Positions 1 to 32,960 of a stretch of DNA of 32,960 bases are shown here, piece by piece. The DNA is from Planctomycetota bacterium. GTDB taxonomy: Bacteria > Planctomycetota > Planctomycetia > Pirellulales > Pirellulaceae. The notes beneath the pieces are model-generated. The model searched no databases. It was not told where the DNA came from and saw only the letters and a list, made by a program, of their open reading frames with translations. How positions within the stretch are numbered: the first letter of the stretch is position 1; each line of letters opens with the position of its first letter. The stretch is taken from contig JAPLNL010000004.1 in the NCBI GenBank assembly GCA_026692905.1, positions 1-32,960 on the forward strand, read 5' to 3'. Position numbers and translations under genes: made by a program.

Positions 1-603
1 AGACTTGTTCTTGATATCCGGCTGGGCTCCTTCGGGGATGCGAGTCATCCCTTCATGGAACGTGAACGAAGAACGGCCCCGCGTGAGGCTCGGTCGGATG
101 GCCGGGTCGAGCCGCTCCGTCTTGCTGTTGTCAATCGGCAGCACGTTGTACTTGGCCGCCTCCGCGTAGAAGAGCAGTTGCATGTCCTTTAGCTTGTCCG
201 GCATTTTCGCGGCCAGATCGTCGGCCTGCGAGAAGTCCTTGTTCACGTCGTACAGTTCCCAATTGTAGCCTGTGATTTCGTCCGCCTTCGAGCCGGCGGA
301 ATCCCACGGTGCGCCCACTGGGGTGGTGCAGGCGACCCAGCCATCGTTGTAGATCGCCCGATTGGCGAGCAATTCGAAGTATTGCTTCGTCCGCCGGTCA
401 GGCGCTTTTGCGTCGGCGAAGGTGAACGACATGCTGACGCCCTCGATCGGTTTCTGGGCCACTCCATTGACGGATGCCGGCTGCGAGACGCCAGCTACAT
501 CCAAGATTGTTGGCACGATGTCGATGCAATGGTGGAATTGGCTGCGGAGCTCGCCCTTGGCAGCGATTCCCTTGGGCCGGGAGTAACGGTTCCACCCCTG
601 GCA
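1..603 (-). pseudogene. Arylsulfatase C-terminal part, 5'-truncated
   Basis: The minus-strand frame is open from 603 to the window edge and reads as the C-terminal half of a type I sulfatase. Diagnostic stretches are PKGIAAKGELRSQFHH, DIVPTILDVAGV, NGVAQKPIEGVS and NRAIYNDGWVACTTP, which are characteristic of large bacterial arylsulfatases. The family hydrolyses sulfate esters of polysaccharides in the periplasm, and planctomycetes carry many copies. An in-frame TGA at 604-606 sits directly before the homologous part. No start codon, signal peptide or catalytic C-x-P-x-R segment precedes it, so the whole N-terminal catalytic half is missing. The gene continues past position 1, so its 3' end cannot be judged. 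The truncation makes a functional enzyme very unlikely. An assembly error is the alternative. Confidence 0.85.
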
Positions 604-840
604 TCAATGCAAATCGTCGTCGGTCCGATTAAGGATTCGATTAACGCGTTCGATCCGACGGGAACCTGGCAACAACCAAGCCAAGGTGACCTAGCAAATT
701 TGCATGTTGGCTATGGGAGTTAATGCAGCCGAAGCATGAATTTAGCTTTTTTCAAGTGGCCGCTGCAAATCCTTCAAGCGACAGAAGGATGCTCACCGAT
801 AGAACCGGATAAATTAGATTCTTTACATTACTTCCTTCTC
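604..840. other. Non-coding junction region between sulfatase remnant and membrane protein
   Basis: About 240 bases directly upstream of the broken sulfatase. I recognise no gene. The plus strand stays open across the sulfatase remnant and on to 723 in one frame, but that frame is antisense to the sulfatase and its tail matches nothing I know. The missing sulfatase 5' part was probably replaced by this sequence. Confidence 0.4.
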
Positions 841-1371
841 ATGAAAACATCATCAATGTACCAAACTGTCTATACGAAAGAGTATGGGGAAATTCGCTTT
901 GGATGGATTCGTTTGCTCTATGCATGTACGGCAACGCTCGGCATTACGGTCGGAATGACGATGTTGATCGCACCTGAGTTCTCGCGAAAAATCGTTGGTT
1001 TCCCCTTCCGACTACCGGAAGAAGACCCGATCGTTTACGGGGCCCTTGCGGGAATATGGACAACGATCGGCTTCGTTTGCCTGCTGGGCTTACGATCTCC
1101 TTTGAAATTTTTGCCGATATTTGCAATTCAATTTTTCTACAAATTCGCTTGGTTTGCCTTCGTCTTCTTCCCGCTAGCTGCTATCGGTGAGTTTCCTGCC
1201 TATGGATGGGCATCGGCGATCGGAAACCTGATATGGATGATACTGGACATCATCGCGATTCCATGGGGATACCTCTTTGCCACGGACGATCCACTCCGAT
1301 ACTCGACAATCCAAACGGAAATGCATAAATACTCTAGTTCAGAATCTTCTCAAGATCTAAGAGTTACATGA
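841..1371 (+). CDS. Small four-helix membrane protein, unknown function
   Basis: A protein of 176 residues if started at ATG 841. An upstream in-frame start at 736 would add 35 residues of unremarkable sequence, so 841 is preferred; no strong ribosome binding site decides it. Hydrophobic segments are visible at about residues 23-43, 65-84, 92-113 and 122-145, separated by short loops, with a polar C-terminal tail after residue 150 rich in serine and glutamine. This is the layout of a small integral membrane protein of the DoxX-like or similar four-helix type, but I do not see a family signature that names it. It stands alone on the plus strand between degraded genes and overlaps by 22 bases the end of a small minus-strand frame. 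Confidence 0.65.
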   Translation: MKTSSMYQTVYTKEYGEIRFGWIRLLYACTATLGITVGMTMLIAPEFSRKIVGFPFRLPEEDPIVYGALAGIWTTIGFVCLLGLRSPLKFLPIFAIQFFYKFAWFAFVFFPLAAIGEFPAYGWASAIGNLIWMILDIIAIPWGYLFATDDPLRYSTIQTEMHKYSSSESSQDLRVT

Positions 1372-1478
1372 TCGCGATAAAGGGTCCCCAAGCGGGGATT
1401 GTCACCGAATGTCTCAATGTTTCTGACATCGGCTTCGACTCCAGGAGCAAGATGTACGTAGGCAATGATTCGCGACAT
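1350..1478 (-). CDS. Possible 42-residue small protein
   Basis: A short frame beginning MSRIIAYVHLAPGVEAD and ending RDHVTLRS. Its ATG lies two bases after the TAA that ends the preceding minus-strand frame (stop at 1481-1483), a spacing seen in translationally coupled genes. Its end overlaps the end of the convergent membrane protein gene by 22 bases. The composition looks protein-like, but I recognise no family and the length gives little statistical support. It may equally be a remnant of a longer gene. Confidence 0.25.
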   Translation of the reverse strand: MSRIIAYVHLAPGVEADVRNIETFGDNPRLGTLYRDHVTLRS

Positions 1479-1480
1479 CT

Positions 1481-1820
1481 TTAGTTCTTTTTCGTCTGAA
1501 GTCCGTTGGATGCTTTTAGTGCTACGTCATCAATTCTTCCAATGACTTGGCCATTGATATCGGCGACCAGTATCTTCGTTAAGCTACTATCAAAGCTTAA
1601 CTTGAAATCCTGATCGTCAAATTTTTGCCCAGATTTTTTTTCGTAGAGCTTCGCAAACTCACTCCAGTAAACGGCTTCTTTATAGCGTCGATACACATCA
1701 TTCGCTTGCATGCGAGTCAGTGCCCTTGGGCTCTTTACTGCTTGTCTGCTGACCGTTTGCAATCGGAGTCACTACCATTAGGAGAATTGCCGCTTGGCAA
1801 CAAAGCAATAACCGGTCCAT
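1481..1820 (-). pseudogene. Small secreted protein, apparently frameshifted
   Basis: Two overlapping minus-strand frames look like halves of one gene. The first starts at ATG 1820 with a clear Sec signal peptide (MDRLLLCCQAAILLMVVTPI, then ANGQQ) and stops at 1698 after 40 codons. The second, in another frame, is open from 1762 down to the TAA at 1481 and contains a charged mature-type sequence (NDVYRRYKEAVYWSEFAK onward, ending LQTKKN). A single-base slip between about 1762 and 1700 would join signal peptide and mature part into a secreted protein of roughly 100-115 residues. No family is recognised. A sequencing error could produce the same picture. Confidence 0.45.
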
Positions 1821-2190
1821 TAACGTTCGGATATCCAGCCACCAGCCAGTACCGATCGCGCCCGTTGATGACATCCGCTTCGATCAACATCAAAGGACCA
1901 TGACAGATGGCAGCTACGGGCTTGTGCGCATCGAAGAACGAGCGGACAAACTGAACTGATTCGTGATCCAATCGAAGCGCATCGGGACTAAACACCCCAC
2001 CCGGCAACACGAGCGCATCCCGCGAATGCAGTGCCAGTTCACGCAGTCTGAGAAACGAGACCGTGTTTCGATTGGGATTCGACAGGCGGTATCCTTGTTG
2101 TGATGATTGTATTGCTAAGTGTGTATCCCACGTTATCGTTAGCTCTTGGATTTGCACAACGCCGCTGGAAATCGGGGCGAAACTTCTCAA
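1735..2190 (-). pseudogene. DJ-1/PfpI family fragment (type 1 glutamine amidotransferase-like)
   Basis: The middle of this 151-codon frame is unmistakably DJ-1/PfpI: DALVLPGGVFSPDALRLD at residues 58-75, then VRSFFDAHKPVAAICHGP at 82-99 with the nucleophile cysteine at residue 96, then LIEADVINGR. Family members (about 170-190 residues; deglycase/protease-like or stress proteins) begin with a beta strand of the type K-V-L-I-L and end with further conserved strands. Here the first 55 residues and everything after about residue 110 do not match the family, so only some 55 conserved residues survive. The tail overlaps the signal peptide of the next frame. It diverges from the repair cassette starting at 2212. 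Probably a non-functional remnant fused to unrelated sequence. Confidence 0.65.
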
Positions 2191-2211
2191 AAAGCAATTG
2201 GCAGTGTTTTC

Positions 2212-3285
2212 ATGAACAATTTCTTGGAGTATACCTCACAAGGTCTGTACTGTATTCCCGGGGATTTTCACATTGATCCCCATTCACAAGTCGAGCGCGC
2301 CGTAGTCACCCATGCGCATTCCGATCACGCTCCCTGGGGCTGCCACAAGTATCTTGCCGCAAAGCCTTGTGAACAGTTACTAAGACTTAGAATGAGTCCG
2401 GAGGCGGAGTTCCGATTTATTCCCTATGGCGAAGCGCTAAGCGTTGGCGGAGTTCGAGTCAGCTTTCACCCTGCAGGTCACATTCTAGGCTCGGCCCAAA
2501 TCCGGCTTGAGTATCAAGGCCAAGTCGGCTTGATCACGGGCGACTATAAATTTGGAACGGATCCGACGTGCGAAGCTTGGCACCCCGTTCGGTGTCACTG
2601 GATGATTAGCGAGTCCACATTTGGGTTACCTATTTATCGCTGGCCATCTCAAGAGAGCGTCTTCCAGTCGATAAACAAGTGGTGGCAAGAGAGTCGTGAT
2701 GAGGGCAATTGTTGCTTGCTCTACGGATACGCTATTGGCAAGAGCCAGCGATTGCTTGCAGGACTCGATCCGACCATCGGCAAGATCTATTGCCATGGAG
2801 CTGTCGAGAAAGGCAACGAAGCCTATCGCCGGACGGGTATTGCACTACCAGAAACAACGTATGTAGGTTCGGTTACTGGCAAGCACGATTGGCGGGGGGC
2901 GATGGTTGTTGCTGTACCAAGTGTTCATGGAACACCATGGGTAAAGAAATTTGGACGTTGCAGTACAGCCATGGCAAGCGGCTGGATGGCGGTGCGTGGA
3001 GCTCGCCGACGTCGATCCGTCGACCGAGGCTTTGTCCTAAGCGACCATGTCGACTGGCCATCTCTCTTGACTGCTATCGACGCATGCAATCCCGAGACGG
3101 TTTGGTTGACGCATGGTTACACTGCTTCGGTCGCTCGCTATCTCGTCGAACAAAGACGCGATGCGCGAGTACTCGATTCGCGAGGCCGTAGCGAAGTGGA
3201 CCAGGACGCCGCTGACGAAGATGCCTCCAACGAAAGGACCAACGACAGCATCGATCCATTTTCGGGCGAGGCAAAGACACCATGA
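2212..3285 (+). CDS. Ligase-associated MBL-fold DNA exonuclease
   Basis: A 357-residue metallo-beta-lactamase/beta-CASP-type nuclease of the ligase-associated exonuclease family. It is expected to trim DNA ends, using two metal ions, before ligation. The start region GLYCIPGDFHIDP is typical and is followed by the metal motif THAHSDHA (residues 33-40), PAGHILGSAQ with H90, and TGDYKFG with D111. Further family marks are YGYAIGKSQRLL (171-182), LSDHVDW, and VWLTHGY near the C-terminus. ATG 2212 was chosen because homology begins a few residues later; the upstream in-frame start at 2146 would overlap the divergent PfpI frame. The last four bases overlap the start of the ligase (ATGA), indicating translational coupling. 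This is the first gene of a four-gene cassette. Confidence 0.93.
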   Translation: MNNFLEYTSQGLYCIPGDFHIDPHSQVERAVVTHAHSDHAPWGCHKYLAAKPCEQLLRLRMSPEAEFRFIPYGEALSVGGVRVSFHPAGHILGSAQIRLEYQGQVGLITGDYKFGTDPTCEAWHPVRCHWMISESTFGLPIYRWPSQESVFQSINKWWQESRDEGNCCLLYGYAIGKSQRLLAGLDPTIGKIYCHGAVEKGNEAYRRTGIALPETTYVGSVTGKHDWRGAMVVAVPSVHGTPWVKKFGRCSTAMASGWMAVRGARRRRSVDRGFVLSDHVDWPSLLTAIDACNPETVWLTHGYTASVARYLVEQRRDARVLDSRGRSEVDQDAADEDASNERTNDSIDPFSGEAKTP

Positions 3286-4883
3286 TACGTTTTGCTACCT
3301 TGTTTGATGCGATTGATCGAACGACCAAAACGAACGAAAAGCTAGCCGCTCTCGTACAGTACTTTGGTCATTCAAGCCATGCCGATGCTGCGTGGGCGGC
3401 ATACTTTCTCTGCGGATACAAACTTAGACAATTGGTACCGACGAAGTTGCTTCGCATTTGGGCGGCCGAGGAAGCGAATATTCCATCCTGGCTTTTCGAA
3501 GAGTCCTATCATTCGGTTGGAGACTTAGCCGAAACCTTAACCTTGATTGTTCCGCCTGGAGAAATGCTGGATGATCTCTCACTATCGCATTGGGTTGAAC
3601 AGCGATTGATGCCGCTACGAACAATGGAAGAAGCCGATCAACGCAACGCTGTGATTGCGATTTGGCAGCAATCACCTATGCAGGTGCGTTTGGTGATCCT
3701 GAAGTTGATTACAGGAGCGTTCCGGGTGGGTGTGAGCAAATCCATTGTGACGCGCGCCATTGCAGAACATGCTGGCGTATCGTCCGATGTTATCTCGCAT
3801 CGACTGATGGGTGTATGGAAACCTACGGCGTCGTTCTTCGAAGACCTGATCTCGAAAGAGGTGCAAGATACGATCGTTAGCCAGCCGTTTCCCTTTTGCC
3901 TTGCGCATCCGATCGACCATGAACTTGGCCCTGAAAGCATCGGACCCGCAAAAGACTTTGCGGCGGAGTGGAAGTGGGACGGAATACGCGGTCAAGTGAT
4001 TCGACGCAATGAACAGGTGTTCATTTGGTCGCGAGGCGAGGATCTAATGGAGAACCGCTGGCCCGAGATCGAATCGGCTGCTCAACTATTGCCTAACGGC
4101 ACAGTTTTGGATGGGGAGATCTTGGCGTCGCTTGGCGAGAATCAAGTTCTTCCGTTCGCCAAGCTTCAAAAGCGTATTGGGCGAAAGACAGTAAGCAACA
4201 AACTGTTGAAAGAAGTTCCTGTTGTATTCCAGGCATTTGATCTACTTCAAGACGCCGGTGAAGATATTCGATCCCGACCGTATTCTGAACGCAGGCTGCG
4301 GCTTGACCGATTGCTATCGACCATCGATCATCCGAGCCTTGAGCGCACGCAGCTTCTTCTAGGAACTACTTGGGATGAGTGGGCGAAAATACGCGATCGA
4401 AGCCGCGAGACAAACGCCGAAGGATTAATGCTGAAGCGTTTGGATGCAAGCTACGAAGTCGGCCGAGTACGCGGTGTTTGGTGGAAATGGAAGGTATCGC
4501 CGTACACGATTGATGCTGTTCTCATCTATGCGCAAAAAGGACATGGAAAACGATCGGGGCTTTATACGGACTATACGTTCGCGCTTTGGGAGGGTGAAAC
4601 ATTGGTCCCCTTTGCAAAGGCCTATAGTGGACTCGATGATTCGGAAATCAAAGACGTTGATAAGTTTGTCCGGCAGAACACTCGCGAGTCTTTTGGCCCA
4701 GTGCGAAGCGTTGCACCGGCGTTAGTCATGGAGATTGCTTTTGAAGGTTTACAACGTAGTCCACGCCACAAAAGCGGAATCGCGACGCGGTTCCCAAGAA
4801 TTGTTCGCTGGAGACACGACAAAAAACCCGAGGACGCGAATACACTCGCCGAGCTAATGGATTTGTTGCCTTCGATAGAGTAG
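3282..4883 (+). CDS. Ligase-associated ATP-dependent DNA ligase
   Basis: A 533-residue ATP-dependent DNA ligase. The N-terminal alpha-helical DNA-binding domain covers roughly residues 1-200. The nucleotidyltransferase domain follows: motif I EWKWDGIRGQ with the adenylated lysine K231, the RGED element (251-254), motif III VFQAFDLL (315-322), motif IV EGLMLKR (380-386) and motif V WWKWK (400-404). A C-terminal OB-fold completes it. The enzyme seals nicks through a lysine-AMP and then an AMP-DNA intermediate. Length and motif set match the clustered ligase family seen in many bacteria beside an MBL exonuclease, an Lhr-type helicase and a phosphoesterase. The start codon overlaps the exonuclease stop, and six bases separate its stop from the helicase start. 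All catalytic residues are present, so it is expected to be active. Confidence 0.95.
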   Translation: MIRFATLFDAIDRTTKTNEKLAALVQYFGHSSHADAAWAAYFLCGYKLRQLVPTKLLRIWAAEEANIPSWLFEESYHSVGDLAETLTLIVPPGEMLDDLSLSHWVEQRLMPLRTMEEADQRNAVIAIWQQSPMQVRLVILKLITGAFRVGVSKSIVTRAIAEHAGVSSDVISHRLMGVWKPTASFFEDLISKEVQDTIVSQPFPFCLAHPIDHELGPESIGPAKDFAAEWKWDGIRGQVIRRNEQVFIWSRGEDLMENRWPEIESAAQLLPNGTVLDGEILASLGENQVLPFAKLQKRIGRKTVSNKLLKEVPVVFQAFDLLQDAGEDIRSRPYSERRLRLDRLLSTIDHPSLERTQLLLGTTWDEWAKIRDRSRETNAEGLMLKRLDASYEVGRVRGVWWKWKVSPYTIDAVLIYAQKGHGKRSGLYTDYTFALWEGETLVPFAKAYSGLDDSEIKDVDKFVRQNTRESFGPVRSVAPALVMEIAFEGLQRSPRHKSGIATRFPRIVRWRHDKKPEDANTLAELMDLLPSIE

Positions 4884-4889
4884 GAGTTA

Positions 4890-7637
4890 TTGAAATCGCA
4901 TTCCGTTTTGAGCCTGAGGCGCTATCGGGCCGTCCCACTTTCGAAAATGAAATTGCTGGCAATTTCGGGAGGGCGAGGCTCCTGCCGAGCTGGCGACTCA
5001 TGGCTCAGCAGGAGCTTCGCCCTCCCGTCAATGAAAATGCAGGCTTGGAATGTGGGAAGAACTCCTAGTCGACTAAAGCAACCAAGTAAACCGGCTAGTG
5101 CTTCAAGCTCAAAACGACTCCAGAGATTACCAAACTCCAAATTGACCAATCCCACCCCACTACAAACGGTTCGCGATTACTTTGCCAGCAATGGACAAAA
5201 GCCCTTTCGTTTTCAGATGGAAGCGTGGAAAGCCTATGCTGAAGGGCACAGCGGTTTGGTTCATTCGGCCACAGGTACTGGAAAGACATTGGCGGTTTGG
5301 CTAGGACCGATTCTCGCTTGGCTTAAACGGAACAAGACTAGAAGCGATTGGAATTCAAAGAATCCGCCGGCTCTTCGCGTCTTATGGATAACACCTCTTC
5401 GAGCGCTAGCGGCAGATACGGAAAATGCTCTTCGTGCCCCCATCGAAGCCATGGGACTGCCCTGGCTCCTAGAATCTCGTACTGGCGATAGTAGCGCCAG
5501 CATCAAAGCGAAACAACTCAAGCGCTTGCCAACCGCCTTGATTACAACTCCCGAGAGTCTTTGCCTGCTCCTGACGCATGCAGCCTTGCAGCCGCAGTTG
5601 AGTGCCATCGAGGGAGTCATAGTAGATGAATGGCACGAACTGCTCGGAAGCAAACGCGGTATTCAAGTTGAATTGGCGTTGGCACGAATTCGCAAGCTCA
5701 ACCCGTCTCTTCGAACTTGGGGCCTATCCGCAACACTGGGCAACCTCACCGAGGCTGGCAAAGCACTTATTGGATGCAAATCAACGCAACCTAGCAAAAT
5801 AATTCAGGGCACAACGAAAAAGCGATTGCGACTCGATTCCTTGATTCCGGACAGGATGGAACGCTTCCCATGGTCTGGACATATTGGGTCTAGCATGGTT
5901 CCTCAAGCTGCCAGGGAGATCGAGGGGGTTAGAAGTGCGCTCGTCTTCGCCAATACCCGATCGCAAACGGAGATTTGGTATCAACACCTGTTGCAATGTC
6001 GACCTGATTGGGCGGGTCAAATCGCAGTGCACCATGGCTCACTCGATACGAGTGTAAGAGAGTGGGTCGAGAACGGATTGCGAGAAGGCAAGCTCCGAGC
6101 GGTTGTCTGTACGAGTAGCCTTGACTTAGGGGTCGATTTTTCAGCGGTCGACCTCGTTCTTCAAGTTGGCAGTCCCAAAGGTTCCGCTCGTTTGCTTCAG
6201 CGCGCGGGCCGCAGCGGGCACCAACCCGGAGCCGAGAGTCGCCTGATTTTCGTGCCGACGAATGCCTTGGAGTTGATCGAGCTTGCTGCCGCCAAGGATG
6301 CGATCCAACATGGCAAGATGGAAGCTCGGCCGCTTCTCAATAAGCCCTTGGATGTCTTGGTACAACACGCGGTCACGATCGCCATCGGTGGAGGTTTTGC
6401 TTCCGAAGACTTGCTCGAAGAAGTCAGAACGACCCAAGCGTTTCAATCTCTGACCGATGACGAATGGCAATGGGTACTCGATTTTATCGTTCGGGGCGGT
6501 AGCTCACTCAACGCATACCCCGAGTTTCATCGCGTCCAGGTGGAAAATAATCGGTATCAAGTGTCGATGCGTCGCGTGATAACTCTCCACCGCCTGAACA
6601 TTGGCACAATCGTTTCCGATACCGCGATGAAGGTTAAATACATGAGCGGCAACACGATCGGTACCGTCGAAGAAAGCTTTATCTCCAAGCTCAAGCAGGG
6701 AGATAAATTTCTGTTCGCGGGCAAACTAGTTGAGCTGGCGATCGTCCGAGATAATGTCGCATACGTCAAGCGTTCGAAAGGAACACCTGATGCAATTCCG
6801 CGTTGGATGGGAGGACGCATGCCACTATCGAGCGAGTTGAGCGCTGCGTTGCGTGAGAAGATTCACGAAGCATCAGACGGAGACTTGAAAGGTCCCGAGA
6901 TGAAATCCTTGAAAGGTCTATTCGAACTGCAGCAACGCTGGAGCATTTTGCCGAGAACGAACGAGCTTTTGATCGAGGTGATTCACGAGCGGTCCGGCTA
7001 CCAAGTGTTCTTGTTCCCGTTTGAAGGACGGCTGGTGCATGAGGGAATGGCTTCGGTGTTGGCATATCGCTTGACGCGGCAGCAGCGAACCACCATAAGC
7101 ATGGCATGCAACGACTACGGTATTGTATTGCAATCACCTCACGCGATCCCAATTGAGAAAGCCATTGTCGAGGGCCTATTTTCGCCCGAGCGACTTGAGG
7201 ACGATGTTCGCCAGAGTATGAACGCAACGGAAATGGCCAAGCGGCAGTTTCGTCAAATTGCGAGGGTTTCCGGTTTGATCCAAGCTGGCTTGCCCGGTCG
7301 GAGAAAGAGCGCCAGCCACATTCAAGCCAGTAGCAATCTTTTTTTTGATGCCTTTAGCGAACACGATCCTGGGAATCTATTGCTAGAGCAGTGTCGCCGT
7401 GAGGTACTTGAACAACAATTAGAATGGAGTCGGCTAAGTCGTGCACTGGAGCGTATGCAGGAAGGCAAGATAAAGATGATGTACCCACCAAAGGTAACGC
7501 CACTAGCATTTTCGCTGTTGGTTGATAAGTTGAGAGAACGAGTGAGCAGCGAGACTTTAGTCGAACGTGTGGCACGCATGCAAAAGGCACTGGAAACCGC
7601 CGCTGGGGACGAGGTAGCAAAGGCTTCCAGCCTATGA
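4890..7637 (+). CDS. Ligase-associated DEXH-box helicase (Lhr-core type)
   Basis: A 915-residue superfamily 2 helicase. Visible are the Walker A motif SATGTGKT (126-133), motif II DEWHE (246-250), motif III GLSATLGN (278-285) and motif VI QRAGRSGH (437-444), followed by the winged-helix and Lhr-core regions. It is a 3'-5' ATP-driven DNA unwinding motor that partners the exonuclease, ligase and phosphoesterase of this cassette. The start is taken as TTG 4890 because GGAG at 4883-4886 lies just upstream. Homology to the family begins only near residue 90 (TPLQTVRDYFASNG). The preceding region contains an in-frame palindromic repeat encoding GGRGSCRAGDSW, so the true start may be downstream, for example ATG 5031. 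The last residues (VAKASSL) come from a second palindromic repeat. Confidence 0.93.
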   Translation: MKSHSVLSLRRYRAVPLSKMKLLAISGGRGSCRAGDSWLSRSFALPSMKMQAWNVGRTPSRLKQPSKPASASSSKRLQRLPNSKLTNPTPLQTVRDYFASNGQKPFRFQMEAWKAYAEGHSGLVHSATGTGKTLAVWLGPILAWLKRNKTRSDWNSKNPPALRVLWITPLRALAADTENALRAPIEAMGLPWLLESRTGDSSASIKAKQLKRLPTALITTPESLCLLLTHAALQPQLSAIEGVIVDEWHELLGSKRGIQVELALARIRKLNPSLRTWGLSATLGNLTEAGKALIGCKSTQPSKIIQGTTKKRLRLDSLIPDRMERFPWSGHIGSSMVPQAAREIEGVRSALVFANTRSQTEIWYQHLLQCRPDWAGQIAVHHGSLDTSVREWVENGLREGKLRAVVCTSSLDLGVDFSAVDLVLQVGSPKGSARLLQRAGRSGHQPGAESRLIFVPTNALELIELAAAKDAIQHGKMEARPLLNKPLDVLVQHAVTIAIGGGFASEDLLEEVRTTQAFQSLTDDEWQWVLDFIVRGGSSLNAYPEFHRVQVENNRYQVSMRRVITLHRLNIGTIVSDTAMKVKYMSGNTIGTVEESFISKLKQGDKFLFAGKLVELAIVRDNVAYVKRSKGTPDAIPRWMGGRMPLSSELSAALREKIHEASDGDLKGPEMKSLKGLFELQQRWSILPRTNELLIEVIHERSGYQVFLFPFEGRLVHEGMASVLAYRLTRQQRTTISMACNDYGIVLQSPHAIPIEKAIVEGLFSPERLEDDVRQSMNATEMAKRQFRQIARVSGLIQAGLPGRRKSASHIQASSNLFFDAFSEHDPGNLLLEQCRREVLEQQLEWSRLSRALERMQEGKIKMMYPPKVTPLAFSLLVDKLRERVSSETLVERVARMQKALETAAGDEVAKASSL
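4966..5027. repeat. Planctomycete-style palindromic repeat inside helicase 5' coding region
   Basis: Two 25-base arms (4966-4990 and 5003-5027) are inverted copies differing at two positions, with a 12-base loop. The left arm runs CGGGAGGGCGAGGCTCCTGC and onward. In the helicase frame it is read as GGRGSCRAGDSW and so on, a peptide I associate with repeats scattered through Pirellulaceae genomes. It looks like a REP/MITE-like element that landed in or near the helicase start without breaking the frame. Confidence 0.8.
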
Positions 7638-7665
7638 AATGCCCCTGACCACAGGCTGGAAGCCT
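7621..7665. repeat. Perfect 13-bp inverted repeat at helicase stop
   Basis: The arms AGGCTTCCAGCCT (7621-7633) and AGGCTGGAAGCCT (7653-7665) are exact reverse complements around a 19-base loop. The helicase stop TGA (7635-7637) lies in the loop, so the final codons are repeat-derived. The outer bases (CACAGGCTGGAAGCCTATGC) match a palindrome that I know as frequent in planctomycetes. It might act as a weak hairpin between helicase and phosphoesterase, but there is no T-run typical of an intrinsic terminator. Confidence 0.75.
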
Positions 7666-7679
7666 ATGCCACCTTCAGG

Positions 7680-7707
7680 CTTGTCCCCAATGACTTGTCC
7701 CCAATGA
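7680..7707. repeat. Tandem duplication of CTTGTCCCCAATGA
   Basis: Two exact head-to-tail copies of a 14-base unit (7680-7693, 7694-7707) in the 88-base gap between helicase and phosphoesterase. Short tandem copies arise by slippage. No coding role is visible. Confidence 0.85.
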
Positions 7708-7725
7708 CTATCCACAGATACTAAA

Positions 7726-8430
7726 ATGCTCCAACTTTATCCTCTCGCCCCATCAGCAATCGAAAAGACAGGCCATTCGTCGCTTGCCGTTTCAATCGAA
7801 GGGCTCGATTTTCGTTTGCTTGCAAAAAGGGGGCTTTACTGGCCCGAGCAAAAAATATTATTCATTGCGGACACTCACTTTGGCAAAGAAGCAACATTTC
7901 GCAGCCAAGGTATCGCAGTACCTCGCGGTAGTACAGAGGGTACGGTTGCGACAATCGCACAAATGATCTCCGAGTGTCAAGCATCACGACTGGTATTGTT
8001 GGGCGACATGTTTCATGCACGATCTTCGATTTCGGAAGGTATTCGAGAATCGTTGGATGCGTTTTTTCTAGCGCACCCGCAACTGCGATTTACGCTGGTT
8101 CTAGGAAATCACGACAGGGGCATACAAGCATTGACCAAAGGCTGGCCGATTGAAATCATTGACTCGGGTGCTGCGATCGGTTCGGTTTCCGTTTCTCATC
8201 TTCCGCAAGAACCTAGCCTATCGACTAAACTATTGCTCTGTGGTCACCTTCACCCAGCTTACCGCTTTACTTCCAAAATGGACTCTGTCGGTAAATTACC
8301 CTGCTTTTGGTTATCCAATCGGCAGTTCGTTTTGCCCGCGATCGGCGAGTTCACGGGCACGCAAGTTATCCATCCAAGCAAATCAGATCAAACCTGGGTC
8401 ATTGTAGATGATCAAATCCTTCGAATATAA
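7726..8430 (+). CDS. pdeM: Ligase-associated metallophosphoesterase, PdeM-like endonuclease
   Basis: A 234-residue calcineurin-like phosphoesterase. The metal-binding motifs are complete: ADTHFGKE (D49, H51), GDMFHARS (93-100), GNHDRG (127-132) and GHLHPAYR (173-180). The ADTHFGKE and GDxFHxR forms are typical of the ligase-associated DNA damage response endonuclease family, manganese-dependent nucleases that act on DNA ends. ATG 7726 gives the usual family length. It follows the helicase by 88 bases; the gap carries two repeats, so this gene may be less tightly coupled than the first three. It is the last gene of the repair cassette and converges on the receiver-domain gene. All catalytic residues are present. 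Confidence 0.9.
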   Translation: MLQLYPLAPSAIEKTGHSSLAVSIEGLDFRLLAKRGLYWPEQKILFIADTHFGKEATFRSQGIAVPRGSTEGTVATIAQMISECQASRLVLLGDMFHARSSISEGIRESLDAFFLAHPQLRFTLVLGNHDRGIQALTKGWPIEIIDSGAAIGSVSVSHLPQEPSLSTKLLLCGHLHPAYRFTSKMDSVGKLPCFWLSNRQFVLPAIGEFTGTQVIHPSKSDQTWVIVDDQILRI

Positions 8431-8431
8431 G

Positions 8432-8494
8432 ACCGTGCCACTGACAACTGCTAAAGTATTGTAGCGAGGGCGACTACCTTGCCCCTCGCACGGT
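8432..8494. repeat. Palindromic repeat between convergent genes
   Basis: ACCGTGC (8432-8438) pairs with GCACGGT (8488-8494), and GCGAGGG (8464-8470) pairs with CCCTCGC (8483-8489). The element lies just after the pdeM-like stop and runs into the last codons of the convergent receiver gene, whose C-terminal VRGAR is encoded by it. It may be another repeat of the type seen at 4966 and 7621, and could serve as a bidirectional transcription stop. That role is inferred. Confidence 0.55.
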
Positions 8495-8968
8495 GTAGGG
8501 TTTAGAGAATGGGTAAGCGACAGGGGCTGGAAGAATATCGATGAACCGTGAGAGCTGCTTTCGTAAGTCGTCAAATTTGAGCGGTTTGGTTAAGTGAGCT
8601 GATGCGCCGAGTTGCTTCATTCGCAACTCTAGTCGCTTGTCTTGTCCCCCTGTAATGGCAATCACTGGCAAATACTTCGTTCCCTCGTGTTCTCGAAGGG
8701 CCTCGAGAACCTCGTCACCCTTGGCAAAAGGCATGTTGAAGTCGAGCAAAATCGCGTCGACCTTCCTTAAACGTGATTGTCGGATTCCATCATCGCCGTT
8801 GAAGGCTCTCACGACTGCTACCCCGTGAGCTTCCAACCGATACTTGAGCGCTGCAGAAAAGTCGCCATCGTCCTCCACATGCAGAACAATCGGAGGTGAA
8901 TTACAGATAGCGACATCGGACGTAACGATATCGTCAAGATGGGGATGGTCCATTTGATTTAGATTCAA
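8474..8968 (-). CDS. Single-domain response regulator (receiver protein)
   Basis: A 164-residue protein consisting of one receiver domain. Conserved residues are all present: acidic cluster EDD (32-34), phospho-acceptor D76 in AILLDFNMP, T106 in VIAITGG, and K128 in HLTKPLKF. No DNA-binding or enzymatic output domain follows, so it would signal by protein-protein contact as CheY-type proteins do. The first 25 residues are a polar extension. The C-terminal residues after about 150 are partly encoded by a palindromic repeat, suggesting that the original end was changed. No intact kinase is next to it. A histidine-kinase remnant at 12.3 kb and a second truncated receiver at 9.3-9.55 kb suggest a former signalling locus. 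Confidence 0.9.
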   Translation of the reverse strand: MNLNQMDHPHLDDIVTSDVAICNSPPIVLHVEDDGDFSAALKYRLEAHGVAVVRAFNGDDGIRQSRLRKVDAILLDFNMPFAKGDEVLEALREHEGTKYLPVIAITGGQDKRLELRMKQLGASAHLTKPLKFDDLRKQLSRFIDILPAPVAYPFSKPYTVRGAR

Positions 8969-9032
8969 GCGAGAGTGTCCTTTGAGATGGATTGAAAGTG
9001 TCTTAAAAAACTTCGACGTACACGATTAACCT

Positions 9033-9090
9033 CGTTCCAAGGCCTGCCTTGGAACGCATTGCTTCGAGGCTCCGCCTCGCGTTAGCAATG
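9033..9090. repeat. Double-hairpin intergenic repeat
   Basis: The first hairpin, CGTTCCAAGGC (9033-9043) with GCCTTGGAACG (9046-9056), is perfect over 11 bp. It is followed directly by a second hairpin: CATTGCT (9057-9063) with AGCAATG (9084-9090), and inner CGAGGC (9065-9070) with GCCTCG (9074-9079). Sequences of this form (CGTTCC-AAGGC, then GAGGCTCCGCCTC) recur between genes in planctomycetes and look REP-like. It sits upstream of the receiver gene. Confidence 0.75.
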
Positions 9091-9206
9091 AATTTTTGAC
9101 TCAGGAAGCCGTAGCCTCCGCTACTTTGCGTCCCCAGGCGGAGCCAGGGTACGAGTTCAAAGTTACCGTAGGATGGGACCAATGTCCCGTCCGTTTATTC
9201 GTTCGG

Positions 9207-9286
9207 GACAAGGGTCCCAAACTACAGACAAGGGTCCCAAACTACAGACAAGGGTCCCAAACTACAGACAAGGGTCCCAAATTACA
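9207..9286. repeat. Four tandem copies of a 20-bp unit
   Basis: The unit GACAAGGGTCCCAAACTACA occurs four times without spacers (9207-9226, 9227-9246, 9247-9266, 9267-9286); the last copy has one C-to-T change. The stretch 8969-9295 holds no recognisable gene, only this array and the double hairpin. The copies are nearly identical, so expansion is probably recent. Without spacers it is not a CRISPR array. Confidence 0.95.
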
Positions 9287-9295
9287 ACTGTTAGT

Positions 9296-9553
9296 TCAGT
9301 GGTCATAACATGCCTCGCTAGCTGGCAAGCCTAGATGCGGTAGCAACGTGGAGAAGAGCGTATCAAATGGAGTTGGCTTTACGAGATAACTGTCCGCTCC
9401 GAGGGAGAGCATTTCTTGCTTGCGATCGTCCGCGCGATGGCCGGTTAAAACAATGACTGGGATATGCTTCGTCGCCTCGCAAGCTCTTAAACTTTCCAAA
9501 ACGTACCGCCCATCTCCGTTTGGCATATCGAGGTCCAGGTAGCCCCCAAATTC
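9296..9553 (-). pseudogene. Receiver domain remnant, N-terminally truncated
   Basis: The minus-strand frame reads YLDLDMPNGDGRYVLESL, then VIVLTGHRADDRKQ and SYLVKPTPFDTL. These are the second half of a response-regulator receiver domain, including the phospho-acceptor region (LDMPNGDG), the conserved threonine and the lysine of VKP. An in-frame TAG at 9554-9556 stands directly before the preserved part. The first two beta strands and the acidic pocket are missing, so phosphorylation chemistry is not possible. It resembles, but is not identical to, the intact receiver 330 bases away. Probably a dead paralogue. Confidence 0.8.
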
Positions 9554-9606
9554 CTACACCGTTCAATAAGACAAGTCCGTCGCGACGACGTCACTGCAAA
9601 GCGTCT

Positions 9607-9765
9607 TCAAGCCTCGAAATGCCAAGCGTTATAAAATGGGTTTGAGTTAGGCTGGAATTCGAATGGACCGCTCATGAGGTGCAAACCAATGATGCCCAAG
9701 CAAATAGACAAAAACGCGATCAAGATCTTAGCTTTCCAAGTTTGGATCTTCTGACGGATTGACAA
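9607..9765 (-). CDS. Possible small single-span membrane protein
   Basis: A short open frame (about 52 residues from TTG 9765) reads LSIRQKIQTWKAKILIAF, a hydrophobic helix of about 18 residues, then LMSGPFEFQPNSNPFYNAW. The frame is open further upstream to a stop near 9815, with WIVRTPPLRRVKR before the helix but no ATG. The arrangement (basic N-terminus, one helix, polar tail) is that of a small inner-membrane protein or the surviving end of a larger one. No family recognised. Confidence 0.3.
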   Translation of the reverse strand: MSIRQKIQTWKAKILIAFLSICLGIIGLHLMSGPFEFQPNSNPFYNAWHFEA

Positions 9766-9926
9766 GCGTTTGACACGCCGGAGCGGCGGTGTCCGGACGA
9801 TCCAGTCTGGACTTCCCTGTCAGGAATACCGTCGGCCCACTTGACCAGCTAAATGATTTACTATGAAACCTTCGTTGAAAGGCGCAGGCGCCGGAGAATC
9901 ATGAGTTCCATCTTAAATATTAGATT

Positions 9927-10112
9927 ATGTCACAGCCACCGAATCAAATTGCGATTTCTATGATACCACTTGGCCCAAACCCAAAGGTCTCGCCGAGTGC
10001 CATCAAAAATCATCTTTCGTCAACCTGGTCCGACCTCCCTTTGTTAGGCCAAACTACCAACTTCAATGAATCCATTCCTACCAATCAATACGACAAGTAT
10101 TTTCGCCAATGA
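9927..10112 (+). CDS. Short hypothetical frame, possible remnant
   Basis: A 61-codon frame starting MSQPPNQIAISMIPLGPNPK in a stretch that otherwise carries no gene (9766-10310). Another frame stays open directly after it (SIFANDTPVADALASLID), so the two may be pieces of one broken gene. The composition is plausible for protein, but I cannot assign a family. Apart from this and a hairpin at 10220, I see nothing else in the stretch. Confidence 0.25.
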   Translation: MSQPPNQIAISMIPLGPNPKVSPSAIKNHLSSTWSDLPLLGQTTNFNESIPTNQYDKYFRQ

Positions 10113-10219
10113 CACGCCGGTTGCGGATGCCCTTGCGAGTCTGATAGACTGTAGCCAAGGAAAGCGGAACGCGTAGAATCCGCACAGATCAGACAAGGCG
10201 AAGCGACTTAGCCCAACGT

Positions 10220-10265
10220 ACAATCTATCCCTCCGTTCCGCTTCGCTCCAGTTGGGATAGATTGT
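10220..10265. repeat. Perfect 12-bp inverted repeat upstream of 10311 gene
   Basis: ACAATCTATCCC (10220-10231) and GGGATAGATTGT (10254-10265) are exact reverse complements with a 22-base loop. It ends 45 bases before the start of the next gene, so it lies in that gene's leader or promoter. It may be a repeat element, a terminator for upstream transcription, or a regulatory hairpin. It lacks a T-run. Confidence 0.8.
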
Positions 10266-10310
10266 TATTCATTATCCGCAACAATATTTAACCAACTAGT
10301 TCGAGTCCCT

Positions 10311-10892
10311 ATGCCGACAACTGCCTTCGCAACGATAAACGCCAGAATCCAACCGATGGATCGTGGGGAGCGCTACGAAGATCCTTTGATTGACGCATTG
10401 GAAAACAGCAACATTGCTGATGTTGTTGGCGGTGGATCGATGCTTTTGGCTGGGGGGAATGAAATTGGCTATTGTTGCATCGATCTGGACATTCATGAAC
10501 TCGAACATGGCGTTCCGCTAATCTGCTCCATTCTTGAAGCCGCTGGAGCACCCTTAGGCTCGTACTTGTCATACGACCATGCTGATTCCTCACATCGAAT
10601 TCCCTTCGGTAAGAACTATGGTATAGGTATCTACCTCAATGGGACGGATCTTCCTGACTCTGTTTATGCAGATTGCGACGTCAACTATCTAGTTTCCGAA
10701 ATCAACCGTCTGCTAAGGGACATTGGGTCATGCCAAAGCAATTGGCAAGGACCAACAGAAACGGCACTTTATGTTTATGGCTCCTCCCGCGACAGCATGC
10801 GAGAATTGCTTCGCGACCTAATCGAAAATTATCCCCTTTGTGAACGCGCTCGTGTCGTCGATCTTCCTGACGCTATCCTAGAAGGCGGATAA
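10311..10892 (+). CDS. Conserved hypothetical protein
   Basis: A 193-residue soluble protein with no signal peptide or membrane segment. Conserved-looking blocks are PMDRGERYEDPLIDAL, IADVVGGGSML, GYCCIDLDIHELEHGVP, LEAAGAPLGSYL, GIYLNGTDLPDSVY, WQGPTETALYVYG and ENYPLCERARVVDLP. I recall bacterial hypothetical proteins with the same order (R-Y-x-D-P-L, G-G-G-T/S, I-D-I-D, G-A-P-x-G, W-x-G-P-T-E-T), sometimes near polymorphic-toxin loci, but I know no established function. ATG 10311 is used; an internal ATG at 10356 is an alternative. It stands alone behind the 10220 hairpin, between degraded genes, but is itself intact. Confidence 0.75.
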   Translation: MPTTAFATINARIQPMDRGERYEDPLIDALENSNIADVVGGGSMLLAGGNEIGYCCIDLDIHELEHGVPLICSILEAAGAPLGSYLSYDHADSSHRIPFGKNYGIGIYLNGTDLPDSVYADCDVNYLVSEINRLLRDIGSCQSNWQGPTETALYVYGSSRDSMRELLRDLIENYPLCERARVVDLPDAILEGG

Positions 10893-10995
10893 CAAACCAT
10901 TGGCCACGAAGCACTCGATCGGCCGTTTTGACTTGCGTTAAGTCAACTCCTCGGGCTTGCTAAACCCTGTCCTTATGTGGCTTTGAGAACCGCGC

Positions 10996-11313
10996 ATGAA
11001 AGGAACTGCCTATCTATTTCAAGCCGCATTGATCTGCGTGTGGTGGGTCGGTCTCGCTTCCAACCGATTCTTTTTTGCCGCCTTTCAGTTCGACGAGATC
11101 CCACCGACGGCGTTTTGGGCATTCTTCGCCCCCGATGTACTCTTGATTGCAGCGTTATCGACGGTTCCGATATTGATATACTCTGTTTTAGGTGCGCTGG
11201 TTTGGCATCTGGTTGTGCGACCATCGGAGGAACGCGATATGTCCCAGCGGTTCGGTGAACCCCACGAGGTGTATCGTCGGCAAGTTTCTTGCTGGATGCC
11301 GACGTTTCGCTAA
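10996..11313 (+). pseudogene. Isoprenylcysteine carboxyl methyltransferase-like protein, internally shortened
   Basis: A 105-residue frame with two hydrophobic segments (about residues 5-22 and 38-70) and a C-terminal block, PSEERDMSQRFGEPHEVYRR followed by QVSCWMP. That block is the signature of the ICMT/phospholipid-methyltransferase superfamily: E-E, then F-G-x-x-Y-x-x-Y, then W-x-P. Complete members have four or more membrane spans and about 150-250 residues, with a G-x-G-type SAM site in the middle. Here that central part is absent and the N-terminal helices run straight into the C-terminal block. An internal in-frame deletion is the simplest reading, and activity is doubtful. The frame itself is uninterrupted, so a small non-catalytic protein remains possible. 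Confidence 0.55.
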
Positions 11314-11388
11314 TATGCCACGTAACACATAATTGATTCTGCGTCGTCGTTCTAGGGACGTACGCGGGCTGGATTCCTAGGCGTCCTG

Positions 11389-12159
11389 CTATGGGGATTT
11401 TGTTTCTTTCCTGAGAGTGGCAGACATTAGCCGACCATCGGTGAACCAGCGATCTCCCCCTCCGTTGCGACCCTCATGCTTTGGTTGAAAGTTCTCGATA
11501 GCCGATTGATCGACCAGACCACCGGATGCTTGAAGGGTTTCGATGATATGGTCCCGCTCTCGATCGATATCGGCATCCACATGATGGGTGATCTGTCCGG
11601 TGGTGTAACTAAGTCCCACACGCTCATCATAAGTCCCGGCGCCCATCCACCCTGGCTGTCCATTGGCATCTAACTGTTCTGATTTCCAGAACCGGACATG
11701 ATGCCTTTTGCGTGGATCGTTACCGACCGGTTGCTCAAATGCGAGATCTTCTTTGCGACCGTATAGAAACAAATTGCTGACCGGGGCCGTATCGTAAGGA
11801 CGTTTAAGCACTGTCCCTTCCACAATCTTGAAATCGTCTTTGATGTTGAGGGGATCGGCCTCAAACCAACCAGCCGCTTTCATGACGTGTTTCAAGTCGG
11901 TTTCGCTCCCAATGAGAGCTAGATTGATAGGATCTCCTGGATGTCCATCGGAGGTTACGGTCAACGTTGGCGAAGCGGAAATGGCAGGATGACGATGGTC
12001 GTAGAGGCTCCACAAGAACGGAACGAAACCATATGCAATGAACAAGTACGTCGCGAGGAACGCAAGAAAGATCCTCATTCCGTACGGTATCACTTTTCGC
12101 TTCTCCTTCTCGGATCGATTTTTTCTGTTCTCGTGTTCTTCAAGTGGTGGTGTGTCCAA
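11389..12159 (-). CDS. LssY C-terminal domain protein, membrane-anchored
   Basis: A 256-residue protein with a highly charged cytoplasmic N-terminus (residues 1-26), one membrane segment (about 29-50), then an extracytoplasmic LssY_C domain. Family marks are DPINLALIGSETDLKHVMKAAGWFEADP, SNLFLYGRKEDLAFEQPVG, KRHHVRFWKSE and VGLSYTTGQITHHVDADIDRERDHI. The domain was named for a Legionella type I secretion-associated protein. It often accompanies phosphatases or membrane proteins, and its biochemical role is not established. The length and all domain blocks look complete. It is separated from its neighbours by remnants and does not appear to be in an operon. Confidence 0.85.
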   Translation of the reverse strand: MDTPPLEEHENRKNRSEKEKRKVIPYGMRIFLAFLATYLFIAYGFVPFLWSLYDHRHPAISASPTLTVTSDGHPGDPINLALIGSETDLKHVMKAAGWFEADPLNIKDDFKIVEGTVLKRPYDTAPVSNLFLYGRKEDLAFEQPVGNDPRKRHHVRFWKSEQLDANGQPGWMGAGTYDERVGLSYTTGQITHHVDADIDRERDHIIETLQASGGLVDQSAIENFQPKHEGRNGGGDRWFTDGRLMSATLRKETKSP

Positions 12160-12250
12160 AGGTGCTGCTCCTACCCGTTTAGGCCATGTTTCGAAAAGGA
12201 ACGCAGGCGCGGACCTAAAACTGCATCCGATCGATTGACCAAAATGGAAC

Positions 12251-12359
12251 TTACGTTGCCAACCGAATGGGGGTCGGGAATTCGATCACGAATTTGGTTC
12301 CGCGTCCTACCTTCGCATTGACCGCAAAGTCTACCGCCGTGGGCTTCAATGATCTTGGA
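12251..12359 (-). pseudogene. Histidine kinase C-terminal remnant, frameshifted
   Basis: On the minus strand SKIIEAHGG (from about 12359) is followed, after a one-base frame change, by VDFAVNAKVGRGTKFVIEFP and a stop at 12251-12253. In sensor kinases the order is I-V-E-A-H-G-G, then the G2 box G-x-G-T-x-F and the final strand F-x-L-P, so this is the very end of an ATPase domain. Only about 33 residues survive, the frame is broken, and nothing upstream belongs to a kinase. It is a decayed relic, possibly once the partner of one of the receiver proteins at 8.5-9.5 kb. Confidence 0.7.
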
Positions 12360-12441
12360 TTAATCTTGAACCCGTGGGGCCATCCATCTACGCTGGTCGA
12401 CCGATTCTTTTGCTAGATTTCTAGCTTAGTTTTGTGACAAG

Positions 12442-12601
12442 GTGGAGATCGGACATCGCTCGATATCGGTGTGCCATTTGGCCAACATCACCCGGGAGCT
12501 TGATCGCCCCTTGCCCATCGAACGAATCGTTTGTCGGCGATCCTCAAGCCAACGGCCTGTTGACCCGCCAGCGCCGCAAGGGTTTCGAGCTTACAGATTG
12601 A
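12442..12601 (+). pseudogene. Gfo/Idh/MocA oxidoreductase C-terminal remnant, frameshifted
   Basis: The plus strand encodes GHRSISVCHLANITRELDRP in one frame. After a frame change it gives SNESFVGDPQANGLLTRQRR, then KGFELTD and TGA at 12599-12601. Together they match the C-terminal end of planctomycete Gfo/Idh/MocA-type NAD(P)-dependent dehydrogenases: S-x-x-x-C-H-L-x-N-I, then E-x-F-x-G-D-x-x-A-N and R-x-x-R. The Rossmann domain and most of the protein are missing. The adjoining bases up to 12765 hold no recognisable gene. Confidence 0.7.
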
Positions 12602-12765
12602 ATCATTTTGCGTTCCAGCGACGGAGAGCCAGTTGCCTATCAATTAAGGCGGAATCTGGTCCAAGCCACTCTTTGAAGCGTTCCTGAACACTTGGAATTG
12701 CCAAGTCCGACCAACTTTTTCTTCTTCGCCAAAACTCCGATTTGCCAAATTGTGGCGAACGTTTG

Positions 12766-13950
12766 TTACTCTGTGCTTGTATCCGTTCGAAAACGTTGCA
12801 GGGCGTTTGCAATTTTTTGTTGCAGCGCGGCATGACTGTGGTGTTCGACAACGAATAGCCGCCCTCGCTCCGCCAATTTCAACGCTCGATTCGGACTCGC
12901 GACAAGCTCGCACAAAATTTCACACATCTCCGTGATTGTTTCCGCGTGACAGTAGTGAATTCCGTCTATCAAGCCCAAACCCTCAACCGCCTTGTGCGTG
13001 GCGATGACGACCACGCCCGCAGCCAGAGCCTCCAAAACTTTGATCCGAGTGCCGCTGCCATGGCGAATTGGCAAGAGTGAATAACCGCTCTGAGTCAATA
13101 GTTTTGCACACGATACAGGATCGGCTTCAAGATGTATAAGCCCCATGGAGGCTAAGTTGCGAATAGTCCGACTCGGTGCTCTTCCCGCAACAATGGGCCG
13201 GACTTTGACTTCTTTTTGAGCTAACGCCGGCACCAATCCATGTCCGATTTCGGCCACGGCCGCCACGTTCGGAAAGTAGGATAAGTGCCCAATAAACAAT
13301 GGAACTGGATTTCGATAGCGGTCCTCATAAATACTTGTAGCTAACAACTTCTCGTCCGGAATAGGATTTGGAATGAGATGGTGGGATGCTCCACCCAAGG
13401 CCCGCAGTTCGGATTCATCCATCGAAGAGCAAACCCAAGTCTGATCAGCCATTCGGCTCAATTCACGATCGGCTTCCTTCACTGCGGCTAGACAACGTCT
13501 TCCGAATGAGTTAGCCAGCACGCGTTTGAACCATGTCCGAGACTTGATTCGTTCCTGATAAATGCGGGACTCGACATTGTGCATATCCAATACGGTTGGA
13601 ACTCGCCGGTCCTTGAGTTGCCTTAGGATGTCCCCCCAAGCAACACCTTCTAGCACGACGACAGTGGGCTGAAATGCATCGAGCAGTTCATCCACTTCAT
13701 AAGCAGCCCTTTGCGGGAACCGCAAACAAATGGGAAGCTCGGAACGATAGTTTCGCCACGGATTGGTACCGCTGAAGCAAGGCAAGGTGTGATAATCAAC
13801 CGAGATCTTGGACGTCGCCTGTCGCGGTTGTGTCAAGCCGACACCGCAGTAGGCGGAAATGCCTTTGTGACAACTAAGTAGCGTGTTGCGAATATCGGCA
13901 CCGGAAATGGGGGGCCAAGGACAGTCGACAAAAAACTGCATCAATCGCAT
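12766..13950 (-). CDS. Glycosyltransferase, GT4-like (GT-B fold)
   Basis: A 394-residue GT-B glycosyltransferase. The N-terminal acceptor domain includes PWPPISGADIRN near the start (11-22) and LDMHNVES (121-128), a typical linker motif of GT4 enzymes. The C-terminal donor domain has GHLSYFPNV (221-229) and GSGTRIKVLEALAAG (298-312), the nucleotide-sugar-binding segment, followed by VVVIATHKAVEGL. It should transfer a sugar from an activated donor onto a growing glycan on the cytoplasmic face of the membrane. The sugar cannot be read from sequence. It follows the next minus-strand gene (13994-14842) with a 43-base gap, so the two may be co-transcribed. It is the first of five adjacent glycosyltransferase genes. 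Confidence 0.9.
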   Translation of the reverse strand: MRLMQFFVDCPWPPISGADIRNTLLSCHKGISAYCGVGLTQPRQATSKISVDYHTLPCFSGTNPWRNYRSELPICLRFPQRAAYEVDELLDAFQPTVVVLEGVAWGDILRQLKDRRVPTVLDMHNVESRIYQERIKSRTWFKRVLANSFGRRCLAAVKEADRELSRMADQTWVCSSMDESELRALGGASHHLIPNPIPDEKLLATSIYEDRYRNPVPLFIGHLSYFPNVAAVAEIGHGLVPALAQKEVKVRPIVAGRAPSRTIRNLASMGLIHLEADPVSCAKLLTQSGYSLLPIRHGSGTRIKVLEALAAGVVVIATHKAVEGLGLIDGIHYCHAETITEMCEILCELVASPNRALKLAERGRLFVVEHHSHAALQQKIANALQRFRTDTSTE

Positions 13951-13993
13951 AGTAGCTTTCAGCGGTCGTCGCCCGAGTTCATGAAAAGGCTCT

Positions 13994-14842
13994 CTATTGG
14001 CAAAGCTCGAGCGACTTGATCAAACGATGGATAACCGGAGGTGCTGAACCGCCATTGTCGGGACGCTTATAAACTTTTTGATAAGGCAAGAGGCGTTGCA
14101 GTTTAGCCAACTCGAAGGATAGCTTTTGGATTCGGCTCATCTTCTCACGGCGTCTCAAGGCGATGATTGGGAAATTTGAATCGTTCCAATGATCAGGATG
14201 AACTGACGCCCCAAACTTTTTGACGAGAAGACTGAAGATCGATTGATCGTGTCGATGCCCTTGGAATCCAGGTGGGTTTGGGATCCGAGATGGTTGGTCT
14301 GAAACAAGGCGAAAATCCTCAAGGCTACACCATTTTAACCAGTTTGCCACCAATTCCTTGTTTTCCGTAGTGTTCATCAAAACCTGGAAAGTTGCGATGT
14401 GTTGCCCTGTCAACTTATATTGCGGTTCCGCACAACCCATGGCCTCGAAAACATCGGCTTTGGTGTATTCCTCTTCTTTGAACGACATCTGAAACGCGAG
14501 ACGGCGCGTCGGATGAGTACAGACATCGTGAATCCATTCTCGAAATACCTCACGCGCTTTGCCCGTGCTCACAATTCCACATCCCGCGTCGGCATATACG
14601 ACAATATCTCCGATCGAAGAGCCGACCAGCATTTCTGCGATCACCATCGGTTTCCACAACCAGAATCCGTAGCCGCGGGACCGAGCCATGAAAGCTCGCA
14701 AACTCGGATCAAGTTTCAAATCGTCCTGATTGAATTTCCTTATGGTGTCGAAATAGCCGGAATCCTCGGCTTCGGCTAGGAGTTTTTTCAGCGTATTGGT
14801 GAATCGAGGTTCGCTACCAAATGTGCAAAAGTGAACTTGCAT
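13994..14842 (-). CDS. Putative glycosyltransferase of the GYGFWLWKP family
   Basis: A 282-residue soluble protein. Visible landmarks are the opening VHFCTFGSEPRFTNTLKKL, RGYGFWLWKP (56-65), VYADAG (82-87; a D-x-D-like acidic site is not strict here), TGQHIATF, and GHRHDQSIFSLL (195-206). The same order is found in capsular and LPS-cluster proteins annotated as hypothetical glycosyltransferases, presumed GT-A-fold. I name no CAZy family. The genomic context (GT4-like downstream, GT25, GT10 and GT2 alongside) supports a role in surface glycan assembly. The start at 14842 is preceded by GGAG on the coding strand a few bases upstream, a good ribosome binding site. No membrane segment or signal peptide is seen. 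Confidence 0.7.
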   Translation of the reverse strand: MQVHFCTFGSEPRFTNTLKKLLAEAEDSGYFDTIRKFNQDDLKLDPSLRAFMARSRGYGFWLWKPMVIAEMLVGSSIGDIVVYADAGCGIVSTGKAREVFREWIHDVCTHPTRRLAFQMSFKEEEYTKADVFEAMGCAEPQYKLTGQHIATFQVLMNTTENKELVANWLKWCSLEDFRLVSDQPSRIPNPPGFQGHRHDQSIFSLLVKKFGASVHPDHWNDSNFPIIALRRREKMSRIQKLSFELAKLQRLLPYQKVYKRPDNGGSAPPVIHRLIKSLELCQ

Positions 14843-15215
14843 GTTTACTCCTATTTGAAATTCACCCCAATTTAGTCACAGTTGCTGACCAAGAACAATA
14901 ACAATTCCATTTGCATTCAATTCTAGATGCTACACTGCGACCGCCATTTTCCTGTGAATGGCATTGCGTCGTCGCGTTCACAGCATGTACTCTTGGGTGC
15001 AGCTTCATCAAAGCGATGGCGAGCGTTTGCGGCAAGTCCAAGGTTTCTTCGGTTGGAGTCCTTTGATCGGTGCGACGCAACTCATTCGCGATCATGCATC
15101 GAGACTTAAACTCATGGATACAGCGGGCTGCTCCCCGTTAAAATGTGCTAATGACAAGGACAAATAGACGGTCCATTCACAGCAATTTGGAAACCCTCAA
15201 TAAAGATGGGAAGAA
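14843..15215. other. Intergenic region between divergent glycosyltransferase genes
   Basis: About 370 bases separating divergent genes, so promoters for both should lie here. The minus-strand gene at 14842 has an AT-rich leader. A 69-codon plus-strand frame (14958-15167; contains VQGFFGWSPLIGATQLIRDH) looks faintly protein-like, but I recognise no family, and an overlapping minus-strand frame is equally open. I would not call a gene. Confidence 0.4.
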
Positions 15216-16082
15216 GTGCATGAGCGGTGGATGGAACTCAGAGATCCGTATCAATCTAGTGGAGTCAAATGCGTGATTGGAACGAAAAATCGTATTATTC
15301 CAGGTTGTTATGTACTGAGCTTGGAGTCTCCCGGTGGCAAGCGATACGAGAGTGCGTCGCAACAGCTGGCGCGATTTCCATTTGATCCAATATTCGTCGA
15401 AGGCATTCGGTTACAGGACGGCGAGACATTGTCGTCCTATTCTCCGTGGCTCAACTTGCTGCGTATGAAACGTGGGATGACACCGGGTGAAGTATCGGTA
15501 TACCTCGGTCATCGAAAGATATGGCAGCGAATGCTTGATGATGGTCAGAAATTGGCCTTAGTACTGGAGGATGATTTCTTCGTCCAAGATGACGACCAAT
15601 TCATGCAAGCGATCGACGATGCTGTCACAGTTTCGCCACACTGGGATATCGTCAAATTTTTTGACTACCGGCCTAAACGCCCCATCCAACGCTGGCGAGT
15701 CAATCGAACCGAGTTCGTTCTTCACAAGTATACATCTTCAGGCTGTGTGGCATATCTGATCAGCGCCGCCAAAGCGGAAAGGCTGCTGCAGCAGACCTCT
15801 GTTTATCGCCCCATCGATGAGGATTGGTCTCACCCGTGGGAAAAGAATCTACGAATCATTTCCGTTGATCCTAATCCTGTTATCGAAATCGCGCCTGCCC
15901 TCGGAGGTTCCTTGCTGGAATGCGAACGCAAACGCGCGAAAGCTTACTATCGGAATTGGCTCCGGTCGCTTTATGGAAATGTACTGGCTCTCAACAAAAC
16001 CGCGCGCTCGCTACGATGGAAACGAAGAATGGCGAATCTACTGATGCCTGAGCTGCGAACCGGCGTGACCAAGGGAAGCTAG
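15216..16082 (+). CDS. Glycosyltransferase family 25 (LPS-type)
   Basis: A 288-residue protein of the GT25 family, which includes beta-1,4-galactosyltransferases of LPS biosynthesis. The diagnostic region is GCYVLSLESPGGKRYESASQ (30-49), then GEVSVYLGHRKIWQRML (91-107), then ALVLEDDFFVQDDD (114-127), where LEDD is the metal/nucleotide-sugar motif. GCVAYLISAAKAERLL and PIDEDW follow, as in family members. The start is GTG 15216; ATG 15231 is an alternative, and homology begins near residue 28, so the N-terminus is uncertain. It is the only plus-strand member of the central trio and lies between two minus-strand glycosyltransferase genes, so it must have its own promoter in the preceding gap. 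Confidence 0.9.
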   Translation: MHERWMELRDPYQSSGVKCVIGTKNRIIPGCYVLSLESPGGKRYESASQQLARFPFDPIFVEGIRLQDGETLSSYSPWLNLLRMKRGMTPGEVSVYLGHRKIWQRMLDDGQKLALVLEDDFFVQDDDQFMQAIDDAVTVSPHWDIVKFFDYRPKRPIQRWRVNRTEFVLHKYTSSGCVAYLISAAKAERLLQQTSVYRPIDEDWSHPWEKNLRIISVDPNPVIEIAPALGGSLLECERKRAKAYYRNWLRSLYGNVLALNKTARSLRWKRRMANLLMPELRTGVTKGS

Positions 16083-16149
16083 CACGCACGGCGGATTCAA
16101 TTTCGCTGCTCGCGATCAGGAGGCTCCGAAAGGTTTCCCTTTTGGGGCG

Positions 16150-17070
16150 TCAGCTGGTGAGGTCGGCGAGCAATGTCGTCAAAAACGCTTTAATACCATC
16201 GAGCGTGGGACCATTGAGTAGCAGAGGTTGATCACGGAGAATCTCGAGAGACTTTGGTTCCAGCGCAGCACGCAGTCCATCAGCGTAGCCGGTTGCGGCA
16301 TATCGAGCCATATTGATGATCGCGTTTGGATTAAAGTCATGGCAAACGTTGCCATCGCACCAGGTGATTGGAATACATCCACACGCGAAAGCATCGGGAA
16401 TCTTCTCCGTGTAGTATCCGGGGTACAGAGAGTTCTCAGGGCAGAGTGCAAATTGCTTGTCGCGGCACACATCCACCTTCAAAAAATCCCGACTAGCACG
16501 CGATGAAAGCGATGCGAAAGCTTCGCCATAGCAATCAACCTCCACCACACTCTTGACCGCGTTCAACAGCGTTGCCCTCGGTTCCTTCAGATGCGAGCTG
16601 ATCAAGACGGCTTTTGCTCTCCGGTCTTTCTGAGGGCCCAACGGGCGCAGCAGCTGATCGATTTTGACCAATGGTCCAAATCGATCCACACCCTTCGAGG
16701 TGAAACCTTCATGCGTCCAATCGAACATGGACATCCATAACGGGAATCGAAAGTGATTCGTAGCAGACACGCCTAAGTCGGAAGAAATAGAGAAGTCGGC
16801 TGGTATGGCATTCCATCTGGTATTCTCACCTGTCTGATAAAGCGTTCGTGGGGCATAACGCCGTCCAGCCATGATAAGCTTGTATACCGATCGAAACTTC
16901 AATCGCAGTCCGAGCCACTTCTGAGCGAACGGGCCGACGATTAACAAATCACACAGTTTAGGGCTGACCTGCTCGACGTTCGAAGCGTGCAAGTGCTTTA
17001 TCAAACGAAAGATGAAATCGTTCTCATAACCCGGGAATTGGCAGACGTAGGCAATCTTCAATTTCTTCAT
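16150..17070 (-). CDS. Glycosyltransferase family 10 (alpha-1,3-fucosyltransferase-like)
   Basis: A 306-residue protein. The segment FALCPENSLYPGYYTEKIPD and AFACGCIPITW (207-236) is the conserved donor-binding region of GT10 fucosyltransferases (F-x-x-C-x-E-N, G-Y-x-T-E-K-I-x-D-A-F, G-C-I-P-I). TGEN (80-83) and FRFPLWM match the upstream part of the family. Such enzymes move L-fucose from GDP-fucose onto N-acetylglucosamine or glucose, although other deoxy-sugars are possible. No GDP-fucose synthesis genes lie in this window, so the donor must come from elsewhere. No signal peptide or membrane span is seen, so it is cytoplasmic or peripheral. It converges on the GT25 gene with a 67-base gap. 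Confidence 0.88.
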   Translation of the reverse strand: MKKLKIAYVCQFPGYENDFIFRLIKHLHASNVEQVSPKLCDLLIVGPFAQKWLGLRLKFRSVYKLIMAGRRYAPRTLYQTGENTRWNAIPADFSISSDLGVSATNHFRFPLWMSMFDWTHEGFTSKGVDRFGPLVKIDQLLRPLGPQKDRRAKAVLISSHLKEPRATLLNAVKSVVEVDCYGEAFASLSSRASRDFLKVDVCRDKQFALCPENSLYPGYYTEKIPDAFACGCIPITWCDGNVCHDFNPNAIINMARYAATGYADGLRAALEPKSLEILRDQPLLLNGPTLDGIKAFLTTLLADLTS

Positions 17071-17404
17071 AGCGACCGTTCTGGTTGTTCAATGTGTATT
17101 AGCGAAACGATAGTCTTAACCGGTTGTTTGTTTCGTTCTCGCAGGCCATCTGTTGTTGAGTGAAAATCCTGAAGGTGTCTTGTCGCCAAGTGGAAAGCGT
17201 TGGGGATCCTCTGCGATTTCCACACGGTTGTGCCAAGCTCCTAAACGGCAAGTTCGGCGACTTGTTTCTCACGTTCCCTGCATCGGGTACAATCATAAGG
17301 GCGAATCCATTTTCATCGCCACAGTATGCCCCAGACCGTCGGTCAAATAAAATATCAGTTTACCCCCGGTAAACACGTACCAAGCCGTCTATCCGAGATC
17401 GCGA
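17071..17404. other. Intergenic region between divergent GT10 and GT2 genes
   Basis: 334 bases between divergent starts. No gene is recognised. Promoters for both genes are expected here. The only structure noticed is the 17-base palindrome at 17358-17374. Confidence 0.4.
17358..17374. promoter_or_regulatory. GTTTACC-CCC-GGTAAAC palindrome upstream of GT2 gene
   Basis: A perfect 7-bp inverted repeat with a 3-base centre, ending 31 bases before the start codon of the 17405 gene. Size and placement fit a repressor or activator operator, but no protein can be named and no second copy was noticed in the window. Confidence 0.4.
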
Positions 17405-18442
17405 ATGACCAAATACTCGCAGTTGCTGCTAGACCTTCAGTCCGGCGTTTACTTTTCTCGCATCCACGGCTCGCCCCGCCCGCACTCATGCAGGGTGCCG
17501 CCGCAGCTTGTCTTCGCTGAGCAGGCCAGCGGTAACCTGGCACATACAATTGTGATGCCAGTCTATAATCATGCTTTTGCCCTCCACGATACCCTCTCGT
17601 TACTTGAGAAAGCAGCGACATTGCCCCACGCTTTGGTCGCAATTGATGATGGATCGGATGATAAATCTTCGGAGGCGATCGTTGAATTCTTTAAGAAATA
17701 TCGCCCTAGCAAACTAAGAAGCATTACGGTGTTGCGAAATGAGACTCCGATATTCGAAACGGCGTGCGACAATATTGGCTTTTACATGGCCGATACACCG
17801 TTCGTCATTGAAGTTCAGGCCGACCTCCGAGTCGACGAGCTAGGATTCGATGCAAAAATGATTAGGGTTCTTGAACATTTCGGCACTGCATCATCCTGTT
17901 CAGGACGGTGCGGCCACTCATTTAGCAGTCCTAGCAAGTTCTGGCCATGGGATCGCTGGAACTTCACTGCACGGCTGAACGCGAGCCGGGTGGGCCTATA
18001 CGACGAAAGCATAGAGCAGCCGGAAACGAGTGACCGACTGCGGGGGTTCGTCTACGAGTGTGAAACAGTCAACCGGGGGCCCTGGGCGCTTCGAAGATCT
18101 GACCTCCAAAAGTTCGGTTTCCTAAATGAGGGAGACTTTTTTCTGGGCGACGACGATCACGACTACCACCGGCGAACCTTCCAAGCCAACGGTGCTCGAC
18201 CGCTCTATCTGCCGATGCGAGCATGGTCCCGCCTGGTCGAAGGAGCCGGAAGGCGGGAAAGATCCGGCGTAAATCGAGATGTCTGGGAAGAACTGAAACG
18301 CACACGTACCGGCAGTGAGGGCTATCGCCGCTTCCTTGTTGAGCGTAAAAAAAAGGTCTTGCCCGTGCGCTCCATTCCGTGGAATATGACTTCGGATCAA
18401 TCAGCCCGCGGACTAGACATCGACAACGGACTCGGGGTGTAG
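17405..18442 (+). CDS. Glycosyltransferase family 2
   Basis: A 345-residue GT-A glycosyltransferase. The GT2 hallmarks are TIVMPVYNHAFALHDTLSLL (48-67), VAIDDGSDDKS (78-88) and the donor-binding EVQADLRVD (136-144). Later come GPWALRRSDLQKFGFLNEG and GDDDHDYHRR, the acidic acceptor/catalytic region, which is unusually aspartate-rich. The first 45 residues are an extension without hydrophobic segment. Proteins of this family add hexoses, rhamnose or amino sugars to surface glycans; the substrate is unknown. It ends 30 bases inside the convergent small gene at 18413. It is preceded by a palindrome at 17358 that might control it. Confidence 0.9.
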   Translation: MTKYSQLLLDLQSGVYFSRIHGSPRPHSCRVPPQLVFAEQASGNLAHTIVMPVYNHAFALHDTLSLLEKAATLPHALVAIDDGSDDKSSEAIVEFFKKYRPSKLRSITVLRNETPIFETACDNIGFYMADTPFVIEVQADLRVDELGFDAKMIRVLEHFGTASSCSGRCGHSFSSPSKFWPWDRWNFTARLNASRVGLYDESIEQPETSDRLRGFVYECETVNRGPWALRRSDLQKFGFLNEGDFFLGDDDHDYHRRTFQANGARPLYLPMRAWSRLVEGAGRRERSGVNRDVWEELKRTRTGSEGYRRFLVERKKKVLPVRSIPWNMTSDQSARGLDIDNGLGV

Positions 18443-18724
18443 TAACGCGCTAATGCCTGGGTTAGGAAATGGCAATGCGGTTGTTAGAGATGGAATGGAA
18501 GGACAGTCAATCGGAGATACGAAGGGAGAACTGTGCTGGCCCGCCTGCATGTCAGCGACTCCTTCTCGAATAGCATCCAAATCGGAGCGGCGTTCCAATT
18601 CGGCTAACAAACCACTATCGATCACGTAATAAACGCGACGTGTAGTCGGATCGACAATCTGCATCGGGGCGTTTCCGCCTGCTTGCATTGCTGACGCTTG
18701 ATCTGGAGTTAGGTAAGTAATCAT
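18413..18724 (-). CDS. Small protein with an LTPDQ / VDPxTxxxY motif
   Basis: From ATG 18724 this is a 103-residue protein: MITYLTPDQASAMQAGG, then MQIVDPTTRRVYYVIDSGLL and AELERRSDLDAI. Planctomycete small proteins with L-x-x-x-Q-x-x-A, then V-D-P-x-T-x-x-x-Y-V-L and Y-E-R-L resemble Phd/antitoxin-like regulators, but that relation is weak and no toxin gene is adjacent. The last 40 residues are proline- and serine-rich, with no similarity I know, and overlap the convergent GT2 gene by 30 bases. A longer reading from 18826 adds 34 residues that do not look conserved. Confidence 0.5.
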   Translation of the reverse strand: MITYLTPDQASAMQAGGNAPMQIVDPTTRRVYYVIDSGLLAELERRSDLDAIREGVADMQAGQHSSPFVSPIDCPSIPSLTTALPFPNPGISALLHPESVVDV

Positions 18725-18987
18725 GGGCTCTAGAATAAAGCACCAGGAGATCAGTTGCAAACATCGGCATAATGCTGTAGTTGACAAAACGACCTTCCGC
18801 GATTCGTCGGGATCATCCAGCAACAACCGACGATGAGGCGAATTGCCCGGTTCCGTTCATTTGTTTCCATTGTTCCCCTTGATTCTTCCAGCTTGGCTCC
18901 AATGCGATGGTTTGGAACATGCGAAGGCAAATGGTATCTCTACCTTGCTCGATTCGGGGAACGTTTAGGAGTTGTTCACGCTTAGAG

Positions 18988-20520
18988 CTAAAGTTCGGTT
19001 GGCGCATCGCTGATAGGCCATCCTAGGGACCGCTGGAGTGTGAATTGAGCAACGTTGTATTCCGAGACGGCGCGAATGTACTCCCTTTGAGCGGTTGCGA
19101 GTGCCTGAATAGATTGCAACGCCTCGATGGGAAGTCCTTGCCCATTGCGAATTCGTTCCCAGTTCTTTTCAAAGGAATCATTGGCAGCCTGAACAGCTTC
19201 CTTGCTGATCTCAATCTGCTTTTTGCGAGCCTGAATTTGTGCTTGCGTTTCATTCACTTCACGAGCGATGCGGTCCATCGTCGCAAGTTCCCTCATTCTC
19301 GCTTGCGTAATTCTCGATCGCGCTTCGCGCTGAGCGGCACGTTCTCCAAAACCAAGCTGTCGCATTTCCCAGAATGCAACCGCATCCGCGTCAAGCCTAT
19401 CGCCGTAGTTGCTAAGGTTACTGCCGAGTCCGCCACCCAATCCGCCGTAACTCGCAGCAAGCAGCACGCTCGGAACAAGCGGGGCATGCTGCTCTCGCTT
19501 TAATCTCTCGACAGCTTCACCAACCAGATGGCGAGACTCTGCAAGTTCAGGTCGATTCGATAATGCAAGGGCAATGAGTCGTTGAGGTGTATTTCCCTCA
19601 GCGACAATCTCGATAGGAACAAGTTGTGGCTCAGAAGGGAGCAATCGTTGGTCTGATTTCCATCGGATGAGTTCGGCTAGTCTTGCTGATGCGACCGCAG
19701 AAGCCTCCTCTGCGCGGGCTAGCTCATTCCTTCGTAAAGCTAACTCCGTTCGGGCTCGATCGTGATCCGAGGCAAGGCCCTCGCCTGCCTTCTCAAACTC
19801 AGAGGTTGTCTTCTGAAGTTGTTCAGCTCGATCGACAATCTGGCTAGCTACTGATAGTTCTTGTTCTGCTCGCAAGAGTTCCGTGTAGGCAAGTGCAGTT
19901 GCCAACAACTGATCATTTGTCGTTGCGAGTGCTCCAGATTGTCGTGCATAGGCAGTTCGTTGAGCAATCTTCGGTTGAAATATGGCGTCCGCGAAATGGA
20001 ATTGAGAAACAATACCTGGCACTGTCGGCGAACCGGCTCCGACCGCATTCGCACCAAGGCCCGAATAAAACGATCCTCGGCTTGTATCGATCACTGTTCC
20101 TGCGACGTCCTGGATACGCCCTTCGTGTTTGTTGTAGTTAACGCCAGCTCGTAGCGAAGGGAGCTTGAGGGCATTCGCACGATCCACTTGTGCTAGTGCT
20201 TCCTCAATGCGTGCCCTAGCGAATGCAACCTGTGGATTTTGACCCGTCGTCATCATCAAGGCAGTGGTTAAGTCGATCGACTGCTGCGAACTTTGTTCGG
20301 TGATTGCAGGTGTTGAGCCATCAACCTCTGGTACGGCTACCACTGTTGATGCTGATGCTAGGACAACGTTTGGCTTCTCGACGGGCTCTGCTTGTGGAAG
20401 TGATGGACGCTCGAATTTCGTAGATGCGTAGGAGTATTTGGAAGTCGACTGCGTGGATCTGCAACCAATCGGAATGAGCGATGAAATGAGAAGTCCAGCT
20501 AAGTAAACTCGATTACGCAT
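18988..20520 (-). CDS. TolC-family outer-membrane efflux protein (lipoprotein)
   Basis: A 510-residue outer-membrane factor from ATG 20520. The start MRNRVYLAGLLISSLIPIGC gives a lipoprotein-type signal with the acylated cysteine at residue 20; an upstream ATG at 20553 would spoil it. Two OEP repeats follow, with long helical, alanine/glutamate-rich segments (ALAQVDRANALKLPSLRAGV, AQLQKT-type regions, QAQIQARKKQIEISKEAVQA) that form the periplasmic tunnel. The strands RAGVNYN and ASYGGLGGG lie in the barrel part. It would complete the tripartite exporter with the adaptor and permease encoded upstream on the same strand. The 249-base gap to the adaptor stop is larger than usual, so it may have a second promoter. 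Confidence 0.9.
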   Translation of the reverse strand: MRNRVYLAGLLISSLIPIGCRSTQSTSKYSYASTKFERPSLPQAEPVEKPNVVLASASTVVAVPEVDGSTPAITEQSSQQSIDLTTALMMTTGQNPQVAFARARIEEALAQVDRANALKLPSLRAGVNYNKHEGRIQDVAGTVIDTSRGSFYSGLGANAVGAGSPTVPGIVSQFHFADAIFQPKIAQRTAYARQSGALATTNDQLLATALAYTELLRAEQELSVASQIVDRAEQLQKTTSEFEKAGEGLASDHDRARTELALRRNELARAEEASAVASARLAELIRWKSDQRLLPSEPQLVPIEIVAEGNTPQRLIALALSNRPELAESRHLVGEAVERLKREQHAPLVPSVLLAASYGGLGGGLGSNLSNYGDRLDADAVAFWEMRQLGFGERAAQREARSRITQARMRELATMDRIAREVNETQAQIQARKKQIEISKEAVQAANDSFEKNWERIRNGQGLPIEALQSIQALATAQREYIRAVSEYNVAQFTLQRSLGWPISDAPTEL

Positions 20521-20769
20521 TTCACTGGCCATCCATGGCTCCTGGTTACCCAATGGGACAGTTCTGGGTAAGAACCTCCATCGGGTTAAATCTCGATGAA
20601 CGCAATTCGACTGCGTCGGCGCAATTTCCGATTTCGCCTGTCGCTCTCATCGGACTAGTTGTGCTGTTCATTCCAAATTTGCTGGTAAATCCGTGAGTGG
20701 AGACGAACGAGCTCAAGAATCATCCGAACAATCGCTACTGCTTCGCTTCCATGTGCATTGCATCGCTGC

Positions 20770-22134
20770 CTACTTTGCTATCAAAGCCACCTTCTGCCCT
20801 TCTTTGAAGGCATTTGCATTCGCTGAAATAACGTCCTCGGTACCGTCTAAGCCACTAACCACCTCGAGATCCGTTGCGGTGACAATACCAGTTTGAATTG
20901 CACGGCGAGCAATAGTGCCGTCAGCCGTAACGATCAAACTAGTCGGCTTACCATCCTGTTGAACGATTGCAGAACGCGGTAGCGATAGAACATCGGACTT
21001 CTGCGAAACAATAAGTTCGACGTTCGCATACATACCAGGTCGAAGGAGCCCCTCTGTATTTTCAACTTCAATCTCACACTCCAGCGTCCGCGTACTGGTG
21101 CTGAGTACCCAGCTTGTCCTTGCAACTTTTCCTTCGAAAATCCGATTGTTCAACGCAGGGACTTTGATGGCTGCCTTACCTTCTTGCTTGACTAGGACCG
21201 CCTCTGATTCGGGCACATTTAAACTCACACGAACCCTGTCCGTTTGAACGATAGTGAACAACGGATTTTCATTGTTTGCTTGCGACACCTGCATCAACGA
21301 TCCTGGATCAAAATTCCTGACCGAGATGGTGCCGGAATAGGGAGCACGAATTTGCATGTATTCGCACAAGGATTTGATTCGCTGATATTCGGCTTGAGCA
21401 ATTTTCCGTTTCGCTTCGATCGATCGCAGATCAGCCTTCGCTTTTGAGATCGCTACCTTCGCTTCGTTTTGTTTTGCTTTTGCCGATTGAATTCGAGCAA
21501 CCACTTCCTCGCGTGCAGCGTCGGCAGCTTTCATCTGTTGCGTGGTTTCTTCGGCAAGCTTGGCGGTAACGGTCTTCGTCGATGCCAATACACTGATTCG
21601 ATCGGCTTCGGATTTCCAGCGTTGGTACTCCGCCTCCACTTTGCGTTGTCCGGCAACCGATTCTGCGACATTCGCATCTGCGGACTGCGCCAATGCTTCA
21701 GTAACTTCGATTGCAGCTCTCGCTTGGTCAATGTCTGCCTCCGCTTGCGCGATCATCGCTTCTTTTTGAGCCAACTCATCGGATAGTTCGGGTGCAACGA
21801 GTACTGCGAGCAGTTGTCCAGGCTCAATTGCGTTTCCTTGGTCATCTTTCTTGGGACCAGTAACGCGGTCTCCAATATCAACCAAGATTTGATCGATGAA
21901 ACCGTTTACCTTCGCATGAATTCGAGTCATCGAAAATGCTTCGATCTTGGCCGGTTGCTCCGTCTTTTGCGTAAGCGACATCTTCTTGGGTTTAACAGTG
22001 GCAACCTTGGGCAGTTCTGCTGCTGTCGATTGAGAGGAGGCGTTCTCGGTATCAACCGGTTTGGAACAACCCAGAGTTAGCAACATCAGCCCAATACACA
22101 TGGACCAAATGCTTTTAGATACAGTAGTTTTCAT
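20770..22134 (-). CDS. RND efflux periplasmic adaptor (membrane fusion protein)
   Basis: A 454-residue HlyD/AcrA-type adaptor. The N-terminus is a lipoprotein signal with lipobox LLTLGC (C23). A biotinyl-lipoyl strand pair (IHAKVNGFIDQILVDIGDRV and IRAPYSGTISVRNFDPGSLM) brackets a long alpha-helical hairpin, roughly residues 110-270, rich in A, E, Q and K. The hairpin is longer than in AcrA. The beta-barrel and membrane-proximal domains follow (VRVSLNVPESEAVLVKQEGK, SLPRSAIVQQDGK). It links the inner-membrane permease to the TolC-like channel. Its start lies two bases after the permease stop, so the two are translationally linked. Substrate range is unknown. Confidence 0.93.
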   Translation of the reverse strand: MKTTVSKSIWSMCIGLMLLTLGCSKPVDTENASSQSTAAELPKVATVKPKKMSLTQKTEQPAKIEAFSMTRIHAKVNGFIDQILVDIGDRVTGPKKDDQGNAIEPGQLLAVLVAPELSDELAQKEAMIAQAEADIDQARAAIEVTEALAQSADANVAESVAGQRKVEAEYQRWKSEADRISVLASTKTVTAKLAEETTQQMKAADAAREEVVARIQSAKAKQNEAKVAISKAKADLRSIEAKRKIAQAEYQRIKSLCEYMQIRAPYSGTISVRNFDPGSLMQVSQANNENPLFTIVQTDRVRVSLNVPESEAVLVKQEGKAAIKVPALNNRIFEGKVARTSWVLSTSTRTLECEIEVENTEGLLRPGMYANVELIVSQKSDVLSLPRSAIVQQDGKPTSLIVTADGTIARRAIQTGIVTATDLEVVSGLDGTEDVISANANAFKEGQKVALIAK

Positions 22135-22136
22135 GA

Positions 22137-25100
22137 TTAATTTTCGATGGACGGTTTGATTGATTCGTCAATGAATACGGCGCTTTCCCGATCGAGCGGA
22201 TGAAGCGAGACTGATTTGGTCGAACTATTTGATTGTACCCAGGCGAAAACGGCGGGCAGTACAAAGAGCGTTGAGAATGTTGCTGCAAGCAGACTACCTA
22301 TCACCGCAAGTCCAAGTGGTGCTGTTTGTTGCCCTGATTCTCCAAAGCCAATTGCCATGGGGAGCATCCCTGCTAACATCGCGCAGCTTGTCATCAGAAC
22401 GGGTCGCAATCGGTCAGTTGCTCCATGACGAGCGGCTGCTAAAGCACTCTCGCCTGATTTACGTCTTTGTTCGGCAAAGGTCACAACAAGGATTGCGTTT
22501 GCCATCGCGACCCCGAGCCCCATGATGGTTCCAATAAATGACTGAATGTTCAGTGTGGTTCCTGTGAGCCATAGCATACAAGCCGCGCCAGCCACGACAG
22601 CGGGCGCAGTCGAAACGGCCACTGCGGAAAGTCGGAAGGATTGGAAATTTGCAGCCAATAGCAAGAATATTGCAAGAATCGCGAGCAGTAGTCCAACCCC
22701 CAGACCGCTCAGCATTTGCTTAAGTGGAGGAATCTGCCCTCGTATCTCATAGCTTATCCGTCCTGGTTTCTCACCTGCTTTTACTAAAACATCCTTGGCC
22801 GTGTCGTCGTCCTTCTTTACACGATCGAGTATCTTGCTGATCTCGCCAGAAATGCTGCCGAGATCGGTGCCGTCTAGGTTTGCCGTCAGCGACAACTCAC
22901 GCTTCATGTTGTAACGATCGAATTCCCCTGGCATGGTTGACTGAGTGATTTGAGCAACATCTCGAAGAAGCAGTGGTGAAGCTTCGCGGTGGAGAACAGG
23001 AACGGTGCCCAAATCGGAAAGAGATTTCATCGCGACTTGAGGAATCTCGACTTGCACCTGATATCCAATTCCCGATTTGGGATCGGGCCAATAATTGGGC
23101 ACTACAAATCGACTCGATGAAGTAGCAGCAAGAACAGAGCGGCCGACCTGATCCATGGTTGCACCGGCAATGCCCGATTTTTCCCGATCGATTCGCACGT
23201 CGACAGTTGGGTAATCCAATGACTGTACAATTTGAACGTCCTTAAGTCGCTTATTCGACTTTAGCGCTTCTTGGGCTTTCTTTGCAAAGTCTTTGTTTTC
23301 AACAAGTGAACCGCCACGCACGGCAACCTCAACCGGCGTCGAAGATCCAAAACTCATCACATCACTAATGATGTCGGACGGTTCGAACGAAAATCGAGCG
23401 TTGGGGAATTGCGTTGCGAACTTGATTCTCAGGTCACTCTTCAACTTTTCCGTGTTAACTCCGGAATGAGGCTTGAATGCAATTCGCAGGATCGCTTCTT
23501 CGGGGCCCCTCGTGAATTGATAAACAGCATTGATTGGAAAGGATGCAGGCACGGTGCCAACGTACCCGAGTGATAGATCAACTTTGTTTGGACCGACGTT
23601 CTCTTTGACGGACTCGAGTACGGCAATTGCAAGTTTTTCTGTGACATCAATATGGGTTCCATCTTGCGCTCGAAGCCGTATGCGGAACTCACCTGCGTCT
23701 ACATTTGGAAAGATATCGACACCAACGCGGGACACTGTCATCCAAACAAGCAAACCACATGCGGTTAGGTATACAGGAACAACGATCCATCGCAAACTAA
23801 TAACTGCGTTTATGAAGCTATCAAACCGCTCCACAAGGAAAAACGGCGAAACCTCCGCATGCTTTCCAGCGTGATTGTCTCGCAACAGCCAAATGCAAAG
23901 AATCGGAACCAGCGTACTGGAAAGAATGTACGATCCAATCATGGCGAATCCCACTGCTAGCGACAGCGGATAGAAGAGTTCACGCGGTGCACCTTGCATA
24001 AAAAATGTCGGTACAAACACCGCTAGGATACAAAGCATTGCCAATAGACGTGGTATGGCCGTTTGATGGTTGCCATTCCAAACCGCCAATGCGATCGACT
24101 TAGATTTTCTCATCTGAGTATGGATGTTCTCTATTTCCACAGTCGCTTCGTCAACTAATATCCCAACTGCGAGCGCCAAACCTCCGAGAGTCATCAAGTT
24201 GATGGTTTGCCCCGTCAGCCAAAGACAAACGATCGAAAAGAGGATTGCGAGAGGAATGTTCAGAACGACGACAAGGGCACTTCGCCAGTCTCTTAGAAAA
24301 AGAAGAACCATCAAGCCGGTGAGAAAGGCACCAAGCATTCCTTCGGTGGTTAGGCTTGCAATGGCTCGCGTGACATAGGGGGATTGATCAAATTCGAATG
24401 CAACTTGAATATCATCAGGCAACTCTTTCTGCATGGTGGGCAAGGCCTGCTTAATCTCGTTGATAACATTCATGGTGGAGGCATCAGCACGCTTCGTTGC
24501 GAGGATATAAACAGCTCGGCGGCCATTGACCAAAGCGTATCCCGTCGTCATATCGGCTGAATCTTCAATACTTCCGATATCTCGAAGGTAGACGGTGTTT
24601 TCGCCTGTCTTAAGCGGTATCTGCCCTAAGTCACGAATATCCTTGACCATGGCATTCGATGGAACTGCAGGATAGAAATCACCTAACCGGACGTTTCCAG
24701 ATGGGTTGATGGTATTCCCCTTAGTAAGGGCTCCAATCACATCGTCCGGCGAAAGTCCAAATGCTCGAAGTCGATCTGGATTAGCGCGGATTACAATACT
24801 CCGCGCAGAACCTCCGAAAGGTGGCGGAGCAGAAACTCCGGGCAGCGACGAGAACATGGGCCGCACTTTAAATAGGGCTTGATCTTGTATCTCAGCGATC
24901 GTCTTCGTGCCACTGGACAGAACGAGATAACCGACCGGTACGCTACCGGTATCAAATCGCATAACGAACGGAGGCACTGTTCCCGGAGGCATCATGGCTC
25001 GAGAACGATTCACATAGTTGATTGTTTCAGCCATCGCTTGGGCCATATTGGTACCCGGATGGAAGATCAATTTCATCAAGGCGGTCCCCTGCACGTTTCG

Positions 25101-25400
25101 GCTCTCGACGTGATGGATGCCATTGATGTAGAGGAAGTGATACTCGTAATAGTTTGTGAGAAGGCCTTCCATCTGCGCGGGGTCCATCCCTCCGTATGGC
25201 TGGCAAACATAAATGACGGGGAGATTCAAAGACGGGAAGATATCGATTGCCATTCTTTTGATCGGCAGTTCGATTCCACGCGTTTTCAGCCAATCATCAA
25301 CTCCCTTTGGACGAGTAACGCTCAAGCCAACTAGCACCAGCGAAATCAGTGCAACAATGACAGTTTTTGGACGTTTTAAAGCAAATCCAATAGGATTCAT
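22137..25400 (-). CDS. RND efflux transporter permease (AcrB/HAE1-like)
   Basis: A 1087-residue inner-membrane antiporter of the RND superfamily: 12 predicted membrane helices with two large periplasmic loops (about residues 35-345 and 570-880). Conserved marks are DIFPSLNLPVIYV, the TM4 motif AVGILVDEATVEIENIH (D417-E418 at the place of AcrB D407-D408), and SGLGVGLLLAILAIFLLLAAN and GTIMGLGVAMANAILVVTFA in the C-terminal half. At the position of AcrB K940 the sequence reads MANAIL without the lysine, so the proton-relay triad is incomplete compared with AcrB; related RND branches share this. It is the first gene of the minus-strand exporter operon. Its N-terminal region has an insertion (GVDDWLKTRGIELPIKR) between TM1 and the first strand. 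Confidence 0.94.
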   Translation of the reverse strand: MNPIGFALKRPKTVIVALISLVLVGLSVTRPKGVDDWLKTRGIELPIKRMAIDIFPSLNLPVIYVCQPYGGMDPAQMEGLLTNYYEYHFLYINGIHHVESRNVQGTALMKLIFHPGTNMAQAMAETINYVNRSRAMMPPGTVPPFVMRFDTGSVPVGYLVLSSGTKTIAEIQDQALFKVRPMFSSLPGVSAPPPFGGSARSIVIRANPDRLRAFGLSPDDVIGALTKGNTINPSGNVRLGDFYPAVPSNAMVKDIRDLGQIPLKTGENTVYLRDIGSIEDSADMTTGYALVNGRRAVYILATKRADASTMNVINEIKQALPTMQKELPDDIQVAFEFDQSPYVTRAIASLTTEGMLGAFLTGLMVLLFLRDWRSALVVVLNIPLAILFSIVCLWLTGQTINLMTLGGLALAVGILVDEATVEIENIHTQMRKSKSIALAVWNGNHQTAIPRLLAMLCILAVFVPTFFMQGAPRELFYPLSLAVGFAMIGSYILSSTLVPILCIWLLRDNHAGKHAEVSPFFLVERFDSFINAVISLRWIVVPVYLTACGLLVWMTVSRVGVDIFPNVDAGEFRIRLRAQDGTHIDVTEKLAIAVLESVKENVGPNKVDLSLGYVGTVPASFPINAVYQFTRGPEEAILRIAFKPHSGVNTEKLKSDLRIKFATQFPNARFSFEPSDIISDVMSFGSSTPVEVAVRGGSLVENKDFAKKAQEALKSNKRLKDVQIVQSLDYPTVDVRIDREKSGIAGATMDQVGRSVLAATSSSRFVVPNYWPDPKSGIGYQVQVEIPQVAMKSLSDLGTVPVLHREASPLLLRDVAQITQSTMPGEFDRYNMKRELSLTANLDGTDLGSISGEISKILDRVKKDDDTAKDVLVKAGEKPGRISYEIRGQIPPLKQMLSGLGVGLLLAILAIFLLLAANFQSFRLSAVAVSTAPAVVAGAACMLWLTGTTLNIQSFIGTIMGLGVAMANAILVVTFAEQRRKSGESALAAARHGATDRLRPVLMTSCAMLAGMLPMAIGFGESGQQTAPLGLAVIGSLLAATFSTLFVLPAVFAWVQSNSSTKSVSLHPLDRESAVFIDESIKPSIEN

Positions 25401-25664
25401 GAACTTCTCCGAGTGACCGCAATCTCTACCTAGATTTTCCGATTTCCTATTGTAGTCTCGAATTGCGCAACGTCCGCGAACCAGCCATCTGGGAGATGCG
25501 TATGCGACGAAGAAGCTCCCTCAAAACCCATTTTGACGAAATCTTAACGCAGAATAACAATGGAATTGGCACCATTTGACGGATACAGGACTTAATCGCA
25601 TATTGTATAGAAATCAAAGGAGTGCCTGCCAGCAAAGTCTCCCTCACTAGTCGCGGTAGAACCG
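25401..25664. promoter_or_regulatory. Divergent promoter region of RND operon and DUF2809 gene
   Basis: 264 bases between divergent start codons (25400 minus, 25665 plus). It contains no recognisable gene and should hold both promoters. I see no clear operator palindrome and no adjacent regulator gene, so control of the exporter cannot be deduced. Confidence 0.45.
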
Positions 25665-26063
25665 ATGAAACGCCGAATCGTTTATTTGCTGTGTGCCATT
25701 GTTACGATGCTGGTCGGATTGGCGTCGCGTCGTTTCCGACAGCATCTGCCAACGTTCATCGGTGAATACAGCGGCGATGTTCTGTGGGCGTTGATGTTGT
25801 TTCTGGTCGTGAGCTTTTTCCTGGCAGGTCGTCCTCTTTTTCAGCGATGCATCATCTCTTTGGTTCTGGCCTTCGCGGTTGAGGTCAGCCAACTGTATCA
25901 CGCGCCCTGGATCGATGGCATCCGAAACACGACGTTGGGTGGGTTGGTTTTAGGTTTCGGTTTCCTATGGAGCGATCTCGTTTGCTACTTGGTTGGCATA
26001 ACTGCAGGCGTGTTGGCGGATCGAATCATGTGGCCGCCATCTCAGCGCGAAAATGCGAACTAG
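25665..26063 (+). CDS. DUF2809 family membrane protein
   Basis: A 132-residue integral membrane protein with four hydrophobic segments. The family signature is clear: GLASRRF near residue 20-26, YSGDVLWALMLF (35-46), FAVEVSQLYHAPWIDGIR (74-91) and TTLGGLVLG with GFLWSDLVCYLVGI. DUF2809 proteins are small bacterial membrane proteins of unknown function, often in operons with other membrane proteins. The length is normal and the frame intact. It is transcribed away from the RND operon and converges on the end of the diheme protein gene 33 bases later. Confidence 0.85.
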   Translation: MKRRIVYLLCAIVTMLVGLASRRFRQHLPTFIGEYSGDVLWALMLFLVVSFFLAGRPLFQRCIISLVLAFAVEVSQLYHAPWIDGIRNTTLGGLVLGFGFLWSDLVCYLVGITAGVLADRIMWPPSQRENAN

Positions 26064-26096
26064 CCATGACTCAGTTCGTATTTGAATTGCACGGGA

Positions 26097-28580
26097 CTAT
26101 TTCAAAGCTCGAACAAGTCGAATCTGGATCGGCTGCGGGAATTGCAATGTCATGTCGAGCGTGTTGTCATTGACCAGCTTATAGCGAATCGTGAGCTCCC
26201 CCTGAGTTCCGTTGCCGTCTGTGTAGCCGAGATTCAGGACTGCGTTGCCGTCTTTGTTGAATTTCCACGCGCCGAGATGCGAAGAGCCTGTGCTGTCAAC
26301 CCCGACCTGGAATATATCCCCTTTCTGTGCGTTAACACTGATCAACGACACCGACGTACGCCCAGCGTCGACGGATTCCGATTCAATGACACGGTCTTTG
26401 ATTTTCCACCTTACTGTCATCTTTAGCCCATCGCCCTTCGTACCTTCATCGATCCATGTCCCGACTAATCGCTCCCAATCAGAACGCTTCAGTGCTTCGG
26501 AGAGTGTCTTTGGTTTAGACTTGTCTCCGTCGTCGCTTTCTTTCAATTTGGCATCGGCGACCGTCAGAATAAAATCGTTGCTGAATTGGCCATTGGGATT
26601 CTGCAACTGCATTAAGTGCATGCCATTGTCGGGACGTTGTTCGAGTTTGATGGCGATGTGTTCGTTGTCCTTTAGTACAACATGCCCTGCCACGCGATGA
26701 CCATCAACAAAGATGCGAGCTTGCCCGTCAACGTGCCGGCCGCTAACCAACATTTCGGTCTGTTCAGGATAAAGCACGGGAAATTTCTGAGATCCGCGTT
26801 GCTCCTCGATCGGACCAAGGGTCCAGATGCTCGGCTGAGGATGTTCGACGTCACAGTTTTCACCGTGTTGTCCCGTCAGCGTGACGATCAGCTTGCCTGC
26901 AGCGACTTCCTTCAAAAGCGATTCATGGGATAACGACAAATCCCCCGCCTTGTTGTGATATCGAGCATCAGGACTAAACTGCAGGTGTACCGGGGCGGAT
27001 GCGTCAGCGACACCGTTGCCTTCTAATACTATAGCTCCTTCCGTCGCAGCAGATTCCAGTACCGCTAGTAAGTCGAGCGTCACCTTGTCAGCAACATTAT
27101 CTTTGCTGAGCGTCACTTGTCGAGCATACGCGCCCGAATAGCCGGTGCTCATTTCGAGGACCATGTCCCACACTGGGTTGAATCGTTCCCGTCCACCCCA
27201 CGCGAGCTTCCAGATCTCTTCTTCCGATTGGCCACGTTCTGCAACCTGGCGATAGAACGGAAATTCGACCATGTTGAGCCGTCCTTGAGGCAATATCAAG
27301 AATCGGTCATAGGCACCGCGCCATGTGGGAGCATCCATACCAGTGCCAGGTGTATTGGTACTGACAAGATGCGGCATGCGATGACAATCGCCACAGACGT
27401 TGGGCTTAATCTTGGAGGGGTCATTGTCGCCATCGATGTGGAACAACTGAAAACCCTCGCGGGCTCGCTGAGTCACTTCGCTGGTGTAGGGGCGACGTTG
27501 AGCTGGTGGGAAAGGGACAGTCAACAGATACGTTGCCATGTCGTCTCGCTCTGCGGCAGAAAGTCGCCCAACTTTCTTTTCGTCGTTGGTCGCTGTTTCG
27601 TCCGAGAAAGCCATCGTAGATGCCAGTCCGCCATCGATCAGATGTCGTATGCTGCTGATGGGATCACCATTTACCGAGTTTGGTTCAACGCTGGTGTAGA
27701 CGTGGGCGCTATTGTTGCCTCCATATGGGTCTCCAGGAATTCCGTCCCAATGATACGGCTCGGTGTCGCGCAGTCCCCGAACTGGCATTGTCGAACGCGG
27801 CATGATCTGATTGCCTCCGGTCACGAGGGGAGTTTTCAATACCCATAGCAATTGATCGGTGTGACTATCGGGATGACAGCTCGCGCAAGAAAACGTTCCT
27901 GTGGACGAAGCCGCTGCCGTCTCGAACGCCACGCGACCTCGCTTGACCGCAGGATGAGTCGGATCATTCAACGTTATGGTGGCCGTAACGCGGGGTATCG
28001 TGCGATCACTGAGGTCCACCAGACTGACAGTATTAGCCACTGCGTTAAGCACCCATGCTGCATTCAGCTTGCCATCGGACTGATGTTGTAAGGCAATGCC
28101 ACGAGGAATCGAATCGACATCAATTCGTCCCAGAACATCACCACTCTTCGCGTCTACGGTGAACAGTTTGTCGGAAGCGGCGGCCGAAACCACCAGGGTA
28201 GAATCGTCTTGACTGACTTCGATAGCAAACGGCGTGGCCAATGCCTGCCCAGGATCAGGCTGCTGAGGCGGCAGTTTTTCCAGTTCGATGAATTCCGAAA
28301 CTGCGGCGTTCTTGTCGGGTCCAAATGGAACGCGTGTGATACGATTCAAAAATGCACGATTTTGCAGTTGGCTAAGATCATGCTTGGTTGTTCCTGCTCG
28401 ACCATTCACATCATTGCGAGCATCCGTTTGCGCAACAAACACGGTTCCCTGTGAATCTACAGTCAATCCGTAGAGTAGCGTTCCCAATGTATCGACCGTC
28501 TGTAGTAGCTCATCCGTCTTGGTATCGAAGACAAAAAGGTCACGAAGACAGTGAATGTCGCCGTCCATTGAGAAGAACAC
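26097..28580 (-). pseudogene. Diheme beta-propeller c-type cytochrome protein, N-terminally truncated
   Basis: An 827-residue frame. Residues 13-200 are beta-propeller blades (RDLFVFDTKTDELLQTVDTL, TPFAIEVSQDDSTLVVSAAA). Two c-type heme sites follow, CASCH (232-236) and CGDCH (396-400), in a cytochrome/di-heme-peroxidase-like region with SSIRHLIDGG and WDGIPGDPYGG. A C-terminal lipocalin-like beta domain covers about 690-827 (LVGTWIDEGTKGDG). Such proteins are exported before heme is attached. Here there is no signal peptide; the first dozen residues (MFFSMDGDIHCL) do not look native, and the frame begins inside the 3' end of the upstream acyltransferase gene. The 5' end with signal peptide and first blade(s) seems deleted. 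If translated, it would stay in the cytoplasm, where c-type maturation does not occur. The rest of the frame is intact, suggesting a recent event. Confidence 0.7.
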
Positions 28581-30138
28581 CCAACCATGTGTTTCTGACG
28601 AAGAATTGATAGCTTAGCAACAGCACGCTAGTAGTAGCGACGAAGATGATGATAACCTTGACGCCGGACGGCAATGGAAGATCACGCACGAGATACTGGG
28701 CGTAAATAATCAGTGGGATGTGGACTAGGTACTGCCAGTATGATGAATCTGAAAGATATCGCACCCAAGATCTTTGTTCGTGGAAGTGGCGGTGAAAGAG
28801 CCCTATCATTCCGAAGGACATGTACCATGCGAAACTGACTTGAAATAGGGCGGCTGCAATCTTAGCACCTGTCGCACTCGACCCTTGAAGAGTCAGCCCT
28901 AGTGGAAACAGCACAAGCAAGGCAACCGCCAGCATCCACCAAAAGCCGTGCCCAACCGCAGCGTCGCGATCCTTTACGTCGAAGTACAAGAGTCCGAATC
29001 CAAAGAAGATGGCGTAATATGCCAGCACGGCAGGCATTGGCAATAATCCAATCGACGTATCCGGCCCGAAGGCACCGGGCATTCGACCCATAAGGAACTG
29101 AGGCACAGCGGTCAAAGGAATCAGCCACAGGAAACGGCGCGTCGATAGCAGCCAGGATGTTGGCACTGCTGGAATTGGCATTACCTGCGTCAACTTTATC
29201 AGAACCGCGAAAATGCAGACATACCAGCATAGGAACCAAAGAAACCACAAATGGCCAAACAGCGGAAAGTACATCAAAAGGTTGACAATCGAACTGAGAC
29301 GGAAAGGATCTTCCGAGTCGATCGGCAGTGATGCTATTTTGCGACCAGTACGTTCGCTGATCAAAGTTGCGATCACTTCTCGGCCCTTGAGAACATCGAT
29401 TCGTTCGGCCGGTACCTTGAAAAGATTTGCAATAAATGCCGTCGTTCCCCAATCGATCAAAAGCAATTCATCTGGCCGTTTGCCTTCGTTGTTTAAGGCC
29501 GCCAAGCTGGCATCGGACTTCAACAATAATTCAGCGATGTTCGCCCGTCCAAAGAAGCAAGCAACGTGTAGAGGTGTTGCTCCATTCGGGTCTTTTAACT
29601 GAACATCGCCCCCGTGATAAAGGTATTTCTCGACCGCTGCCTGATCTGCCGTGGCGACATCACCCCAAATCTTGATTTCGGAAGCAGGAGTCGGAATGGC
29701 ATTTTCCGCCTCGCCACGATCCGCCGTAACCGTTGCAGTTGCTGTAGTTGCTTGAGAACGCACGTAGCCAGACACAACCCATGTCAATGGAATGATCGTC
29801 AACAAACCAAGCAGCATGGGAATGAAGATTCGTTTGAAGCGGTGCGAAAGCAATTCACGAAGTCCCCGTTTCCGCCACAGCATCGCCGTAAAGAATCCGC
29901 TGACCAAAAAGAACAGCTGCATTCGCCAGCCATGAATAAAAGAGAGCAGCACGCCGTACCATGGACTAGCGTGAGAATCTTCTACCGCCCAGATGACACC
30001 AATGCCCGGAATCAACGACATAATGCCGTGCAGAATTATTCCAAGTAGCATCGCGAAAGCGCGCAACGCATCGAGATCATGTCGGCGTGATGATGCCGAA
30101 GTTGATGCAGGGATCAAATCAGTCACTGTGTTCGTCAT
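28540..30138 (-). CDS. Acyltransferase-3 (OpgC/OafA-like) with inserted ankyrin block
   Basis: A 532-residue inner-membrane acyltransferase. The family start is RHDLDALRAFAMLLGIILHG (19-38), with conserved R26 and the catalytic-type H37; QLFFLVSGFF (74-83) and about ten membrane helices follow. Such enzymes move acetyl or succinyl groups across the membrane onto glycans. Between helix 3 (ending near 125) and the next helices (from 285) lies an extra soluble domain, residues 157-260: KIWGDVATADQAAVEKYL, ankyrin repeats with NGATPLHVACFFGRANIAEL, and a cap ending in RIDVLKGREVIATLIS. The same unit occurs twice in the upstream putative anti-sigma protein. The gene begins 11 bases after that gene's stop. 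Its last codons (GVLLNGRRHSLSS) run into the truncated cytochrome gene, which supplies the stop codon. Confidence 0.88.
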   Translation of the reverse strand: MTNTVTDLIPASTSASSRRHDLDALRAFAMLLGIILHGIMSLIPGIGVIWAVEDSHASPWYGVLLSFIHGWRMQLFFLVSGFFTAMLWRKRGLRELLSHRFKRIFIPMLLGLLTIIPLTWVVSGYVRSQATTATATVTADRGEAENAIPTPASEIKIWGDVATADQAAVEKYLYHGGDVQLKDPNGATPLHVACFFGRANIAELLLKSDASLAALNNEGKRPDELLLIDWGTTAFIANLFKVPAERIDVLKGREVIATLISERTGRKIASLPIDSEDPFRLSSIVNLLMYFPLFGHLWFLWFLCWYVCIFAVLIKLTQVMPIPAVPTSWLLSTRRFLWLIPLTAVPQFLMGRMPGAFGPDTSIGLLPMPAVLAYYAIFFGFGLLYFDVKDRDAAVGHGFWWMLAVALLVLFPLGLTLQGSSATGAKIAAALFQVSFAWYMSFGMIGLFHRHFHEQRSWVRYLSDSSYWQYLVHIPLIIYAQYLVRDLPLPSGVKVIIIFVATTSVLLLSYQFFVRNTWLGVLLNGRRHSLSS

Positions 30139-30149
30139 TTCGACTCCAG

Positions 30150-31439
30150 CTATACCGCGTATCTTAGCAAAATCTCAGCAATCTGCTCCCGTGCGAGATT
30201 GATGGTATCGAGGTCGCATTTCAGTCCAAGAGAACCGTACACATGTTGATAGATGGCTCTCAGTTCCGCGTTCATTTCGACCGACGTTGCAGCCAGAGGA
30301 GTCAAACCATGATTGTTGACCTTGTTCGAATCCGCTCCCGACTTCAGAAGCAGCTCAACGATTTCCTGCCGGCAGAAGAAGCTTGCCAAGTGGAGTGCGG
30401 AATCACCGGAGTGGTTTTGCGAATCAAGATGGGCATCTGCGTGAATCAGGATCTGGGCCGTATCAAGTTGTCCGAAAATCGCTGCTAGCATCAGCGATGT
30501 ACTTCCACCGAAGTCCTCTCTTATGTTCAGATCAGTACCCATCTTGATGTGTTGTTCGATGACCGAGGTGTTACCGGTTATTGCTGCCTGCCAGATGCTT
30601 ACATTTGGAACACTGTTAGATGCCTTTGGAGCAGCGTCCGTCAGCAAAGCCATGATCTTAGGCCGCTCAAGCCGAATCCGAGCAAGATCCAGCCGCTGAC
30701 CCAATTCCTTCTCAACATTTCGGTAAAACGATTCCAGGCCGTTACTCCACGTGAGGGCAACTAGATCCATTGCATTGAATCCACGATGGTTCCGCATCGC
30801 AGGATCGGCACCCGCGGCCAACAGTAAACGAACAATGTCCGTGTGCCCAAGGAACGCGGCCATCTGAAGCGGCATATTTCCTTCTGCATCGCCAAGTGAT
30901 ACATTCGCTCCTTCAGAAAGCAACAATTCGACCGTGGCGTGCTGTTGAAACAACGTTGCTATGTGAAGCGGTGTCAGACCATTTTCACAGCGTGCATCCA
31001 CCGACAAATGGTTTCGCAGTTCCTCTCTAATGCCATTACGATCACCACGACCAGCCGCCGCCCAGATGTTCTTTTCTGACAACGGGCCACTGAATGTGAC
31101 GTGACCCAATGTCGGATAGGCCATCGCGATTTTATGAGCAGGGAAATTCAGCACGAGCACACAAAGCAGAATCGTGACCGCCAGCGTTGAGAGCCCCGAA
31201 GCCCACTTCCAGACTACCGTTGACGAAGAAGTCGACAAATGCCGAAGAGCCAATTCAGGCTCTTCACGCTGCAGCACAGTCAACTGCACTTCCTGACGCA
31301 GATGCGAGTCGAACTCCGCCTGGAGCAGTATCTCATCCTGAAGTTGCTCGTCACTAGCGAGACGAGTTTCCAATTCCCGCACTTCTTCTTCCGTAGCAAG
31401 TCCCAGCAGGTACCGCTGAATTAATTCGCTCGAAGTCAT
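30150..31439 (-). CDS. Membrane-anchored ankyrin-repeat putative anti-sigma factor
   Basis: A 429-residue protein from ATG 31439, two bases after the sigma factor stop; a start at 31475 would overlap the sigma gene. Residues 1-60 (SSELIQRYLLGLATEEEVRE and on) resemble the helical sigma-binding N-terminus of planctomycete FecR-like anti-sigma factors, without zinc ligands. One membrane helix lies at about 78-99. The exported part has two units, 125-268 and 282-428, each starting with an IW-x-A-A helix, then ankyrin repeats (NGLTPLHIATLFQQHATVEL; GDSALHLASFFCRQEIVELL), then a cap (FYRNVEKELGQRLDLARIRL; IYQHVYGSLGLKCDLDTINL). It presumably holds the sigma factor at the membrane until the ankyrin part meets its signal. 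That role rests on gene position and topology. Confidence 0.75.
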   Translation of the reverse strand: MTSSELIQRYLLGLATEEEVRELETRLASDEQLQDEILLQAEFDSHLRQEVQLTVLQREEPELALRHLSTSSSTVVWKWASGLSTLAVTILLCVLVLNFPAHKIAMAYPTLGHVTFSGPLSEKNIWAAAGRGDRNGIREELRNHLSVDARCENGLTPLHIATLFQQHATVELLLSEGANVSLGDAEGNMPLQMAAFLGHTDIVRLLLAAGADPAMRNHRGFNAMDLVALTWSNGLESFYRNVEKELGQRLDLARIRLERPKIMALLTDAAPKASNSVPNVSIWQAAITGNTSVIEQHIKMGTDLNIREDFGGSTSLMLAAIFGQLDTAQILIHADAHLDSQNHSGDSALHLASFFCRQEIVELLLKSGADSNKVNNHGLTPLAATSVEMNAELRAIYQHVYGSLGLKCDLDTINLAREQIAEILLRYAV

Positions 31440-31441
31440 GC

Positions 31442-31981
31442 TTACTGTACCTCGACAATTCTGAGACGAATGCACTCCGTCAGTTGCTCACGAAGCCGAG
31501 CCAACAACTTATACAGTGTGTTGGGTGTCTTCCTTCGACGTTCGGCAAGATACACAACGGAAGTGGTAGCGCCATGAGGAGCCAATAGAAGTTCGCGATG
31601 CTCCGCCGAAAACTGGCCCAAACATAAATTCAGCGCCTTGCCGCGAGCCGTGGCGTCCTCCAGCGATCGGTTCTCGAATCGTTCCGCCAACGTTGTCAGC
31701 ATCTCATCACTCAACAGTGGCTGTCGTGAACGCAGCTTCTCGACTTGACGTAAACACTTGAACCGCAGAATTACTCTGGCCCACGGCATGAATCCATCTG
31801 CAGCCGCCAGTTGACTTCGCTTCTGCCACATTGTCACGCTGGCTTCCTGCAAAGCTTCGTCCACCAGATCCCAGTCAGGAACCAAGCTCCGCGCGTAACC
31901 ACGCAACGCCGGTTCACACTTGACTAGCAACGCCACGAAGTCGTCTTCGTTGAGTTCAAATTGTCGGCTTACATCGTTCAT
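31442..31981 (-). CDS. ECF sigma factor, Rhodopirellula/Verrucomicrobium type
   Basis: A 179-residue sigma-70 family factor with only regions 2 and 4. Region 2 (about 14-80) includes DFVALLVKCEPALRGYARSL and VDEALQEASVTMWQK, the core-binding and -10-recognition helices. Region 4 (about 115-175) includes LCLGQFSAEHRELL and VVYLAERRRKTPNTLYKLLA, the helix-turn-helix for the -35 element. ATG 31981 was taken; GTG 31987 is possible. It belongs to the planctomycete/verrucomicrobial group I know as Rhodopirellula/Verrucomicrobium sigma-70. It is the promoter-proximal gene of the ankyrin run, so it may control this operon itself. No mutation in the key helices is seen. Confidence 0.92.
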   Translation of the reverse strand: MNDVSRQFELNEDDFVALLVKCEPALRGYARSLVPDWDLVDEALQEASVTMWQKRSQLAAADGFMPWARVILRFKCLRQVEKLRSRQPLLSDEMLTTLAERFENRSLEDATARGKALNLCLGQFSAEHRELLLAPHGATTSVVYLAERRRKTPNTLYKLLARLREQLTECIRLRIVEVQ

Positions 31982-32305
31982 ACGCACTTATATCCGGCTT
32001 CAAATGGAATCCTGCCACGATTTTTTAGAAATTGTTTGATCGACGGTTTGCGACCACTCCGTTCGTAATTGGAAGAGCATCGCCGCCACGGTGAATAGCA
32101 ACGAATCGTGGATCTCGATTGCCTGAGTATCGTTTCAATTGGTAGCCTCATTTTGTTGCATAACGCACTTGCCAAGGGTTACTTTAGATTTTGTCGGGAT
32201 TTGTGTACGTCTCCCGCGTCGAAAAACCAACTCTCTACTCAAAACTGGCAGTAAAGACTGGATTTTCAGGTAGCAAAATGCTACCATTGGATGAAGGAGT
32301 ACAAA
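31982..32305. promoter_or_regulatory. Divergent promoter region of ECF operon and toxin-antitoxin pair
   Basis: About 320 bases between the sigma factor start and the antitoxin start, transcribed in opposite directions. No gene is recognised. Promoters for both units should lie here. The only clear structure is the palindrome at 32269-32285, close to the antitoxin. Confidence 0.45.
32269..32285. promoter_or_regulatory. Putative antitoxin operator palindrome GGTAGC-AAAAT-GCTACC
   Basis: A perfect 6-bp inverted repeat around five A/T bases, ending 20 bases before the antitoxin start codon and just ahead of its ribosome binding site. Type II antitoxins usually bind such a palindrome at their own promoter, so this is the likely autoregulatory site; the role is inferred. 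Confidence 0.55.
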
Positions 32306-32677
32306 ATGGGTCAGCCAGTCAAACTTTCGGACGAATTAGTCGACGACGCGCGAGCAGTGGTGCCGTTTTCCCAGCGGAGTATCGCCGGCCAGATCGAATT
32401 CTGGGCAGGTCTCGGAAAATCGATCGAGCCGCTGCTTCGTGGTGATCGGGCCCTTTCGTTGCAGATGGCCGGGGGAGAACGTCGGCTATCGCAACTCTTA
32501 TTGGAGGTCGAAACTGCCAAAGGTCGAAAACGGCTGGAATCCACTCTGACCAAGCGGCCCTATCCGCACTACAAACCGGTGCCTGACCATCCAGACCTGA
32601 TATGCCGCATCGAGGAAGACGGGAGAGAAACAGTTGGTCGATTTGTTGGTCGTGAGTTCCATGAGGCTCACCGTTGA
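32306..32677 (+). CDS. ParD-like antitoxin
   Basis: A 123-residue protein from ATG 32306, preceded by AAGGAG at 32294-32299; an in-frame ATG at 32291 lies before this ribosome binding site and is less likely. The N-terminal VKLSDELVDDARAVVPFSQR and SIAGQIEFWAGLGKSIEPLL segments are the ribbon-helix-helix region of the ParD-like antitoxin family. The C-terminal half (ESTLTKRPYPHYKPVPDHPD onward) is the probable toxin-neutralising part. Its TGA stop overlaps the TTG start of the following toxin (TTGA), the usual coupling in toxin-antitoxin operons. It probably represses its own promoter through the palindrome just upstream. Confidence 0.85.
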   Translation: MGQPVKLSDELVDDARAVVPFSQRSIAGQIEFWAGLGKSIEPLLRGDRALSLQMAGGERRLSQLLLEVETAKGRKRLESTLTKRPYPHYKPVPDHPDLICRIEEDGRETVGRFVGREFHEAHR

Positions 32678-32960
32678 GTCTGCCATTTGAGTTTCTCGAC
32701 ACGCGTCCGATCGTCCTTGCACTGGCTGGTTCGAATGGCGCTGGTAAGTCGACTTTCTATGAAACCTTTCTCGCAGACTCTGGACTTCGATTTATCAACG
32801 CTGATGTATTGTCGGCATCATTGAATGTGAGCGCTTACGAAGCAGCTGAGTTAGCCTCGTCGTTGCGGGCGGCACTCGTCGCACAACGTGAGAGCTTTAT
32901 TTTCGAGACTGTACTATCAGATCCTGTCGGTGAGAAAGTCGAACAGCTCTCAACGTACGC
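32674..32960 (+). CDS. Zeta-like toxin / AAA-type kinase, partial (3' end outside window)
   Basis: The first 95 residues of a P-loop kinase, cut by the window edge. It starts at TTG 32674, overlapping the antitoxin stop by three bases. After LPFEFLDTRPIVLALA comes the Walker A motif GSNGAGKST (19-27), then FINADVLSASL (40-50) and FIFETVLSDPVGEKV (75-89). These are the landmarks of the zeta-toxin family: P-loop, N-A-D, and F-E-T-x-L-S. Zeta toxins phosphorylate UDP-N-acetylamino sugars and so block cell-wall synthesis; single-gene relatives may have other targets. Pairing with a ParD-like antitoxin rather than epsilon is known in Gram-negative bacteria. The lid and substrate domain are not visible here. 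Confidence 0.85.
   Translation, partial: MSLPFEFLDTRPIVLALAGSNGAGKSTFYETFLADSGLRFINADVLSASLNVSAYEAAELASSLRAALVAQRESFIFETVLSDPVGEKVEQLSTY

What the first reader, a model, noticed from the sequence alone, without database searches (positions are those of the whole stretch)
28540..31981. ECF sigma factor, ankyrin putative anti-sigma and ankyrin-bearing acyltransferase as one signalling/effector unit
Three adjacent minus-strand genes with gaps of 2 and 11 bases join a sigma factor, a one-helix membrane protein with extracytoplasmic ankyrins, and a multi-helix glycan acyltransferase carrying the same ankyrin unit in a loop. Ankyrins outside the cytoplasm in bacteria, and inside an acyltransferase-3 enzyme, are unusual. 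A testable idea is that both proteins recognise the same ligand or each other, so that acylation state or a shared partner sets sigma release. I know of no described system of this composition.
Basis: partly seen in the sequence, partly recalled or inferred. Interest (0 to 1): 0.85.

Follow-up and report, generated by a model that had tools for sequence, protein, structure and literature searches.

The report
Sigma-factor operon with swapped-in ankyrin sensor
A planctomycete gene switch (a sigma factor and its membrane-bound partner) seems to have exchanged its usual outside sensor domain for ankyrin repeats, and it heads a short operon with an acyltransferase that carries the same ankyrin unit; what the ankyrins sense is unknown.

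Summary
The three genes are present as described: a TIGR02989 ECF sigma, a one-helix membrane protein with two ankyrin blocks, and an OpgC-like acyltransferase with an ankyrin insert between membrane helices 3 and 4.

Relatives show the core to be a FecR-type sigma/regulator pair with ankyrins in place of FecR: in one sigma clade (support 100/98) 14 of 17 loci have the ankyrin partner and 3 a FecR partner; 7 of 7 outgroup partners tested have FecR. A promoter-like motif, GGCAGG-N15/16-GGATA, precedes 28 of 28 sigma genes examined, suggesting self-activation.

Ankyrins outside the cytoplasm are supported: 4 of 120 listed relatives carry haem-binding motifs beyond the ankyrins.

A fixed triad is not supported. 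An acyltransferase follows in 3 of 15 ankyrin-partner loci. One other genus has a four-gene operon, whose fourth gene, a propeller protein with two haem motifs, is cut short here. Sigma binding, promoter function and the ankyrin ligand are untested.

The parts
32011..32016 (-). -35-like element GGCAGG
   Evidence: With the -10-like element, at least 9 of 11 matches before 28 of 28 sigma genes examined; this site is one of 6 exact matches in the genome, control 4
31991..31995 (-). -10-like element GGATA, 15 bases after the -35-like element and 9 bases before the ATG (near-leaderless transcript inferred)
31442..31981 (-). ECF sigma factor, TIGR02989 family, 179 aa
   Evidence: 133.2 bits, cut-off 124.55
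30150..31439 (-). Membrane protein with ankyrins, putative anti-sigma (or FecR-like) regulator, 429 aa (an alternative GTG start at 31475 gives 441 aa)
31266..31433 (-). N-terminal three-helix domain (residues 3-58), matching the N-termini of FecR-type partners
31149..31217 (-). Single membrane helix (residues 75-97; low model confidence here)
30633..31067 (-). First ankyrin block with cap helices (residues 125-269)
30156..30596 (-). Second ankyrin block with cap helices (residues 282-428)
28540..30138 (-). OpgC-like acyltransferase (Acyl_transf_3), 532 aa, ten membrane helices by my reading of the model
29347..29682 (-). Ankyrin insert between membrane helices 3 and 4 (residues 153-264), predicted outside
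26097..28580 (-). Fourth gene: propeller protein with two CxxCH motifs; the part matching residues 1-266 of the G351 relative, with its signal region, is missing here

Best explanation
This is a local, self-activated ECF sigma operon. The TIGR02989 sigma is held by a single-pass membrane partner related to FecR-type regulators, in which the outside FecR domain has been exchanged for two three-repeat ankyrin blocks. When the ankyrins bind, or lose, a partner outside the cytoplasm, the sigma is freed (or activated), binds GGCAGG-N15/16-GGATA just before its own start codon, and raises the whole operon: sigma, partner, acyltransferase and, in the form seen in another genus, an exported propeller protein with two haem motifs. 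The acyltransferase and the haem protein are envelope effectors. Shown by sequence: the architecture, the two kinds of partner within one sigma clade, the conserved motif, and a four-gene operon in one other genus. Inferred: sigma binding by the N-terminal domain, promoter function, release on a signal, control of the downstream genes. Unknown: the ligand of the ankyrins and the substrate of the acyltransferase.
For: Sigma clade of 17 with support 100/98: 14 ankyrin partners, 3 FecR partners. N-terminal part matched (E up to 0.01, 30-63% identity) in 16 of 20 fetched loci of sigma relatives without ankyrins; 10 of 10 non-ankyrin partners given to Pfam carry FecR above cut-off. Motif before 28 of 28 sigma genes with at least 9 of 11 matches, 14 of them 11 of 11, against 98 of 3000 random stretches at 9 or more, same spacers. 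The strict form occurs only at the sigma genes in G351 (2 of 2 hits), G009 (1 of 1) and G414 (1 of 1). Four-gene operon with overlapping frames in G351. Outside location: 4 of 120 listed relatives carry CxxCH motifs after the ankyrins; mean K+R in the 15 residues on each side of the helix 2.2 (N side) and 0.8 (C side) over 39 rows. Ankyrin part of the window against the two remnants dN/dS 0.53-0.58; ankyrin parts of two intact pairs 0.14 and 0.24; neighbouring acyltransferase 0.21-0.22.
Against: No binding or expression data. In this genome the strict motif has no match (GGCAGGAT instead of GGCAGGTT; control 2), and the looser one gives 6 hits against 4 for the reversed control; in G476 two of three strict hits lie elsewhere. 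An acyltransferase follows in 3 of 15 loci only. The fourth gene is cut short here, so the operon may be decaying in this lineage. Four of the 20 loci gave no match to the N-terminal part. The two remnants compared with each other give 0.36, so the raised dN/dS may lie on the window's side. The charge bias of the window's own helix is slight (2 against 1 K+R in 18 residues).
Confidence: 0.66

Rival explanations
1. The membrane protein is needed for sigma activity, like E. coli FecR, rather than a plain inhibitor; the ankyrins receive a signal and the N-terminus then activates the sigma. (This overlaps with the best explanation, which leaves the sign of control open.)
For: The partner's relatives are FecR-domain proteins, and a paper passage says that the 59 N-terminal residues of FecR are essential for ECF activity (PMC7406223, passages read).
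Against: No FecA-type transducer gene was searched for. Sequence alone does not separate the two modes.
Confidence: 0.25
2. One reading: a dedicated triad in which the two ankyrin proteins share a ligand or bind each other, and acylation state sets sigma release.
For: Same ankyrin-plus-cap unit in both; same order in a second genus; a third locus, G009, has an acyltransferase of the same broad family in that place.
Against: In 12 of 15 ankyrin-partner loci the next gene does not match the acyltransferase by BLAST at E up to 1e-3. Of the acyltransferase places in 92 family genomes, two lie beside an ankyrin partner and two beside its remnant. The G009 acyltransferase has no Pfam ankyrin match.
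Confidence: 0.1
3. The ankyrin unit is a general binding or scaffold domain of planctomycete envelope proteins with no signalling meaning; its presence in sigma partner, acyltransferase and haem proteins reflects domain shuffling alone.
For: The unit also sits at the C-terminus of propeller proteins with two CxxCH motifs in stretches with no match to the window's sigma (L161, L162, L165, L166).
Against: The ankyrin part of two intact pairs is kept by selection (dN/dS 0.14 and 0.24), and invariant or nearly invariant positions run through both blocks in 39 rows (mean column identity of the whole alignment 57%).
Confidence: 0.12
4. Chance neighbours or an assembly artefact.
For: The window is one whole contig of a 148-contig genome, and the junction after the acyltransferase stop joins a truncated gene.
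Against: Same gene order in G351 and the sigma-ankyrin pair in 14 loci.
Confidence: 0.03

Closest known systems
FecR-type ECF sigma regulators of planctomycetes (Pfam PF04773 partner next to a TIGR02989 sigma)
   Same: Same sigma clade, related N-terminal part, one membrane helix, same promoter-like motif; neighbours with CxxCH motifs in most fetched stretches
   Different: Outside domain is ankyrin, not FecR
R. baltica ECF sigma RB10049 with PSD1/PSC2 protein RB10051 (PMC2754498, passages read)
   Same: An ECF sigma proposed to regulate a planctomycete-specific cytochrome-type protein; some ankyrin-partner loci here have PSD/PSCyt neighbours
   Different: The word ankyrin does not occur in the main text; transcript data there, sequence only here
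OpgC/MdoC glucan succinyltransferase (NF003014)
   Same: Best NCBIfam match of the acyltransferase, 143.8 bits
   Different: Below the 338-bit cut-off; carries an ankyrin insert; substrate unknown
Periplasmic ankyrin protein AnkB (P. aeruginosa) and the C. jejuni hemin-trafficking protein (cited in PMC7567364, passages read)
   Same: Ankyrin proteins tied to haem enzymes, AnkB named as periplasmic
   Different: Linked to catalase; a sigma link is not mentioned in the passages; no sequence comparison was made here

Membership tests
TIGR02989 ECF sigma factor | Score above the curated cut-off over the full model | tested here: met
   133.2 bits against 124.55, residues 14-171, model 2-158 of 158
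TIGR02989 ECF sigma factor | Pfam region 2 above cut-off | tested here: met
   34.7 against 24
TIGR02989 ECF sigma factor | Separate Pfam region 4 match | tested here: not met
   Not listed at E up to 1, although the TIGR02989 match spans that part
FecR-type sigma regulator | N-terminal part homologous to those of FecR partners | tested here: met
   BLAST matches of 30-63% identity in 16 of 20 fetched loci, none in 4
FecR-type sigma regulator | One membrane helix after the N-terminal domain | tested here: met
FecR-type sigma regulator | Outside FecR domain (PF04773) | tested here: not met
   Ankyrin families and a weak Arginase match only
FecR-type sigma regulator | Binds and controls its sigma | not testable with these tools
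   Needs an experiment
Acyl_transf_3 (PF01757) | Score above cut-off | tested here: met
   126.4 against 31
Acyl_transf_3 (PF01757) | Histidine in the first membrane helix kept | tested here: met
   H37 invariant in 56 of 56 aligned rows; that this His is the catalytic one is recalled
OpgC/MdoC equivalog (NF003014) | Score above the equivalog cut-off | tested here: not met
   143.8 against 338
AnkB-type haem-linked periplasmic ankyrin proteins | Sequence kinship beyond the ankyrin fold | not tested
   No AnkB sequence was compared

The most novel reading that the evidence does not exclude
The ankyrin-plus-cap unit is a common docking piece for exported haem proteins. The sigma partner senses the presence or state of a propeller protein with two haems (or haem itself) outside the cytoplasm through its ankyrins, and the acyltransferase and some of the haem proteins carry the same unit to join one envelope complex, so that the sigma reports on the assembly of a surface redox machine.
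Probability: 0.14. Interest if true: 0.82.

Novelty: new variant of a known kind. Interest (0 to 1): 0.6.

Why it matters
It shows the sensor of an ECF sigma system apparently exchanged as a unit, FecR for ankyrin, inside one sigma clade, with the promoter-like motif kept. Ankyrins are best known as binding domains inside cells (recalled), so a membrane sensor with ankyrins outside is unusual. Because the same unit sits in an acyltransferase and in haem-motif proteins, its ligand can be sought directly with binding tests. The motif gives a handle on the targets of a sigma group that is numerous in planctomycetes (up to 16 matches in one of 60 relatives).

Tried and rejected
Wide regulon by motif search: in this genome the looser pattern gave 6 hits, one at the sigma. 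Of the other five, three lie inside longer frames (L262, L263, L264), one lies just inside the start of a 469-residue frame, 15 bases before a TTG (L265), and one has no frame of 90 residues within 120 bases downstream (L266). A wide regulon was not claimed.

Sigma-ankyrin fusion proteins: none of the 104 relatives printed (P0121-P0224) matched the sigma by BLAST at E up to 1; four long ones (620-747 residues) are fusions to a part with CxxCH motifs instead.

An acyltransferase relative in the PDB by fold: none with E up to 0.001; no title among the 50 listed names an acyltransferase, and most name DARPins or designed ankyrin proteins. The fold search of the ankyrin protein listed ankyrin-type structures in its first 50 rows.

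Six further relatives have a CxxCH string at residue 349-351, inside the ankyrin repeats. I do not count these as haem sites.

MzaA and Dot/Icm effector models match the ankyrins far below their cut-offs; set aside as ankyrin-only similarity.

The G009 acyltransferase fusion as topology evidence: weak. It needs eleven helices for its haem part to be outside with the N-terminus inside; the hydropathy scan counts eleven at a threshold of 1.0 but ten at 1.2, 1.4 and 1.6.

No control was made for how often genes with CxxCH lie near any planctomycete gene, so no enrichment is claimed.

Literature: searches (listings read). Searches gave no paper; the two and the one are on other subjects by title. 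PMC7406223 and PMC8103513 (passages read) do not contain the word ankyrin in the main text. An ECF classification paper (DOI recalled) and two planctomycete genome papers are not held, so absence from print is not shown. The motif was not searched for in papers.

Full report
Observation. The sigma passes the TIGR02989 cut-off (133.2 against 124.55 bits). The second protein matches ankyrin families in Pfam, apart from a weak Arginase match, and has one membrane helix. The third passes Acyl_transf_3 (126.4 against 31) with an ankyrin match inside.

Structure. The AlphaFold2 model of the second protein (39 sequences, mean pLDDT 82.3, pTM 0.57) has three N-terminal helices (3-58), a membrane helix (75-97) and two ankyrin blocks, each followed by two longer helices; residues 59-86 and 93-107 are of low confidence. 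The acyltransferase model (56 sequences, mean pLDDT 83.9, pTM 0.74) has ten membrane helices by my reading, with the ankyrin part between helices 3 and 4. With the N-terminus inside, the inner loops hold 17 K+R and the four short outer loops 2; the loop with the insert holds 16 in 166 residues. This favours an outside insert.

Topology from fusions. Of 120 listed relatives of the ankyrin protein (907 found among 7,997 scored candidates), 92 match the N-terminal part at E up to 1e-5 and 91 of these have a predicted helix at residues 65-130. Four (P0153, P0160, P0172, P0181) continue past the ankyrins into a part with one or two CxxCH motifs. C-type haem is attached outside the cytoplasm (established knowledge). 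At the usual threshold no helix is predicted between; at a lax threshold three of the four show one inside the repeats, which I take for ankyrin helices. So the ankyrins lie outside. The G009 acyltransferase is followed by PSCyt1 (19.0 bits, below its cut-off of 22) and PSD3 domains with a CxxCH, but its helix count depends on the threshold, so I give it little weight.

The sigma clade. A search of 241 family genomes with an alignment of 11 sigma proteins gave 17 hits of 286 bits or more, then a gap to 237. Fourteen of the 17 lie next to an ankyrin partner. Three (G476, G157, G435) lie next to a protein with a matching N-terminal part and a FecR domain. A tree of 34 sigma proteins gives the 17 a support of 100/98; the ankyrin label needs three changes on it, but well-supported branches alone force only one. 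The other 17 rows were labelled FecR by default; partners of seven of them were given to Pfam, besides the three above, and all ten carry FecR above cut-off, two also Laminin_G_3. Reading: ankyrins replaced FecR at the base of the clade, with FecR regained inside it, or a single switch with badly placed FecR rows; the tree does not decide.

Range. Fifteen ankyrin partners with the N-terminal part were found in 241 family genomes. G456 has one ankyrin block instead of two. In 294 genomes drawn from the phylum no full-length partner besides the window's own passed E 1e-40; in 396 drawn from the order those with the N-terminal part lay in the same family. The partner is not confined to that family, though: two listed relatives, P0160 and P0167, are named Fuerstiella by their source, a genus that NCBI places in Planctomycetaceae.

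Promoter-like motif. Before 28 of 28 sigma genes examined (of the 34 on the tree; six were not examined) there is GGCAGG, 15 or 16 bases, then GGATA, ending 1-10 bases before the start codon I assigned, with at least 9 of 11 matches, 14 of them 11 of 11. Of 3000 random stretches of fetched loci, 98 reach 9 and one reaches 11 (spacers 14-16, for which the observed set scores the same). The sigma genes are related, so these are not independent cases. So short a distance would give a near-leaderless messenger (inference). The strict pattern GGCAGGTT-N13/14-GGATA was sought in five genomes: G351 two hits, G009 one and G414 one, all at the sigma genes; G476 three, one at the sigma; G000 none; the reversed control gave three in all. 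The looser pattern in G000 gave six hits against four for the control. This fits a small local regulon but does not prove one.

Neighbours. G351 holds the full set in one run: sigma (73%), ankyrin partner (58-59%), acyltransferase with an ankyrin match (55%) and a 1092-residue protein, 74% to the window's fourth gene, with a Lactonase-type propeller match (26.0 against 21.7) and two CxxCH motifs; its CCP_MauG match is just below cut-off (23.1 against 25.6), as is the window's (21.3). An acyltransferase is third gene in 3 of 15 loci (window, G351, G009); the G009 one has no Pfam ankyrin match. A relative of the fourth gene at E up to 1e-100 lies within 5 kb in 5 of 15 (window, G351 twice, G414, G443). 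A gene with a CxxCH motif lies in the fetched stretch in 14 of 15, the exception being G367; no control was made. Those given to Pfam include PSD/PSCyt proteins and DUF7133-cytochrome proteins. In R. baltica an ECF sigma was proposed to regulate a PSD1/PSC2 protein (PMC2754498, passages read).

The acyltransferase family. 2,621 relatives at E up to 1e-10 among 7,995 scored candidates; of the 120 listed, 107 carry an ankyrin family in their precomputed Pfam column and 13 do not (my count). Matches at E up to 1e-45 occur in 92 of 241 family genomes. All 56 aligned rows have 139 or more residues between positions 128 and 288 of the window's protein. Comparing places, two lie beside an ankyrin partner and two beside its remnant. 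Some stand beside planctomycete cytochrome genes: in G507 a PSD4/PSCyt3 protein and a DUF1552 protein follow, and in G145 a fourth-gene relative follows.

Natural loss. In G015 and G017 (93% DNA identity) homology stops at 31128-31129: the sigma and the N-terminal part of the ankyrin gene are absent there and an unrelated gene precedes. In G024 the acyltransferase and only about the last 55 bases of the ankyrin gene remain in the aligned stretch (28538-30203). The window's ankyrin part against the two remnants has dN/dS 0.53-0.58, the remnants against each other 0.36, the acyltransferase 0.17-0.22, and ankyrin parts of two intact pairs elsewhere 0.14 and 0.24. The acyltransferase seems not to need the sigma. 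That the ankyrin gene loses constraint without it is suggested, on few pairs, and the branch cannot be told.

The fourth gene here. The 26097-28580 frame lines up with residues 267-1090 of the G351 protein. Against G015 the window lacks about 0.94 kb between the acyltransferase stop and the fourth gene (28542/28545). By eye the frame has no signal region, so its product is probably not exported (inference). An assembly error is not excluded.

Verdict. A FecR-type sigma system with an exchanged sensor, in what looks like a small self-activated operon: a new variant of a known kind. Ankyrin ligand, direction of control and acyl substrate remain open.

Noticed in passing
window 26097-28580 (-): Fourth gene lacks its 5' part compared with G351 and G015; the two aligned pieces overlap by four bases at the junction 28542-28545.
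   Followed up: partly
L096 6122-7537 (G015): The same fourth gene is damaged differently in a close relative: 1.64 kb corresponding to window 26208-27847 is missing there.
   Followed up: no
L154, L161, L162, L165, L166, L192, L193, L284: Propeller proteins with two CxxCH motifs carry the ankyrin unit at the C-terminus; in L161, L162, L165, L166 and L284 no match to the window's sigma lies in the fetched stretch.
   Followed up: partly
L114 2-1978 (G009): Acyltransferase fused to PSD3 and a weak PSCyt1 match, cut by the contig edge.
   Followed up: partly
P0071, P0082, P0083, P0091, P0092, P0111: Acyltransferases whose insert is about twice as long (285-336 residues) as in most others.
   Followed up: no
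window 32291-32958 (+): ParD-like protein (38.7 bits against 23) followed by a frame with a P-loop-like start that runs off the contig; by eye a toxin-antitoxin pair of the zeta kind, not searched.
   Followed up: no
window 20770-25400 (-): RND-type efflux pump gene (ACR_tran 565.9 bits) with a 454-residue frame just downstream on the same strand.
   Followed up: no
P0169, P0208: Ankyrin partners with a more divergent N-terminal part (33-34% identity to the window's) but a conserved membrane-helix region, as if the sigma-facing part had drifted or been exchanged.
   Followed up: no
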